From positions 336,001 to 400,000 of the forward strand of contig NZ_CM001240.1 in assembly GCF_000230835.1 (NCBI RefSeq): a stretch of DNA of 64,000 bases, written 5' to 3'. Source of the DNA: Clostridium sp. DL-VIII (GTDB taxonomy: Bacteria; Bacillota; Clostridia; Clostridiales; Clostridiaceae). Below the pieces are notes generated by a model. It did no database searches and had not been told where the DNA came from. It saw only the letters and a list, made by a program, of their open reading frames with translations. Both the position numbers and the translations under genes were made by a program. Below, piece by piece: positions 1-64,000 of the stretch (its first letter is position 1; each line of letters starts with the position of its first letter).

Positions 1-261
1 CCAATAAAAGGTGCTAAGAAATTACTAAAATTAAAAGTTGATTTAGGCAACGAAGAAAGACAAGTGGTTTCAGGAATAGCAGCTCACTACAAACCAGAAG
101 AATTAGTTGGGAAAAACGTTGTATTAGTTGCCAATTTAAAACCTGTAAAGCTTAGAGGAGAATTGTCTCAAGGAATGATTTTATGTGCTGCAAGTGATGA
201 TGACAGTATATTAAAAATAGTAGATCCTGGTGACCTTGATACTGGAAGTATAGTAAGATAG
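1..261 (+). CDS. metG: Methionine-tRNA ligase, C-terminal part (5' end outside window)
   Basis: The window opens inside this gene, so only the last 86 residues are seen. They form the C-terminal tRNA-binding OB-fold domain (EMAP/Trbp111 type) that dimeric bacterial methionyl-tRNA synthetases carry after the catalytic core. The conserved blocks RQVVSGIAAHYKPEELVGK, VLVANLKP and SQGMILCAAS are all present. A free-standing tRNA-binding protein (CsaA type) would look similar. The next gene is tatD, as in Bacillus where metG is followed by yabD, which supports metG. The enzyme charges tRNA-Met. A structured non-coding RNA candidate begins just after the stop codon. Confidence 0.9.
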   Translation, partial: PIKGAKKLLKLKVDLGNEERQVVSGIAAHYKPEELVGKNVVLVANLKPVKLRGELSQGMILCAASDDDSILKIVDPGDLDTGSIVR

Positions 262-274
262 GCAGATAAGTCAA

Positions 275-485
275 AGTCCAAAAGTGATGCTCCAAATCTT
301 GTATTTGGCTAGCAGAACTATCTATGATTTGGTTCCTTGAACTTAGTTACCCCACTTATGAGTTAACATCATATAAAAATGATTTGATGATCATTGCTTA
401 CTTTGTGAGTACTCATCTGATGTTAGGAATAAGAAATTTTGTGCAAAAAAATGAACGTCTCATTTAGGGGAATGAGACGTTCTTT
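275..485 (+). ncRNA. Structured RNA candidate, copy A, downstream of metG
   Basis: This non-coding stretch is clearly related to the reverse strand upstream of asnS (25431-25690). A 34-nt block at 382-415 matches it at 29 positions, including GCTTACT, TGTGA and TACTCA. Three hairpins fall at matching places: CCAAAT/ATTTGG (292-297/303-308) with GCT/AGC below it, GAAC/GTTC (315-318/332-335) around the shared loop ATCTATGATTT, and AATGAT/ATCATT (378-383/390-395). An outer helix TAACATCA/TGATGTTA (364-371/418-425) is specific to this copy. I do not find the long closing helix that copy B has, so this copy may be reduced or a different subtype. It ends at a strong hairpin. The function is unknown. 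Confidence 0.6.
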
Positions 486-487
486 AA
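453..487 (+). terminator. Intrinsic terminator after metG / RNA copy A
   Basis: A perfect 12-bp stem (GAACGTCTCATT, 453-464, with its complement at 471-482) closes a 6-nt loop and is followed by a short T-run. An A-run precedes it. It ends the metG transcript or the RNA copy A. Confidence 0.8.
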
Positions 488-817
488 CCATAAAAATAAA
501 TGGTTAAAAGGGGTAAATAATAATGCTTTAACTACTTTACAATTTAAATTTTACGATAAAAATATGTCATTTACGTGTCAAAAAGTAAATTTGTAAAATT
601 ATAATCGTTATATTGAGAAACACAAATTATGGGAAATAATGATACTAAAAAAATAATTAATGATAAAATAACTTATATAAAGAAATAATAAATAAAATTA
701 AAAATGAAAAGTGTAATAATATAAAAAGTTATAGAATAATATAGAACTTAAACTATATTATTTGAAGTTTATTGTATAAAATGTATAAAAAATATAAATT
801 ATGGGAAGGAATGATAA
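488..817. other. Non-coding gap before tatD
   Basis: About 330 bases of very AT-rich sequence between the terminator and tatD. I see no coding frame with a ribosome site, no RNA gene and no convincing promoter pair. The only clear signal is the GGAAGGA ribosome site at its right end, which belongs to tatD. Confidence 0.5.
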
Positions 818-1609
818 ATGAAGATGAATGAGAAGTTTAAAATAATTGATAGCCATGCTCACTATGATGATGAAGCATTTAATGAGGATAGGGCAAATGT
901 ACTAAATGAAATTAGAAAAAATGGAGTAGTTGGAGTATTGAATTGTGCATCATCATATGATAGTTTAAAAAGCACGGATAAATTAACAAAAGAATATGAT
1001 TTTATATTTGGTGCATTAGGGATACATCCTGAAAATGCAGATGAGATGGAGGAAGACATATTAGATGAGATTAGAACGTATATTAAAAGTAATGATAAAA
1101 TAGTAGCTATTGGAGAGATAGGTCTGGATTATCATTGGGATGAAAATCCTTCTAGAGAAGTTCAAAAAAAAGTATTTAGAAAACAAATGAATTTAGCAAA
1201 AGAACTAAAGCTTCCTGTTGTTATCCATGATAGAGATGCTCATAGTGACACATTAGAAATTATAAAGGAATTTCCTGATGTCACAGGAGTAGTTCATTGC
1301 TTTTCAGGAAGTGTAGAATTTGCAAAAGAATGCGTGAAACTTGGTTATTATATAGGGTTTACAGGAGTTGTTACTTTTAAAAATGCAAAGAAAACCGTTG
1401 AAGTAGCAAAAGAAATTCCGCTAGATAGAATTCTTGTTGAAACAGATTGTCCGTACATGGCTCCAGAGCCAAACAGAGGAAAAAGAAATAAATCAGATTA
1501 TATTGAATATATAATCACTAAAATAGCAGAAATTAGAAATATTGACCCATATGAGGCTAATTTAAGCTTTAATAATAACTTTGCTAGATTGATTATTAAG
1601 GAAAAATAA
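818..1609 (+). CDS. tatD: TatD-family metal-dependent deoxyribonuclease
   Basis: A 263-residue protein, normal length for the TatD/YabD family of TIM-barrel metallohydrolases (3'-5' exonuclease/DNase activity in characterised members). Metal ligands are visible: the HxH pair H13/H15 in DSHAHYDDE, E100 in EIGLDYHWDE, the histidine in VVIHDRDAH, VVHCFSGS, and the Asp of VETDCPYMAPEPNRGKRN. The start at 818 has GGAAGGA seven bases upstream; a second in-frame ATG lies two codons in. The position between metG and the 3D-domain protein matches Bacillus metG-yabD-yabE. The precise substrate is inferred from the family. Confidence 0.92.
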   Translation: MKMNEKFKIIDSHAHYDDEAFNEDRANVLNEIRKNGVVGVLNCASSYDSLKSTDKLTKEYDFIFGALGIHPENADEMEEDILDEIRTYIKSNDKIVAIGEIGLDYHWDENPSREVQKKVFRKQMNLAKELKLPVVIHDRDAHSDTLEIIKEFPDVTGVVHCFSGSVEFAKECVKLGYYIGFTGVVTFKNAKKTVEVAKEIPLDRILVETDCPYMAPEPNRGKRNKSDYIEYIITKIAEIRNIDPYEANLSFNNNFARLIIKEK

Positions 1610-1879
1610 GGTAAAATATATATTGTACTCTTAATCATTAATTCATGTATATGTTTAATTATGAGCTAAATAGTTTGAGTATCAATTTAATATCATTTTA
1701 TTTTAAACTCTTTTTAATGAAGTAATGAGAAAACACGCTATCATTTTTATATATTATATTTTTATGCACAAGGTGCATTGTTACTATACTTCATTAATAT
1801 TGCAAGAGATCACTGGTTTGACAACTTTGGAATATTAATATATAATTCAAAAGACACTCTTGCCAAAGGAGGGAAATTA

Positions 1880-2932
1880 ATGATAGAAAAATTGAGAAGA
1901 TTTATCAAACAAAGTTTTTCTAACGGTCCGAAGGCAAAATTTATAATTGGTGCAGCTGCAATAATGATTGTAGTTGTTACAGTAGTGACGATAATGAGCA
2001 TGAGAAAAACGCTCATATTAAGTATAGACGGTAAAGAAGAGACTTTTGTCACGTACAAGGGGACTGTTAAAGATGTGTTGCAGGAAAAAGGAATTCAACT
2101 ATCCGAAAAAGACAAAGTGCAGCCATCCATAGAATCCAAAGTATCTGAGAAAGAAACTATAAAAATTAAAAAAGCTATTCCAGTTGAAATTAAAGCAAAT
2201 GGAGTGCAATTAGAAGTGCAAACAGCAGAAGATACTGTTGAGGATATGCTCGATGCAGAGAAGAATACATTAGAAAGTCAAGGAATAGAATTTGACAAAG
2301 ATGTAGATGAAGTATCACCTTCATTGGATTCTAAGGTAGAAGGGGACTTAAGTGTACAGCTTGTCAAAGTGGACACTAAAGATGTTGTTGAGAAACAACC
2401 AATTAACTTTGATACAATAGTTGAAAAAGATGAAAACTTGGACAGCAGTGTCCAAAAGGTTAAGAGTGAAGGAGTTAATGGGGAAAAGGAAATTACTTAT
2501 CAAATAATATATAAAGATGGAGTAGAAGTTTCTCGAAATGTAAAGAGTACTAAAACTATATCAGAGCCAAAAAATGAAATAGTAGTAAAAGGAACTGGCC
2601 AAGTATACGCAAGTAGAGGCGGAGATAGGATAAACTACAAGAAAAAGTTTAATTGTACAGCAACAGCGTACAGTAATCATTCGACTACTGCTACAGGGAG
2701 AACTCCTGTTAGAAATGAAGGCGGTTTAAGTACTATTGCGGTTGATCCTTCTGTAATCCCATTAGGAAGTAAAGTTTATGTAGATGGGTATGGATATGCA
2801 ATTGCAGCGGACACGGGTGGTGCTATAAGAGGCGATAAGGTTGATTTGTATCTCAATTCATCAAGTGAATGTAACAATTGGGGTAGGAAGTCAGTTAACG
2901 TATTGGTAGTAGCTTATCCTGGAGAATGGTAA
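1880..2932 (+). CDS. YabE-like G5 and 3D domain protein (cell-wall active)
   Basis: A 350-residue exported or membrane-anchored protein. After a basic start there is one hydrophobic segment (about residues 20-40). Two DUF348 repeats follow (from LSIDGKEETFVTYKGTVKDV and from PVEIKANG), then a G5-like region (about 190-260). The C-terminal 3D domain has its acidic signature in AADTGGAIRGDKVDLY. This is the layout of YabE/RpfB-like proteins, whose 3D domain resembles the lytic transglycosylase MltA. I chose the ATG at 1880 because AAAGGAGGG precedes it; an in-frame start at 1778 has no ribosome site. A role in peptidoglycan cleavage is family inference. Confidence 0.88.
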   Translation: MIEKLRRFIKQSFSNGPKAKFIIGAAAIMIVVVTVVTIMSMRKTLILSIDGKEETFVTYKGTVKDVLQEKGIQLSEKDKVQPSIESKVSEKETIKIKKAIPVEIKANGVQLEVQTAEDTVEDMLDAEKNTLESQGIEFDKDVDEVSPSLDSKVEGDLSVQLVKVDTKDVVEKQPINFDTIVEKDENLDSSVQKVKSEGVNGEKEITYQIIYKDGVEVSRNVKSTKTISEPKNEIVVKGTGQVYASRGGDRINYKKKFNCTATAYSNHSTTATGRTPVRNEGGLSTIAVDPSVIPLGSKVYVDGYGYAIAADTGGAIRGDKVDLYLNSSSECNNWGRKSVNVLVVAYPGEW

Positions 2933-2941
2933 ATTATTTTA

Positions 2942-2973
2942 AGAGATAACATTAGTTATCTCTATTTTTTTTC
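2942..2973 (+). terminator. Intrinsic terminator after the 3D-domain gene
   Basis: Stem AGAGATAAC / GTTATCTCT around an ATTA loop, followed by a run of eight T. Confidence 0.9.
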
Positions 2974-3097
2974 TTTAACTAATAAAGGTTTTATCATATT
3001 ATTTAAAGAGATAAGAGTTAAATTACTGTATAATATATTTTATAATTGATTTATTTAGATGAAGAATTATTATTCACATATGAAAGGAAGTAGAATA

Positions 3098-3655
3098 TTG
3101 ATAAAGGAAGTAATTGTTGTTGAAGGTAGAGACGATGTTGATGCCGTAAAAAAAGCAATAGATGCAGAAATAATATCTGTTGGAGGATTTGGAATAAATG
3201 CCAAGGTAATTGAAAGAATAAAAGAGGCTCAGAAAAGAAAAGGCGTAATTGTTTTAACTGATCCAGATTTTGCAGGTGAAAAGATAAGAAGAATAATATC
3301 TAAGAGAGTAAAAGGAATAAAGCATGCGTATATAGCGAAGGAAGATGGGCTTAAAAATGGAGATATTGGAGTTGAAAATGCTTGTCCAGAAGTTATCTTA
3401 AGAGCACTAGAAATGGCGAAAATAACGGTACAAGAGAAGCAGGAATTTTTTAATATGCAGGATATGTTTTATTTTAAATTAACAGGTGATACTACATCAA
3501 AGGTTAGAAGACGTATGTTAGGTAAAATATTAGGAATAGGATATGGAAATGCAACACAAATGATTTCTAGACTAAATAATTATGGAATAACAAGAGAAGA
3601 ATTTACGGATGCTATAATGGAAATAGAAAAACAATTGGAAGTAGGTAATAATTAA
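3098..3655 (+). CDS. rnmV: Ribonuclease M5 (5S rRNA maturation)
   Basis: A Toprim-domain nuclease that trims precursor 5S rRNA on the ribosome, 185 residues as usual. The Toprim signatures are VVEGRDDVDAV (catalytic Glu, residue 9) and LTDPDFAGEKIRR (DxD), followed by GVENA. The TTG at 3098 is preferred: GAAAGGAAG sits before it and the product then begins MIKEVIVVEGRDD, as in relatives. An upstream ATG at 3059 would add 13 residues without similarity. The stop codon abuts the rsmA start, so the two are co-translated, an arrangement conserved in Firmicutes. Confidence 0.92.
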   Translation: MIKEVIVVEGRDDVDAVKKAIDAEIISVGGFGINAKVIERIKEAQKRKGVIVLTDPDFAGEKIRRIISKRVKGIKHAYIAKEDGLKNGDIGVENACPEVILRALEMAKITVQEKQEFFNMQDMFYFKLTGDTTSKVRRRMLGKILGIGYGNATQMISRLNNYGITREEFTDAIMEIEKQLEVGNN

Positions 3656-4507
3656 ATGGATTTTAAAGATGTAAAAACTCAAGAATTGGTTAAAAAATAT
3701 AACTTTAAATTTTCAAAGAGTTTAGGCCAAAATTTTTTGGTTGATGATTCTGTACTTAATGATATAGTTGATGGAGCGGAAGTTAATGATGAGGATTTTG
3801 TCATAGAAATCGGACCAGGAGTTGGAACATTAACAGCTGAGCTTTTAAAGAAAGCTAAAAAAGTAACATCTATTGAATTAGATAATGATTTAATTCCAAT
3901 TTTAAAACAAGAATTAGGGGAATATGAAAACTTTGAATTAATACATAAAGATGCACTTAAGGTTGATTTTAATGAACTTATTGGTACTGAAAAGAGTGTT
4001 AAACTTGTAGCTAATTTACCTTACTATGTAACTACTCCAATAATAGTTAAGCTTTTAAAAGAAGGATATAACTTTAAGTCTCTAACTATAATGATACAAA
4101 AGGAAGTTGCAGAGAGAATAAATTCAGATCCAGATTGCAAAGAATATGGAGCATTATCCGTTTTGGTTCAATATTATTGTAACACTAGTATTATAAGAAA
4201 GGTACAGCCAGCTTGTTTTATTCCAAGACCTAAAGTAGAATCTATAGTCATTAGACTAGATAAATTGAATGAACCAAGAGTAAAAACCAAGGATATAAAC
4301 TTTATGTTTGAGTTAGTAAGAGCAGGATTTAATATGAGAAGAAAGACTTTATGGAATGCGGCAAAAACACTTAAAGTAAATAGAGATAAATTAGAAGAAG
4401 CATTTGAAAAGTCAGGAGTAGATCCTAAAAGGAGAGCTGAAACATTGGCATTAGAAGAGTTTGCAAAGCTAGCAGATTGTATTTATGATATAAAGGTTTC
4501 AGACTAA
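3656..4507 (+). CDS. rsmA: 16S rRNA dimethyladenosine transferase (KsgA/RsmA)
   Basis: This SAM-dependent enzyme dimethylates two adjacent adenines near the 3' end of 16S rRNA in late 30S assembly. It is 283 residues long, a typical size. It opens with [13 protein letters not shown], has the SAM-binding motif [16 protein letters not shown], the catalytic [10 protein letters not shown] motif, and [14 protein letters not shown] in the C-terminal half. It starts directly after the rnmV stop with a weak ribosome site (GGAAGTAGG), so translational coupling is likely. Loss of the enzyme gives kasugamycin resistance in characterised bacteria. Confidence 0.95.
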
Positions 4508-4605
4508 AAATAGTACATTTTATATTCAAGGTTTTAAATGAATCATAATTCCAAATCCCAAGCATATATTATATGGAATAAATATATGTGGAGGGAATAT
4601 AGGGT

Positions 4606-6528
4606 TTGGCACATAATAAATTGTATAGAAATTTTATAATATTGCAAGAAGATGAAAGAGGATATTCTCATGCTAATGAAAAGGCTTTGTCTGGATATGC
4701 GAAAATAGAAGCAAAAGGAGATAAGTGCAAGATTTCTTTTTATGCTCAAAATCTTAGACAAGAAGATAACTATTCGATGGTACTTATTTGTAACAAAAGA
4801 GACCTAAGACAATTGATTGATATAGGATCTTTAGCGATAAATGAAGTTGGAAAAGGAGATACTAGCAAAGAATATTACGTTAATAACATAGCTGGTCTTG
4901 GAATATCTTATGAAAAAGTATCTGGTGCTGCTATTTGCAGAGTAAAAGATAACGAAAATGAATTCATAATGCATGGATTTATGAATGGAGAAGATTCTAC
5001 TGATAATTGGAGAAAATTTAAGTATGTTAAAGCAGATTCTAAGAAATACATTGGTAAATCAGATGCAGAAAATGTAAAGAAGGATATTTATAATACGGAT
5101 GTAGCTAACAAAACTACAATGTCGCAAGTTAGTGATACATCCATAAAAGCATCTGATATAGTCGAGCGTAAAAAGGATGAAGATAGTATTTTATCTAAAG
5201 GGAACATAGAATTAGGAAAATCAAATAATAATTCTAGTATTCAAGAAACAGAAAATAGAATTCCAGAAAGTTATACAAACATATATGAAACTAAAGATGA
5301 TTTTAGTGAAGATAGAAAGAAGAAATGCATGGAATCTAAGAAAGACAAGAAAGATGAGAAATGTGATAAGTGCGACAAGCTTGATGGATACGATTATTAT
5401 GAAAAAAGCGAAAATGTAGAAGAAACTATTACTAAACTAGCCATGAAATTAGAGACGTATGATGGTTCAGTGGACATGGAAGTGTATCATCATATGTATA
5501 AGGATGTTATAATTTATGGCTTCATTAAAGATAAGAATGATTATAATTGCAAGTGGAAGAAATTCAAAATAGAGAAGAAATGTAAAGGGAAAAAAGACCC
5601 AAGTTATAATTATATCCAGAATTATAAGAGAATAGAAGAAAACTTTGAACTGGATAAATTGAATGAAATAGATGATTCTGATAGAAAAGATATAATAGAT
5701 TTTGATAAATATGAAAGTGGTATTAAAAAGATAAAGCCTGCGAGTACAACAACAGAAACTATGGGAACTGGAACAGGATATATGACGCCGCCACCAGCTC
5801 CAATGATGACACCACCACCCGCACCTATGACTCCGCCACCAGCTCCAATGATGACACCACCGCCGGCACCAATGGCACCGCCACCAGCTCCGATGATGAT
5901 GACACCGCCAGCACCAATGGCACCACCACCAGCTCCGAAGCCACCAATGGAGACTACATGGAAGCCATGGCCAGAATATGAAGGAAGTAAAACAGGAAAA
6001 TGTCCAGAAAATGTTAAGCCATCAGCTCCAAATTGTTTTGGACAACTAGATTTAAGTGATGGAGAACCAGAAAGTTTAAATAAGAAACAGCCAATAATTT
6101 CAAATCAAATTAATATAAAGGGAAGCATAGGAAAATACTTTGAAAAAATTGCAGAAGGCTTTGCTCCATTTTTAGGAAAACTAATTGATATAAACTATTG
6201 TAAGTGGTATAAAATTGATGTAAATGGTGTAGAAGATTTATCTGATGAATCAAATTATAATCAGTATACATTAGCATATTATCCAATGTTAAATTATTAC
6301 CCTTATATCAGTAAAGTAGGTCATTTTCTATTAGGATATAAATGCAATAAAGATGGGGATATGCAGTATATTATATACGCTATACCTGGAAGTAAAGCAA
6401 AAAGTGATCAGCCATATGGTGGAAGAACAGGATTTGTAACATGGACCAGTGACAATAAAAGCGGAAAAGGATATTGGTTGATGTTTTACGACTTTAAGAA
6501 TTCTTCAATTGTAATTCCAACCAAATAG
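4606..6528 (+). CDS. Proline-rich multidomain protein of unknown function
   Basis: A 640-residue protein I cannot assign to a named function. It starts with TTG after GGAGGG. Residues about 5-145 form a globular beta-rich domain ending HGFMNGEDSTDNWRKFKY. A lysine- and glutamate-rich linker follows. Around residues 270-325 a second block repeats the end of the first (YGFIKDKNDYNCKWKKFKI). Residues about 390-448 are a proline-rich tract of PPPAPM-type repeats. The C-terminal 130 residues are another globular domain rich in Tyr, Trp and Gly. No signal peptide, lipobox or membrane segment is visible, so it is probably cytoplasmic or, speculatively, spore-associated. It stands between rsmA and a small anchored protein. 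Confidence 0.7.
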   Translation: MAHNKLYRNFIILQEDERGYSHANEKALSGYAKIEAKGDKCKISFYAQNLRQEDNYSMVLICNKRDLRQLIDIGSLAINEVGKGDTSKEYYVNNIAGLGISYEKVSGAAICRVKDNENEFIMHGFMNGEDSTDNWRKFKYVKADSKKYIGKSDAENVKKDIYNTDVANKTTMSQVSDTSIKASDIVERKKDEDSILSKGNIELGKSNNNSSIQETENRIPESYTNIYETKDDFSEDRKKKCMESKKDKKDEKCDKCDKLDGYDYYEKSENVEETITKLAMKLETYDGSVDMEVYHHMYKDVIIYGFIKDKNDYNCKWKKFKIEKKCKGKKDPSYNYIQNYKRIEENFELDKLNEIDDSDRKDIIDFDKYESGIKKIKPASTTTETMGTGTGYMTPPPAPMMTPPPAPMTPPPAPMMTPPPAPMAPPPAPMMMTPPAPMAPPPAPKPPMETTWKPWPEYEGSKTGKCPENVKPSAPNCFGQLDLSDGEPESLNKKQPIISNQINIKGSIGKYFEKIAEGFAPFLGKLIDINYCKWYKIDVNGVEDLSDESNYNQYTLAYYPMLNYYPYISKVGHFLLGYKCNKDGDMQYIIYAIPGSKAKSDQPYGGRTGFVTWTSDNKSGKGYWLMFYDFKNSSIVIPTK

Positions 6529-6537
6529 TGAAATGTC

Positions 6538-7110
6538 ATGAATAAAAAACAACTGATTGTTACATCAATATTACTATTATTAATGTTGGTTTTAGTTATA
6601 ACTCAAAGGTTCTTTAAGAATAATTTTGAACAGGTTGTTCTTATGGATCAAGGAATAAGTGAGTTTACTGAATATGCTCTTGATGATAATAAGTATACTA
6701 TATCTTTGCCAAGTGACTGGACTGTTGAGGAAAAGGAAAGTAAAGGACAATATGTAAGTTATAGATTAGATTTTAAAGACAAGAATAATAAACTTACAGG
6801 TCTTGTTGAAGTAATAAATACCAAAGAAGATTTAAATGCATTTGCAGAAAAGGAATTGGATAATCAGTATTTGGAATATTATAATTCAGAAGTTATGCCT
6901 TTTAAAAATTCTAATAATTCAGGAGTATTGGTTAAATATGATACATCCATAAAAAATGGATATACTTTTAAAAATGAATGCTATTATTTAAATTTTGAAG
7001 AAGGTCAAACAATAAAAATATTATTTAATATAAAAACACAATATTATAAAGATAACATTGAGACTGTGCTTAGTAATATTATCTCAAACATTAAGTTTTC
7101 GAAAAAGTAA
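6538..7110 (+). CDS. Membrane-anchored PsbP-like protein of unknown function
   Basis: A 190-residue protein with one N-terminal hydrophobic helix (about residues 7-22, rich in Leu/Ile/Val) after MNKKQ. It has no lipobox Cys, so it is probably a signal anchor with the rest outside. The external part has the pattern YTISLPSDWTVEE and a later GYTFKNECYYLNFEEG, which resembles the PsbP/Mog1-like fold seen in many clostridial surface proteins. No catalytic motif is visible. It begins nine bases after the preceding gene with no good ribosome site, so coupled translation is likely. The function is unknown. Confidence 0.7.
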   Translation: MNKKQLIVTSILLLLMLVLVITQRFFKNNFEQVVLMDQGISEFTEYALDDNKYTISLPSDWTVEEKESKGQYVSYRLDFKDKNNKLTGLVEVINTKEDLNAFAEKELDNQYLEYYNSEVMPFKNSNNSGVLVKYDTSIKNGYTFKNECYYLNFEEGQTIKILFNIKTQYYKDNIETVLSNIISNIKFSKK

Positions 7111-7257
7111 GAAATAAGTGATCCTATTACAAGATACCATAATAGGAAAATTAAACTTATAATATTTTGTATAATGAAGACTTGCCTTAGTTTATACTTC
7201 AAATATAAACTTTATTAAAATATTTATTTTCGGATGTTTTTGTAAAGTAAATAAGAT

Positions 7258-7286
7258 TTGCCAATGGTACGGATAAGTATTATAAT
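7258..7286 (+). promoter_or_regulatory. Sigma-A-type promoter for lgt
   Basis: TTGCCA (7258-7263), a 17-bp spacer, and a perfect TATAAT (7281-7286). Transcription would begin near 7293, inside the left arm of the hairpin at 7288-7330. Confidence 0.75.
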
Positions 7287-7287
7287 T

Positions 7288-7330
7288 TAAGTATCAAGGA
7301 GAGGCGGATAGAGCTTCTCCTTGATACTTA
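7288..7330 (+). promoter_or_regulatory. Perfect 5' hairpin in the lgt leader
   Basis: AAGTATCAAGGAGA (7289-7302) is exactly complementary to 7316-7329, with one more T-A pair outside, giving a 15-bp stem and a 13-nt loop. There is no T-run behind it and the lgt ribosome site (GGAGGGGAG) follows about 12 bases later, so it is not an ordinary terminator. It may be an mRNA-stabilising 5' hairpin or an operator across the start of transcription. Confidence 0.6.
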
Positions 7331-7351
7331 TTTGACGTTTGGAGGGGAGTA

Positions 7352-8125
7352 ATGAGGATAATACTATTCGAGGTATTTGGGATACAAATAAAGAGTTATG
7401 GATTAATGATTGCAATTGGAATAATAATTGCAGCCACTTTATTTATAAATAAGGGAAAAAATAGAGGATTCGATGAAGAACTTTTATTGAATTTAGTTAT
7501 TTTTGCAGTACTTGGCGGTATATTTGGAGGTAAGGCATTATTTATAATAACTGAAATTAAAGATATTATAAAAGATCCAAGCATATTATTGAACTTTGGA
7601 TATGGATTTGTAATTTATGGAGCTATAGGTGGTGGAGCCATAGCTATATATTTATATTGTAAAAGAAAAGGTTGGAATTTCATGGAGATCTTAGACATGA
7701 CGGTTCCAGGGCTCGCAATAGCTCAAGGATTTGGGAGGATTGGATGTTTTTTAGCAGGATGCTGTTATGGTGAAGAAACTACTCTGCCTATAGGTGTTAA
7801 ATTTCCGGAAAATTCCCTAGCACCAGCAGGCGTATATTTACAACCAACACAAATATATTCATCTATTTTTGATTTTTTACTAGGTTTTTTACTTTTATAC
7901 TATAGCAAAAGAGAAAGGCAATCTGGTAAGGTTGTGGGCTTATACTTAATAATATATAGTATAGGGAGATTTTTAGTGGAATTTTTAAGGAATGATCCAA
8001 GGGGTAGTGTTGGAATTTTTTCTACATCACAATTTATTGCAATATTTACTTTGATACTAGGGATTAGTATTTATTATAAACATAAGATTTTTAAAGGAGC
8101 GGAGAAAAGAATTGAAGAAAAATAA
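7352..8125 (+). CDS. lgt: Prolipoprotein diacylglyceryl transferase
   Basis: An integral membrane enzyme that transfers a diacylglyceryl group from phosphatidylglycerol to the lipobox Cys of prolipoproteins, the first step of lipoprotein maturation. It has 257 residues and about seven hydrophobic helices. Family motifs are FGIQIKSYGLMIAIGI near the N-terminus, YGFVIYGAIGGG, the Lgt signature GRIGCFLAGCCYG, PTQIYSS, and GRFLVEFLRNDPRG. GGAGGGGAG precedes the ATG. The gene has its own promoter and leader hairpin, and its 3' end overlaps the start of a lipoprotein gene, a likely substrate. Confidence 0.95.
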   Translation: MRIILFEVFGIQIKSYGLMIAIGIIIAATLFINKGKNRGFDEELLLNLVIFAVLGGIFGGKALFIITEIKDIIKDPSILLNFGYGFVIYGAIGGGAIAIYLYCKRKGWNFMEILDMTVPGLAIAQGFGRIGCFLAGCCYGEETTLPIGVKFPENSLAPAGVYLQPTQIYSSIFDFLLGFLLLYYSKRERQSGKVVGLYLIIYSIGRFLVEFLRNDPRGSVGIFSTSQFIAIFTLILGISIYYKHKIFKGAEKRIEEK

Positions 8126-8951
8126 GTTTTCAATTATTGCTTTATCTATATTAATAATTACAAGTATGATGCTCTCTGGTTGTGATTTTATTAATAATGT
8201 AGAAGTAAAATTAAACCTAAAAAATCAAAAGTTTGATTATATAAAACAAAATAGAGTTGATAAAATAGTAATACAGAGTGTTAGGGATAGCGGGTTCAGA
8301 TTTATTGTTAATGATAGTAAAGCAATAGATGACATTTATGATATACTATCTGATGGAAGTGAAGTATCAAAAAAGAGTTCACTAGCGCCGGATTATATTT
8401 TTGAAATATATACTGGAGATGAAGTGAAAAAATACCAATATGTAGTTGGGGCAAATGAGAAAGGAACAGGAAACTTTTATGATGAAAATGATGCTTTTTC
8501 AGTTCCGAAAAATTTAGAAAATACGATAATGGAGAATCTTTCATTTATTAGAAAGCCTAGGGACTTTAATTATATATATTATCAATCAATATTAAAGGTT
8601 ATTGAAACTAAAAAGGATGCTCTAGCAGATGGAAGCAAGGTAGGAATCGATATACAGGGAGATACAGACTGTTTGAAGTATGTTTTTTCTACAGACTTAG
8701 AGGAATTTAAGAAAAATTTAAATGCAGAGTTACCTAATAGTGATTTGGTAGATAAAAATCCTGAGGATTTTGATGTAATAGTTAAGGTAAAGAACCGAGG
8801 ATTTAATACTACACTTTTTAAAACATTGATAACAATAGATAATAAGAAAGATAAATCTTCTGAAAATTACTATGTAATAGCAGAATATAATTATAATAAA
8901 GATTGGGACATAAAAGTAAGTGAGCCAGGTAAAGTGCCACAAGACTGGTAA
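8112..8951 (+). CDS. Lipoprotein of unknown function, overlapping lgt
   Basis: A 279-residue lipoprotein. It has a basic start (MKKNK), a hydrophobic stretch and the lipobox LSGC with lipidated Cys24. The TTG start lies 14 bases before the lgt stop, in another frame, with AAAGGAGCGGAG upstream inside lgt. The mature part is hydrophilic, with DKIVIQSVRDSGFRFIV and KKYQYVVGANEKGTGNFYD, and matches no enzyme I know. It presumably sits on the outer face of the membrane. Translational coupling to lgt is implied by the overlap. Confidence 0.8.
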   Translation: MKKNKFSIIALSILIITSMMLSGCDFINNVEVKLNLKNQKFDYIKQNRVDKIVIQSVRDSGFRFIVNDSKAIDDIYDILSDGSEVSKKSSLAPDYIFEIYTGDEVKKYQYVVGANEKGTGNFYDENDAFSVPKNLENTIMENLSFIRKPRDFNYIYYQSILKVIETKKDALADGSKVGIDIQGDTDCLKYVFSTDLEEFKKNLNAELPNSDLVDKNPEDFDVIVKVKNRGFNTTLFKTLITIDNKKDKSSENYYVIAEYNYNKDWDIKVSEPGKVPQDW

Positions 8952-8967
8952 GGGAGGATAATATAGT

Positions 8968-9807
8968 ATGAGTTGTGAAAATTGTAAAAGTAAGGATACA
9001 TGTACATCCAAAGGTGAAGGATGTAAGGAAGAAAGCTTAAAACTTATATCTAGATATGGCAAAATTAAAAATGTTATAGGAGTTATAAGTGGAAAAGGTG
9101 GAGTTGGAAAATCAACAGTTACTGGAATGATGGCAACTATGTTAGCTAAGAAAGGCTATAAAGTTGGAGTTCTAGATGCAGATATTACAGGACCATCTAT
9201 GCCAAGGTTTTTTGGAGTAAACAGTAAAAGAGCTACTATAATTCCATTGGAAAATGATATGGTAAGATTTGAACCTGTAACAACAGAGAGCGGAATAAAG
9301 GTGATTTCTATGAATCTTCTGACAGCAGTAGAAGATGAGCCTGTTATTTGGAGAGGACCTGTAATCACAGGGGTATTAAAACAAATGTTTATAGAGACTA
9401 ATTGGGGAGAACTTGATTATTTACTTATAGATATGCCTCCAGGTACTGGAGATATAGCATTGACTGTAATGCAGGAGTTCCCAATTAACGAAGTTGTAAT
9501 AGTGTCTACTCCACAAGATATGGTATCAATGATAGTTAAGAAAGTAGTAATAATGGCTGAAAAAATAGGCGTTAAGATCAAAGGTGTAGTAGAAAATATG
9601 GCATATATAAACTGTCCAGATTGTGAAAAAAAGATAAGAGTATTTAGCAGAAAATCCTCAGAAGAAAATGCTGAATATTTAGGAATACCATTGATTGGAG
9701 AATTACCTATTAATATTGAATTTACAGAAGCATTGGAAGAAGGAAAAGCAGAAGAATATGTTAGAGAAAATCCTTTATATTCATTAATATTTGAAGGATT
9801 ATATTAA
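8968..9807 (+). CDS. Mrp/NBP35-family P-loop ATPase (Fe-S carrier)
   Basis: A 279-residue ApbC/Mrp-type ATPase. The deviant Walker A motif GKGGVGKSTVTGMM lies at about residues 44-57, DADITGPSMPRFFGV follows as switch region, and LLIDMPPGTGD is Walker B. MAYINCPDCEKK supplies the CxxC that binds a bridging Fe-S cluster in dimers. The N-terminal CENCKSKDTC and later Cys residues are an extra cysteine-rich head as in NBP35-type members. The probable role is Fe-S cluster assembly and delivery, which fits the ferredoxin gene 120 bases downstream. GGGAGGA precedes the ATG. Confidence 0.9.
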   Translation: MSCENCKSKDTCTSKGEGCKEESLKLISRYGKIKNVIGVISGKGGVGKSTVTGMMATMLAKKGYKVGVLDADITGPSMPRFFGVNSKRATIIPLENDMVRFEPVTTESGIKVISMNLLTAVEDEPVIWRGPVITGVLKQMFIETNWGELDYLLIDMPPGTGDIALTVMQEFPINEVVIVSTPQDMVSMIVKKVVIMAEKIGVKIKGVVENMAYINCPDCEKKIRVFSRKSSEENAEYLGIPLIGELPINIEFTEALEEGKAEEYVRENPLYSLIFEGLY

Positions 9808-9928
9808 AAATAATTATATTATGGTTTTATAAATTTATTTTAGATTTTAAATTATACATATACATAACTTAATATTCCTTGGGAAATAATAAGTTATGTA
9901 ATTCTAGATTGAGGAGATGAAATAAATT

Positions 9929-10117
9929 ATGAAACCAAATGTAGATAAAGATACATGCATAGCATGTGGATTATGTCCATCTATATGTCCGGAATGTTTT
10001 CAAATGGAGGATGATGGAAAAGCTGGAGCTGTAGTTGATGAAGTTCCAGATGGTTGTGTTGATGAAGCAAAAGAAGCTGAAGAAAGCTGTCCAGTTAACG
10101 CAATTACGGTAGAATAA
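9929..10117 (+). CDS. Single-cluster [4Fe-4S] ferredoxin
   Basis: A 62-residue electron carrier. Cys10, Cys13 and Cys16 (CxxCxxC) plus Cys54 before Pro are the ligands of one 4Fe-4S cluster. The second cluster motif of the usual clostridial 2[4Fe-4S] ferredoxin is missing. Cys20 and Cys43 are where related one-cluster ferredoxins carry a disulphide; Cys23 is an additional Cys. The C-terminal half is very acidic. GAGGAGATG lies before the ATG. It may serve the neighbouring Mrp ATPase or the anaerobic reductase genes nearby, but the partner cannot be read from the sequence. Confidence 0.9.
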   Translation: MKPNVDKDTCIACGLCPSICPECFQMEDDGKAGAVVDEVPDGCVDEAKEAEESCPVNAITVE

Positions 10118-10192
10118 TAAAAGTTTAATTACAAGTACAAATTGGACATTTAAAAGAAAATTATATATTAAAAAGTAGTATCATTTAATCTA

Positions 10193-10232
10193 AAATAGGC
10201 TTGATATAGTGAAAGTATCAAGCCTATTTCTA
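10193..10232. terminator. Bidirectional terminator between ferredoxin and thiT
   Basis: A 14-bp perfect stem (10193-10206 with 10216-10229; AAATAGGCTTGATA) has A/T tracts on both sides. It sits between convergent genes and can end transcription from either side. Confidence 0.85.
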
Positions 10233-10267
10233 TATAAAATTATAATTGGTTTTTATAAGATCAATAT

Positions 10268-10945
10268 CTAACTGTGTAATGCCTTTATTGAGGATGCGTG
10301 GATTATTCTTTCAAAAGGAAGAACTGTTAAAATAACTAAACATATAATTCCTTCTATTCCTACCATAGGTCCATTAACAATTAGTGAATAAACAATTGGA
10401 GACACTCCTTCTGGTGCAAATGATCCAAAGAAAGCAACGCCAGAAATAAAGTGGCATATAAACCTTACAAATACAGCTACACTTGTCCCGATTAGCCTCT
10501 TATCTTTAAAGAAACCAGCAAGGCCTAGGGCCGCGAATGGTAGTGGGTAATCAAATAATACTTGAACTGGATGTAAAATATATGGGTCTAAGAATAATGT
10601 AATTACTCCATAAAGGAAGCCGGTTAAGCATCCAACCTGTGGACCATACATAAAGGCTATAAAGAGCACAGGAACCATACTGCCTAAAGTGATACTTCCA
10701 CCTTGAGGAAAGTGATATAACCTCAGTATTTTTAATATAGTAGCCAATGCTAAAGCTATTCCAATTCTGGCAATTAACTGAGGCGTAAATTTTATTCCTT
10801 TAGCTTTTACTAAAACTATAAGCAATAATATACAACCGATTAAAGTAATAATAGACATAGGGCTTGCTAATATATCTGTAATATGTTGTGGTAATTCTAA
10901 GAAATAACTAGAAAATTGTTCAGCCCAATCATTAAAAAGTGACAT
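10268..10945 (-). CDS. thiT: Thiamine-specific ECF transporter S component (ThiT)
   Basis: A 225-residue, six-helix membrane protein that binds thiamine and works with the shared ECF energising module (not in this window). The thiamine-site motif LYHFPQGGSITLGSMVPVL is diagnostic, followed by YGPQVGCLTGFLYG and LDPYILHPVQVLFDYPL. AAGGAGG lies before the ATG. A TPP riboswitch upstream on the same strand independently confirms the thiamine assignment and shows that expression is repressed when TPP is plentiful. Confidence 0.95.
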   Translation of the reverse strand: MSLFNDWAEQFSSYFLELPQHITDILASPMSIITLIGCILLLIVLVKAKGIKFTPQLIARIGIALALATILKILRLYHFPQGGSITLGSMVPVLFIAFMYGPQVGCLTGFLYGVITLFLDPYILHPVQVLFDYPLPFAALGLAGFFKDKRLIGTSVAVFVRFICHFISGVAFFGSFAPEGVSPIVYSLIVNGPMVGIEGIICLVILTVLPFERIIHASSIKALHS

Positions 10946-11016
10946 AAAAAAAACCTCCTTAATTGTGCTTGGAGATTCTCAACCTAATAATATAGAATAA
11001 AAAATTTTATAAGGTT

Positions 11017-11099
11017 GCATTCCCTACGCTAGAATTAACTAGATCAGGTTTTAAGGGTTTATGAATATCAAATCTCAGCCAATGGCTCCCCTAGCACAT
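11017..11099 (-). promoter_or_regulatory. TPP riboswitch (THI element) controlling thiT
   Basis: Reading the minus strand, the conserved parts are in order: GGGGAGC, GGCTGAGA, ACCCTT, AACCTGATCTAGTTAAT and CTAGCGTAGGGAA. These make the helices and binding loops of the TPP aptamer. Between it and thiT, a short hairpin CAACCT/AGGTTG is possible and no clear intrinsic terminator is seen. Control at the ribosome site (AAGGAGG) is therefore the more likely mechanism, but this is inference. Confidence 0.95.
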
Positions 11100-11120
11100 T
11101 ACTATATTTTATACCTATAG

Positions 11121-11327
11121 TTAAAAATAGTCAATTAGATTATAGCTGTTGAACTTGTCATTTTTCCGGTGAGTATTGCTATAGTTAAGATTGGTGTTAT
11201 TTAAGTTTACACCATGATGAACGATGCTATTAGAAGGTATATTACATGATGCAGTTGTAATAATATCACCATTACTATTAACAATGATTGAATCTTTGTA
11301 AGTGGAATCTAACACAAAATCTTTCAT
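11121..11327 (-). CDS. Small hypothetical protein, Asn-rich
   Basis: A 68-residue reading frame in the gap between thiT and nrdD, with GAAAGGA about 11 bases before its ATG and no gene opposite. The protein is hydrophilic, rich in Asn, Ser and Tyr, and has no membrane segment. The first half (KDSIIVNSNGDIITTASC) looks like a small beta-rich unit and the second half is low-complexity. It resembles the short spore-germination or coat-type small proteins only in composition, so I assign no function. It may be spurious. Confidence 0.35.
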   Translation of the reverse strand: MKDFVLDSTYKDSIIVNSNGDIITTASCNIPSNSIVHHGVNLNNTNLNYSNTHRKNDKFNSYNLIDYF

Positions 11328-11559
11328 ATTTAAATAAATCCTTTCATGAATTTTCTTTGATAATATTATTTACAATTGAAGAAATATGTATTCATCTATA
11401 AAGATTTTAAATAATATAAGTTATGTAAAAGACAAGCCTAGGGATGATTTTAAAAAGTCAACTTAATAAAAACATCAAAAACAAGTTAAATTTAAAGATA
11501 ATTGGGTGTAAATCATGATAATTAAAATGTAGATGCTTAAAAATAAAAAAATAGAACTA

Positions 11560-11588
11560 TTGCTAATGAATACCTAATACAGTATAAT
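11560..11588 (+). promoter_or_regulatory. Promoter of nrdD
   Basis: TTGCTA (11560-11565), 17-bp spacer, perfect TATAAT (11583-11588). The predicted start is near 11595, about 40 bases before the nrdD ATG. Confidence 0.65.
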
Positions 11589-11602
11589 ATACGATAGTAA
11601 TA

Positions 11603-11618
11603 ATACTATATATTGTGC
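11603..11618. promoter_or_regulatory. NrdR-box-like operator
   Basis: The 16-mer ATACTATATATTGTGC agrees at 14 positions with the published NrdR box acaCwAtATaTwGtgt. It lies between the predicted transcription start and the nrdD ribosome site. NrdR boxes normally come in pairs about 31 bp apart, and I do not see a good second box upstream, which lowers confidence. Confidence 0.5.
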
Positions 11619-11634
11619 CACGGAGGGAATAATA

Positions 11635-13743
11635 ATGCTATATGTTGTGAAAAGGGATGGGAGAGAAGTTGAGTTTAACTCTGACAAGATAGGTCAGGCG
11701 ATTAAGGGAGCAGCTAGTGAAATCGGTTTAAATTTGAAAGAAAGTGAAGTATTAGATACGGTACATAAAGCAATCACGTATATTGAAGCAGAATATACAG
11801 GATCAATAACCGTAGAACAAATACAGAATTCTGTAGAGAGAGCATTGAAAGATGGAGAGCATAAAGATATATCAATTGCTTATTCAACATACAGAAGTGA
11901 GAGAACAAAGGTTAGAGAAATAAAATCAGATTTAATGAAAGCTATAAGGCAGATTGGAATTGAGACTGATAGAGATAATGCAAATGTAGGAAATAATTTT
12001 AGTTCTAAGCTTCTTAGAATAGCTTCTGAATCGAATAAGTGGAATACTTTAGCCATAATGCCTAAGAATTTAGCCAGAGCTCACGAAGTAGGCGATTTAT
12101 ACTATCATGATTTAGACAGCTATAACTTGACAGTAAACTGCTTACACATACCAACAAGAGAGATACTTGAAAATGGATTTAATACTGGGTATGGAACAAT
12201 TAATGCTCCTAGAAGAATAGAGACGGCTGCTGAATTATCTTGTATATTGTTACAGTCAACTCAAAATGATATGTTTGGAGGGCAATCTCATCCAGATTTT
12301 GATAATGATATGGCTATATTTGTCGAGCCTACCAGAGATGAAATTAGAGAAGAACTAATAGAATTGGGAATATCAGAAGAAAAGATAGAAGATTTAATTG
12401 AAGAAAAAGTAAAAAAGAAAATACATCAAGCTATGCAGGGAGTTGTATATAATCTTAACACAATGCATTCAAGAGCTGGATCTCAAGTTCCATTTAGTTC
12501 AATAAACATTGGTCTACCTACAAGTAGAGATGCCGCATTAGTATGTGAAATTTTTCTTTTAGAATATGAAAAGGGGTTAGGTAAAGGAGAGCAGCCTATT
12601 TTCCCTAACATAATTTTTAGAGTAAAATCAGGTGTTAATAGAGAAGAAAATGATCCATATTTTTATTTATTTAAGTTAGCCTGTCGAGTGGCTGCAAAGA
12701 GAATGAATCCGACGTTTATGAATATTGATGCAGATTTCAATAAAGAATATTATGATCAAGGCTATGTTCCTGCGACTATGGGATGTAGAACTTACCTTAT
12801 GAAAAATATAAATGGTGAGCCAGGATGTAAAGGAAGAGGAAACATAGCACCAACAACTCTTAACCTTCCAAGAATAGGTTTGCAGGCTAAAGGGGATATA
12901 GATAAGTTTTTTGAGATATTAGATTCAAGACTTGAATTAGCAAAAGAATCTTTAATGCATAGATATAACATATTAAAAAAACTAAGAGTTAAAGATTTAC
13001 CTTTTGTTGCAGGTCAAGGGCTTATGAGGGGAGCAGAAGGCTTAACTTCTGATGATTCTATTGAACCAATTTTGAAGCAAGGAACTTGGGGAATTGGATT
13101 CATAGGACTTGCAGAAACTTTAGTAGCTATAAGAGGGAAACATCACGGTGAAGATGCTGAAACAAGAGAACTGGGGATGAAAATCATTGAACATATAAGA
13201 AAATATTGTGATAAACTTACAGAAGAATATAAATTAAATTGGAGCTGCTATGCTACTCCAGCAGAAGGACTTTCAGGTAAATTTATAAAACAAGATCAAA
13301 AAGTATTTGGAATAATAAAAGGTGTAACAGATAAGGAATATTATACAAATAGTTACCATGTACCAGTAGGTTATCCGATATCTATTAAAGATAAAATTGA
13401 TATTGAAGCACCATATCATAAACTTTGTAATGGTGGGCATATAAGTTATATTGAGGTGGATGATTCGCCAGATGCACAAACAATAATGGATATACTAAAC
13501 TATGCATACAAGAACACTAATATTAGTTATATGGGAATTAATTTTCACATAAGATACTGTAGGGAATGTGGTACTTATTTACATGAGAATCAAAGTAAGT
13601 GTCCAAAGTGTGGAAGTACAAATATACAAGGAATATCTAGAGTTACAGGATATTTGAGCTTAGATGAAAGATTTGGAGCTGGAAAGTATCATGAAAGAGA
13701 AGATAGGATATCACATACAGAGAACCATGGTCATCATTATTAA
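11635..13743 (+). CDS. nrdD: Anaerobic ribonucleoside-triphosphate reductase (class III)
   Basis: A glycyl-radical enzyme of 702 residues that reduces ribonucleotides to deoxyribonucleotides without oxygen. An ATP-cone allosteric domain fills residues about 1-90. The barrel follows, with NCLHIPTREILENGFNTGYG and MGCRTYLMKNINGE. Near the C-terminus CRECG and CPKCG hold the structural zinc, and RVTGYLSLDERFGAG contains the radical Gly. CGGAGGG precedes the ATG. The activase NrdG lies 3.9 kb downstream, on the same strand, rather than adjacent. Regulation by NrdR is suggested by the upstream box. Confidence 0.97.
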   Translation: MLYVVKRDGREVEFNSDKIGQAIKGAASEIGLNLKESEVLDTVHKAITYIEAEYTGSITVEQIQNSVERALKDGEHKDISIAYSTYRSERTKVREIKSDLMKAIRQIGIETDRDNANVGNNFSSKLLRIASESNKWNTLAIMPKNLARAHEVGDLYYHDLDSYNLTVNCLHIPTREILENGFNTGYGTINAPRRIETAAELSCILLQSTQNDMFGGQSHPDFDNDMAIFVEPTRDEIREELIELGISEEKIEDLIEEKVKKKIHQAMQGVVYNLNTMHSRAGSQVPFSSINIGLPTSRDAALVCEIFLLEYEKGLGKGEQPIFPNIIFRVKSGVNREENDPYFYLFKLACRVAAKRMNPTFMNIDADFNKEYYDQGYVPATMGCRTYLMKNINGEPGCKGRGNIAPTTLNLPRIGLQAKGDIDKFFEILDSRLELAKESLMHRYNILKKLRVKDLPFVAGQGLMRGAEGLTSDDSIEPILKQGTWGIGFIGLAETLVAIRGKHHGEDAETRELGMKIIEHIRKYCDKLTEEYKLNWSCYATPAEGLSGKFIKQDQKVFGIIKGVTDKEYYTNSYHVPVGYPISIKDKIDIEAPYHKLCNGGHISYIEVDDSPDAQTIMDILNYAYKNTNISYMGINFHIRYCRECGTYLHENQSKCPKCGSTNIQGISRVTGYLSLDERFGAGKYHEREDRISHTENHGHHY

Positions 13744-13829
13744 AAAATTATTAGTGATTGTAAGTACTTTAAATAGTAAAATTTGATTATTCTTATTTTC
13801 AAAGTTAGTTTGGGGTAATTAATTTAAGA

Positions 13830-13891
13830 AACTATGTTAGGATAAAAATAAATTAACGGTTGTTAAAATTTTATCTTAGCATAGTTTTTTT
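13830..13891 (+). terminator. Intrinsic terminator after nrdD
   Basis: An 18-bp stem with two G-U pairs (13830-13847 with 13869-13886; AACTATG...CATAGTT) is followed by a T-run. It separates nrdD from the following operon. Confidence 0.8.
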
Positions 13892-14142
13892 ATATTTATA
13901 CACTAAAATTTAATATATCTGGCTATATATTAAATTTTTCTACATAATTATGTAATTGTTTAGTATAAATACAAATCAAATTGCATGAATTTGTTAGAAA
14001 AATAAAAGATTGAATTTCTTAAACTATGCAATATTGAAAAAAAAACTTGCAATAACAAGGGAAATTTCTTCCTAATTTAAATAGATTTTAAAATATCATG
14101 AAGGAGCAATCGTGATTTGTTGCAAAAGGAAGAAAATAATTC
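13892..14142. other. Non-coding gap between nrdD terminator and citrate-type synthase
   Basis: AT-rich sequence without a credible coding frame or RNA gene. The only candidate signal is the promoter at its right end. Confidence 0.4.
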
Positions 14143-14172
14143 TTGTATACTTTTACCTATATATGATATTAT
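14143..14172 (+). promoter_or_regulatory. Candidate promoter for the synthase-aconitase pair
   Basis: TTGTAT (14143-14148), 18-bp spacer, TATTAT (14167-14172), about 58 bases before the start codon at 14231. Confidence 0.45.
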
Positions 14173-14230
14173 AAATATACATAAAATTTGATTTAAGCTA
14201 TAAGTAATAATATAAAGTGGGGGGATTGCA

Positions 14231-15400
14231 ATGGCAATTAGTAATTTAAAAAATAACAAAAAAGTTACTATAGTAGATACCACTCTTAGAGATGGGGAAC
14301 AAACAGCAGGAGTAGTTTTTGCTAATGAAGAAAAAATAGTAATAGCAGAAATGTTAAGTGACTTAGGTGTTGATCAACTAGAAGTAGGAATTCCTACAAT
14401 GGGTGGGGACGAAAAGAAGGCTATAAAAGAAATTGTAAAAAGAAATTTGAAACCTAGTATTATGGCATGGAATAGAGCTGTAGTCAGCGATATAGAACAA
14501 TCAATAGATTGTGGAGTTGATGCAGTTGCCATATCAATATCAGTATCAGATATACACATTCAGCATAAACTTAAAACATCTAGAGAATGGGTATTAGAAA
14601 GCATGGTTAAATCTGTAGAATTTGCAAAGAAAAATGGTCTTTATGTATCTGTTAACGGGGAAGATGCATCTAGAGCAGATAAGGACTTTTTAGTTGAATA
14701 TATTAATGCAGCTAAACAAGCAGGTGCAGATAGATTTAGATATTGTGATACTGTAGGAATTATGGAGCCATTTAAAATTAGAGATGATATTAAATATATA
14801 TATGATAAAACAGGCTTTGATATAGAAATGCATACACATGATGATTTTGGAATGGCAACAGCTAATGCTGTAGCAGGTATTAAAGGTGGAGCAACCCATG
14901 TTGGAGTAACTGTAAATGGCCTTGGGGAAAGAGCGGGTAATGCAGCATTAGAAGAAGTTATAATGGCATTAATGCTTGTATATGGATATAATGGTGAAGC
15001 AATAAATACCCAAATGTTTAGAGAAGTATCACAATATGTATCAAGAGCATCAGGAAGAGAACTTCCAATCTGGAAAGCTATTGTTGGAACAAATATGTTT
15101 GCACATGAATCAGGAATTCATGCAGATGGAGCAATAAAAGATCCTAAGAATTATGAAGCATTTGATCCAGATATAGTTGGTCTTGAAAGGCAGATTGTTA
15201 TAGGAAAGCATTCAGGACGAGCTTCAATAATAAATAAATTTAGAGAATATAATAGAGAACTTACAGATGATGAAGCAAAAGGAATACTTGAACTTGTAAG
15301 AGCTACAGCAGTTAGATTAAAGAGAACTTTATTCGATAAAGAAGTAGTTCAATTATATAAAGAGTATCATAGACGATTAGAAGAAAAAAATAAGCAATAG
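14231..15400 (+). CDS. Homocitrate synthase / Re-citrate synthase family enzyme
   Basis: A 389-residue member of the acyl-CoA:2-oxoacid condensing (DRE-TIM) family that includes NifV homocitrate synthase, isopropylmalate synthase and the clostridial Re-citrate synthase. Visible are DTTLRDGEQTAGVVF near the N-terminus, VNGEDASRAD, the metal-binding HTHDDFGMATAN, VTVNGLGERAGNAALEE, and MFAHESGIHADG with GKHSGRASI. GGGGGA precedes the ATG. The aconitase gene starts 18 bases after its stop. This matches the pairing seen in C. acetobutylicum, where the linked gene has been assigned as Re-citrate synthase. Oxaloacetate plus acetyl-CoA to citrate is therefore my favoured reaction; NifV-like homocitrate synthesis is the alternative, and the sequence alone does not decide. 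Confidence 0.85.
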   Translation: MAISNLKNNKKVTIVDTTLRDGEQTAGVVFANEEKIVIAEMLSDLGVDQLEVGIPTMGGDEKKAIKEIVKRNLKPSIMAWNRAVVSDIEQSIDCGVDAVAISISVSDIHIQHKLKTSREWVLESMVKSVEFAKKNGLYVSVNGEDASRADKDFLVEYINAAKQAGADRFRYCDTVGIMEPFKIRDDIKYIYDKTGFDIEMHTHDDFGMATANAVAGIKGGATHVGVTVNGLGERAGNAALEEVIMALMLVYGYNGEAINTQMFREVSQYVSRASGRELPIWKAIVGTNMFAHESGIHADGAIKDPKNYEAFDPDIVGLERQIVIGKHSGRASIINKFREYNRELTDDEAKGILELVRATAVRLKRTLFDKEVVQLYKEYHRRLEEKNKQ

Positions 15401-15418
15401 AAACAGGGGGAAGAAAAA

Positions 15419-17341
15419 TTGGGAGATAATTTAGTTTATAAAATTTTAAAGAGTCATGTTGTTGAGGGAGAATTAAAGGCCGGAGAACCTATTGCATTAA
15501 AGATCGATCAGACTTTAACTCAAGATTCCACTGGAACTATGGCATATCTTCAATTAGAAGCTATGGGCATAGACAGAGTAAAGACTAAAAAGTCAGTAGC
15601 ATTTATAGATCATAATATGTTGCAACAGGGCTTTGAAAATGCAGATGACCATAAGTTCATTCAAACAGTTGCATCTAAATATGGAGTATATTTCTCTAAA
15701 CCAGGTAATGGAATATGTCACCAAATATTTTTAGAAAGATTTTCAACTCCAGGAGATACATTGATAGGATCTGACAGCCATACACCAACAGCAGGTGGAG
15801 TTGGTATGCTTGCTATGGGTGCAGGTGGATTAGATGTTGCTCTTGCTATGGGAGGCGGAGCTTATAACATAAACACTCCTAAGGTTGTAAAAATTGAACT
15901 TACTGGAAAGTTAAACCGAATGGTGGCAGCAAAAGATGTCATTCTAGAAGTATTAAGAATATTAACCGTAAAAGGTGGAGTTGGTAAAGTTTTTGAATAT
16001 GCTGGTGAAGGAGTTAAGACACTTTCAGTTCCAGAAAGAGCTACTATAACTAATATGGGAGCTGAACTTGGTGCTACTACTTCAATTTTTCCAAGTGATG
16101 AAAGAACATTAGAATTTTTCAAGGCACAAGGAAGAGAAAAGGACTTTATAGAATTTAAGCCAGATGCAGATGCTGCGTATGATGAAGTAATCACAATTAA
16201 TTTAAGTGAATTAACTCCACTTACAGCTAAGCCACACAGCCCAGATAATGTTGCTAAAGTTAGTGAAGTAGGTAATATTAAAGTTGACCAAGTCGTTATA
16301 GGAAGTTGTACTAACTCTTCTTATGAAGATTTAATGAAGGTTGCTAAGATATTAAAAGGAAATAAGGTTCATCCAAATGTAAGCTTAGTAATTGGTCCAG
16401 GTTCAAGACAAGTTATGGAAATGATAGCTAGAAACGGTGCATTAGCGGATATAATCAGTTCAGGAGCGAGAATTCTTGAGAATGGCTGTGGACCATGCAT
16501 TGGTATGGGGCAGTCACCTGGAACTGATGCGATTTCACTTAGAACTGTAAATAGAAATTTCTATGGTAGAAGTGGAACATTATCAGCACAAATATATATA
16601 GTAAGTCCTGAAACAGCTGCAGTTTCAGCTATAAATGGGGTTTTAACTGATCCGACAGAAGTAGATGTAGATTTAACAATAGATATGCCTAAGGAATTCT
16701 TAATAGATGATTCTATGATTTTAGCACCAGCACCAACTAATGCTGAAGTTGAAGTTGTTAGAGGTCCTAATATTAAACCATTCCCAGTAAGTGCAGCCTT
16801 AGCTGAAGAATTAGATGGGAAAGTATTAATAAAAGTTGAAGACAATATTACAACGGATCACATTATGCCTTCAAATTCGAAGTTATTACCATTTAGATCA
16901 AATATACCGTATCTTGCAGAATACTGTTTTAATACAGTAGACACAGAATTTCCTAAGAGAGCTAAGGAATTTAATGGTGGATTTATAATTGCAGGAGGAA
17001 ACTATGGTCAAGGTTCAAGTAGAGAACATGCTGCATTAGCGCCTCTTTACTTAGGAGTTAAGGCAGTTATAGCTAAATCATTTGCAAGAATTCATAAGGC
17101 TAACTTAATTAACAATGGAATAATTCCAATGGAGTTTAAGAATGAAGAAGATTATGATGGTATTAATCTAATAGATGATTTAAAGATAGAAAATATTCAA
17201 ACTGCATTAGATTCAGGAATAGTTATAGTGAAGAACTTAACTAAAGGAATTGAATTTGAAGCAAAAGTTGATTTGACAGAAAAAGAAATTGCAGTTATTA
17301 AGGCTGGCGGAAGACTTAATTATGTAAAAGCAAACAGCTAG
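15419..17341 (+). CDS. Aconitate hydratase, 640-residue bacterial type
   Basis: A monomeric Fe-S dehydratase that interconverts citrate and isocitrate (or the homologous homocitrate step). The swivel domain is fused at the C-terminus. Cluster ligands sit in VIGSCTNSSYEDL and NGCGPCIGMGQSPG. Other family blocks are GSDSHTPTAGGVGMLAMGAGG and, in the swivel domain, NYGQGSSREHAALAPLYLG. The length is that of the short aconitase found in clostridia and Aquifex, not the 900-residue AcnA. It starts with TTG after CAGGGGGAAG. It is co-transcribed with the condensing enzyme; no isocitrate dehydrogenase gene follows here. Confidence 0.93.
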   Translation: MGDNLVYKILKSHVVEGELKAGEPIALKIDQTLTQDSTGTMAYLQLEAMGIDRVKTKKSVAFIDHNMLQQGFENADDHKFIQTVASKYGVYFSKPGNGICHQIFLERFSTPGDTLIGSDSHTPTAGGVGMLAMGAGGLDVALAMGGGAYNINTPKVVKIELTGKLNRMVAAKDVILEVLRILTVKGGVGKVFEYAGEGVKTLSVPERATITNMGAELGATTSIFPSDERTLEFFKAQGREKDFIEFKPDADAAYDEVITINLSELTPLTAKPHSPDNVAKVSEVGNIKVDQVVIGSCTNSSYEDLMKVAKILKGNKVHPNVSLVIGPGSRQVMEMIARNGALADIISSGARILENGCGPCIGMGQSPGTDAISLRTVNRNFYGRSGTLSAQIYIVSPETAAVSAINGVLTDPTEVDVDLTIDMPKEFLIDDSMILAPAPTNAEVEVVRGPNIKPFPVSAALAEELDGKVLIKVEDNITTDHIMPSNSKLLPFRSNIPYLAEYCFNTVDTEFPKRAKEFNGGFIIAGGNYGQGSSREHAALAPLYLGVKAVIAKSFARIHKANLINNGIIPMEFKNEEDYDGINLIDDLKIENIQTALDSGIVIVKNLTKGIEFEAKVDLTEKEIAVIKAGGRLNYVKANS

Positions 17342-17369
17342 CTATAAAATAGCGGTATAGTACAAATTA

Positions 17370-17412
17370 AAAAACTCAAGAATTTATTAAGATTAAATTC
17401 TTGAGTTTTTTA
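17370..17412 (+). terminator. Intrinsic terminator after aconitase
   Basis: A 17-bp stem AAAAACTCAAGAATTTA (17370-17386) pairs with 17394-17410 and is followed by T-rich sequence. Confidence 0.9.
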
Positions 17413-17637
17413 TATAAATTTCTTTTATAAAATTTAAGAGATAATAATAAATTACTAAAGAAGAATGAACTGTTATATTAAGATAAGTATTTAAATAACT
17501 AATCATTTATAAGTACTGTTAATCATTGTAAGATTATTTAGAATATATTATGTAAATATATTTATAGGTAGGTTATAATTAATTAATAAGAGGATTTTTA
17601 TGTGATAATATAAAGCAGTTAGAAAGAGGTCGTTATT

Positions 17638-18147
17638 ATGGAAGAAACTATAAGATTATCTGGGATAGCCTATGAAAGTTTGGTGAATGGACCAGGTATG
17701 AGAAGAGTATTTTTTGCTCAAGGATGCAAACATAATTGTAAGGGCTGCTTTAACCCGGATACTCATGATTTTACTGGTGGTGAAGAAAGATCAATTGATT
17801 CGCTTATAAAGGATACATTAGAAAACCCAATATTAAGTGGAGTTACATTCAGTGGAGGGGATCCATGGGAACAGGCTGATAAATTCGCTATTATGGCAAA
17901 AGCTTTTAAAAAAGCAAAACTAAGTGTTTGGAGTTATACAGGATATACTTATGAATATATTTTAGAAAATAAGGAAGTAAGACTAGGCTGGAACGATTTA
18001 TTGAATAATATTGATGTTTTAGTAGATGGGAAGTTTCAAGAGGAGAAGCATGAAGATGGACTTAAATTTAGGGGATCAAGTAATCAAAGAATAATAGATG
18101 TTCAAGAGAGTTTAAAAAAAGGAATTATAGTAATTAAAGAGTATTAA
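17638..18147 (+). CDS. nrdG: Anaerobic ribonucleotide reductase activating protein
   Basis: A 169-residue radical-SAM enzyme that makes the glycyl radical on NrdD. The 4Fe-4S motif CX3CX2C is C30, C34, C37 in QGCKHNCKGCF. GVTFSGGDPWEQ is the usual SAM-binding GGE-type motif and VDVLVDGKFQEE-like residues follow (here INNIDVLVDGKFQEE without the first two). AAAGAGG precedes the ATG. It is separated from nrdD by the synthase-aconitase operon and a terminator, so it must be expressed from its own promoter. Confidence 0.95.
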   Translation: MEETIRLSGIAYESLVNGPGMRRVFFAQGCKHNCKGCFNPDTHDFTGGEERSIDSLIKDTLENPILSGVTFSGGDPWEQADKFAIMAKAFKKAKLSVWSYTGYTYEYILENKEVRLGWNDLLNNIDVLVDGKFQEEKHEDGLKFRGSSNQRIIDVQESLKKGIIVIKEY

Positions 18148-18194
18148 TAATATGAGGTTTTTGATTATATATTTTAATTCGAGGAGGAAACATT

Positions 18195-19073
18195 ATGATC
18201 TATTCTTTAGAAAATGCATGTATTAAAATTACAGCTAGTACACATGGGGGAGAAATACATTCAATAAAAAGCATCAATGAGGAAATTGAATATTTATGGA
18301 ATGGAGATCCAGAGTATTGGAAATATCATGCACCAATATTATTTCCTATAGTAGGGAAGGTTATAGATTCAAAATATAGAGTTGATGGAAAGATATATGA
18401 ATTACCACAACATGGACTAGCTAGGACATCAGAATTCAAATTAATTTCAAAAACAGAGGATGAAATAATTTTTGAATTAAATTATTCAGAGGAGTCGCTA
18501 AAGGTATATCCATATAAGTTTTCATTGAAATCAAAGTATAAGTTGGAAGATAATACTGTGAATGTTACCTATAGTGTTAAAAATACAGATGATAGAACAA
18601 TATATTTTTCAATAGGTGCTCATCCAGCGTTTATATGTCCTATTGATAATACTAACGATACATTAGAAGATTGCTATCTTCAATTCAATGAAAGAGAATC
18701 AAGTAAGAAAATGATTATTACAAAGGATGGATATCTTTCTCATAAGAGGGATAAGTGTTTAAATTCTACGGATAAACTTATGTTATCAAAAGACTTATTT
18801 AAGGACGATGCATTAGTATTTGATGATTTAAAATCTGATAAAATAACAATAAGATCAAAGAATAATGATAGAGCATTAATTGTTGACTTTGAAGAATTTA
18901 CTTATATGGGAATTTGGGCACCAAAAGATGGAGCACCATTTGTGTGCATAGAGCCTTGGTTTGGACATGCAGATTATGAAAACTTTGAAGGTGAACTTAG
19001 TGAAAAAGAAGGCATATTGTCATTGAAACCAGGAAAAGAATTTAGTTGTACTTATAAAATAACGGTTATATAA
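18195..19073 (+). CDS. Aldose 1-epimerase family protein (LacX-like)
   Basis: A 292-residue beta-sandwich protein of the galactose mutarotase superfamily, of the LacX/YeaD-like group rather than classical GalM. Family blocks are TASTHGGEIHSI, APILFPIVGKV, LPQHGLARTSEF, the catalytic-type His in FSIGAHPAF, and MGIWAPKDGAPFVCIEPW with WFGHADY. It would interconvert the anomers of a hexose or hexose phosphate; the substrate is not readable. CGAGGAGG lies before the ATG. Confidence 0.88.
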   Translation: MIYSLENACIKITASTHGGEIHSIKSINEEIEYLWNGDPEYWKYHAPILFPIVGKVIDSKYRVDGKIYELPQHGLARTSEFKLISKTEDEIIFELNYSEESLKVYPYKFSLKSKYKLEDNTVNVTYSVKNTDDRTIYFSIGAHPAFICPIDNTNDTLEDCYLQFNERESSKKMIITKDGYLSHKRDKCLNSTDKLMLSKDLFKDDALVFDDLKSDKITIRSKNNDRALIVDFEEFTYMGIWAPKDGAPFVCIEPWFGHADYENFEGELSEKEGILSLKPGKEFSCTYKITVI

Positions 19074-19119
19074 AGTTACATTTAAGCTTTAAAATTTGAC
19101 TTGAAATAGAATAAGTAAA

Positions 19120-19171
19120 AATAATTCACAGAAAGTATTAATAAAACCTATATATCTGTGGATTATTTTTA
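19120..19171 (+). terminator. Intrinsic terminator after the epimerase gene
   Basis: The stem AATAATTCACAGA (19120-19132) pairs with TCTGTGGATTATT (19154-19166) with one G-U pair, followed by TTTTATTT. Confidence 0.75.
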
Positions 19172-19306
19172 TTTACATGTGGACAAATTAAAAAAGAATA
19201 AAATAGAAGTATGAAAAACGTTACAATTATTTACTTAAAATCAATAAAGAGTAATAAAATTAGCTCGATAAAATTACCATGAGATAAATAAATGGGAGAG
19301 ATTTTC

Positions 19307-19513
19307 ATGGTGGTTAAGATAAGTAATAAGGATATACACAGGTACACCTTCAAAAAGAGGGAAATATATTTAAAGTCAAAAAAAATTAAAAAAGAGAATA
19401 TGTCTTTTGGAGAAGTACTGGGGGAGATACAAGTGCTTAAAGAAAAAGGCATTATAACTATAGAAAACGTTAATATATACATATCTAAAGCCATAATGAA
19501 AAATAAAAAGTAA
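19307..19513 (+). CDS. Small basic hypothetical protein
   Basis: A 68-residue, lysine-rich, hydrophilic protein starting MVVKISNKDIHRYTF. The ATG at 19307 has GGGAGAG nine bases upstream, better than an in-frame ATG at 19292 that has none. The second half (EVLGEIQVLKEKGIITIENV) looks helical and could be a coiled or winged-helix-like unit. No family is recognised. It is convergent with the GtrA gene and shares a terminator with it. Confidence 0.5.
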   Translation: MVVKISNKDIHRYTFKKREIYLKSKKIKKENMSFGEVLGEIQVLKEKGIITIENVNIYISKAIMKNKK

Positions 19514-19550
19514 GATAAAACATAATTGAAATATTTTTATCTTACTTTTT
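19505..19550. terminator. Bidirectional terminator
   Basis: A 16-bp perfect stem AAAAAGTAAGATAAAA (19505-19520) with 19535-19550 has its own A and T tracts in both directions. It overlaps the last codons of the small ORF on the left and the GtrA stop on the right. Confidence 0.85.
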
Positions 19551-19962
19551 ACTCTGTATTAATATTTTTAGTGTTAAACGCAAAAAATTTTATTAATAAA
19601 AATGTAATTGGAACGCCAATAATTGCTGCTAGTAAATATGCGAAAAGTTTTTGTATTCCAAAAGCACTACAGATAATCACAACAATATATTGAATTATGA
19701 AATTAGGCATGGATGATATTGTGAATTTAATGAACTTTCTAAGACTGAGAGTTTCTTTAAAGGTGATAAAACTATTTAAAATATAAGATATAATCAGTCC
19801 TGAAATATATCCAGGCAAAAATGCTATGGTTGCATTCAAAAAACTAGAATATATATATGAAAATACAGTTCCATTAAATGTATTTATAATTCCGATTATA
19901 ATAAATATGATAAATTGCTTCGAAATAAAAGTATCTTTAACTTTTTTTATAATATTATTCAT
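19549..19962 (-). CDS. GtrA-family membrane protein
   Basis: A 137-residue protein with four predicted membrane helices, the size and shape of GtrA/DPMS_TMS proteins. These help flip or handle lipid-linked sugars made by a partner glycosyltransferase. Features are FIIIGIINTFNGTVFSYIYS in the first helix and ISYILNSFITFKETLS after the second, matching the family's N-x-x-x-TF pattern. It ends the operon started by the glycosyltransferase, nine bases downstream of it. Confidence 0.85.
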   Translation of the reverse strand: MNNIIKKVKDTFISKQFIIFIIIGIINTFNGTVFSYIYSSFLNATIAFLPGYISGLIISYILNSFITFKETLSLRKFIKFTISSMPNFIIQYIVVIICSAFGIQKLFAYLLAAIIGVPITFLLIKFFAFNTKNINTE

Positions 19963-19971
19963 GTAAAATAC

Positions 19972-20937
19972 CTAACTATCCCTTTTATTAGTATTAATTA
20001 ATTTATCAGCAATAATAAACCTAGGTCTTCTTTTAGTTTCATTATATATTTTACCAATGTATTCACCTATAACTCCAAGTGATAAAAGCTGTATACCTCC
20101 AAGCATCCAAATTGATAAAGTTAGTGACGTCCAACCGGTCACTGTAGTGCCTAAAAATTTGACTATTAGAGAATAAATAGAAGCGATTCCGCTAATAAAA
20201 AATATTGTAAAACCGAGAAAAGTTATTATTCTTATTGGTTTTATGCTAAGAGAGGTTATTCCATCTAGGGCAAAAGCAATCATTTTCTTTAATGGATATT
20301 TAGATTCCCCAGCAAAACGTTCATGGCGTTCATATTCAACAATTGAATATTTATAGCCTATTAAGGGAATCATCCCTCTAAGAAATAAATTAACTTCCTC
20401 GTATTGACTTAATCCATCTAAGGCCCGTTTGCTCATAAGCCTATAATCAGCATGATTATAAACCATATCAACACCAAGACCATTCATAAGCTTATAAAAA
20501 GCTAATGCAGTTGATCGTTTAAAGAAAGTATCAGTTTGTCTAGAGCATCGTACTCCATAAACAATATCACAGCCACTATAATATTGTTCAACAAATTTAT
20601 CTATAACATCCACATCATCTTGTAAGTCAGCATCTAATGAAATAGTCATATCTGCATATTCCTTAGCAGTCATAAGTCCCGCTAGTAAAGCGTTTTGATG
20701 TCCTCTATTTCTTGATAAGTTGATTCCTGAAAAGATAGTATTTTTTACATTGAGTTCCTCAATTATACTCCAGGTTTTATCATTTGAACCATCGTTGACA
20801 AATAGAATTTTACTCTCATCAGAAATAAGGTTATTTGCAATCATATAATTTATTTTTTCTAGCAGCCTTTTGGAAGTCTCATGTAAAACTTCTTCTTCAT
20901 TATAGCAAGGAATTACAAGGTATAGTATATCATTCAT
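19972..20937 (-). CDS. Family 2 glycosyltransferase, GtrB / dolichyl-phosphate type
   Basis: A 321-residue enzyme with a GT-A fold domain (about residues 1-225) and two C-terminal membrane helices. Motifs are YLVIPCYNEEEVLHET, INLSRNRGHQNALLAG, and the metal-binding SLDADLQDD. This is the GtrB/ArnC layout, in which a sugar is moved from a nucleotide carrier to undecaprenyl phosphate. The ATG at 20937 is chosen because GGAGGCGAC precedes it; an ATG 12 codons upstream lacks one. The neighbouring GtrA protein is the expected partner. The sugar and the final acceptor cannot be told. Confidence 0.88.
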   Translation of the reverse strand: MNDILYLVIPCYNEEEVLHETSKRLLEKINYMIANNLISDESKILFVNDGSNDKTWSIIEELNVKNTIFSGINLSRNRGHQNALLAGLMTAKEYADMTISLDADLQDDVDVIDKFVEQYYSGCDIVYGVRCSRQTDTFFKRSTALAFYKLMNGLGVDMVYNHADYRLMSKRALDGLSQYEEVNLFLRGMIPLIGYKYSIVEYERHERFAGESKYPLKKMIAFALDGITSLSIKPIRIITFLGFTIFFISGIASIYSLIVKFLGTTVTGWTSLTLSIWMLGGIQLLSLGVIGEYIGKIYNETKRRPRFIIADKLINTNKRDS

Positions 20938-21003
20938 AAAGTCGCCTCCAGTAGACATTATATAAAATTTCACATTACTATTATTAACATATTATCAAGA
21001 AAT

Positions 21004-22089
21004 TTATAACTCGTATTTTATATTTTTTATGACTAATGAAGTGATATCTATCAAATTAATTTCTGTATCTATTGTATTAGCATTAGAGCTTTTAATTATT
21101 TTTACAATTGGTCTTAGAGGAAAACCAGGTAACGTTTCTTGAACCACAGCTATATCGCCATTACTTAATTCTACTAATGTGCCTTTAGAAAAAGGAATTA
21201 CTATCTTGCAGAAGGTATTAACTATATCATAATCAAATGCTTTTCCTGCGTTGGACATTAAATATTCTAAAACATCGCTTGGAAACAATGCTCTTTTATT
21301 TGGTCTGCCAGCGGATAAAGAATCATAAGCATCAGTAATGCTGACAATTTTACTTAACATGTTTATTTCATCATTATGTAAGCCTTTAGGATATCCTAAT
21401 CCATCTGGTCTTTCATGATGTTGTAAGGTTATCATCTTACTATGTGCGCTTAAATTATAAGAGTCAGATAAATACTTATATCCTAAGGTTGGGTGTTGCT
21501 CTAGAATTGAAATTTCATCTGGAGTCAGCTCCTCTTTCGTCATTAAAATTTCTTTAGAAATAAATGATTTACCTATATCATGAAGTAAAGCACCTATGCA
21601 AAGATTTTGTAATTGCCTTTTTGGAAGCTTTAAGGCAATACCAAGGACAAGAGACATTATAGCTACGTTAACAGAATGTGCATAGATATAATTATCCATA
21701 CTCCTAATATCTACTAGTGGAATCAATACATTTTTATTGCTTAAAATATTTTCAAGCAAGTTTTCTGCCGTGTCTCCAATATTTTCAAAATACGCAGCTT
21801 CCTTTTTTGAGAATTTATCAGCAACGGTAAGTCTATTTATATTTGAAAAGGCTTCTTTTATTGTTAAAATTGCATTTTGTCTTAATTCAGGTTTAATAAT
21901 ATCTTCGATTTCTTCAGAACTATATTCATCAACTATATATATTGATAGAATGTTTATTTCTTTTATCTTAGAAATAATTCCCTGACTTAAAACTACACCG
22001 GCTTTTACTAAGACTCTACCATTATAATCATATAATGTTTTACCCATAATTGTATTAGGCTTTACGCATTCAATTGGAACCAATCTCAT
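21004..22089 (-). CDS. HD-GYP domain protein, putative cyclic-di-GMP phosphodiesterase
   Basis: A 361-residue cytoplasmic protein. The first 120 residues are a domain common at the front of stand-alone HD-GYP proteins (starts MRLVPIECVKPNTIMGKTLYD). The HD-GYP domain (about residues 130-300) has HDIGKSFIS, LEQHPTLGYKYL and HHERPDGLGYP, the last carrying the GYP signature. A small beta-rich tail follows. Known HD-GYP enzymes hydrolyse cyclic di-GMP. No membrane segment or receiver domain is visible, so the input signal is unknown. It faces away from serC. Confidence 0.88.
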   Translation of the reverse strand: MRLVPIECVKPNTIMGKTLYDYNGRVLVKAGVVLSQGIISKIKEINILSIYIVDEYSSEEIEDIIKPELRQNAILTIKEAFSNINRLTVADKFSKKEAAYFENIGDTAENLLENILSNKNVLIPLVDIRSMDNYIYAHSVNVAIMSLVLGIALKLPKRQLQNLCIGALLHDIGKSFISKEILMTKEELTPDEISILEQHPTLGYKYLSDSYNLSAHSKMITLQHHERPDGLGYPKGLHNDEINMLSKIVSITDAYDSLSAGRPNKRALFPSDVLEYLMSNAGKAFDYDIVNTFCKIVIPFSKGTLVELSNGDIAVVQETLPGFPLRPIVKIIKSSNANTIDTEINLIDITSLVIKNIKYEL

Positions 22090-22392
22090 AACTATCTTCT
22101 CCTCAAGTGTTTTGATTATATTACAATTTCCAACACAGTCTATAATTAAATACTAAATATAATAGTAGTATATCAATAAATTTTACATATTTGTAGTGGT
22201 ACAAGAGAAAAATATATTATTATTTGTCTTGAAATGCCGCAATTATCAAGTAAATAGGGAAAAAAATAATTTAGAGAAGTTTAGAGGAATATTTAAAATT
22301 TTCTCACTATTTGGAGCGATAAATTTATTACTTAATACCTGAATTGTGTTATAATATTATAGAAAATAAAATATCACAAGGGGGCTTTTTTA
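22090..22392. other. Divergent gap between the HD-GYP gene and serC
   Basis: About 300 bases without a coding frame. A TATAAT near 22352 with a weak TTACTT 16 bases upstream may be the serC promoter. I looked for a T-box (serine) and found none of its conserved sequences. Confidence 0.4.
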
Positions 22393-23475
22393 ATGTCAAG
22401 AGTTTATAATTTTTCGGCAGGACCGGCTGTGTTACCAGAGGAGGTTCTTAAGGAAGCAGCTGAAGAAATGTTAGATTACAACGGCACTGGTATGTCAGTT
22501 ATGGAAATGAGTCATCGTTCCAAAGCTTTTGAGGGGATTATTACCGAGGCCGAAAAAACATTAAGAGAATTATTAAATATTCCAAGTAATTACAAGGTAT
22601 TATTCCTTCAAGGTGGGGCATCACAACAATTTGCAATGATTCCAATGAATCTAATGAAAAATAAAGTTGCAGATTACATTAAAACAGGGCAATGGGCAAA
22701 GAAGGCAGCAGCTGAAGCAGCTATATATGGAAAAGTTAATATAATAGCATCTTCAGAGGACAAAACGTACACATATATACCAGATTTAAAGAATTTAAAA
22801 ATTTCTGATGACGCTGACTATGTGTATATATGTCATAATAATACAATTTATGGTACAAGCTATAAAGAATTGCCCGATGTAGGAGATAAGATTCTAGTAG
22901 CAGATATGTCATCTGATTTCTTATCTCAACCGGTAGACGTATCAAAATATGGATTAATTTTTGCAGGTGCTCAAAAGAATGTAGGACCAGCAGGGGTTGT
23001 CGTAGTAATAGTTCGTGAAGATTTACTTACTGATGATGTACTACCAGGAACTCCTACAATGCTAAAGTATAAAACTCATGCTGATAATAACTCATTATAT
23101 AATACACCACCAGCATATGGAATATATATATGCGGAAAAGTATTTAAATGGCTTAAGAATAAAGGCGGCTTAGATGCAATGAAGAAGATAAATGAAGAAA
23201 AGGCTGCGATTCTTTATGATTTCCTTGATTCAAGCAGTATGTTCAATGGAACAGTTGTAAAGAAGGACCGTTCATTAATGAATGTACCTTTTGTAACTGG
23301 CTCAGATGAGTTAGATGCTAAGTTCGTAAAAGAAGCTAAAGAAGCAGGTTTTGAAAACTTAAAAGGCCATAGAACTGTTGGTGGAATGAGAGCAAGTATA
23401 TATAATGCTATGCCAACAGAAGGTGTTAAAGCTTTAGTTGAATTTATGAAGAAATTTGAAGCAGAAAATAAATAG
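22393..23475 (+). CDS. serC: Phosphoserine aminotransferase
   Basis: A PLP enzyme (class V aminotransferase) that converts 3-phosphohydroxypyruvate to phosphoserine in serine synthesis. It has 360 residues, a standard length. Motifs are VYNFSAGPAVLPEEVL at the start, MSHRSKAFEG, LFLQGGASQQFAMIPMN, the PLP lysine in GLIFAGAQKNVGPAG, and GHRTVGGMRASIYNAMP at the end. GGGGGC lies before the ATG. In many clostridia serA follows serC; here a terminator follows instead. Confidence 0.96.
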   Translation: MSRVYNFSAGPAVLPEEVLKEAAEEMLDYNGTGMSVMEMSHRSKAFEGIITEAEKTLRELLNIPSNYKVLFLQGGASQQFAMIPMNLMKNKVADYIKTGQWAKKAAAEAAIYGKVNIIASSEDKTYTYIPDLKNLKISDDADYVYICHNNTIYGTSYKELPDVGDKILVADMSSDFLSQPVDVSKYGLIFAGAQKNVGPAGVVVVIVREDLLTDDVLPGTPTMLKYKTHADNNSLYNTPPAYGIYICGKVFKWLKNKGGLDAMKKINEEKAAILYDFLDSSSMFNGTVVKKDRSLMNVPFVTGSDELDAKFVKEAKEAGFENLKGHRTVGGMRASIYNAMPTEGVKALVEFMKKFEAENK

Positions 23476-23499
23476 AAAATATTATATTTAAGATAATTA

Positions 23500-23545
23500 A
23501 AAGAACGTGTATTTTATCTTTTGATAAGATACACGTTCTTTATTT
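23500..23545 (+). terminator. Intrinsic terminator after serC
   Basis: A 19-bp stem with one G-U pair (23500-23518 with 23523-23541; AAAGAACGTGTAT in the left arm) and a T-rich 3' side. Confidence 0.85.
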
Positions 23546-23729
23546 AAAATATAATTAACTCTATACCAATTTCATCTATAAGTAAATTATGATAGTATGT
23601 ATTTTCAATTAATTCCTATATTTGCAATAAAAATGAGTCTGATTAATCAATTATATAAGTTAATAGGGAGGTGTATTAGTAAACAACTATATTTAATTTC
23701 TTATTTATTCTAATCAATATATGTAACAT
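23546..23729. other. Gap after serC with an orphan ribosome-site-like sequence
   Basis: No gene is seen. A strong Shine-Dalgarno-like AGGGAGGTG at 23665-23673 is not followed by a usable start codon or frame, and the downstream reading hits stops within about 12 codons. It may be the remnant of a lost gene. Confidence 0.35.
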
Positions 23730-23768
23730 AAAAAAAGAGAAGTAAAATAACTTTACCCCTCTTTTTAC
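23730..23768 (-). terminator. Intrinsic terminator after asnS
   Basis: On the minus strand an imperfect stem (AAAGAGGGGTAAAG with TTTACTTCTCTTT) is followed by a T-run. It lies 60 bases beyond the asnS stop. Confidence 0.7.
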
Positions 23769-23827
23769 TCATTATAAAACAATAATGACATTATAACACG
23801 AATTCAAGTGTTTTAAATATCAATTAA

Positions 23828-25222
23828 TTAGAACTCGCTAGTTCCTGGAGTTCTTGGGAATGGTAATACATCTCTGATATTTGTCATTCCAGTAATGTAC
23901 ATAATTAATCTTTCAAAACCTAAACCGAAACCAGCATGCTTAGTTTCTCCATATTTTCGGAGTTCTAGATACCACCAATAGTCTTCTTCTTTTAGACCTA
24001 ATTCAGCCATTCTAGATTTTAATTTATCTAATCTTTCTTCTCTTTGGCTTCCACCTATGATTTCACCGATTCCTGGAACTAAAAGGTCAGTAGCAGCAAC
24101 AGTTTTATTATCCTCATTCATTCTCATATAGAATGCTTTAATATCCTTAGGATAGTCTGTTACAAATAGAGGCTTTTTAAAGTGTTCCTCAGTAAGGTAT
24201 CTTTCGTGCTCTGTTTGTAAATCAATTCCCCATGATACAGGATAATCAAATTCTTTTCCGCATTTTTGTAAAATTTCAACAGCTTCTGTATATGTAACCT
24301 TAGCAAAATCTGATGATACAACATGATTCAATCTTTCTAGTAATCCTTTATCGATAAATTGATTAAAGAACTGCATTTCTTCAGGACACTCATCCATAAC
24401 ATATTTGATAACATATTTAAGCATATTTTCTGCAAGTTCCATATCATCTTCTAAATCTGCAAATGCTATTTCAGGTTCAATCATCCAGAATTCAGCTGCA
24501 TGTCTTGTGGTATTTGAATTTTCAGCTCTGAATGTTGGACCAAATGTATATATATTTCTAAATGCTAAGGCAAAGCATTCAGCGTTTAATTGACCAGATA
24601 CAGTAAGATTAGTTTCTTTGCCAAAGAAGTCTTTTTCAAAATCTACACTTCCATCTTTATTTAATTCTGGAGACTTAGGATCAAGAGTTGTTACTCTGAA
24701 CATTTCTCCAGCACCTTCACAGTCACTACCAGTTATTATTGGTGTATGTGTATATACAAAATTTTGATCTTGAAAAAATTTATGAATTGCGTAAGCTGCA
24801 ACAGAACGCACTCTGAAGGTTGCAGAAAAAGCATTACTTCTAGGTCTTAGGTGAGCAATAGTTCTTAAATACTCAAAAGTGTGTCTTTTCTTTTGAAGAG
24901 GATAATCCGAATTTGACATACCTTCAATATTTATGATCTTTGCTTGAATTTCAAAAGGCTGTTTTGCATCTGGTGTTTCAACTAATGTACCGACAATTGA
25001 AATTGAAGAACTTATAGGTAATTTGGATATTTCTTTAAAATTATTTAATTTGTCATCAAAAACTATTTGAATATTTTTAAAGAAAGAACCATCGTTAACT
25101 TCTATGAAACCAAAAGCATTAGATGCTCTTAAAGTTCTTATCCAGCCTAATATAGTTATTTCTTTTGATAAAAAGTTATCTGTATTTCTATAAAGGCTTC
25201 TGATTGAAATTGATTTTGTCAT
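23828..25222 (-). CDS. asnS: Asparagine-tRNA ligase
   Basis: A 464-residue class IIb synthetase that charges tRNA-Asn directly. An N-terminal anticodon-binding OB domain ([20 protein letters not shown]) is followed by the catalytic domain with motif 2 in [20 protein letters not shown] and motif 3 in [30 protein letters not shown] fits AsnRS. The ATG at 25222 has GGAGG eight bases upstream; the frame stays open for 26 more codons but without a start signal. The 5' side holds a structured RNA candidate about 210 bases away. A second route via AspRS/GatCAB is not visible here. Confidence 0.95.
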
Positions 25223-25430
25223 ATTATATGACCTCCATTTTTTATAATTAATCTTGAGGTTAGAAATACAAATTATAATTTTAATGAAGATAAAATTCAT
25301 TAGATTATAAAATTATAATTATTTTAAACCTGCTACCCTTAATGATAAATAGATTTTACAATACTTTCTTGGTGAATGCAACTTGAGGATGTCCATAAAT
25401 TATACTTTCTATGTAAGGCAGATTCAAATA

Positions 25431-25690
25431 AATAACAAGTCCCTTTGCTAGCCTATTTTTCATCATAAAGGAAGCTCGACTCGCATATGCTCCCTGAGTA
25501 ATCACAGAGTAAGCGACCATCATCAAATTATAGATTTGATATGTCTGCTTAACCGAGTCACACAAAATCATAGATTGCACTGTGTGAAAATTCGAGACAC
25601 CAAATGCAAGATTTGGTGTCTCGAACTTTTGGTTCTCTGCTCATCGGCAAATTGATGAAAAATATGCATAGCAACATTGGACTTGTTACT
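25431..25690 (-). ncRNA. Large structured RNA candidate, copy B, upstream of asnS
   Basis: On the minus strand this 260-nt stretch can fold into one closed structure. The two ends pair in three stacked blocks: 25431-25442 with 25679-25690 (contains AACAAGTCC/GGACTTGTT), 25445-25450 with 25669-25674 (TTGCTA/TAGCAA), and 25454-25465 with 25653-25664 (12 perfect pairs). Inside are three hairpins: 25591-25605/25611-25625 (15 perfect pairs), 25558-25564/25581-25587 (TCACACA/TGTGTGA), and 25522-25528/25534-25540. The block at 25495-25528 is shared with copy A near metG. A promoter lies just upstream. It does not match tmRNA, SRP RNA, RNase P RNA or a T-box as far as I can read. It could be a member of a known clostridial class such as raiA or 6S RNA that I cannot identify by eye. 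Confidence 0.65.
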
Positions 25691-25725
25691 TACTTTCATA
25701 AGCCTAAATTTTAATTAAGGTGGTA

Positions 25726-25754
25726 TTTATATCATAGTAATGATTTTTTTGTAA
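25726..25754 (-). promoter_or_regulatory. Candidate promoter for RNA copy B
   Basis: On the minus strand: TTACAA, 17-bp spacer, TATAAA (plus-strand positions 25749-25754 and 25726-25731). It starts just behind the phosphodiesterase stop codon and reads into the structured RNA. Confidence 0.5.
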
Positions 25755-25761
25755 GGCTTGT

Positions 25762-26460
25762 CTACTCCATACCATTTTCAAAACTTTGGATTAATTCCTG
25801 TGGAAAATCCAACATTGTCATGTCTTTAATTATTCTTTTATATGGGTATTGAATTTCTTTTACTTGAACTTTCATTCCGTCTTCTTTGTTAATATTAAGA
25901 ATACAATAAGTACTATTAGGACGGCCAATTTTAGGCTTACCAACACTGCCGCAGTTTATATATACTTTGTTTCCAAATTCCTTCATTCCAGGTATATGAG
26001 TATGGGCACAAATTAAAACATCTTCGTTTATAGAACTCATTACTTCAAGGGTTTTATCTTCATCTTTTAAAAGATATTCATTGATTTTATCTGGACTTCC
26101 ATGAACAAAGAGCAGTTTTTTATTCATAATATTTAAAGTTAATGTTGATGGTAAGTTTTCTAGAAAGAGTCTGTTTTCCTCTCTAAGCTCTCTAACAGTC
26201 CAAGGAAGAGAGAAACTGTTAATACGAGTTTCTCTTATATAGGAATATTCATTATCAACAACTGAGCTATCATAGTTGCCTTTTATACAAAGAATATGCC
26301 TTCTTCTAATCATTGAAATAACTTCATTAGGATGAGGACCATAACCAACTAAGTCTCCTAAGCAAATAATTGTATCAACTTTTTCAACATCAATATCTTC
26401 TAAAAGATTAATTAGGGCATAGACATTAGCATGAATATCTGAAATTACCGCTATTTTCAT
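25762..26460 (-). CDS. Calcineurin-like metallophosphoesterase (YfcE/MJ0936-like)
   Basis: A 232-residue phosphodiesterase with the binuclear metal site motifs in order: VISDIHANVYAL (DxH), IICLGDLVGYGPHPNE (GDxxGYG), IKGNYDSSV (GNxD), LLFVHGSPDKINEYL and VLICAHTHIPG (GHTH type), then INCGSVGKP. Such proteins act on phosphodiesters; the natural substrate is unknown. The ATG at 26460 sits seven bases from AGGAGG; a TTG two codons upstream is too close to it. It lies 43 bases after murC on the same strand and is probably in its operon. Confidence 0.88.
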   Translation of the reverse strand: MKIAVISDIHANVYALINLLEDIDVEKVDTIICLGDLVGYGPHPNEVISMIRRRHILCIKGNYDSSVVDNEYSYIRETRINSFSLPWTVRELREENRLFLENLPSTLTLNIMNKKLLFVHGSPDKINEYLLKDEDKTLEVMSSINEDVLICAHTHIPGMKEFGNKVYINCGSVGKPKIGRPNSTYCILNINKEDGMKVQVKEIQYPYKRIIKDMTMLDFPQELIQSFENGME

Positions 26461-26503
26461 AAGCAATCCTCCTAAGTTATTTAGAAATTATTAAAGTAGT
26501 ATT

Positions 26504-27880
26504 TTATGCTTCTAAATACTTCTCTCCAACAATAACTACATCACCAGCACCTACTGTTAGTAATAAATCGCCAGAAGTAAGTTTTGATTTTACGTAGCTT
26601 AAGGCTTCATCATGAGAATGAACATTAGTACATACTATTCCTTTTTCTCTTATAGCATCTCCAAGTTCATCTGAAGATATAAGTCCAGTATTTTTTTCAC
26701 GAGCAGCATAAATATCCATTAATATAAGCTCATCTACGTCATTGAAACATTCTGTAAATTCATTAAATAATGCTTTTGTCCTAGTATAAGTATGAGGTTG
26801 AAAAATACAATAAGTTTTATTATGATGAATTTGTTTTGCAGTACTTAAGGTTGCTTTAATTTCAGTAGGGTGATGGGCATAATCATCAATTACAGTAACT
26901 CCGTTTACTTCACCCTTATACTCGAATCTTTTGTGAGCACCTTTGCATTTTGCTAATCCTGCAATTATATTGGAATCAGAAATATTAAAAATAAGAGAAA
27001 CACAAATGGAAGCAAGAGCATTTAAAATATTATGCTTACCTGGCACATTTAAAGAAACAGTAAATAAGTTTTTAGAATCTTTATATACATCAAAAGTAGC
27101 ACAGCCATTATTGTTAAATACAATATTCTTAGCGGTCACATCAGCATCTTCAAATCCATAAGTCATTGTATTGCAGTTTGCTTTTTCTAAAATTTCTTTA
27201 ACTCTAAAGTCGCCAGCGTAACCAACAAGATACCCATCACTTGGAACTAATTTAGAGAATTGAGAGAAGGTATCAGTAATGTCATCTATATCCTTATAGA
27301 AATCTAAGTGATCTGCATCAATATTTAAGATTATACCGATATAAGGGAAAAACTTTAAGAATGAACGTTTATATTCACAAGCTTCAGTTATGAAATACTC
27401 ACTATTACCTATTTTGAAGTTTCCACCAATTTCATCTAGCTCTCCTCCAACTAAGATAGTTGGATCTAAGTCACCAGCTAATGTAATGTGAGAAAGCATA
27501 GATGTACAAGTAGTTTTACCATGAGTACCTGTAACTGCTACGTTATATTTATGGCCTTTCATAATTTGACCTAAGAATTCAGCTCTATCCATTAATTTTA
27601 TATTCTTTTCTTTAGCTTCTAAAAGCTCAGGATTATCAGATGGAATTGCAGCAGTATAAACTACTAAATCTACATTTTTAATGTTGTCTTTATTATGACC
27701 TATGTAAATTTCAGCACCTGAAGACCTTAATTTATCTATAATTGATGAATCCTTAAAATCTGAGCCTGATACCTTAAATCCACTATTTAATAAAACAGCA
27801 GCCAGCCCACTCATACTGATTCCACCAATACCTATGAAATGAATTTTTTTATCTTTATCTTCTATAAAATCGAAAGACAA
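26504..27880 (-). CDS. murC: UDP-N-acetylmuramate-L-alanine ligase
   Basis: An ATP-dependent ligase that adds L-Ala to UDP-MurNAc, the first peptide-stem step of peptidoglycan synthesis, in the cytoplasm. It has 458 residues and three Mur domains: [15 protein letters not shown] for UDP binding, the P-loop [14 protein letters not shown], and [12 protein letters not shown] in the C-terminal domain. It starts with TTG after AAAAGGAG. The gene stands apart from other mur genes, next to a phosphodiesterase and divergent from purR. Confidence 0.96.
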
Positions 27881-28153
27881 ATGATCAACTCCTTTTAATT
27901 AATAAGCATATATTTTTTAATCTTAGTTAAATCTTTAGTTTTATACTTTAAATATAATTATATACATTTTTCTAAAAATCAACCATAGGAAAAAATAAAT
28001 ACATATTATTTTATGCCTATTTAATGATTTTGTGAACAGGTTATAAATATATGAATGAACTTTATGTGTAAAAACATTGATATTAAATTAAATTTAGCAT
28101 AAAATATGAATATTAAAAGGATTTAATATAAAAAAATTCGTGTGGGTGATAAG

Positions 28154-28969
28154 ATGGAAAAATTTACGAGAAACAAAAGGGTAGTTGCTATAACCAAGAT
28201 ATTATTAGAGAATCCTAATAAAATATTAGGATTAAATAAGTTTTCAGAATTGTTAAATGCAGCAAAGTCTACTACAAGTGAAGATATAGTGGTGGTTCGT
28301 GAAGTATTAGAAAGACTTGAAATGGGAAAAGTTGAAACAATTTCTGGAGTGGCAGGAGGAATAAAGTATGTTCCTCAAATTGGAGATGAAGAAAAGAGAG
28401 AGTTCGCATTAGAAATATGTAAACAATTAAGCGATGATGGAAGAGTTATTCCAGGAAATATAATATATATGACTGATTTAATGTATAATCCTAAAATAAT
28501 AAATAAGGCTGGAGTAATGTTATCGTCATGTTTTCAAGGAAAAGATATTGATTATGTAATAACAGTTGAAACTAAAGGAATTCCATTAGCTTATGAAGTA
28601 GCTAGAAATTTAGGAGTACAATTAGTTATTGCAAGAAGAGACAGTCAAGTCACAGAAGGCCCAACAGTTACTATAAATTATGTTTCTGGAAGTGATGGCA
28701 GGCTGCAACAAATGTCACTATCAAAGAAGTCAATGAGATCATCTAGTAAATGTATATTTATAGATGATTTTATGAAAGGCGGGGGAACTGCTGTAGGAAT
28801 TAAAGATCTGTTAAAGGAATTTGATAGTGAGCTAGTAGGAATTGGAGTGCTAGTAGATAATAAACAAATCGAAAAAAAATTCATTGATGAATATGTTTCA
28901 ATTGTAGAATTAAAAGAAGTAGATAAATCAGCAATTATAGGAATACAGCCTTCGAAAACATTTTCTTAA
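28154..28969 (+). CDS. purR: Purine operon repressor PurR (PRT-fold type)
   Basis: A 271-residue Gram-positive PurR: an N-terminal winged-helix DNA-binding domain (about residues 1-75, MEKFTRNKRVVAITKILLEN) joined to a phosphoribosyltransferase-fold domain. The PRPP-binding loop is IDDFMKGGGTAVGI. In Bacillus the protein represses purine genes and PRPP relieves it. I chose the ATG at 28154, five bases behind GGGTGAT; an in-frame GTG four codons upstream overlaps that site. Its place before spoVG-glmU-prs matches Bacillus. Confidence 0.95.
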   Translation: MEKFTRNKRVVAITKILLENPNKILGLNKFSELLNAAKSTTSEDIVVVREVLERLEMGKVETISGVAGGIKYVPQIGDEEKREFALEICKQLSDDGRVIPGNIIYMTDLMYNPKIINKAGVMLSSCFQGKDIDYVITVETKGIPLAYEVARNLGVQLVIARRDSQVTEGPTVTINYVSGSDGRLQQMSLSKKSMRSSSKCIFIDDFMKGGGTAVGIKDLLKEFDSELVGIGVLVDNKQIEKKFIDEYVSIVELKEVDKSAIIGIQPSKTFS

Positions 28970-29172
28970 TTTAGAAATATTGGATTAGATTGAGTTCTAA
29001 TTTATAAAACAACTGACATATTATTTATTGGTTGAGAAAGATTATGCAGTCTGGTAATAAGATTTTTACTATATAAAGTTGTGGGATTAATAGAAATAGT
29101 AATCTTTTAGTATTTATTATTTTATATGTTTATACAAAAAAATAAATTTTATAAGGATTTATCAAATATAAA

Positions 29173-29201
29173 AAAGGAATTTAGTAATTTGTGGAGAATT
29201 T
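29173..29201 (+). promoter_or_regulatory. Sigma-H promoter of spoVG
   Basis: AAAGGAATT (29173-29181), an 11-bp spacer and GGAGAATTT (29193-29201) match the sigma-H consensus RnAGGAwww-N11-12-RnnGAATww at every defined base. It lies about 48 bases before the spoVG start, and Bacillus spoVG is a classic sigma-H gene. Confidence 0.8.
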
Positions 29202-29248
29202 ATATAAATATTAAATATTTTTAAAGCAACTGGGAGGGGTGGAGTAAA

Positions 29249-29524
29249 GTGAAAATAACAGACGTTAGAATTAGAAAAATTGCATCAGAAGGTAAAATGA
29301 AGGGAATAGTTTCTGTTACATTTGATAATGAATTTGTAGTTCACGATATCAAAGTTATAGAAGGACAAGCGGGTTTATTTATTGCTATGCCTAGTAGAAA
29401 AACACCAGATGGAGAATTTAAGGATATAGCTCACCCAATAAATACGGAAGCTAGAGAAAAAATTCAAACTGCAATTTTAGAAGCTTATGAAAAAGCTGTT
29501 TCAGAAGAAGTTGTGGAAGGATAA
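29249..29524 (+). CDS. spoVG: SpoVG RNA/DNA-binding regulator
   Basis: A 91-residue protein of the SpoVG family, small site-specific nucleic-acid-binding regulators involved in sporulation and septation. The family signature is clear: [52 protein letters not shown] and [11 protein letters not shown]. It starts with GTG behind GGGAGGGGTGGAG. It has its own sigma-H promoter and terminator, so it is a one-gene unit ahead of glmU. Confidence 0.97.
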
Positions 29525-29536
29525 TGAATTTATGAG

Positions 29537-29571
29537 CAAAAGGAAGTTGTATATAACTTCCTTTTGTTTTG
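29537..29571 (+). terminator. Intrinsic terminator after spoVG
   Basis: A 12-bp perfect stem CAAAAGGAAGTT (29537-29548) with 29555-29566 and a following T-run. Confidence 0.9.
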
Positions 29572-29723
29572 TGAAAGAAGATTTTGTAAAGAAATATTAG
29601 GTAGGTTGTATGGTTGAAATACAAGTGGCTTTCCAATATAATTAATTTAGCATGAATATTGAATGAATTATTACTATAAAATAATCGTGTTAGTATAAAT
29701 TTATAAATGAGGTGTTATATATA

Positions 29724-31091
29724 ATGTATAAATGTGCTTTAGTTTTAGCGGCTGGTCAAGGTAAGAGAATAAAGTCAGATTTACCAAAAGTATTGCATAA
29801 AGTATGCGGTAAAGAAATGCTAAAACATGTTATAGATTCAGTAAGAGATTCTGGAATTAATGATATAGATGTAATAATAGGTAAGGGCTCAGAACTTGTT
29901 AAGGAAAGAACTTTAGATAGAAATGTATCATATTCATTACAAGCTGAACAATTAGGGACTGGGCATGCAGTTAAATGTGCAGAAGAATTTTTAAAGGGAA
30001 AGAAAGGAGTAGTCGGTATATTTACAGGAGACACTCCTTTAATAAAGCAGTCAACAATTGAAAGATTATTTGATGAGCATATTGAAAATAAAAATTCAGC
30101 TACTATATTAACTGCAATTGTTGATGACCCAACTGGTTATGGAAGAATTGTAAGAGAAAATAATGAGGTATCAAAAATTGTAGAGCATAAAGATTGTACT
30201 GAAGAAGAACTCAAGATTAACGAGATGAATTCTGGAATATTCTGTTTTGATATTGAATCATTAGTAAATGCATTAGGTAAACTAAATAATAATAATAATC
30301 AAGGTGAATATTATCTTACAGATGCTATAGAAATATTAAAATCTCAAGGGAAAAAAATAGGAGCAGTTGTAACTGAATATGAAGAAACTATTGGAATAAA
30401 TTCAAGAGTTCAATTAGCAGAGGCAGAAGAAATATTAAAAAATAGAATTAATATTAAGCATATGGAAAATGGAGTTACATTGATTGATCCTAAGACAACA
30501 TATATAGGAATTGATGTTGAAATAGGAAAAGATACAATAATATATCCAAATAATATTTTAGAGGGAAATACAAAGATAGGAAGTAATTGTGTAATATATC
30601 AAAACTCAAGAATTGTAAACAGTACTATTGGAGAGGAAGTAGATATCCAAGCTTCAGTTATATTAGAGAGTAATATTGGTGATAATACTACTGTTGGTCC
30701 GTTTGCATATATTAGGCCTGAGACTAAAATAGGGAAGCATGCTAGAATAGGTGATTTTGTAGAAATAAAGAAATCAACAATTGGGGATGGAACTAAGGTA
30801 TCACATTTAACTTATATAGGTGATGCTGAAGTAGGCTCAGAATGCAACTTTGGATGCGGAACAGTAGTTGTAAATTATGATGGTAAAGAGAAACATAAAA
30901 CTATTATAGGAAATCATAGTTTTATAGGCTGTAATACTAATTTAGTTTCACCTGTTACAGTTCAGGATAATACATATATTGCAGCAGGATCTACTATTAC
31001 AGCTGAAGTAAAAGAAGGAGATCTTGCAGTTGCTAGGGCTAAGCAGAGAAATATAAGTGGATGGGTAGAAAAAAAAGGATTAAAGAAGTAA
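29724..31091 (+). CDS. glmU: Bifunctional UDP-N-acetylglucosamine pyrophosphorylase / GlcN-1-P acetyltransferase
   Basis: A 455-residue cytoplasmic enzyme that makes UDP-GlcNAc for cell-wall synthesis. The N-terminal uridyltransferase domain has [30 protein letters not shown] and IFTGDTPL. The C-terminal left-handed beta-helix acetyltransferase has hexapeptide repeats and [34 protein letters not shown]. The ATG at 29724 lies nine bases behind GAGGTG; an in-frame TTG four codons earlier lacks a site. Next to prs, as in Bacillus (gcaD-prs). Confidence 0.96.
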
Positions 31092-31138
31092 ATTTTTATT
31101 ACAAATAAGCCAAAATTTTTAAGGGGGTCTTCTTGATT

Positions 31139-32107
31139 ATGATAACTCATGGAAGAAATATAAAAGTATTTACTGGAAATTCCCATGCTAAGTTGGCAAA
31201 AGATATAGCAGATATTCTAGGGGTTCCAGTTGGAGATTCTAAAGTTTCAACTTTCAGTGATGGAGAAATATCTGTTGATATTAATGAAACGGTTAGAGGA
31301 AATGATGTATTTATAGTTCAATCCACTTGTTCACCTGTTAATAATAATTTAATGGAATTACTAATTATGATTGATGCTTTTAAAAGAGCATCAGCAGGTA
31401 GAATAACAGCAGTTATGCCATACTATGGATATGCAAGGCAAGATAGGAAGGCTAAATCAAGAGATCCGATAACTGCTAAGTTGGTTGCAGATTTATTGAC
31501 AGCGGCAGGTGCACATAGAGTTTTAACTATGGATTTACATGCAGCCCAAATTCAAGGATACTTTAACATTCCCGTTGATCATTTACTTGGAGCACCGATA
31601 CTTGCACAGCATTTTATATCAAAAGGATTGGCAGATCAAGATGATGTTGTCGTTGTTTCACCTGATCTTGGAAGTGTGACTAGAGCAAGAAAATTTGCTG
31701 ATAATCTACATTCGCCGATAGCTATTATAGATAAAAGGAGACCAAAAGCAAATGTTTCTGAAATAATGAATATTATCGGTGATATTGCAGGAAAGAGATG
31801 TATACTAATAGATGATATGATTGATACTGCAGGAACTATTGCAAATGCAGCAAATGCACTTAAAGATTTAGGAGCAAAGAATATTTATGCCTGCTGCACT
31901 CATGGAGTGTTATCAGGTCCGGCAATGGATAGGATAAATAGCTCTGCAATTGAAGAGTTAGTATTATTAAATACAATTCCACTAAATAAACAAAATGATA
32001 ATACAAAGATTAAATCGCTTTCAGTTGCACCTCTATTTGCTGAAGCAATAAAGAGGATTTATGATGACCAACCAATAAGTAAATTATTTGAATGTCAAAC
32101 AAAGTAA
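31139..32107 (+). CDS. prs: Ribose-phosphate pyrophosphokinase (PRPP synthetase)
   Basis: A 322-residue enzyme that makes PRPP from ribose-5-phosphate and ATP, feeding purine, pyrimidine, His and Trp synthesis. Motifs are [30 protein letters not shown], the ATP loop [17 protein letters not shown], and the PRPP loop [21 protein letters not shown] lies upstream; either the TTG at 31133 or the ATG at 31139 could be used, and the ATG gives the usual MITHG start. Its product is also the inducer sensed by PurR, encoded nearby. Confidence 0.95.
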
Positions 32108-32150
32108 ATGTAGTCTAATATTTATTTAAGATGACTTAAAAATAAAAAGG

Positions 32151-32199
32151 AATGTATATTTGTTTTGAAATATTAAAACAAATATATATTCTATTTTTT
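32151..32199 (+). terminator. Intrinsic terminator after prs
   Basis: A 16-bp stem with one G-U pair (AATGTATATTTGTTTT, 32151-32166, with 32175-32190) and a T-run. The rest of the 311-base gap to the response regulator (32200-32418) is AT-rich with no other gene seen. Confidence 0.8.
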
Positions 32200-32418
32200 A
32201 TAATATATATTTCTAGATAGCAAGCATTAGGTTATAATAGATCATATTAAAAATTTCAACTGAAATATTATGGTAAAATCCTGATATATAGATTGATTTT
32301 AAATTTTTATATGAAAATAATAATTTGAGTTGATTTCTATTAAAATATAATGAGATATAAATTGTTTATGTTATATTAGGAAATAGATAATATCAATCAG
32401 TTAAGGAGGGAAAAGACT

Positions 32419-33105
32419 ATGGATGGAGCTATAACAAAAGTGTTAATCGTGGACGATGATGAAAACATAAGCGAAGTAATAGATATGTATTTAAAAAGTT
32501 CTGGGTATAATACTAAAGTAGCGTCTAATGGAAAAGAAGCACAGGAATTATATTTGGATTATAACCCCGATATAGTTCTGCTTGATGTAATGATACCTTA
32601 TATGGACGGAATTGATATTTTAAAATGGATAAGAAAACAAAAGGAAACACCTGTTATAATGATTACAGCAAAGGGAGATACCTTTGATAAAGTTTTAGCC
32701 TTAGAAATTGGGGCCGATGATTATATAGTAAAGCCTTTTGAACCTAAAGAGCTATTAGCTAGGGTTAAGGCAGTACTTAGAAGGTATTCATCAGATAATA
32801 TTCATAACGAGATAATAAAATTAAGTGATCTATCAATAGACTCATCTTCCTATAAAGTGATGTATAATGGTGAAGAAGTAAAAATGCCACCAAAAGAATT
32901 TGAATTATTATATTATTTAGCTAATAATAAAAATAAAGTTTTTACAAGAGAACAATTACTTTGTGAAGTTTGGGGATATGATTATCCAGGAGATTCAAGA
33001 ACTGTAGATGTGCATATAAAGAGATTAAGGGAAAAACTAAGCAGCGGAGAACAATGGGAGATACAGACTGTATGGGGTGTTGGATATAAATTTGAGGTGA
33101 ACTAA
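32419..33105 (+). CDS. OmpR/PhoB-family response regulator
   Basis: A 228-residue transcription factor. The receiver domain (about 1-120) has the acidic pocket VDDDEN, the phosphorylation site Asp56 in IVLLDVMIPYMDG, a Thr in MITAK and Lys in IVKPFEPKELLARV. The C-terminal winged-helix domain has PPKEFELLYYLANNKNKVFTR and GYDYPGDSRTVDVHIKRLR. AAGGAGGG precedes the ATG. The partner kinase follows with no gap. The target genes are unknown. Confidence 0.93.
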   Translation: MDGAITKVLIVDDDENISEVIDMYLKSSGYNTKVASNGKEAQELYLDYNPDIVLLDVMIPYMDGIDILKWIRKQKETPVIMITAKGDTFDKVLALEIGADDYIVKPFEPKELLARVKAVLRRYSSDNIHNEIIKLSDLSIDSSSYKVMYNGEEVKMPPKEFELLYYLANNKNKVFTREQLLCEVWGYDYPGDSRTVDVHIKRLREKLSSGEQWEIQTVWGVGYKFEVN

Positions 33106-34524
33106 ATGAAAAGTGGAAGCTTACTTCAAAAATTAATAATGACATTTATAATTATTTTGACCATAGTATTGGTTTTGCTCGCATGGAGTTTATCTATATG
33201 GTTCAGAATAACTTATTTTGATGAAACGAGAACACAATTTGAGCAAGATGGGGAATATATATCTAAAGCAATTAAAATATATAATACTGAAAAAAGTGAT
33301 ATAGAGTTAGATAAGTTAAAGGCTATAATAGATATGGCAAGTGTTGGAGCTAATTCAGATATTATTGTTTCGGATAAATCTGGTGATATATATCTGCATT
33401 CAGAATTTGAAGATAATAAAAACTTAGAGGATAAGCCAAGTATATCTGATAAGGATATGGCTTTGTTAAATGAAGGGAAACCTGTAGAGTATGTTAATGA
33501 CTACTATACATATATATATCCGATAGTAGAAAATGGTGAATATGAGGGGTATATTGCAATGACAGCACCTCTATCTATAATAAGTAAGCAGCTACATAGA
33601 ATATATTTGATTGTATGGATATCTGCATTAGGTGCAATGATATTTGCATCAGTGGTCTTATCTTTAGTTTCTAAGAAAATATTAATAAATCCTCTAGCTG
33701 AAATAAATAATGCAGCAAAAAGATTTGCTAATGGAGAAGTTAATAGGAGAGTTTATTTAGAATCACAAGATGAAATTGGAGAACTTGCAAATTCATTTAA
33801 CATAATGGCTGAATCTTTAGAAAAGGTTGAAAATAATAGACGAGATTTTATATCAAATGTTTCTCATGAGTTAAGATCTCCAATTACGTCTATAAAAGGA
33901 TTTATTGCAGGGATCATAGATGGAGTTATTCCTAAGGACAAGGAAGGATACTATCTGGATATTGTTTATAGTGAAATAAAAAGATTAACGCGGCTAATAA
34001 ATGATTTACTAGACTTATCAGCTATTGAATCTGGTAAGCTAAAATTTGATATGAAAAAGATTGATATTAATGAGCTCGTTAGATTATGTGTTATAAATAA
34101 TGAACAAAATATAAAAGAGAAACATATAACATTGAAAATAGATTTACAAGATGAAAATTGCTATGTTAAAGCTGATGAAGATAGGACAATGCAAGTCATA
34201 ACAAATTTACTCGATAATGCAATTAAATATTGTAGTAGTGATGGATTAATACGTATTAGTACACACTATAAAGGATCAAAGGTTTTTGTACAGATATATA
34301 ATAATGGGCCAAAAATTGCGGAGGATGAAATAAGACATATATGGAATAGGTTTTATAAGTCTGATAAATCTAGAACCAATAAGGTGAGTACTGGACTTGG
34401 TTTACCAATAGTAAGAATGATAATAATGCAGCAAGGTGAAGAAATATGGGTTAAAAATCATCCTAATATAGGTGTCACATTTACATTTTCACTAACAAAA
34501 TATAAGAATAATAGAAATAAATAA
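33106..34524 (+). CDS. Membrane sensor histidine kinase
   Basis: A 472-residue kinase. There is a membrane helix near residues 10-30, an extracellular sensor of about 135 residues, a second helix near 170-190, then a HAMP linker ([20 protein letters not shown]). The HisKA domain holds H254 in [17 protein letters not shown], and the ATPase domain has [20 protein letters not shown] and [12 protein letters not shown]. The start codon follows the regulator's stop directly, so the pair is co-translated. The external signal is unknown; an RR-HK pair at this site is not part of the Bacillus order. Confidence 0.93.
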
Positions 34525-34546
34525 ACCCGCTAAGGAGGAAAAACAT

Positions 34547-35122
34547 ATGTTTTTAATAGTAGGTCTTGGAAATCCAGGAAAAGAGTATGAAGATACAAGA
34601 CATAATATTGGCTTCAAAGTTATTGATAATATTGCTAAGGAGTATAATATTGAAATAAATAGGCAAAAATTTAAAGGAGTATATGGTGAAGGCTTTATAA
34701 ATAATAATAAAGTTATGCTTTTAAAACCAACTACATACATGAATTTAAGTGGCGAAAGCGTAAGAGAAGTAGTAGATTTTTATAATCTTGAAAATAGTGA
34801 AGTTTTAGTTATATATGATGATATTAGTTTAGAAATTGGAAAATTGAGAATAAGAGATAAAGGAAGTGCAGGCGGTCATAACGGGATAAAGAGTATTATA
34901 GCGCATCTTGGAAGTGATATTTTCTCAAGAATAAAGGTGGGCATAGGACAACCTAATGTGGATCTAGTTAAATATGTGCTAGGGAGATTCACAAAGGAGG
35001 AAATGACTATTTTAAGTGAAAGTATAGACGCATCAACAAAAGCGGCAGAAGAAATAATAAGAAGTGACGTTAAGACAGCTATGAATCAATTCAATGGGTT
35101 TAAAGCAAGTACAATAATTTAA
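34547..35122 (+). CDS. pth: Peptidyl-tRNA hydrolase
   Basis: A 191-residue hydrolase (Bacillus spoVC) that frees tRNA from prematurely dropped peptidyl-tRNA. Motifs are [20 protein letters not shown] with catalytic His19, [29 protein letters not shown] and [21 protein letters not shown] precedes the ATG. It is followed 14 bases later by mfd, the same order as in Bacillus. Confidence 0.96.
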
Positions 35123-35136
35123 GGAAGGTGCATGGG

Positions 35137-38100
35137 ATGAGATTAAAAGGGTTATTAGAGCCCTTGGAAAGTAGTATAGAATTTCAAAACATAAAGACAG
35201 GTGTTGAAAGTAAAAAATATCCTATTGGTATATACGGTGCATCTGAATCAGGTAAAGGATATATAGTAGGTGGAATGTTCGAGAATATCGATAAATCCAT
35301 GGTAATTATTACGCAAAGCGATATAGAAGCAAAAAACCTTTATGAGGATTTGATATTTTACACTAATGAAGTATATTATTTTCCAATAAGAGAAATGGTT
35401 TTCTATAATATTGATGCTATTTCTGGAGATTTAAGATGGGCAAGATTAAAAGTAATAAATGAAATATTAAATAATAAGAAAAAGAAGATAATAGTAACTT
35501 CAATAGAGGCGTTTGCTTCAAAATATACTCCACATAGATCTTTTTTAGAGTATAGCATGAACTTTAAAGAAGGGGATGAAATTGATCTTACTGAGATTTC
35601 GAAGAAGCTACTTCAATCTGGCTATGAGAGAGTTGAAGCAGTTGAAGGGAAAGGTCAGTTTTCATTAAGAGGAGGAATATTAGATGTTTTTCCAACATGT
35701 TCAACTTATCCATATAGAGTTGAACTTTTTGGCGATGAAATAGAATCAATTAGGACATTTAATACAGAATCTCAGAGAAGTATAGAAAAGGTTAAGAAGA
35801 TAAATATATTCCCAGCTAAAGAAATAATAATATCTGAAGAAATGTTGAAATATGGACGTGACAAACTTCAAGAAGAATTTAATGAAATTGCAGCACAAGA
35901 CAAAGATAGCGAAAGAGTAGAAAAATTAAGAAAAATGTTAAATAAAAATTTAGAAGCTTTAGAGGAAACGTCATCATTTGAAACAATAGATAGTTATTTA
36001 ACATATTTCGTAAAGGAACCAGAAAGCCTTTTTGACTATTTTAAGGATTATTTCTTCATAGTAGACAATGCTCAAAGATGTAAAGGCAAATTAGAATCTA
36101 CTTATTTTGAGTTTGAAGAAAACTTTACAGCTTTTTCTCAGAGAGGAGATATATTTCCCGGGCAAGGAAATTTATTGCTTAATAAAGAAGAAATATTAGA
36201 ATCATTTGAAGATAAAGATATGGCCTTTTTTGAAGCTTTAACTAAAACTAATGATTGGCTTAGACCACATTTAACAGTAAATATGGTTCAAGTGACATTA
36301 AATAATTATCAAGGTCAGCTAGATTTTTTAATTGATGATATATTAAGTAAGAAAAATGCAGGATATAAGACATTGATATTATCTGGAACAAGAGCTAGAG
36401 GGGAACGATTAGTAGGAACGTTAAGAGATAGAGGAATAGAAAGTGTCTATAGAGATGATGTTGATAAAATTGAATATGGAGAAGTAGTAATAACTTTTGG
36501 AAATCAGTTGAAAGGTTTTGAATACCCTGAGTATAAGGTTTGTGTAATATCAGACCGGGAAGTATTTGGAGAAGCAAAGAGAAAACTAAAGGCTAGCAAG
36601 TCAAAGAAAAAGGGTATCTCCAAAATAAAAAGCTTTGCAGAATTAAAACCAGGAGATTATGTAGTTCATGCTAATCATGGAATAGGTGTTTATAAAGGAA
36701 TTAAGCAGATAGATGTTGGCGGACATAAGCGAGATTATCTAGATATAGTTTATGATAAAGGGGACAAATTATATGTTCCTGTAGATCAGCTTGATTTAAT
36801 TCAAAAATACATTGGAAGTGAAGGTAAATCTCCAAAAGTTAATAAGCTTGGAAGTGCCGAATGGCAAAAAGCAAAGGCAAAAGCAAGGAAATCGATTAAT
36901 GAGATAGCTGAAGATTTAGTTAAACTTTATGCAATGAGAAGTACTGTAAAGGGACACAAATTTCCTAAAGATACAGAATGGCAAAAGCAATTTGAAGATG
37001 AGTTCCCATTTGAAGAAACTCCAGATCAATTGACATCTTTAGAGGAAATAAAGCAAGATATGGAGTCAGATAAGCCTATGGACAGACTTTTATGTGGGGA
37101 TGTTGGATATGGTAAAACTGAAGTTGCTTTAAGAGCAGCGTTTAAAGCAGTCATGGATGGAAAGCAAGTTGCAATTTTAGTTCCAACAACTATCTTAGCA
37201 GAACAGCATTATAAAAATATGAAAAACAGATTTTCCGATTTTCCGATAAAAATAGATATGGTTAGCAGATTCAGGACTGCAAAGCAACAAAAAGATATAT
37301 TACAAAAGGTAAAAGAAGGAAATTTGGACATTTTAATAGGAACTCATAGATTAGTATCAAAAGATATTCAATTTAAGGATTTAGGGTTGCTAGTAGTGGA
37401 TGAAGAGCAAAGGTTTGGAGTAAAGCAAAAAGAAAAGATTAAAGGTATTAAAAAAAATGTTGATGTTTTAACATTGAGTGCAACTCCGATTCCTAGAACA
37501 CTTCATATGTCACTGAGTGGGGTTAGAGACATTTCTGTTATTGAAACTCCTCCTGAAGAGAGATATCCAGTTCAGACGTATGTTGTAGAACAAAATGATC
37601 AGCTTATAAGAGATGCTATCCTCAGAGAAATAGGCAGAGATGGTCAAGTTTATTTTGTATATAACAGGGTTGAAGATATTGAAAGAATGGCCAAATACGT
37701 ACAAACGCTGGTTCCAGAAAGTAAAGTAGGTGTTGCTCATGGACAAATGGCAGAAAGACAGCTTGAAAAAGAAATGTATGATTTTATGTCAGGAGAGTAT
37801 AACGTATTAGTTTGTACAACTATAATAGAAACTGGAATGGATATTCAGAATGTAAATACTATAATTATTTATGATGCAGATAAAATGGGATTATCACAAT
37901 TATATCAATTAAGAGGCAGAGTAGGTAGATCTAATAGGATTGCATATGCTTATCTTTTATATACTAAAGATAAAGTTTTGACGGAAGTTGCAGAGAAAAG
38001 ACTTAAGGCATTAAAAGATTTTACTGAATTAGGTTCTGGTTTTAAGATAGCTATGAGGGATTTAGAAATCAGAGGTGCAGGTAATATGATGGGATCATCT

Positions 38101-38640
38101 CAGCATGGACATATGGCATCAATAGGATATGACTTATACTGTAGAATGCTTGAGGACACTGTTAAGATCCTAAAAGGAGAAATTCAAAAAGAACCTATAG
38201 AAACAACTTTAGATATAAAGGTAGATGCATTTATTTCAGAAAGTTATATAGAAGATGAGATTCAAAAAATCGAAGTTTACAAAAAGATAGCTGCAATTGA
38301 GGGAATAGATGACTATAATGATATAAAAGAAGAACTAGAAGACAGATATTCAAAGATACCTGAACCAGTATATAACTTAATGGATATTGCTTATATAAAA
38401 AGTCAGGCTAAATCTATTTTTATAGAGGAAATAAAGGAAAATTCAAAAGAAATAATATTTAGATTTGCACAAGATGAAAATGGATATAAGAATATATTTA
38501 AAACTCTAATGGACAAATATAAAAACAGTGTGGTATTAAAGTTTGGAACAAACCCTTATTTTTCATTCAAGTTAAAATATATTAAGAAGGAAAATAAATT
38601 AGAATTTTTAAAAGAAGTTTTTAATGACATAATATTGTAA
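35137..38640 (+). CDS. mfd: Transcription-repair coupling factor
   Basis: A 1167-residue SF2 translocase that removes RNA polymerase stalled at DNA damage and recruits UvrA. The N-terminal UvrB-like region (SLRGGILDVFPTCS) comes first, then the RNA-polymerase-interacting CarD-like domain (LKPGDYVVHANHGIGVYKG), then the helicase core with Walker A GDVGYGKTEVALRAAF, the DEEQ box in VVDEEQRFGVKQKEK, TATPIPRTLHMS-like residues, and QLRGRVGRSNR. A C-terminal TRCF domain follows. GGAAGGTG stands eight bases before the ATG at 35137; a GTG three codons upstream overlaps that site. Confidence 0.96.
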   Translation: MRLKGLLEPLESSIEFQNIKTGVESKKYPIGIYGASESGKGYIVGGMFENIDKSMVIITQSDIEAKNLYEDLIFYTNEVYYFPIREMVFYNIDAISGDLRWARLKVINEILNNKKKKIIVTSIEAFASKYTPHRSFLEYSMNFKEGDEIDLTEISKKLLQSGYERVEAVEGKGQFSLRGGILDVFPTCSTYPYRVELFGDEIESIRTFNTESQRSIEKVKKINIFPAKEIIISEEMLKYGRDKLQEEFNEIAAQDKDSERVEKLRKMLNKNLEALEETSSFETIDSYLTYFVKEPESLFDYFKDYFFIVDNAQRCKGKLESTYFEFEENFTAFSQRGDIFPGQGNLLLNKEEILESFEDKDMAFFEALTKTNDWLRPHLTVNMVQVTLNNYQGQLDFLIDDILSKKNAGYKTLILSGTRARGERLVGTLRDRGIESVYRDDVDKIEYGEVVITFGNQLKGFEYPEYKVCVISDREVFGEAKRKLKASKSKKKGISKIKSFAELKPGDYVVHANHGIGVYKGIKQIDVGGHKRDYLDIVYDKGDKLYVPVDQLDLIQKYIGSEGKSPKVNKLGSAEWQKAKAKARKSINEIAEDLVKLYAMRSTVKGHKFPKDTEWQKQFEDEFPFEETPDQLTSLEEIKQDMESDKPMDRLLCGDVGYGKTEVALRAAFKAVMDGKQVAILVPTTILAEQHYKNMKNRFSDFPIKIDMVSRFRTAKQQKDILQKVKEGNLDILIGTHRLVSKDIQFKDLGLLVVDEEQRFGVKQKEKIKGIKKNVDVLTLSATPIPRTLHMSLSGVRDISVIETPPEERYPVQTYVVEQNDQLIRDAILREIGRDGQVYFVYNRVEDIERMAKYVQTLVPESKVGVAHGQMAERQLEKEMYDFMSGEYNVLVCTTIIETGMDIQNVNTIIIYDADKMGLSQLYQLRGRVGRSNRIAYAYLLYTKDKVLTEVAEKRLKALKDFTELGSGFKIAMRDLEIRGAGNMMGSSQHGHMASIGYDLYCRMLEDTVKILKGEIQKEPIETTLDIKVDAFISESYIEDEIQKIEVYKKIAAIEGIDDYNDIKEELEDRYSKIPEPVYNLMDIAYIKSQAKSIFIEEIKENSKEIIFRFAQDENGYKNIFKTLMDKYKNSVVLKFGTNPYFSFKLKYIKKENKLEFLKEVFNDIIL

Positions 38641-38821
38641 CAAAGATATGATATAAAAGAAAAGTAACATAAATTAAATAGTTCAAAAAAATTGAATTAT
38701 AAAAATAATATTGATATACTAATATTAGACTTTTTACAGTAAAGACTTTAAAAATACTATTGGTTGAGAAAAGTTCATCGTATTTTTAAGGGTTAAATCT
38801 AAAATAAGCGAGGGGAAAATT

Positions 38822-39847
38822 TTGAAAAGATTAAAGAAGTTTATTGCGATTATAGCTATTGCAGCAATTTCAGCTACAGCTATGGGATGCAAGATGATTG
38901 AGAAGACACCGGAAGCTATACAAAAAACAGTTTTGGCAACAGTTGGAAGTGAAACAATAACAAAAGGCGATTTAGATAAAGAAATTGGTGCTCAGTTAAA
39001 GCAACAATTTGGAGATGATTATGAAACTAATACTAAGGTTGCAGACCAAGTAAAACAAGCGAAGAAGCAAGGACTAGATAATCTGGTAACTGAAAAAATA
39101 CTTTTACAAGAAGCTGATAAATTAGGACTAAAGCCATCTGATGATGAGCTTAATAGTAAGGTTGATGATACTATAAACCAATATAAAGCGCAATATTCTG
39201 AAGAAGGTCAATGGGAAAGCGTTTTAGGGCAAAGTGGATTAACTGAAGATCAACTTAGAGATTTAATAAAGAAGAGTAACATAGAGCAGGCAGTTCAGCA
39301 AGATATGGTAAAAGATGTAACTGTAACAGATGATGATGCTCAAGCAGAGTATGATAAAAATAAGGATTCTAAATATAGTACAGGAGCTGGAGCAAATGTA
39401 GCACATATTTTAATTGCTGAAAAGGCTAGTGATGGATCTGTAGATTTTGATGCATCATTGAAAAAAGCTAATGATATAAAAGCACAATTAGACTCAGGTG
39501 CAGACTTTGCGACATTAGCTAAACAATATTCAACTGATCCAGGGTCTAAGGACAAAGGTGGAGATTTAGGATTCCAAGCATATAATACAACACAATTAGT
39601 TCCTGAATTTGTAGATGGATTTAAAAATCTAAAAGAAGGAGAAATTTCAGCACCAGTAAAAAGCCAATATGGATATCATATAATTAAAGCTACTGGATTA
39701 AAAGCTGCGCAAGTGACTCCATTTGATCAAGTTAAAGATCAAATAAAATCAACTTTATTACAACAAAAGCAAGGTGATGCTTTTAATTCAAAGATAGCAG
39801 AATGGAAATCAGATTTAAAAGTAAAAACTTATGAAGATCGATTATAA
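38822..39847 (+). CDS. prsA: PrsA-like foldase lipoprotein (parvulin PPIase)
   Basis: A 341-residue lipoprotein: basic start, hydrophobic stretch, lipobox TAMGC with Cys23. A SurA-like N-terminal region (GSETITKGDLDKEIG and on) is followed by one parvulin PpiC domain (about residues 190-300) with ANVAHILIAEK, FATLAKQYSTDPGSKDKGG, GDLGF and KSQYGYHIIKATG. It would fold secreted proteins outside the membrane. It starts with TTG after GAGGGG. It follows mfd as in many clostridia. Confidence 0.9.
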   Translation: MKRLKKFIAIIAIAAISATAMGCKMIEKTPEAIQKTVLATVGSETITKGDLDKEIGAQLKQQFGDDYETNTKVADQVKQAKKQGLDNLVTEKILLQEADKLGLKPSDDELNSKVDDTINQYKAQYSEEGQWESVLGQSGLTEDQLRDLIKKSNIEQAVQQDMVKDVTVTDDDAQAEYDKNKDSKYSTGAGANVAHILIAEKASDGSVDFDASLKKANDIKAQLDSGADFATLAKQYSTDPGSKDKGGDLGFQAYNTTQLVPEFVDGFKNLKEGEISAPVKSQYGYHIIKATGLKAAQVTPFDQVKDQIKSTLLQQKQGDAFNSKIAEWKSDLKVKTYEDRL

Positions 39848-39920
39848 TTAATAATAATTATGTTTTTAAAGTATATTTAATACTTACAGCTAAGTTTATG
39901 AAATTAATAGAATAATAAAG

Positions 39921-39966
39921 AGACTGTTTTAAAATAATTAGATTATTTTGGAACAGTCTTTTTTGT
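39921..39966 (+). terminator. Intrinsic terminator after prsA
   Basis: A long stem AGACTGTT..AAAATAAT pairs with ATTATTTT..AACAGTCT, followed by a run of six T. Confidence 0.85.
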
Positions 39967-40001
39967 CAAAAAAATAATTTATATAAAATTTGTCTATAAG
40001 T

Positions 40002-40030
40002 GTATAAAATTTCTAGAAATTCAAATAATA
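40002..40030 (+). promoter_or_regulatory. Candidate forespore (sigma-G/F-type) promoter of spoVT
   Basis: GTATA (40002-40006), 17-bp spacer, AATAATA (40024-40030) resembles the sigma-G pattern GNATR-N17-18-CATNNTA with one mismatch. Bacillus spoVT is sigma-G dependent. The short A/T-rich motif can arise by chance here. Confidence 0.4.
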
Positions 40031-40073
40031 ATATTGCAATCAATTAAAGAGTTCAAAGGAGGTTACATAACCA

Positions 40074-40622
40074 ATGAAGGCAACAGGAATTGTTAGACGA
40101 ATCGATGATTTAGGAAGAGTGGTAATACCAAAAGAAATAAGGAGAACTTTGAGAATAAGAGAAGGAGATCCATTAGAAATTTTCACAGATAGAGATGGGG
40201 GAGTAATTTTAAAAAAATATTCTCCAATTGAGGAACTTACTAATTTTTCAAAGGAATATTGTGAAAGTTTGCAACAAGTTATAGGTCATGTTGTATTAAT
40301 TGCTGACAAAGATGCATTTGTTTCTGTAAGTGGAGCACCTAAAAAAGAGTACATAGAAAGAAAAGTAAGTAGCGAACTAGAAAAAGTAATGGATGGCAGA
40401 AAGACTGTATTATTAAATAAAGCTAGTAATTCAGTAATACCATTACATAATGATGATGATGAAACAACTTATACAAGTCAGGTTATATCACCAATTGTAG
40501 CAGAAGGAGATGAAATTGGTGCAGTAATAATTGTATCAAAAGAGGATGGAGAACTTGGTGAAGTTGAAACAAAGTTAGTTGAAACTGCAGCAGCATTTTT
40601 AGGTAAGCAAATGGAACAATAA
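40074..40622 (+). CDS. spoVT: Stage V sporulation protein T (AbrB-family regulator)
   Basis: A 182-residue regulator of forespore genes. An AbrB-type swapped-hairpin DNA-binding domain occupies residues 1-50 (MKATGIVRRIDDLGRVVIPK, REGDPLEIF). A GAF-like domain fills the rest (about 55-180), ending TAAAFLGKQMEQ. AAAGGAGG precedes the ATG. It stands alone between terminator and spoVB, which matches the Bacillus order mfd-spoVT-yabM(spoVB). Confidence 0.95.
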   Translation: MKATGIVRRIDDLGRVVIPKEIRRTLRIREGDPLEIFTDRDGGVILKKYSPIEELTNFSKEYCESLQQVIGHVVLIADKDAFVSVSGAPKKEYIERKVSSELEKVMDGRKTVLLNKASNSVIPLHNDDDETTYTSQVISPIVAEGDEIGAVIIVSKEDGELGEVETKLVETAAAFLGKQMEQ

Positions 40623-40663
40623 TATTAATAATTTATTCAAAGTGTGAAAATAAAAGGAATAAT

Positions 40664-40711
40664 ACCTCTAAACTTACAATAATTATTATTGTAACATGTA
40701 AGTTTGGAGGT
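40664..40711 (+). promoter_or_regulatory. Hairpin masking the spoVB ribosome site
   Basis: ACCTCTAAACTTACA (40664-40678) pairs with TGTAAGTTTGGAGGT (40697-40711) over 15 bases with a single G-U pair. The right arm contains the GGAGGT ribosome site of spoVB. A second, smaller hairpin (about 40674-40682 with 40686-40694) uses part of the same left arm and cannot form at the same time. This looks like translational control, but it is inferred only from pairing. Confidence 0.55.
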
Positions 40712-40716
40712 GTTTT

Positions 40717-42264
40717 ATGAAGAAGCAATCCTTAATAAAAGGAAGTATTATTCTTGGGACGGCAGGAATATTAACTAGATTTCTAGGGCTGTTTTTTAGA
40801 TGGCCGCTGATAATGTTAATAGGTGATGAAGGAATAGGGTATTATCAGATGTCTTATCCACTGTATATGTTTTTTATAGCCATGGCCTCAGGAGTCCCTG
40901 TAGCAATGTCCAAAATAATATCAGAAAAGAATGCAACGAATGATATAGAGGGAAGTTTTGAAGTTATGAAGGAAGCTGCTATTTTGATGGCAATAATAGG
41001 GACAGGCACTACTTTAGCGTTATTCTTTTTTGCAAAACCGATAATACTATTCTTAAAGTGGGATTCAAAAGCATATTATTCATTGATAGGAATCTCTTTT
41101 GCACCAATTGTAATATCATATGTAACCATATTTAGAGGATTTTTTCAAGGACTTCAAAATATGACTCCGTCGGCAATATCACAAATAATTGAGCAGATTG
41201 GAAGAGTTATATTTGGAGTAGGACTAGCTATCTTTTTATTACCAAAGGGAATTGAATATTCTGCAGGAGGAGCAGCTTTTGGTGCTACTGCGGGAGCTGT
41301 TGTTGGAGGAACGTATTTATATTCCAATTATAAAAAGGTTAAAAAGAATTACAAAATTAAGAAGGTAAGAAACAATACTGAAATATTAAGTACAATATTA
41401 AGAATTGCAATCCCTATATCATTAGGTACAACAGTTGGAAGTATTATGAACCTAATAGATTCTATTTTAGTTCCGCAAGAACTACTAAAAGCAGGTTTTA
41501 CAAATACTCAATCTACTGTTCTGTATGCACAATTGACAGGAAAAGCCTCGGTTATTATAAACATTCCATTAACCCTTTCTATGGCAATTTGTACATCATT
41601 AGTTCCTATTATAGCTGAGAATTTTGTACTTAAAAGAGAGAAGGGACTAAAAAATAAAGTAGATGCTTCTATTAAAATGTCAGCAGTAATAGCTATTCCA
41701 TGTACTATGGGACTTTTCTTTCTAGCAGAGCCAGTAATGAAATTCATATTTCCGGGTAGATTTGACGGCATAGAAATATTAAAATACTTATCTTTATCTA
41801 TACCATTTATAATAATTACTCAAACAACAACAGCAATATTGCAGGGGACAGGAAATTATATTAAACCTGTTATTAATTTATTAATTGGATGCATAATAAA
41901 GATTATATTAACTTGCACATTAGTTCCAATGGAAGCTTTTAATATATATGGTGCTGTTATAGCAAGCTGTGGAGCATATTCATTAATAAGTATTTTAAAT
42001 ATGATAGCTATGAAGTTTACATTAAAAATAAAGTTAAATCTATATGAAATATTAATTAAGCCAACATATGCAGCTATTATTATGATGATATTTGTGTTAA
42101 TTAGTTATAATATTATATATAAGAAGACAATAAGTAATGGAGTATCTTGCTTATTATCCATATTCTTGGGTATGATAATATATATCATATTAATAATTAT
42201 ATTTAGAGTATTTAATGTGGAGGACATAAAAAGCAGATTTAAAACATATTCAAAAAGAAACTAG
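40717..42264 (+). CDS. spoVB: Stage V sporulation protein B / MOP-family lipid flippase
   Basis: A 515-residue membrane protein with about 14 helices of the MATE/MOP exporter superfamily. The opening KGSIILGTAGILTRFLGLFF and GIGYYQMSYPLYMFFIAMAS, and FRGFFQGLQNMTPSAISQIIEQ are typical of SpoVB and related MurJ-like flippases. In Bacillus it is needed for spore cortex. A general polysaccharide or lipid II flippase role is possible. GGAGGTG lies just before the ATG, inside a stable hairpin. Confidence 0.88.
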   Translation: MKKQSLIKGSIILGTAGILTRFLGLFFRWPLIMLIGDEGIGYYQMSYPLYMFFIAMASGVPVAMSKIISEKNATNDIEGSFEVMKEAAILMAIIGTGTTLALFFFAKPIILFLKWDSKAYYSLIGISFAPIVISYVTIFRGFFQGLQNMTPSAISQIIEQIGRVIFGVGLAIFLLPKGIEYSAGGAAFGATAGAVVGGTYLYSNYKKVKKNYKIKKVRNNTEILSTILRIAIPISLGTTVGSIMNLIDSILVPQELLKAGFTNTQSTVLYAQLTGKASVIINIPLTLSMAICTSLVPIIAENFVLKREKGLKNKVDASIKMSAVIAIPCTMGLFFLAEPVMKFIFPGRFDGIEILKYLSLSIPFIIITQTTTAILQGTGNYIKPVINLLIGCIIKIILTCTLVPMEAFNIYGAVIASCGAYSLISILNMIAMKFTLKIKLNLYEILIKPTYAAIIMMIFVLISYNIIYKKTISNGVSCLLSIFLGMIIYIILIIIFRVFNVEDIKSRFKTYSKRN

Positions 42265-42435
42265 TCAGATTATGCTAATATATATTTGGGAGTGTGTAGT
42301 CAGGTTGCTTTATTTAAATATAAATAAAGTCAAGAGATTTAATATTATTCTATGTGACACAAATATAATAGCGTATATATTGAAAAGACGTTCATTTGAT
42401 ATGCATAAAGAAAAGTGAAAAGGAGAGAAACTCTA

Positions 42436-43887
42436 ATGATTAAAATAATGGGACTAGGACCAGGGGCGAAGGAAGCATTAACTATAGGAACAATACAAGA
42501 ACTTGAGAGTAATAAAAATATATTTTTAAGAACAGAAAAACATCCAACAGTAGATTACCTAAAGAAAAAGAATATCGAATTTAATACTTATGATGATGTC
42601 TATGAAAGTATCCAAAGTTTTGATGAAGTATATCTAAATATAGCTAACGATTTAATAAAAAAGCATGATGAATTAGGAAATTTAATTTACGCAGTACCAG
42701 GACATCCGTTAGTTGCAGAAAAATCAGTATTTAATTTAATTGAATTATGTAAGGAAAAAAATATAGAATATAAGATAATACCAGCCGTAAGTTTTATTGA
42801 TGCGATGATTGAGAGCCTTAGAATTGATCCTATAGAAGGATTAAAGGTAATAGATTCTTTTGATATAAGAAATCAAATTTTAGATAAGAGAATAGGAACT
42901 ATAATTACGCAAGTATACAATCCATTAATAGCATCAGAAGTTAAGTTAAAATTACTAGAATGTTATAATGATGAAACAGAAATATATTATGTAAGAGCAG
43001 CAGGAATAATAGGACAGGAAAGTATAAGAAAGATACCTTTATTTGAATTGGATATGCAGGAAGATATAGACTATTTAACATCTGTCTACATTCCTAAGGA
43101 TCTTAATAATAAAAAGGATTTTAACGATTTACTAGAGATAATTGAAATATTAAGGGGCGAAAATGGTTGCCCATGGGATAAGGAACAAACTCATGAATCT
43201 TTAAAAAAAGCTTTGATAGAGGAGAGTTATGAAGTTATAGATGCAATAGATGAGGAGGATGATAATTCTTTAATTGAAGAACTGGGAGATGTACTTCTAC
43301 AGGTTGTTTTCCATTCCTCAATAGGAAAAGAGGAAGGATATTTTGATATAAATGATGTGATAGAGGGAATATGTAATAAAATGATAAGCAGGCATCCTCA
43401 CGTCTTTAATAATTCTAGTGGATTAAATTCCTCAGACGAGGTATTAGTAAAATGGGATGAATTAAAAAAGAAAGAAAAGGGATATACTAGTATTGCAGAA
43501 GAAATGAGAGGTATAACAAAAGGATTACCGGCATTATTAAGAGCACATAAGGTTCAAGAGAAAGCGAGGAAAGTTGGATTCGATTTTAAAAATGTAAATT
43601 TGGCTATAGATAAAGTAAAAGAAGAACTTAAAGAGGTAATTGATGTATATAATAAAGAAAATGTGGAGAAAATAATAGAAGAAGTTGGAGATGTACTATT
43701 TTCATGTGTTAATGTTTCAAGGCTTTTAAAAGTAGATGAGGAAATAGCATTAAATAATACTATAGACAAGTTTATAAAAAGGTTTGATTACGTTGAAAGA
43801 GTTTCAAAAGAAAAAAGTATTGAATTAACTAATAAAAATTTGGATAAAATGGATAAACTTTGGGAAATATCAAAAAAACTAGATTAA
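42436..43887 (+). CDS. mazG: YabN-like fusion: tetrapyrrole methylase domain plus MazG pyrophosphohydrolase
   Basis: A 483-residue protein. The first 220 residues are a tetrapyrrole methylase-type domain (MIKIMGLGPGAKEAL, VPGHPLVAEKS). The rest is MazG, a nucleoside triphosphate pyrophosphohydrolase in two repeats: LRGENGCPWDKEQTHESLKK with EESYEVIDAI, ELGDVLLQVVFHS, then EVGDVLFSCVNVSRL. It hydrolyses non-canonical or excess NTPs in relatives. The ATG at 42436 follows AAAAGGAGAG; an in-frame GTG seven codons upstream does not. It follows spoVB as yabN follows yabM in Bacillus. Confidence 0.93.
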   Translation: MIKIMGLGPGAKEALTIGTIQELESNKNIFLRTEKHPTVDYLKKKNIEFNTYDDVYESIQSFDEVYLNIANDLIKKHDELGNLIYAVPGHPLVAEKSVFNLIELCKEKNIEYKIIPAVSFIDAMIESLRIDPIEGLKVIDSFDIRNQILDKRIGTIITQVYNPLIASEVKLKLLECYNDETEIYYVRAAGIIGQESIRKIPLFELDMQEDIDYLTSVYIPKDLNNKKDFNDLLEIIEILRGENGCPWDKEQTHESLKKALIEESYEVIDAIDEEDDNSLIEELGDVLLQVVFHSSIGKEEGYFDINDVIEGICNKMISRHPHVFNNSSGLNSSDEVLVKWDELKKKEKGYTSIAEEMRGITKGLPALLRAHKVQEKARKVGFDFKNVNLAIDKVKEELKEVIDVYNKENVEKIIEEVGDVLFSCVNVSRLLKVDEEIALNNTIDKFIKRFDYVERVSKEKSIELTNKNLDKMDKLWEISKKLD

Positions 43888-44106
43888 TATATAATTAAAA
43901 TAGAGGAATTTTCTAGTTTATGCAGAATAATAAAATATAAAGAACTATATTGTAACGATTTATTGGATTATTTAGTTATATATAGGAAAAGAAAGCGTTT
44001 TTCTATAGACGGGTAGCTGAAGAGGTTATATAATAAAGAAGTGCAATTTAGTACATAAAGAAAACAGTTAAACAATATATAACTGGATTTTAAGGAGGAT
44101 GTTATT

Positions 44107-44382
44107 GTGAATAAAGCAGAATTAATTACTAGCATGGCAGAAAAAAGTAAGTTAACAAAGAAAGATGCAGAATTAGCATTAAAATCTTTAATTGAAAGCG
44201 TTGAAGAAGCATTAGAAAAAGGAGAAAAAGTTCAACTAGTTGGTTTCGGAACTTTTGAAACAAGAGAAAGAGCTGCTAGAGAAGGAAGAAATCCTAGAAC
44301 TAAGGAAGTTATAAAGATTCCTGCAACAACAGTGCCAGTATTTAAAGCTGGAAAAGAATTCAAAGATAAAGTTAACAAGTAG
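44107..44382 (+). CDS. hup: HU-family DNA-binding protein
   Basis: A 91-residue histone-like protein that bends and compacts DNA. It begins MNKAELITSMAEKSKLTKKD, has QLVGFGTFETRERAAREGRN and NPRTKEVIKIPA, and ends VPVFKAGKEFKDKV, all typical of HU. It starts with GTG, eight bases after AAGGAGG. It lies between mazG and rqcP, has a strong terminator, and is probably transcribed alone. Confidence 0.96.
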   Translation: MNKAELITSMAEKSKLTKKDAELALKSLIESVEEALEKGEKVQLVGFGTFETRERAAREGRNPRTKEVIKIPATTVPVFKAGKEFKDKVNK

Positions 44383-44409
44383 TAAAATACAAGTTAAACG
44401 GAGTAATAT

Positions 44410-44437
44410 GAACCCGAGTTTTTCTCGGGTTCTTTTA
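44410..44437 (+). terminator. Intrinsic terminator after hup
   Basis: GAACCCGAG (44410-44418) pairs with CTCGGGTTC (44424-44432) around a T5 loop, then a T-run. Confidence 0.95.
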
Positions 44438-44613
44438 ATAAGATGGAATTAAGAAAAATACATTAATTTGTTATCATATTTGTCATAAGTGAAGGAATCA
44501 ATTGTAAATTTTTTACTGAACACAAAATTATGTAAATGAGCTTAGCTGTATAGAAAATTGTTTATGGCAGATTTAAATTTATATTTTTTTATTGTACATA
44601 AAAGGAGGAAGTT

Positions 44614-44874
44614 ATGAGATTAGATAAATACTTAAAAGTATCGCGTATCATAAAGAGAAGAACTGTAGCAAAAGAAATAAGTGAAAGTGGTCGTATAGTA
44701 ATCAATGATAAAGTAGCAAAGCCTTCAACAAAAGTGAAAGAAGGAGATATAATTCAAATAACCTTTGCTAACAAAATATTAAAAGCTGAAATAACTAATA
44801 TAGCAGAACACGTAAGAAAAGAAGATGCAAAGGAAATGTATGAAATCATTGAAGGAGAAGAAGATCAAGAGTAG
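44614..44874 (+). CDS. rqcP: S4-domain RNA-binding protein RqcP (YabO)
   Basis: An 86-residue S4 protein. The S4 fold is plain: MRLDKYLKVSRIIKRRTVAK, ISESGRIVINDKVAKPSTK and VKEGDIIQI. In Bacillus this protein (YabO/RqcP) works with RqcH in adding alanine tails on stalled 50S subunits. AAAGGAGG precedes the ATG. It stands before yabP exactly as in Bacillus. Confidence 0.92.
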   Translation: MRLDKYLKVSRIIKRRTVAKEISESGRIVINDKVAKPSTKVKEGDIIQITFANKILKAEITNIAEHVRKEDAKEMYEIIEGEEDQE

Positions 44875-44904
44875 AAACTAATTGAGTTTATCTACTCTTC
44901 TTTA
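44866..44904 (+). terminator. Hairpin terminator at the end of rqcP
   Basis: AAGAGTAGA overlapping the stop codon pairs with TCTACTCTT, followed by CTTTAAT. The T-run is short, so read-through to yabP is possible. Confidence 0.55.
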
Positions 44905-45036
44905 ATATGTTTTTATAAAATTATTATTTACAAATTAATTTAACATAGAACAAACTCAACTCATTAAATATTCTACATTCTAAATTATGAAACATAAACA
45001 TATATTGTATAAGAAAAATAAATGGAGGAATCTTTA

Positions 45037-45330
45037 ATGGAGAAAAGAGTAGAAAATAAAGTAGAAGAGAGTAAATCCAATTTGATTCTAGAAAATAGAA
45101 AAAAGTTAGCATTAAGTGGTGTTATTGAAGTTATAAGTTTTGATGAACAGAAAATAGATTTAACAACTAATTTAGGAAACTTAACTATAAAGGGAGAAGA
45201 GTTAAAAATGAATAAATTAGACGTGCAAAATGGTGATGTTACAATTGCTGGAAATATTGCGTCTATAGTTTATAATGGGAAGATATCTAAAAAAAGCAAT
45301 GAAAGTATAATAAGTAGATTATTTAGGTAG
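45037..45330 (+). CDS. yabP: Sporulation protein YabP
   Basis: A 97-residue YabP/YqfC-family protein. The family pattern is ENRKKLALSGVIEVISFDEQ with LGNLTIKGEELKMNKLDVQN and GDVTIAGNIASIVY. In Bacillus it is a mother-cell (sigma-E) protein needed for sporulation. The ATG at 45037 is eight bases after GGAGG; the ATG at 45022 overlaps that site. yabQ follows within nine bases. Confidence 0.93.
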   Translation: MEKRVENKVEESKSNLILENRKKLALSGVIEVISFDEQKIDLTTNLGNLTIKGEELKMNKLDVQNGDVTIAGNIASIVYNGKISKKSNESIISRLFR

Positions 45331-45339
45331 GAACATATC

Positions 45340-45732
45340 ATGCTATTAGGATTAAATATGCAGGTCAATATTGTTGTATATAGCTTAATTGCAGGAATAA
45401 TAACAGGAATATTATTTGATATATATAGAGGAATAAGAGGATTGAACTCTATAAAAATATTGCTCATAATAGAAGACCTGTTATTTTGTATACTTATTGC
45501 TTTAATTGTATTTACTTTTTTATTATATACGAATTACGCTTTTTTAACTCCCTATGTATATATTTTCATAATTATTGCTGTTCTAATATATTTTAAATTC
45601 ATTAGTAAATATTTTTATACTGGTGAAATAATAATTATAAAGTCATTTTACAAGTTATTTCGAATATTATTAAAGAATATATTGTATCCATTAAAAATAA
45701 TTGCATATAAAATTGCCGATAAACGGAAATAA
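45340..45732 (+). CDS. yabQ: Spore cortex biosynthesis protein YabQ
   Basis: A 130-residue protein with four predicted membrane helices, as in YabQ, a mother-cell membrane protein required for spore cortex in Bacillus. The N-terminal helix contains NIVVYSLIAGIITGILFDIYRG, with the conserved GxxxGxxFDxYR pattern. Its position straight after yabP confirms the identity. No strong ribosome site is seen, only AGGAAC, so coupling to yabP is likely. Confidence 0.9.
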   Translation: MLLGLNMQVNIVVYSLIAGIITGILFDIYRGIRGLNSIKILLIIEDLLFCILIALIVFTFLLYTNYAFLTPYVYIFIIIAVLIYFKFISKYFYTGEIIIIKSFYKLFRILLKNILYPLKIIAYKIADKRK

Positions 45733-45808
45733 GAAAAAATTACTTGAATAATAGTGATATAGTGTTTACAATAGACTTAAGAGAATTTGCAAAATAGAGG
45801 TTCTATAG

Positions 45809-46102
45809 ATGAAAAAGAAGCTAATATTAAAAAGAGTAGTAATTATTGGGTTTATTATTTTCTTTGTTTTTAGTTATATTAGGCAAAGTATAACCACGAA
45901 TAGAATTCAAAAAGAAATTGCAAGTAAGCAGTCTCAATTAGATGAAGTCAAACAAAAGAATGAGAGGCTTCAAGATGAAGTTGATAAAATTAATTCAGAC
46001 TCATTAGATTATCTCGAAAAATTAGCAAGAGAAAGACTTGGAATGATTAAGCCAGGTGAAAAGGTTGTTAGTGGTGAGGTAACGAATGGAGGTTCTAATT
46101 AA
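45809..46102 (+). CDS. divIC: Septum formation initiator, DivIC/FtsB-like
   Basis: A 97-residue bitopic division protein: a short basic cytoplasmic start, one membrane helix (about residues 9-25), then a coiled coil (about 30-70) and the typical ending LEKLARERLGMIKPGEKV. DivIC acts in the divisome with FtsL and DivIB. The location between yabQ and an S1-domain gene matches Bacillus divIC. Confidence 0.92.
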   Translation: MKKKLILKRVVIIGFIIFFVFSYIRQSITTNRIQKEIASKQSQLDEVKQKNERLQDEVDKINSDSLDYLEKLARERLGMIKPGEKVVSGEVTNGGSN

Positions 46103-46262
46103 CTTTCAGCATATAGAAAAGCTTATAAAACTCTGGTATCATAACAGCTAAGTAATAATTAAATAATAATTAAATGTGTATTCTAAATTAAAGAACATCT
46201 GCATAGCAGAGCTAGTTCATAAATTTTATATATTTTTAAATTTAAGGAGGAATCTTTTAAAC

Positions 46263-46673
46263 ATGACCTTAATGGCAGGAAACATAGTAGAGGGCACAGT
46301 GATAAACATTACGAATTTTGGAGCTTTTATTGAAGTTGAAGGCAAAACTGGATTAGTTCATATTTCAGAAGTCGCAGATTCTTACGTAAAAGATATTAGG
46401 GAACATCTTAATGAACAGGATAAAGTAAAGGTAAAAGTCATTTCAATTGATGATAATGGCAAAATCAGCCTTTCAATAAAGCAGGCAAATGTTCAAAAAA
46501 AGTCTGTTAAGCCAGCAGAAATTGATTGGAAGTCAGCTGATAAGAAGAAGACTAATAACTCAGGAAATTTTGAGGATATTATGTCTAAGTTTTTAAAAGA
46601 TAGTGAAGAAAGAATGCAAGATGTAAAGAAACATCAGGAATTTAAAGGTAAGGGTGGAAAGAAAGGCAATTAA
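46263..46673 (+). CDS. S1-domain RNA-binding protein (YabR-like)
   Basis: A 136-residue protein with one S1 domain in the first 75 residues: GNIVEGTVINITNFGAFIEV, GLVHISEVADSYVKDI, DKVKVKVISIDDNGKISLSI. The tail is lysine-rich and probably disordered (ends KGKGGKKGN). The ATG at 46263 follows AAGGAGG by 12 bases. In Bacillus the homologue yabR occupies the same place. It probably binds RNA or ribosomes; the target is unknown. Confidence 0.9.
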   Translation: MTLMAGNIVEGTVINITNFGAFIEVEGKTGLVHISEVADSYVKDIREHLNEQDKVKVKVISIDDNGKISLSIKQANVQKKSVKPAEIDWKSADKKKTNNSGNFEDIMSKFLKDSEERMQDVKKHQEFKGKGGKKGN

Positions 46674-46879
46674 AATTTTTAGTCTTATTACACATAAATA
46701 AAAGAATTTTAGTAAATTTTAAATGTAGGATAAATTATTGAGAAATCAATTAGGTTTTTCAAAATTTATTCTACATTAATTAATGCCTAAATAATTACGC
46801 GATACTGTTTACATAGATACATATAAAAGTTAATTTATGTATGTTGAAAAATTAGATTATTATATGTTATAAAATATTG

Positions 46880-46908
46880 TTGACAGCATAAAGATTATAT
46901 ATTATAAT
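46880..46908 (+). promoter_or_regulatory. Consensus promoter of the tRNA operon
   Basis: Perfect TTGACA (46880-46885), 17-bp spacer and perfect TATAAT (46903-46908), 35 bases before the first tRNA. It is the strongest promoter in the window, as expected for stable RNA. Confidence 0.9.
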
Positions 46909-46943
46909 TAGCTTTGTTGTCGGCACTTGATGTGTAACAATAT

Positions 46944-47032
46944 GCCGAAGTGGCGGAACTGGCAGACGCACAGGACTTAAAATCCTGCGGTGGTTAAACA
47001 CCGTACCGGTTCGATTCCGGTCTTCGGCACCA
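46944..47032 (+). tRNA. tRNA-Leu (TAA)
   Basis: An 89-nt class II tRNA with acceptor GCCGAAG/CTTCGGC, anticodon loop CTTAAAA (TAA), variable arm CGGTG/CACCG and encoded CCA. Intact. Confidence 0.97.
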
Positions 47033-47054
47033 TATATATGATAAAAGATAATAA

Positions 47055-47130
<76 letters not shown>

Positions 47131-47137
47131 TTGATAT

Positions 47138-47214
47138 GGCGGAATAGCTCAGCTGGCTAGAGCACTCGGTTCATACCCGAGGTGTCGTAGGTTCAAGTCC
47201 TATTTCCGCTACCA
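47138..47214 (+). tRNA. Elongator tRNA-Met (CAT)
   Basis: A 77-nt tRNA with anticodon loop TTCATAC, acceptor GGCGGAA/TTCCGCT with the discriminator A, and a D-arm AGCTCAGCTGGCTAGAGC. It resembles the Bacillus elongator tRNA-Met rather than the lysidine-modified tRNA-Ile. Confidence 0.85.
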
Positions 47215-47220
47215 ATATGT

Positions 47221-47309
47221 GCCGAAGTGGCGGAACTGGCAGACGCACAGGACTTAAAATCCTGCGGTGGTTAAACACCGTACCGGTTCGATTCCGGTCT
47301 TCGGCACCA
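47221..47309 (+). tRNA. tRNA-Leu (TAA), second copy
   Basis: Identical in sequence to the first tRNA-Leu of the operon; 89 nt with encoded CCA. Confidence 0.97.
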
Positions 47310-47331
47310 TGTATATGATGAAAAATAATGA

Positions 47332-47407
<76 letters not shown>

Positions 47408-47491
47408 CACAAATCAAATGTTCTTATAAGAATATTCAAATTAATATTTGAAGTGTCGTAAATTCTTTGTATATTTGATTGAAATGTACAT
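47408..47491 (+). repeat. Palindromic spacer repeat, copy 1
   Basis: An 84-base spacer after tRNA-fMet that recurs at 47678-47761 with about nine differences. Its ends pair (AATCAAAT with ATTTGATT), and an inner palindrome TTCAAAT/ATTTGAA is kept. It marks the tandem unit of the tRNA array. Confidence 0.8.
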
Positions 47492-47579
47492 ACCGAAGTA
47501 GCGGAACTGGCAGATGCACAGGACTTAAATTCTGCGATGGTTAAACATGGTACCGGTTCAATTCCAGTCTTCGGCACCA
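47492..47579 (+). pseudogene. Decayed tRNA-Leu copy
   Basis: This copy sits in the same place as the intact tRNA-Leu of the other units. It has lost one base near the anticodon, leaving a 6-nt loop if the stem TTCTG is used. G1 is now A, mispaired with C72. The T-stem has a C-A mismatch (ACCGG with CCAGT), and the variable arm has changed. It is probably not a working tRNA. Confidence 0.75.
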
Positions 47580-47601
47580 TATATATGATAAAAAATAATA
47601 A

Positions 47602-47677
<76 letters not shown>

Positions 47678-47761
47678 TACAAATCAAATGTTTTTGAAAG
47701 AATATTCAAAGTAATATTTGAAGTGTTGTAAATTCTTCGTATATTTGATTGCAATGTACAT
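47678..47761 (+). repeat. Palindromic spacer repeat, copy 2
   Basis: Second copy of the 84-base spacer at 47408-47491, with the outer pair AATCAAAT/ATTTGATT unchanged. Confidence 0.8.
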
Positions 47762-47850
47762 GCCGAAGTGGCGGAACTGGCAGACGCACAGGACTTAAAA
47801 TCCTGCGGTGGTTAAACACCGTACCGGTTCGATTCCGGTCTTCGGCACCA
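47762..47850 (+). tRNA. tRNA-Leu (TAA), last copy
   Basis: Identical to the first tRNA-Leu; 89 nt with encoded CCA. It closes the operon. Confidence 0.97.
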
Positions 47851-47886
47851 AAAGACTTAAGCAAATGCTTAAGTCTTTTTTGTTGT
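47850..47886 (+). terminator. Intrinsic terminator of the tRNA operon
   Basis: Stem AAAGACTTAAGC / GCTTAAGTCTTT with an AAAT loop and T6 tail, starting directly after the last CCA. Confidence 0.93.
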
Positions 47887-48262
47887 ATATTTTTTGTGTT
47901 TCGATATTATTAAGAATAAATTATAAAGTTAGAATTGATGATTAGGTATAGATTTGTAGAAATCACAGCAACTTTGAAAGTAATTACAATAATTGAGGAT
48001 ACTAGGGAATAATTTGAACAAGCTATTCAAAGTCTATGATATTATGCAATAAATAATTATATATAAATTTCTAATATAGTGATATTAACGACAAATTAAT
48101 AATTGAATGAAAGAGAAGAAAATCAAGCAATGAGTGGACTTACGTTGTTTATTGAAATTTATAAGTAAAATCTTATCTAAGGAAAATAACCTATTAAATC
48201 ATTAGATATTAGAGAAATTTAGACGAAGTTGTCCTACGAAAAAATCAGGTGAGAAACATCTT
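47887..48262. other. Non-coding gap before the spoIIE promoter
   Basis: About 375 bases of AT-rich DNA with no credible gene. Spo0A-type operator sites would be expected near its right end; TTGTCC near 48230 is only a partial match. Confidence 0.4.
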
Positions 48263-48295
48263 ATGACATTTATCGTAATACTAGGGTGCTATAAT
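48263..48295 (+). promoter_or_regulatory. spoIIE promoter with 21-bp spacing
   Basis: ATGACA (48263-48268) and a perfect TATAAT (48290-48295) are 21 bp apart. The Bacillus spoIIE promoter is a sigma-A promoter with the same unusual 21-bp spacing that needs Spo0A~P. The start codon lies 35 bases downstream. Confidence 0.6.
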
Positions 48296-48329
48296 CAAAT
48301 TACATTATTTGGAAACGAGGCGAGCTAGT

Positions 48330-50717
48330 GTGCAATATGGATTAAGTGTAAATAAGTGTAAAGAAGTAATAAATGTAAAAAGGAAAACTTGGATAAAAGC
48401 TTCTGTAGTAAGGTTAGGAGTAATTTTAGTGGCAGGAATTTTATTAGGAAGGGTAAATTTGCTGCTAAATCAATTAGACAGGCTTGGAATAGCTCCTATT
48501 GGAATAGCATATCTAATTGCGGTTGTCGTGCGCGAAGATAGAAAAAACGGTTTTGTCGCAGCAATTGGAATTGCTATAGGATACCTAACAATTAACCAAT
48601 TGTTATCAGATAGATATGTGTATTTAATAGCCGTGATTTTAATAACAATATATTATGTATTTATTTCGTCAGCGAAGAGAAAGAAAAGTGAATTAGTTGG
48701 TTTTATAATAATTTTGAGCAGTTTTTTTCTCTATGGTCTTTTAGTTGATAAGTATGAGTTAGGAGTAAACATAACTTTATGTTTAATACAAACATTAATT
48801 GTTGTGCCAATATATTATGTTATAAAATATGCGTTAAATTCTTTAGATGAAATTAATACTAATTATTTCTTTTCGTCAGAAGAAATAGTTAGTATAGGAA
48901 TACTTTTGTGTCTATTAGTTTCTGGAATAGGAGATATCAATGTATTCAATTATTCAATAAGAAATATATGTGCCTTAACATTAGTTTTTACAATAGCCTA
49001 TGTGGGAGGCGCAACATACGGTGCTATGATTGGGGTATCTATGGGAATAATGCTTGGAGTTTCATCCAATGATATGATGTACAGCGTAGCATTTTTCGGC
49101 GTAGGAGGACTCATAGTTGGTATATTTAAAGATACAGGAAAAATATTTTCAATACTTTCAGGTATAATTATTTATTTTGCATTAGCATTATACTCTAATG
49201 CAGTAACATTAAAATTGGGAATTGAGGTTTTAGCTGGTTCTATCTTATTTTTGTGTATTCCAAAACCTGTATATAAAAGTATTGAAGTTGAGATAAATCC
49301 ATATAGAAAAAAAGCATCATTAGGTGAAATTCAATTAAATTCAATAAAGGAGGAATTTACCTTTAAGTTAAAGGAACTTACCAATGTACTGACTACTATG
49401 TCTAAATGTTTAGTAAGTACTAATGATAATGAAAGTTTATTAATTAAATCGAAAGGAAGTGCGCTAGTAGAAAATTTAGCAGATAGGAGTTGTTCAAATT
49501 GTGAAAATAAATTTATATGCTGGGAGAGGGATTTTCATCAGACATTTAATTCCTTTCAAATGTTAATACAAAATTATGAAGATGGAAACTTAGCTATGCC
49601 AATAGATTTACAAAAGAAATGTGTTAAGAATTTTACACTTTTAAGGTGTACGGAAGGAATTGTTAACAATTACAATGTAAGTGAAGCTATAAAAGAGAGA
49701 TTAGCGGAAGGCAGAAATATGATATCAACTCATATCTCTAATATATCGTGTGCATTAGATCGTCTTTTAGATGACTTTAAAAGAGAAGTTTGTATAGATA
49801 CAGAGTTGGAGAGAATTGTAAAACGAATATTAAACAAAAATTTAATCCATTATAATGATATTTTTTGTTATATAGATAAGAATGGGAGGTCTAAAATTAG
49901 GATAAGTATAGATAGCTATCAAGGTTCTGACTATTGTGAAAAAAATATAATATCTTTATTAAATAATACTACAAGGATGAAACTTTGTATTGAAGATAAT
50001 GGATGCAGTGTTAACCCGAAGACAAACGAATATATTGTTACATTAGAGGAAAAACCTAAATATTATATAGTGTCATATGGTGCTATAGAATCTAAAAGTG
50101 GAGAGTATGAAATAGGGGATAGCTATACCTTTGGGAAAACTGATACTGGAACGTATATGACAATATTAAGTGATGGAATGGGATCTGGCCCGGAAGCAAG
50201 AGAAGAAAGCAAATCGACCGTGGAGATGGTGGAAAAGCTCATGGAAGCAGGATTTAACGAAGACATAACAGTAAATACAGTTAATTCTATAATGGGGATG
50301 AGATTTGCAGAAGATGAAAAATATGCAACATTGGATTTAGGAAAAGTTGATTTATATACAGGGAATACAATTTTCATAAAGATAGGAGCAGCACCTAGTT
50401 TTATAAAGAGAGGGCGTGAAGTAAAGGCCGTTAATTCAAAAAATTTACCTTTTGGGCTTGTAGATGAAGTAGATGTAGAGGTTATAAAGGAAGTATTAAG
50501 GCCCGGTGATATTTTGATTAGTGTAAGCGATGGGGTACTGGATATAGATAGATTAAATTCAGAAAAATCTACTTGGGTTGAAGAGTATTTAAAAAAGGTC
50601 AATGGGGATCCAAGAGAGTTATCTGAAAAAATATTGGAAAGAGCAAAACAATTAAGTAATGGTATCATTAAAGACGATATGACTGTTGTAGTATCAAAAG
50701 TTTATTTGGAAAGTTAA
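48330..50717 (+). CDS. spoIIE: Stage II sporulation protein E (SpoIIE phosphatase)
   Basis: A 795-residue membrane phosphatase that dephosphorylates SpoIIAA to release sigma-F in the forespore and helps form the polar septum. The first 330 residues hold about ten membrane helices. A central region with a Cys-rich patch (CSNCENKFICWERDF) follows. The PP2C domain (about 560-795) has TILSDGMGSGPEAREES and ISVSDGVLDID with metal-binding Asp residues. The GTG at 48330 has GAGG nine bases upstream; an in-frame TTG at 48309 has no such site. Located after the tRNA cluster, as in Bacillus. Confidence 0.94.
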   Translation: MQYGLSVNKCKEVINVKRKTWIKASVVRLGVILVAGILLGRVNLLLNQLDRLGIAPIGIAYLIAVVVREDRKNGFVAAIGIAIGYLTINQLLSDRYVYLIAVILITIYYVFISSAKRKKSELVGFIIILSSFFLYGLLVDKYELGVNITLCLIQTLIVVPIYYVIKYALNSLDEINTNYFFSSEEIVSIGILLCLLVSGIGDINVFNYSIRNICALTLVFTIAYVGGATYGAMIGVSMGIMLGVSSNDMMYSVAFFGVGGLIVGIFKDTGKIFSILSGIIIYFALALYSNAVTLKLGIEVLAGSILFLCIPKPVYKSIEVEINPYRKKASLGEIQLNSIKEEFTFKLKELTNVLTTMSKCLVSTNDNESLLIKSKGSALVENLADRSCSNCENKFICWERDFHQTFNSFQMLIQNYEDGNLAMPIDLQKKCVKNFTLLRCTEGIVNNYNVSEAIKERLAEGRNMISTHISNISCALDRLLDDFKREVCIDTELERIVKRILNKNLIHYNDIFCYIDKNGRSKIRISIDSYQGSDYCEKNIISLLNNTTRMKLCIEDNGCSVNPKTNEYIVTLEEKPKYYIVSYGAIESKSGEYEIGDSYTFGKTDTGTYMTILSDGMGSGPEAREESKSTVEMVEKLMEAGFNEDITVNTVNSIMGMRFAEDEKYATLDLGKVDLYTGNTIFIKIGAAPSFIKRGREVKAVNSKNLPFGLVDEVDVEVIKEVLRPGDILISVSDGVLDIDRLNSEKSTWVEEYLKKVNGDPRELSEKILERAKQLSNGIIKDDMTVVVSKVYLES

Positions 50718-50762
50718 TAGATAAATTTTATCAATGATTTTATCCACAGAAAGAGTATTAAG

Positions 50763-50812
50763 AGCTGTTTCAGAATTTTAATTTATAAATTAGTTTTGAA
50801 ACAGCTATTTAT
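50763..50812 (+). terminator. Hairpin after spoIIE
   Basis: AGCTGTTTCA (50763-50772) pairs with 50797-50806; the inner part also pairs (AATTTATAAATT). The T-run is interrupted, so it may be a weak terminator. Confidence 0.6.
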
Positions 50813-51012
50813 AGTTTTAATGGATAATCTAATTGTTTTCGTATTAAAATAAATTTTGCAAATAAGTATTTACAAAGTATACTTAAAATATGTTAAAAAA
50901 TTATATTACAAGTTTTAAAGAATAATGTTTATATGTAAAAAATATATACGTAAAATGTATTATACGGTATTATATTTAATATAATGTTATGAATAAATAG
51001 GAGTGTTTATTT

Positions 51013-52419
51013 TTGTATAAAAAAGTACTATCTTATGTCAAAGATAATAATTTAATAGAAAGTGGAGATAAAATTTTAATAGCTCTTTCTGGAGGCCCGG
51101 ATTCTATGTGTCTTTTAAATATTTTATATGAATTAAAGGAAGAGTTGAATATAGACATAGCAGCAGCACATTTAAATCATCTCTTAAGAGGAGAAGATGC
51201 GTTACGAGACGAAGAATATGTAATTGATATTTGTAACGAAATGGGAATAAAGTGTTTCACTAAGAGAGTAGATATAAATGCATATGCTAAAGAACAAAAG
51301 CTTTCTTCTGAGATGGCAGGAAGAAGTGTTAGGTACAATTTTTTTGATGAAATTTTAAATCAGGAGGGTTTTAATAAGATTGCTACTGCACATAATGCTA
51401 ATGATCAAGCAGAAACAATTTTGTTTAGGCTTATGAGAGGAACTGGACTAGAAGGTCTTGGTGGAATTAAAGCATTTAGGGATAACAAAATAATAAGGCC
51501 AATTTTGTGCTTAAGCAGAAATGAAGTTGAAGAGTATATAAAACTAAAAAAAATATATCCTAGAATAGATAAGACTAATTTTGAAAGAACCTATAATAGA
51601 AATAAAATAAGATTAGATATATTGCCATATATGAAAGAAAATTTTAATGGGGATATAATACAAACATTAAGCAGAATGTCGGTGCTATTGCAGAAAGATA
51701 ACGAATTTCTAGAAAATTTAGCTCTAGATTTATATAATAATTGTTGTATAGAATATGATGATTATTTTATAATAAAAAAGGAAATATTTAAGAAAGAAGA
51801 GGCAATTGTTAACAGAGTTCTAAGGCATGCTATAACTAAATTTTCGCAATCGGATTATGATTTTGAAATGAAACATATATATAAAATTTTGTATCTATCA
51901 AAAAATGATTCAGGGAAAATAGTAGATTTGCCTAATGGTATTTATGCTGAGAATATTTATGGAGATATATACATAAAAAGCAAAGAAAAAAAACGTACTA
52001 TAAAAAATGAAAAAGAAGAAATAATTTTAATTAAGAATAATATAAATAAAACTACAGTTAATTTTGATGGATTTAATATTAAATTTTACGTAATAGAGGA
52101 TTATGATAAAGATAAAATAAACCTGAAAGAAAATAAGCTGATAAAGTATTTTGATTTTGATAAAATAAATAATAACATTTCAGTAAGATATAGGAGAGAT
52201 GGAGATAGAATTATTCCATTAGGTATGAGTGGAAATAAAAAACTAAAAGACATTTTTATTGATATGAAAATTCCTAAGGAAGAAAGAGATAATATTCCAA
52301 TTTTATGTTTTGATGAAAAGATTGCATGGATTATTGAAATTAGAACATCAGAAGAATATAAACTTACAAATAAAAGTAAAAATATATTAAAAGTAGCTAT
52401 TGAGAGAAAGGAATATTAA
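51013..52419 (+). CDS. tilS: tRNA(Ile)-lysidine synthase
   Basis: A 468-residue N-type ATP pyrophosphatase that puts lysine on C34 of tRNA-Ile(CAU) so that it reads AUA. The PP-loop SGGPDSMCLLNIL is near residue 30; AAHLNHLLRGEDALRDE, TAHNANDQAETILFRLMRG and GLGGI follow, with a C-terminal substrate-binding region. It starts with TTG after AGGAGTG. hpt follows one base after its stop and ftsH after that, the conserved tilS-hpt-ftsH trio. Confidence 0.95.
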   Translation: MYKKVLSYVKDNNLIESGDKILIALSGGPDSMCLLNILYELKEELNIDIAAAHLNHLLRGEDALRDEEYVIDICNEMGIKCFTKRVDINAYAKEQKLSSEMAGRSVRYNFFDEILNQEGFNKIATAHNANDQAETILFRLMRGTGLEGLGGIKAFRDNKIIRPILCLSRNEVEEYIKLKKIYPRIDKTNFERTYNRNKIRLDILPYMKENFNGDIIQTLSRMSVLLQKDNEFLENLALDLYNNCCIEYDDYFIIKKEIFKKEEAIVNRVLRHAITKFSQSDYDFEMKHIYKILYLSKNDSGKIVDLPNGIYAENIYGDIYIKSKEKKRTIKNEKEEIILIKNNINKTTVNFDGFNIKFYVIEDYDKDKINLKENKLIKYFDFDKINNNISVRYRRDGDRIIPLGMSGNKKLKDIFIDMKIPKEERDNIPILCFDEKIAWIIEIRTSEEYKLTNKSKNILKVAIERKEY

Positions 52420-52420
52420 T

Positions 52421-52960
52421 ATGAAACAAGATATACAAGAGATATTATTTTCAGAGGAAGTTTTGGCTAAGAGAATTAAGGAGCTTGCGAGCGAAATAAG
52501 CAAGGACTACAAAGGAAAGAATTTACTTGTAGTGGGGATTTTAAAGGGATCAGTGCTGTTTGCTGCAGAATTAATAAAAAACATATCAATACCATGTGAA
52601 ATAGACTTTATGGCAGTATCTAGTTATGGAAATTCTACAGAAACATCTGGAGTTGTAAGAATTTTAAAAGATTTAGATAATAGTATTGAAGGTAAGGACA
52701 TTTTGGTAGTGGAAGATATTGTTGATACAGGAGTTACATTGACATATTTGCTTAAATACTTGGAAGCGAGAAAAGCTAATAGCATAGAAATAGTATCGCT
52801 TTTAAATAAGCAAACGAGAAGAATTTCTGATTTAAAAGTTAAGTATGTTGGTTTTGAAGTTCCGGATGGATTTATAGTAGGATATGGAATAGATTATGCT
52901 GAAAAGTACAGAAATTTACCATTTATAGGAATATTGAAGCCAGAAATATATGAAAAATAG
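52421..52960 (+). CDS. hpt: Hypoxanthine phosphoribosyltransferase
   Basis: A 179-residue purine salvage enzyme that joins hypoxanthine or guanine to PRPP. Motifs are VVGILKGSVLFAAELIKNI, DFMAVSSYGNSTETSG, the PRPP loop LVVEDIVDTGVTLTYLL and FEVPDGFIVGYGIDYAEKYR. The ATG at 52421, behind AAAGGAATA, starts one base after the tilS stop, so expression is coupled. Confidence 0.95.
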   Translation: MKQDIQEILFSEEVLAKRIKELASEISKDYKGKNLLVVGILKGSVLFAAELIKNISIPCEIDFMAVSSYGNSTETSGVVRILKDLDNSIEGKDILVVEDIVDTGVTLTYLLKYLEARKANSIEIVSLLNKQTRRISDLKVKYVGFEVPDGFIVGYGIDYAEKYRNLPFIGILKPEIYEK

Positions 52961-53033
52961 AAACTGCAATCTTATTGTAATAAGAATATTCCTATGATAA
53001 AATTTTAAATATGATGAGAGAGGGGGGCCTTGA

Positions 53034-54842
53034 ATGAAAAAATATTCAAGTGCAGCTGTATGGATTGTATGTGCAGTTATGCTAATTTTAGCAGCGGTTA
53101 CTATGTGGGAAACAGGAAAAGGTTCTAATGATATTGCATATAGCGCATTCGTACAAAAGTGGAATGCAGATGAGATAGAGAGTATCGTCGTTAAAGAAGA
53201 AAGTATGACAGTAGAAGGAAAGACTACTGACAATAAAACTTTTATTACTTATGCACCTAGTGAGCTTATTGGTTCACTAATAGAAAATCAGCCTAAATCA
53301 AATGTTACAGTGGTTTTTGATAAGCCATCTAATAATGGAACTTGGATTGCAACATTGATTCCGTTTGGTTTTATGGCAGTGCTTGTTTTTGTATTTTTAT
53401 TTATATTTACACAGCAGTCCCAAAGTGGAGGTGGGGGAAGAGGTGTTATGAATTTTGGAAAGAGCAAAGCCAAAATGGTAACTCCTGATACCCAAACAGT
53501 TACATTCCAGGATATTGCTGGTGCAGATGAAGAAAAGGCAGAACTTGAAGAAATAGTCGATTTCTTAAAGCTGCCAGCTAGATATATACAAATGGGAGCA
53601 AGGATACCTAAAGGAGTGTTGTTAGTTGGACCTCCAGGAACAGGAAAGACATTACTTGCAAAAGCTATAGCAGGAGAAGCAGGAGTCCCATTCTTCAGTA
53701 TATCCGGTTCAGATTTTGTTGAGATGTTTGTTGGTGTTGGTGCATCTAGAGTTAGAAGTCTGTTTGAAGAAGCTAAGAAAAATTCTCCTTGTATAGTATT
53801 TATAGATGAAATTGATGCTGTTGGAAGGCAAAGAGGCGCTGGACTTGGCGGCGGACATGATGAAAGAGAACAAACTTTAAATCAACTTCTTGTTGAAATG
53901 GATGGATTTGGTGCAAATGAAGGCATCATAATGATAGCGGCTACAAATAGACCGGATATATTAGATCCAGCACTGCTTAGACCAGGAAGATTTGATAGAC
54001 AAATTATTGTTGGAGCACCTGATGTAAAAGGAAGAGAAGAAATTCTTAAAGTACACACAAAGAAGAAACCTCTTAAGGAAGATGTAAGATTAGATGTACT
54101 TGCTAAAAGGACACCAGGATTTTCAGGGGCAGATTTGGAAAATCTAACAAATGAAGCTGCTTTACTTGCAGTCAGAAGAGAGAAGAAACAAATATCAATG
54201 GCTGAAATGGAAGAAGCAATAACTAAAGTAATTGCAGGACCTGAAAAGAAAAGCAAGGTAATAACAGAACACGATAGAAAATTAACTGCATATCATGAAG
54301 CTGGGCATGCGGTGGTTATGAGGTTACTTCCTAATTGTGATCCGGTACATGAAATAAGTGTGATTCCAAGAGGTAGAGCTGGTGGATATACAATGCATCT
54401 TCCTAAAGAAGATACCTCTTATACATCAAAATCAAAATTAGAAGACGAAATGGTTGGACTTTTAGGTGGAAGAGTAGCTGAAAAGCTAATTATGGGAGAT
54501 ATAAGTACTGGTGCTAAGAATGATATTGATAGAGCAAGTCATATAGCTAGAAGCATGGTGATGGATTATGGGATGAGTGATGAAATTGGAGCTATATCTT
54601 ATAATACACCAGGTCATGATGAGGTTTTCCTTGGAAGAGACTTAGGAAAAGGAAGAGATTTTAGTGAGGAGATAGGCTCAAAGATAGATAAGGAAATAAA
54701 GCGATTTATAGACGAAGCTTATGATAAGGCAAGCAATTTATTGAAAGAAAATGTGAATAAGTTACATGCAGTTGCGCAGGCCTTAATTGAAAAAGAAAAA
54801 CTTGATTCAGAAGAGTTTGAGGAAATATTTGTAAATAATTAA
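53034..54842 (+). CDS. ftsH: ATP-dependent zinc metalloprotease FtsH
   Basis: A 602-residue membrane AAA+ protease. Two membrane helices (about 7-24 and 104-126) flank an external domain. The AAA module has Walker [20 protein letters not shown], Walker [14 protein letters not shown] and the SRH region [19 protein letters not shown]. The protease domain has HEAGH and the third zinc-ligand region [24 protein letters not shown] precedes the ATG. It clears misfolded membrane and regulatory proteins and closes the tilS-hpt-ftsH operon. Confidence 0.97.
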
Positions 54843-54861
54843 CTGCTGCAGAGTAGTTTAG

Positions 54862-54904
54862 ATAATGCATTATGTATATTTTATATGTAATGCATTATTT
54901 TTTA
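54862..54904 (+). terminator. Intrinsic terminator after ftsH
   Basis: ATAATGCATTA (54862-54872) pairs with TAATGCATTAT (54888-54898), followed by a T-run. Confidence 0.85.
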
Positions 54905-55120
54905 TATTCTTAATAATATAAGTTCTCGAGTTTAGAATTTTTTATCTTATAAAGGTTAAAAATATATGTAGAGAAGTTATAAAAATTTTATTCGACATTA
55001 ATACGAATATTTAAACTAAATTTGCATTAATTATTCGAAAATAACTTTTATTGCAGAAAGCGAAATGATATAATGTAAATACAGTAAATGATTTTTGGTT
55101 AATATTAGGAGGAAGCTTAA

Positions 55121-56791
55121 ATGAAAAGTGACATTCAAATTGCACAAGAAGCAAAGATGGAGCCAATAAGAAATATAGCTGAGAAATTAGGTCTTTGTGA
55201 AGATGATATTGAATATTATGGAAAGTATAAATGCAAAATATCATTGGAAGTATATAATAAAGTAAAAAATAATAAGGATGGAAAATTAGTTTTAGTAACA
55301 GCTATAAATCCAACTCCAGCAGGAGAAGGAAAATCAACAGTTACGGTAGGATTAGGGCAAGCGTTAAATAAGCTTGGTAAGAATGCTGTAATAGCATTAA
55401 GAGAACCATCATTAGGACCAGTTTTTGGAATTAAGGGGGGAGCTGCAGGTGGTGGATATGCACAAGTAGTTCCGATGGAGGATATTAATCTTCATTTTAC
55501 AGGAGATATGCATGCAATTACATCTGCTAATAATTTATTGTGTGCAGCAATAGACAATCATATACATCAAGGAAATGTATTAAGAATTGATTCAAGAAGA
55601 ATAGTTTTCAAAAGAGTTATGGATATGAACGATAGAGCACTTCGACACATTGTTGTTGGAATGGGTGGAAAAGTTAATGGATTTGTTAGAGAAGATGGAT
55701 TTAATATAACTGTTGCATCAGAAATAATGGCTATATTATGTTTAGCAAGCGATTTAGAGGATTTGAAGGAAAGAATGGGTAACATTGTAATTGCTTATAA
55801 TCTAGATGGAAATCCTGTTTATGCTAAAGAATTAGAGGTTCAAGGTGCTATGGCATTATTGATGAAAGATGCAATTAAACCTAATCTAGTTCAAACATTA
55901 GAAAATACTCCAGCATTAATACATGGAGGACCATTTGCTAATATCGCACATGGATGTAATTCTATAATGGCAACTAAACTAGCATTAAAGCTTGGAGAAG
56001 TAGCTGTAACTGAAGCGGGATTTGGTGCTGATCTAGGAGCTGAAAAGTTTTTTGATATTAAATGTAGATATGGGAATTTAAAACCAGAATGTGTTGTTAT
56101 AGTTGCAACAATAAGAGCATTAAAGCACCATGGTGGAATAGCATTAAGTGAACTAAATGCTCCGAATGTGGATGCGTTAGAAAAAGGAATAACTAATTTA
56201 GAAAAACAAATAGAAAACATTAAAAAGTTTAAAGTTACACCTGTGGTAGCTATAAATAAGTTTATTACAGATAGCGATGAAGAGGTAGAATTCATTAAAG
56301 CTTTTTGCAATAAAATAGGTGTTAAGGTAGCGTTAAGTGATGTATGGGCTAAAGGCGGAGAAGGTGGAATTGAACTTGGAAATATCGTATTAGACATTTT
56401 AGATAACAATGACGCTGAGTTTGCACCAATTTATAATGAGAAAGAGTCTATACAAGAAAAAATATTTACTATTGCTAAGGAAATTTACGGAGCTGATAAA
56501 GTTAATTACACACCAGCAGCTAAGAAGCAAGTTGCAGAGTTAGAGAAATTTGAGTTAGATAAATTGCCTATATGTATGGCAAAAACACAATATTCTTTAT
56601 CAGATAATCCTAATCTTTTGGGTAGACCACAAGGATTTGAGATTACAGTCAAAGAAGTGAGAGTATCTAATGGAGCTGGTTTTATAGTAGTTCAAACTGG
56701 AGATATAATGACTATGCCTGGACTTCCAAAAGTGCCAGCGGCAAATAAGATGGATGTACTAAAGAGTGGAGAAATAATTGGCTTATTCTAA
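55121..56791 (+). CDS. fhs: Formate-tetrahydrofolate ligase
   Basis: A 556-residue enzyme that makes 10-formyl-THF from formate, THF and ATP. It feeds purine synthesis and, in acetogens, the methyl branch of the Wood-Ljungdahl path. Features are [20 protein letters not shown] (P-loop), [38 protein letters not shown] and [16 protein letters not shown] near the end. AGGAGGAAG precedes the ATG. It stands as a single gene between ftsH and coaX. Confidence 0.97.
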
Positions 56792-56818
56792 AATGATTTT
56801 TTTCATACACCTTAACTC

Positions 56819-56846
56819 TTGACAAATTAATTAAAATTGATAAAAT
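56819..56846 (+). promoter_or_regulatory. Promoter of coaX-dus
   Basis: Perfect TTGACA (56819-56824), 16-bp spacer, TAAAAT (56841-56846). Confidence 0.6.
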
Positions 56847-56878
56847 TATATTGTTATTTTTAAATGGATTTCTAAATT

Positions 56879-56905
56879 AAGGCAGCTCTTTGGGCTGCTT
56901 TTAAT
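56879..56905 (+). terminator. Short hairpin between promoter and coaX
   Basis: AAGGCAGC (56879-56886) pairs with GCTGCTTT (56894-56901) with one G-U, followed by TAATTT. It lies downstream of the coaX promoter, so it may act as an attenuator as well as the end of fhs transcription. Confidence 0.5.
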
Positions 56906-56931
56906 TTAACTATATTAAGGTGGTGCTTTCT

Positions 56932-57732
56932 ATGATCTTACTTGTTGATGCAGGTAATACTAATATTGTTTTGGGAGTACATGATGGAAAAGGTTACATA
57001 GCTAGTTGGCGTATTTCAAGTGAAGCAAATAAAACTTCAGATGAGTATAGTATACAAGTTATGCAATTATTTAATTTAAACAACATTGATCCGAAAGAGA
57101 TTACTGGAGTTATCGTTTCTTCCGTAGTTCCCAATATAATGCATTCTTTAGAGAATATGTTAAGAAAATGCTTTTGTCATGAACCTATAATAGTTGGACC
57201 AGGAATAAAAACAGGAATAAACATTAAATATGATAATCCTAAAGAAGTTGGAGCTGATAGAATAGTAAATGCTGTTGCAGCATATGAAATTTATAAGAGG
57301 TCAGTAATAATAATAGATTTTGGAACAGCTACAACTTTTTGTGCTGTGAGAGCTAATGGTGATTATCTTGGGGGATGCATATGTCCAGGAATAAGAATTT
57401 CGGCAGATGCCTTATTTGAAAGAGCTGCTAAGCTTCCTAGGGTAGAATTAGAAATGCCTAAAAATATGATTTGCAAAAATACAGTATCAAGTATGCAGGC
57501 AGGTATTTTATTTGGATATATTGGGCAAGTTGAATATATAGTTAAAAAGATGAAAAAAGAGATGAAAAATTCTAAATATAAAGAAGAACCTTTTGTATTA
57601 GCAACAGGTGGATTGGCTAATCTAATAGCTAAGGGAACTGATGTGATAGACAAGGTTGATTCAGAATTAACATTGGAAGGATTAAAATTACTTTATGAAA
57701 AAAACAATGAAGTAGAGAATACTGAAAAGTAA
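56932..57732 (+). CDS. coaX: Type III pantothenate kinase
   Basis: A 266-residue kinase of the ASKHA fold that starts coenzyme A synthesis by phosphorylating pantothenate. Motifs are [60 protein letters not shown] and [13 protein letters not shown]. The ATG at 56932 is seven bases from AAGGTGG; an in-frame GTG four codons upstream overlaps that site. In Bacillus coaX also follows ftsH; here fhs intervenes. dus follows 28 bases later. Confidence 0.95.
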
Positions 57733-57760
57733 GAATTAAAAAGCAAGGAGTACATTCTAG

Positions 57761-58726
57761 ATGAAAATAGGAAACTTGACCTTTGAGAATAATATATTTT
57801 TGGCACCAATGGCTGGTGTAACAGATATATCATTCAGAGGACTATGTAAAGAAATGGGATGTGGATTAGTTTATACTGAAATGGTTAGCGCAAAAGCTTT
57901 ATATTACGGAAGCGAGAACACACAGGCCTTACTTAGAATTGCAGATGAAGAGAAACCAGTAGCGGCTCAGATATTTGGAAGAGAACCAGAAATAATGGCT
58001 GATATCTGTGAAAAATATTTAAATAGTAGAGAAGATATTTGTATTATTGATATAAATATGGGATGTCCCGCACCTAAAATTGTTAAAAATGGAGAAGGAT
58101 CCGCGTTAATGATGGAACCCGACCTTGCTTATCAAATTGTGAAGGCAATAAAGAAAGTATCAACAAAACCTGTTACTGTAAAGTTTAGAAAGGGATTTGA
58201 TGATGACAATGTCAATGCAGTGGAATTTGCAAAGGGAATGGAACAAGCAGGAGTTGATGCAATTGCTGTTCATGGACGAACTAGAAAACAAATGTATCAA
58301 GGAGTTGCTGATTGGGATATAATAAAAAAGGTTAAAGATAGTGTTTCTATTCCTGTAATAGGGAATGGAGATGTGTTTTCAGCAAATGATGCTATTAAAT
58401 TAAAGCGACTAACCAATTGCGATGGAATAATGGTTGCAAGAGGAAGTCAAGGAAACCCATGGATATTTAAACAGATAGTGAAGGCCTTAAAGGGTGAGCA
58501 AATAGAAGAAATTTCGAATAAGGAAAAAATTGAAATGTGCCTCAAGCATTATGCTTTAGCACTTAAATATGATGGAGAGTTCAAGGCAATAAGAGAAATG
58601 CGTAAACATGCTTCATGGTATTTAAAAGGGCTTCCAAGAAGTGCAGAGATTAAGAATGTAATTAATAGCCAAAGTGATAGTAAAGAAGTAATTAGAATTT
58701 TGAAAAAATATAAAGAAGAAATATAG
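57761..58726 (+). CDS. dus: tRNA-dihydrouridine synthase (DusB type)
   Basis: A 321-residue FMN enzyme that reduces specific uridines in tRNA. A TIM barrel opens with LAPMAGVTDISFRGLCKEMG; IDINMGCPAPKIVKNGEGSA carries the catalytic Cys; AVHGRTRKQMYQG and VIGNGDVFSANDA bind FMN. A small helical C-terminal domain follows. It sits next to coaX and, after a gap and greA, lysS, as yacF precedes lysS in Bacillus. Confidence 0.95.
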   Translation: MKIGNLTFENNIFLAPMAGVTDISFRGLCKEMGCGLVYTEMVSAKALYYGSENTQALLRIADEEKPVAAQIFGREPEIMADICEKYLNSREDICIIDINMGCPAPKIVKNGEGSALMMEPDLAYQIVKAIKKVSTKPVTVKFRKGFDDDNVNAVEFAKGMEQAGVDAIAVHGRTRKQMYQGVADWDIIKKVKDSVSIPVIGNGDVFSANDAIKLKRLTNCDGIMVARGSQGNPWIFKQIVKALKGEQIEEISNKEKIEMCLKHYALALKYDGEFKAIREMRKHASWYLKGLPRSAEIKNVINSQSDSKEVIRILKKYKEEI

Positions 58727-59032
58727 AGCAAAATAATATTAGAATAAATTATGAGATTTTATCATATTATTAATATTCAGAAGAATGTAATATATGTTGC
58801 AGTTAGTTTTATGAAATTTATATCCTAGTATTTACTTAACTTACAACCATACTAAATGTAATTTTAATATTGCAATATATATTATATAAAGTAAATAAAA
58901 TTTTTCAGCATATACTACTATTAAATATATCTTATAACATATATTTAATAGGGTTACTTAACCTAAGTCAGTTGTGAATTTTATAAGGTAAATCAAAGTT
59001 TAACGGCATAAATTGCTTGAGGATAGGATTTA
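58727..59032. other. Non-coding gap between dus and the greA promoter
   Basis: About 300 bases of AT-rich DNA with no coding frame, tRNA or clear terminator. Nothing else is recognised in it. Confidence 0.4.
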
Positions 59033-59061
59033 TTGACATATCAAATATGCTGATTTATAAT
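59033..59061 (+). promoter_or_regulatory. Consensus promoter of greA-lysS
   Basis: Perfect TTGACA (59033-59038), 17-bp spacer and perfect TATAAT (59056-59061). The start near 59068 leaves a leader of about 190 bases before greA. Confidence 0.85.
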
Positions 59062-59256
59062 TAGTTAAATGATTTTGAGGTTAAAAGTTTACTTTGCACT
59101 ATTTCAAAATTTAATTTAATTATTTTATTGAAGTACAACATTTTAATAATATTGATTGTCTAAATTGATTCGCGTAATGCTTAATTTAAGATGAATTCAA
59201 TGAATACGATTATTAAAATAATAAATATATAAGGTTTTAAAGGGGAGTTAAAGTAT

Positions 59257-59739
59257 ATGAGCCAATCAAAACAATATGTAATGACTTATGAAGGTGTTAA
59301 AAAGTTAGAAACTGAACTTGAATATTTAAAAACTGTAAAAAGAAAAGAAATAACTGAAAAAATAAAAATTGCTTTAGGATATGGAGACTTAAGTGAAAAC
59401 TCTGAATATGATGAAGCTAAAAACGACCAAGCATTTACAGAAGGAAGAATAATTCAATTAGAAAATATGTTAAAGAATGCAGTTGTCGTTGATGAATCTG
59501 AAATTCCAAGTGATATTGTATCAGTTGGATCAAAAGTTAAAGTTAAAGATTATGAATTTGATGAAGAAGTTGAATATTCAATAGTGGGTTCAGCGGAAGC
59601 AGATCCTATGAATTTTAAAATATCAAACGAATCACCGGTTGGTAACGCCTTAGTTGGGAAAAAAGTTGGTGACATAGTGGAAGTAATAATTCCTGATGGA
59701 GTGAACAAGTTTGAGATTTTAGAAATAAGTAGAAGTTAA
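59257..59739 (+). CDS. greA: Transcription elongation factor GreA
   Basis: A 160-residue factor that rescues backtracked RNA polymerase by stimulating transcript cleavage. The N-terminal coiled coil (about 1-78) has the acidic tip region [20 protein letters not shown] and [13 protein letters not shown]. The C-terminal FKBP-like domain includes [10 protein letters not shown] and [24 protein letters not shown] lies before the ATG. lysS follows 13 bases after its stop, so they form an operon. Confidence 0.97.
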
Positions 59740-59752
59740 TTGGAGGTACAAT

Positions 59753-61258
59753 ATGTCAACAGAAGAAATGAGTATGCAGGAGTTAGAATCTCAATACAGT
59801 GAACAAGAAGGACTTCGAAGAGCTAAATTAACAGAGTTACAGAATGCAGGGAAAGATCCTTTTGATGTTTATAAAATTAATAGAACTCATACATCAGAAG
59901 AAGTTAAAGCTAATTATGATGAGTTAGAAGGTAAGGAAGTAACTGTTGTAGGAAGAATAATGTCTAAAAGAGGTCAAGGAAAAGTAGTCTTTTCAGATAT
60001 ACATGATATTGATGGGAAAATACAATTATTCTTAAAAATAGATAAGGTAGGGGAAGAAAACTTAAAGCAATATAAGACACTTGATTTAGGAGATTGGGTA
60101 GCAGTAACTGGAGAAGTATTCAAAACAAAAACAGAAGAAGTAACAGTAAATGCTAATACTTTTGAATTGATTTGTAAATCCTTAAAACCACTTCCAGAAA
60201 AGTGGCATGGATTAAAGGATCCAGATTTAAGATATAGACAAAGAGAAGTAGATATAATTACTAATCCGGAAGTAAAAACTACATTTATAAAGAGAAGTAA
60301 GATTATATCTGCAATGAGAGAATTCTTGGATAATAAAGGATTTTTGGAAGTAGAAACTCCAATTCTTTCCCCAATAGCAGGAGGTGCTGCTGCAAGACCA
60401 TTTATAACTCATCACAATACTTTAGATATGGATATGTATTTAAGAATTGCAACTGAATTATATCTTAAGAGACTAATAGTTGCCGGATTTGAAAAAGTAT
60501 ATGAAATAGGTAGAAATTTCAGAAATGAAGGTATGGACGTAAGACATAATCCAGAATTTACTGCAATTGAATTATATGAAGCATACTCAGATTATAATGA
60601 TATGATGGAAATAACAGAAAATATGGTTGCATATATTTGTGAAAAAATAAATGGAACAACTAAAGTTACTTATCAAGGAACAGAAATAGACTTTGCTCCA
60701 CCATGGAGAAGAGTAACTATGGTAGATGTTGTTAAGGAACATGCAGGTGTAGACTTTAATGAAATTAAGTCAAATGAAGAAGCTCAAGCTATAGCTAAAG
60801 AAAAGCATTTAGAATTTGCTAAGCCTTTAGAGACAGTTACAAAAGGTGATGTATTAAATGCTTTATATGAAGAATTTGGTGAAGCTAATATGATTCAACC
60901 TACATTTGTAATGGATTATCCAGTTGAAATATCACCTCTTACAAAAAAGAAAAGAGGAAATCCAGAATTTACTGAAAGATTTGAAGGCTTTGTATTTGGT
61001 AGAGAACTTTGCAATGCATATTCAGAATTAAATGATCCAATAGTTCAAAGACAAAGATTTGAGCAACAAGCTAAGGAAAGAGAATTAGGTGATGATGAAG
61101 CATATTTATTAGATGAGCAGTTCATGAGTGCTCTTGAAACAGGTATGCCGCCTACAGGTGGAATGGGAATGGGTATAGACAGACTTATAATGTTCTTAAC
61201 TGATTCAGCATCAATTAGAGACGTTATACTATTCCCAACAATGAGACCACAAAAGTAA
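59753..61258 (+). CDS. lysS: Lysine-tRNA ligase (class II)
   Basis: A 501-residue class IIb synthetase. An N-terminal OB anticodon-binding domain ([20 protein letters not shown]) is followed by the catalytic domain: motif 1 around [20 protein letters not shown], motif 2 [19 protein letters not shown] and motif 3 [21 protein letters not shown] precedes the ATG. Genes for tRNA-Asn follow. Confidence 0.97.
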
Positions 61259-61289
61259 TATAGATCTTTAAAAGTTTAGATACAGAGTA

Positions 61290-61336
61290 AAAAGGTTCAT
61301 GTGTGCTCCTAGTTGGGTATGGCATGAACTTTTTTA
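61290..61336 (+). terminator. Intrinsic terminator after lysS
   Basis: AAAAGGTTCATG (61290-61301) pairs with CATGAACTTTTT (61323-61334) with one G-U, and T follows. Confidence 0.85.
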
Positions 61337-61460
61337 TTCTGTATTGTTATAATATGCTTACTTGAGTTTGCTTCATATCTTACTGACTATAAACAATTTA
61401 GTTTTAGCAATTATAAGATATGTTACCTAAAATAATTAATTATAAATTTATTAAAAACGC

Positions 61461-61488
61461 TTGCATAATTTCAAAAAGCTGATATAAT
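61461..61488 (+). promoter_or_regulatory. Promoter of tRNA-Asn copy 1
   Basis: TTGCAT (61461-61466), 16-bp spacer, perfect TATAAT (61483-61488), 17 bases before the tRNA. The same promoter precedes the other two copies at 61839-61866 and 62221-62248. Confidence 0.8.
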
Positions 61489-61505
61489 AGATTAAGTAAT
61501 GACGT

Positions 61506-61580
<75 letters not shown>

Positions 61581-61615
61581 TTTTTTTATTTAAAAATAAT
61601 ATTTGATAAAGAATT

Positions 61616-61643
61616 AGAGTGGAAGTATTTTCTGCTCTTTTGT
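61616..61643 (+). terminator. Hairpin after tRNA-Asn copy 1
   Basis: AGAGTGGAA (61616-61624) pairs with TTCTGCTCT (61630-61638), then TTTTGTTTT. The homologous hairpin after copy 2 keeps the fold with changed bases. Confidence 0.7.
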
Positions 61644-61838
61644 TTTATTAAGAAATAATATAATATTTATGTTAATATGTTTATTATGATAATTAATGTA
61701 TTGAATTAAATGATTATGTTAGGTTATTTTTATTGTTTTTACTTAAATTTTCATTATAGCTGAAGCTAGAGAAAAACATTGGTTTCTGAATTATAAGAAA
61801 AATAAAATCAGACAAATGATAAAAAATGAAAAATAGGG

Positions 61839-61866
61839 TTGCATAATTTTAAAAAGCTGATATAAT
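61839..61866 (+). promoter_or_regulatory. Promoter of tRNA-Asn copy 2
   Basis: TTGCAT (61839-61844), 16-bp spacer, TATAAT (61861-61866). Confidence 0.8.
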
Positions 61867-61883
61867 AGACTAAGTAATGACGT

Positions 61884-61958
<75 letters not shown>

Positions 61959-61992
61959 TTTTTTTATTTAAAGATAATATTTGATAGAAAAT

Positions 61993-62020
61993 CAGGGTGG
62001 GAAGTACTTTCTGCCCTGTT
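61993..62020 (+). terminator. Hairpin after tRNA-Asn copy 2
   Basis: CAGGGTGGGAA (61993-62003) pairs with TTTCTGCCCTG (62008-62018), followed by TTGTTAT. Compared with copy 1 an A-U pair has become G-C. Confidence 0.65.
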
Positions 62021-62220
62021 GTTATATTAAAAAATAATAGAGATAGAGTATGTATATTAATTTATTTACTATTAGGTAACGTATGAAGTGATTATGGTAA
62101 TATGATTTCTTTGAATTATTATTTGATTCTGATCCATATGTCAAAGAATATATTTACGTAGTAAATATATAAGAAAATAGAGTGATAAAAAAATAGTAGT
62201 AAAAAAATAAAAAAATAGGG

Positions 62221-62248
62221 TTGCATAATTTAAAAAAGCTGATATAAT
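62221..62248 (+). promoter_or_regulatory. Promoter of tRNA-Asn copy 3
   Basis: TTGCAT (62221-62226), 16-bp spacer, TATAAT (62243-62248). Confidence 0.8.
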
Positions 62249-62265
62249 AGATTAAGTAATGACGT

Positions 62266-62340
<75 letters not shown>

Positions 62341-62373
62341 TTTTTTTATATTTTTTTAGACTATATTTTTATA

Positions 62374-62401
62374 TTGACAGAAATGTTAATTTTGTTAAAA
62401 T
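62374..62401 (+). promoter_or_regulatory. Promoter of glyS
   Basis: Perfect TTGACA (62374-62379), 16-bp spacer, TAAAAT (62396-62401), upstream of the T-box leader. Confidence 0.6.
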
Positions 62402-62445
62402 TAATTTATAAATTAAATATGCACGTTTAAGAAAGAATAGTAATC

Positions 62446-62612
62446 TGAAAGTCAATTATAGAGAGATGGTGTTTGGTGAGAATCATTATTGATTTGTGAT
62501 GAATGGCGCTTTTTAGTGCAAAGGTATTTTAAGAAGAAAGATGGGCCTAAGCCAAGAAGGGTGGAACCGCGGAATTATAATTTCGTCCCTTTGTGGTTAG
62601 GGCTTTTTTTAT
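62446..62612 (+). promoter_or_regulatory. Glycine T-box riboswitch and terminator of glyS
   Basis: The T-box core AAGGGTGGAACCGCGG (62557-62572) is exact. Stem I lies at about 62455-62530, with GGC at 62505-62507 as the likely Gly specifier codon. A terminator with the arms around AGGG and CCCTT and then GGTTAGGGC is followed by T7 (to about 62610). Uncharged tRNA-Gly would stabilise the antiterminator and turn on glyS. The exact specifier position is inferred. Confidence 0.93.
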
Positions 62613-62643
62613 TTTTATAAAAATGTATTTGGAGGGATAAACG

Positions 62644-64000
62644 ATGGCAGTAGAAAAGACAATGGATAAGATTGTAGCACTTTGTAAAAACAGAGGATTT
62701 GTATTCCCAGGCTCAGATATATATGGTGGGTTAGCTAACTCATGGGATTATGGTCCTTTAGGCGTAGAATTCAAAAATAATGTAAAAAGAGCATGGTGGA
62801 AGAAATTTGTTCAAGAAAGTCCTTATAATGTAGGATTAGACTCAGCTATTTTAATGAATAGTGAAGTTTGGGTGGCATCAGGACACGTTGGTGGTTTCTC
62901 AGACCCACTAATGGATTGCAAAGAATGTAAAGCAAGATTTAGAGCAGATAAGCTGGTTGAAGATCATATGACAGCTAATGGTGCAGAAGTAGCAAGCGCT
63001 GATGGATGGTCTAATGAACAATTAAAAGAATATATTGAAAGTAATAATATAGTTTGTCCTAAATGTGGAAAAATGAATTACACAGATATAAGAAAATTTA
63101 ATCTTATGTATAAAACTTTCCAAGGTGTTACTGAGGATGCTAAGTCAGAAATTTATTTACGACCTGAAACAGCACAAGGTATATTTGTTAATTTTAAGGC
63201 GGTTCAAAGAACTTCAAGAAAGAAAGTTCCGTTTGGTATAGCTCAAATAGGTAAATCTTTTAGAAATGAAATTACTCCTGGTAACTTCATATTTAGAATA
63301 AGAGAATTTGAACAGATGGAATTGGAGTTCTTCTGTAAACCAGGAACTGATTTAGAATGGCATAAATATTGGAAGGACTATTGCTGGAACTTCTTGCTAA
63401 ATCTGAATGTTAAACCAGAAAACTTAAGAATGAGAGATCATGGAGAAGAGGAGTTATCATTCTACTCAAATGCAACTTCTGATATAGAATACCTATTCCC
63501 ATTTGGTTGGGGAGAACTTTGGGGTATAGCAGACAGAACTGATTATGACTTGACTAAACATCAAGAACATTCAGGTCAAGATCTAAGTTATTTAGATCAA
63601 ACAACTAATGAAAAATATATACCATATGTTATAGAACCATCATTAGGTGCAGATAGAGTTACATTAGCATTTTTAATTGAAGCTTATGATGAAGAAGAAT
63701 TAGAGGATGGAGATGTTAGAACAGTAATGCATTTACATCCAGCATTAGCTCCATTTAAAGCAGCTGTATTACCTCTTTCTAAAAAGCTTTCTGAAAAAGC
63801 TTTAGATGTTTATGCTGAATTAAGCAAAAAGTTCAACCTTGATTTTGATGAAACAGGAAGCATAGGAAAGAGATATAGAAGACAGGATGAGATTGGAACT
63901 CCATATTGTATAACAATTGATTTTGATACTTTAGAAGATGAAGCAGTTACTATTAGAAACAGAGACACAATGGAACAAGAAAGAGTTAAGATAAGTGAAT
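62644..64000 (+). CDS. glyS: Glycine-tRNA ligase, single-chain type (3' end outside window)
   Basis: The first 452 residues of the homodimeric, eukaryote-like glycyl-tRNA synthetase (not the alpha2-beta2 kind). Visible are [37 protein letters not shown], zinc-type CKECK and [19 protein letters not shown] (Gly recognition), [20 protein letters not shown] (motif 2) and [14 protein letters not shown] (motif 3). The C-terminal anticodon domain has begun ([15 protein letters not shown]). TTGGAGGG precedes the ATG. Controlled by the T-box upstream. Confidence 0.97.

Follow-up and report, generated by a model that had tools for sequence, protein, structure and literature searches.

The window, by which we mean the whole stretch of 64,000 nucleotides of Clostridium sp. 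DL-VIII DNA that was analysed, carries two related elements between genes: copy A (262-485, plus strand), which begins behind metG, and copy B (25431-25690, minus strand), which lies downstream of a phosphodiesterase gene and in the neighbourhood of asnS. Elsewhere the window holds a TPP riboswitch (11003-11102, minus strand, 72.5 bits) and repeated tRNA genes at 46944-47847 and 61506-62337, with ten Rfam tRNA matches whose identical scores suggest duplicated copies. A sequence-only reading had described copies A and B as two paralogues of one conserved RNA, each beside an aminoacyl-tRNA synthetase gene, with loops kept on helices that change. Both copies are present at the positions given above and share the loops CTTGYATTTGG and ATCTATGATTT, and the first changed helix pair, GCT/AGC in copy A versus GACA/TGTC in copy B, is likewise borne out. 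The common block has the claimed 29 identities over 34 positions, but counted by eye over a wider block the figure is 31 of 37. The second helix pair had been misread: GAAC/GTTC of copy A does not correspond to TCACACA/TGTGTGA of copy B, since this GAAC is the 3' end of a nested module whose tail is missing, and in genome G069 the same nested module keeps its tail TCTCTGTGAGC. The hairpin at 453-482, which had been included in copy A, belongs to a separate metG-tatD block, and copy B, although correctly located, has a true span of 25417-25704, which is that of a whole MITE. Copies A and B do resemble each other, yet not as two paralogues of a single RNA gene: the parts that they share are small hairpin modules nested in different hosts (Table 1).

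Table 1. Parts of copies A and B and of the adjoining metG-tatD gap, in window coordinates
Feature	Position	Strand	Basis or remark
Copy A, outer H1 unit, 5' arm	262..282	+	directly after metG stop codon (259-261); aligned with G028 and G030, same locus
Copy A, nested H1 module (TGC/GCA arm) in outer hairpin tip, 3' tail missing	283..319	+	model match 283-322, 54.8 bits, E 1.8e-10
Copy A, outer H1 hairpin, 3' half (ATCTATGATTTGG..GAACTTAG)	320..349	+	locus alignment
Copy A, stem-loop GTTA..TTAAC after outer H1	346..367	+	locus alignment
Copy A, second hairpin module (ATTTGATGATCATTGCTTAC..GAGTACTC)	368..417	+	part of module missing in G030
Conserved metG-tatD intergenic hairpin, outside the repeat	453..482	+	shared by repeat-free relatives
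Copy B, MITE of 288 nt, terminal inverted repeats GGCTTATGAAAGTAAGTAAC.. / ..GTTATTTATTTGAATCTGCC	25417..25704	-	ends 25679-25704 and 25417-25442
Target-site duplication TTA, left of MITE	25705..25707	-	read directly from sequence
Target-site duplication TTA, right of MITE	25414..25416	-	read directly from sequence
Copy B, inner host hairpin of MITE, 5' arm (GATGAGCAGAGAACCAA)	25629..25645	-	compared with family loci
Copy B, nested H1 module (GACA/TGTC arm), tail CACACAGTGC	25577..25628	-	model match 25586-25627, 28.0 bits, E 3.6e-4
Copy B, host hairpin, 3' half (AATCTATGATTTTGTGTGACTCGG)	25553..25576	-	compared with family loci
Copy B, second nested module (TTAAGCAGACATATCAAATCTATAATTTGATGATGGTCGCTTACTC..)	25499..25552	-	compared with family loci
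Copy B, H2 hairpin CTCAGGGAGCATATGCGAGTCGAGCTTCC	25470..25498	-	family form ACTC..GAGT..TTTCC

The module held by both copies, H1, is a 40-nt hairpin of the form AGT-GA-variable arm-AAAT.....ATTT-arm-GA-ACT. When followed by a small second hairpin, H2 (ACTC..GAGT, TTTCC), it makes up a unit that we call X, seen in solitary and in tandem copies. A covariance model built from 74 distinct H1 sequences and run over the window returned the two modules of Table 1 and nothing else with E <1. Such a model had been proposed as a check on the sequence-only reading, and it takes the family well beyond the two regions: at least 29 of 59 genomes were matched, all within the 36 of the genus, with at least 40 matches in the window's genome (G000) and at least 85 in the richest other genome, while among the matches listed none fell in the 23 genomes of other families. 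The view that there are only two copies was thus wrong, the more so as G000 has 141 matches to the ends of the MITE (up to three mismatches). The exact short-form pattern of H1 occurs in 11 of 59 genomes, with up to 37 matches per genome in a count that takes some nested modules twice; the reversed pattern gave 0 in all 59 genomes, so that chance similarity of AT-rich DNA does not account for the likeness of copies A and B. A longer-tailed form was found in 75 of 206 Clostridiaceae genomes, its carriers falling in 21 of 46 genera (reversed control 0). When a collection covering 84,980 species was scanned, which may lack records of the window's genome, 71 stretches matched; their titles name Clostridium, except for one bin labelled Bacillota. 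In DNA searches, copy B matched in at least 20 and copy A in at least 21 of the 59 genomes, several genomes having many places. No description of the H1/X family was found in literature titles and the starts of abstracts; full text was limited to open-licence papers, and absence from print is therefore unproven.

Two settings of the family deserve separate mention. In genome G017 (C1:1245001-1300000; L394-L396), 11 near-identical copies of X lie on one strand between duplicated short genes, several of which share MGYLPEIANKIKNGERVERIVDSIRG-like starts and differ in their tails; the arrangement resembles a polymorphic-toxin cassette array in which X has hitchhiked. The idea of attC-like cassette sites, which came from this array, was ruled out, as the 11 copies sit in near-identical flanks of duplicated cassettes. 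A nested module is also present in a virus-labelled contig (IMGVR_UViG_2703719317_000014; L268, 9540-9640), and carriage of H1 by viruses was rejected, the exact pattern matching only one IMG/VR stretch.

Copy A can be compared with the orthologous metG site of other genomes, and the states found there differ. In G030 the outer unit has an intact, empty tip, GTCCAAATCTATGATTTG, and in G000 an H1 with a TGC arm lies within that tip. The TGC-arm module of G069 is of the same kind but retains its tail, and its 3' arm carries another insert. In G028 the tip is occupied by a GAA-arm H1, within which lies an ATG-arm H1, and in G067 and G085 there is no element. By pattern, H1 lies behind metG in 5 of 44 loci (G000, G028, G030, G031 and G033), a count with one locus whose stop codon was missed and one where it was misplaced; by eye, family pieces were seen in four more, G069, G021 and, on the other strand, G086 and G087. 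The metG locus of G005 has a MITE. From these differing states it follows that family pieces recur behind metG in changing form. The asnS neighbourhood looks like chance, since copy B lies in a MITE, the family occurs in both gene orientations, and its G-U pairs are few and similar in number to A-C. Copy A has no terminal inverted repeats, and no MITE end was matched within 330 nt after metG in G000 (up to 4 mismatches in 20 nt).

The gap between metG and tatD holds a conserved noncoding block (453-540 of the window) that is independent of the repeat. It includes the hairpin GAACGTCTCAC-TTAGGGG-GTGAGACGTTC, a hairpin AACCAT..ATGGTT and AAGGGGTAAATAATAATGCTTTAACTACTTTAC, nearly unchanged in many members of the genus; a GGGG is followed by ATG CTT TAA, possibly start-Leu-stop. 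No credible Rfam match to the block was found; it may be a real leader or RNA.

Copy B has the features of a MITE: terminal inverted repeats, a 3-bp duplication of constant length, and a short body in many copies. Ends of this MITE (up to three mismatches) occur in 18 of 59 genomes and reach 311 in G030, with a reversed control of at most one per genome. Identical 3-nt flanks were read at 42 of 54 two-ended elements (21 TTA, 21 TAA), against a mean of 22.0 and a maximum of 31 in 1000 shuffles of the flanks; copy B is outside this count because its ends are too diverged. Copies of the MITE without the nested H1 module exist (e.g., L067, L068 and L071). Downstream of the same phosphodiesterase gene, two MITE ends were found only in G000 among 30 loci and five others had one loose match, in a set in which the start of asnS was recognised in just 7 loci and two stretches were short. 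Four of these 30 relatives (L163, L165, L172 and L181), but not the window's genome, have a T-box-like GTGGTACC in the 700 nt that follow the phosphodiesterase gene. Among the 100 of the 141 MITE end places in G000 that were listed and read by eye, one inward pair lay 2.2 kb apart (1760877/1763067). It was rejected as an autonomous partner, its right end being that of a separate MITE of ~158 nt, and no full-length, transposase-bearing partner was seen among these 100 places.

Nesting is not confined to the window. At L095 of G030, three modules lie each inside another. AAA stands directly before 85 of 89 distinct short modules, and a crude test recognised a host half after 52 of the 89. In a stricter host-stem test, the two bases and AAA upstream of the module find an exact pairing partner among the 45 bases behind GAACTTTC in 41 of 87 cases, compared with a mean of 23.7 and a maximum of 33 when the downstream parts were re-dealt and with 5.6 for random 45-mers; the 46 modules without an exact match include, by eye, hosts that are one base off and other palindromic hosts. 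Some modules of G008 are located in another palindromic repeat (L004, L103). Further palindromic repeat families serve as hosts at L101, L103, L111 and L118, e.g., AAGTTGTTCCAAAATGCTTG..AGCATTTTGGGTACAACTT, some of them built on GTTAACTGTT or AATGATTAAGG. As with BOX, RUP and SPRITE, these are small hairpin repeats that enter one another between genes, only 4 of 138 clusters overlapping a crude ORF call.

A host of a different kind is the P1 loop of the glmS ribozyme. Many long-form copies of H1 come after the complement of AAGTTGACGAGG, which is the 3' side of the glmS P1 helix. At 15 loci chosen by this flank, half of the 30 genomes with a locus from the long-form scan, the Rfam glmS model matched at or adjoining H1 in 15 of 15, with 69 to 97 bits; matches to this model occur in 65 of 68 genus genomes. 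The 55 distinct P1 loops cut out with a limit of 900 nt are 8 to 657 nt long, and 15 of them do not exceed 23 nt. H1 was found in 26 of the 55, antisense in 24 and sense in 4, with both orientations in L014 and in L302, whose loop includes 100 masked bases; the rest of the long loops gave no strict H1 match. In the window's genome, P1 carries an insert of 242 nt that includes two H1, both antisense (L319). Extensions of P1 to 657 nt with X hairpins, some in tandem, were seen at L014, L302, L317, L322, L312, L319 and others. Among occupied loops the framing TTAAGTGA..TCACTTAA is common, with which P1 would stay closed.

The arms of H1 covary. Over the 74 distinct sequences, 97.9% of cells are paired versus 84.8 (sd 0.6) after shuffling, 115 cells carry double-sided changes versus 31.5 (sd 4.0), and the covariation score is 0.331 versus 0.078, slid versions giving at most 0.101. 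Two other measures were weaker: 5 pairs have a double change versus 3.9, which 47 of 500 shuffles reach, and there are 16 further pair types versus 13.6, which 30 of 500 reach. H1 thus has the base-pair covariation of a conserved structured RNA, within the limits that the collecting patterns fixed 7 of its 12 pairs (for loci from the 84,980-species scan also one or both sides of an eighth) and left just the three arm pairs and pair 11-25 entirely free. The 3-bp arm alone shows 21 fully Watson-Crick types among 39.

The tolerance of G-U that RNA helices have is not seen in H1. Over the four free pairs of 134 distinct H1, G-U makes up 9 of 510 paired cells and A-C occurs in 12; with pair 10-26, which is partly pattern-fixed, the figures are 10 of 641 and 13. 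A control hairpin of glmS from the same loci, a single helix with 19 distinct sequences, has G-U in 18 of 132 paired cells, or in 18 of 113 once its pattern-fixed pair is set aside, and 1 non-pair. Such symmetry of G-U and A-C is predicted by constraint or correction on DNA and not by an RNA helix, and rare G-U together with balanced gene orientation points to a structure at the DNA level. Template switching at replication can produce compensatory changes in hairpins, as has been reported (PMC8794818), so that covariation alone is no proof of RNA. An asymmetric bulge and a GA/GA step are preserved in H1. Neither would be expected if H1 had arisen purely by template switching, and both also favour recognition of a shape.

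The position of the family relative to genes is balanced. Of 138 clusters, 42 lie between co-directional genes and 45 are anti-directional; divergent gaps hold 16, convergent gaps hold 11, and 20 stand at the edge of a locus. Where the upstream gene is co-directional, 16 of 53 clusters begin less than 10 nt after its stop codon, a closeness that may reflect a target preference. The modules show no clear target duplication of their own. A Y1 (IS200-IS605) or RAYT transposase is probably not the resident mover: the Y1 domain (PF01797) is present in 8 of 11 carriers of the short form and in 34 of 48 non-carriers, and the carriers G008, G034 and G009 do not have it, so that presence of the gene does not track the modules. 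A general bias with respect to the replication strand was rejected, modules running against replication in 24 of 31 cases in G030 but in 13 of 26 in G008 and 12 of 23 in G028; these were counted by hand, with the origin assumed to be near base 1 (G030, G008) or near metG (G028).

Taken as a whole, we consider it likely that copies A and B are members of a dispersed, self-nesting family of palindromic DNA elements of the Clostridiaceae. The family is dispersed and high in copy number, its modules nest, one orthologous site holds differing inserts, glmS P1 loops are occupied, and the arms covary with few G-U pairs. In the Clostridium group around the window's genome, H1 modules would have entered the tips of other hairpins, be they H1 of the same family (recursively), MITEs or other palindromic repeats. 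They may insert as DNA hairpins into palindrome tips that are exposed as a single strand or cruciform, by means of a putative enzyme acting in trans; their arms would stay paired through the need for a DNA hairpin, through template switching at replication, or through both, and copies would multiply also as passengers of MITEs and of segmental duplications. An RNA product is unnecessary to account for the copies. What counts against this explanation is that insertion and loss are indistinguishable for some of the states, that vertical inheritance could account for tandem X and for the occurrence of X behind metG in several lineages, and that some of the amplification plainly came about by larger duplications, e.g., of the G017 cassettes. 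We further suggest, tentatively, that this could be a new kind of mobile DNA, 50-80 nt long and without the usual transposon ends, whose target is a hairpin tip, including its own tip and, in either orientation, the P1 loop of a ribozyme, and whose 3-bp arms vary freely while tip and feet are fixed, as if an enzyme read the shape of a DNA hairpin. Such an element would nest in itself repeatedly and could pass through genes for structured RNAs while leaving them intact.

Several of our results are what would be seen if the copies were instead paralogues of a conserved structured RNA, trans-acting or cis-regulatory, with covariation arising from RNA function. Covariation is strong, the GA/GA step and the bulge are kept, in 16 of 53 cases the element starts close behind the stop codon of a co-directional gene, and the folds beat those of shuffled sequences: copy B (25425-25705) reaches -107.7 kcal/mol versus -63.3 (sd 4.8; z -9.3) and copy A -58.5 kcal/mol versus -45.8 (sd 4.3; z -2.95). 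Relatedness, a structure kept with changing arms and a family beyond both places are parts of that proposal which stand, but two paralogues of one conserved RNA do not fit the low number of G-U, about equalled by A-C, the occurrence in both orientations to genes and within glmS P1, the nesting with insert polymorphism at one site, or the place of copy B within a MITE. There is also no credible Rfam match, neither copy having one at the gathering score and loose E-values giving only weak matches to unrelated families, and we regard the RNA explanation as quite improbable. Selection of the units as 3'-end signals (terminators, RNase sites or stabilisers) that spread by duplication is very improbable. 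X does often come right after stop codons, as behind metG in G031 and G033, and inspection by eye shows that H2 is often followed by an interrupted T-tract (TTTCCTTT or the like), yet no T-tract stands after H1, antisense copies are about as common as sense copies relative to their neighbours, with more divergent than convergent gaps, and copies are present within glmS P1.

An account closer to the one we favour is that mobility is confined to the MITEs and other large repeats, and that H1 modules are inner parts of these, swapped through recombination and gene conversion and not inserting by themselves. This would agree with the many modules that lie within larger palindromic repeats, with the tail CACACAGTGC, or a near form of it, that modules seen in the MITE have in common while their arms differ, and with the G017 copies in duplicated cassettes. 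It accounts poorly for the modules and X units that no MITE surrounds, such as those behind stop codons or within the P1 of glmS, and for the different modules found at the same point of the same metG unit across species, though conversion could swap these; we think it rather unlikely. If the explanation by self-nesting DNA elements is right, compensatory changes between the copies of a repeat do not by themselves prove an RNA gene, and the count of G-U versus A-C offers a cheap way to tell DNA from RNA cases. Other odd intergenic 'structured RNAs' of Clostridium would then become possible repeats, the P1 loops of 8 to more than 600 nt in glmS of Clostridium would be accounted for, and the family would be a natural experiment on the invasion of hairpins by DNA hairpins, with varied inserts at one orthologous site and a conserved ribozyme loop as a genus-wide recording site.

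Among known systems, MITEs are matched by copy B in its short length, terminal inverted repeats, 3-bp TWA duplication and many copies, but copy A and many H1 modules differ in that no such ends surround them. The TWA duplications of copy B's MITE family presumably resemble those of the IS5 / PIF-Harbinger kind. The pneumococcal BOX, RUP and SPRITE are small hairpin repeats that enter one another, as stated in the accessible part of PMC10969869, and nesting as such is therefore already known; as far as that part describes these repeats, the H1 family goes beyond them in entering the tip of its own kind recursively, in an arm of 3 bp that is free to vary as long as it remains Watson-Crick, and in the use of a ribozyme loop as host. 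REP/BIME, presented in PMC3733652 as palindromes of 20-40 bp in high copy with RAYT transposases, are like H1 in being high-copy palindromes. Unlike them, H1 has no constant GTAG or CGTC end, GTAG standing shortly before few copies only (L084, L086); by eye its feet are AGTGA / GAACTT, which the collecting pattern required, and Y1 genes are missing from 3 of 11 H1 carriers. The stem-loop families Clop-1 and Clot-1 (93 and 74 nt), known from C. perfringens and C. tetani (PMC2267715), could be relatives of X. Finally, X hairpins make up the P1 extension of the glmS ribozyme (RF00234) in many Clostridium genomes, but they are not a part peculiar to that ribozyme, as X occurs elsewhere too, and within P1 in both orientations.
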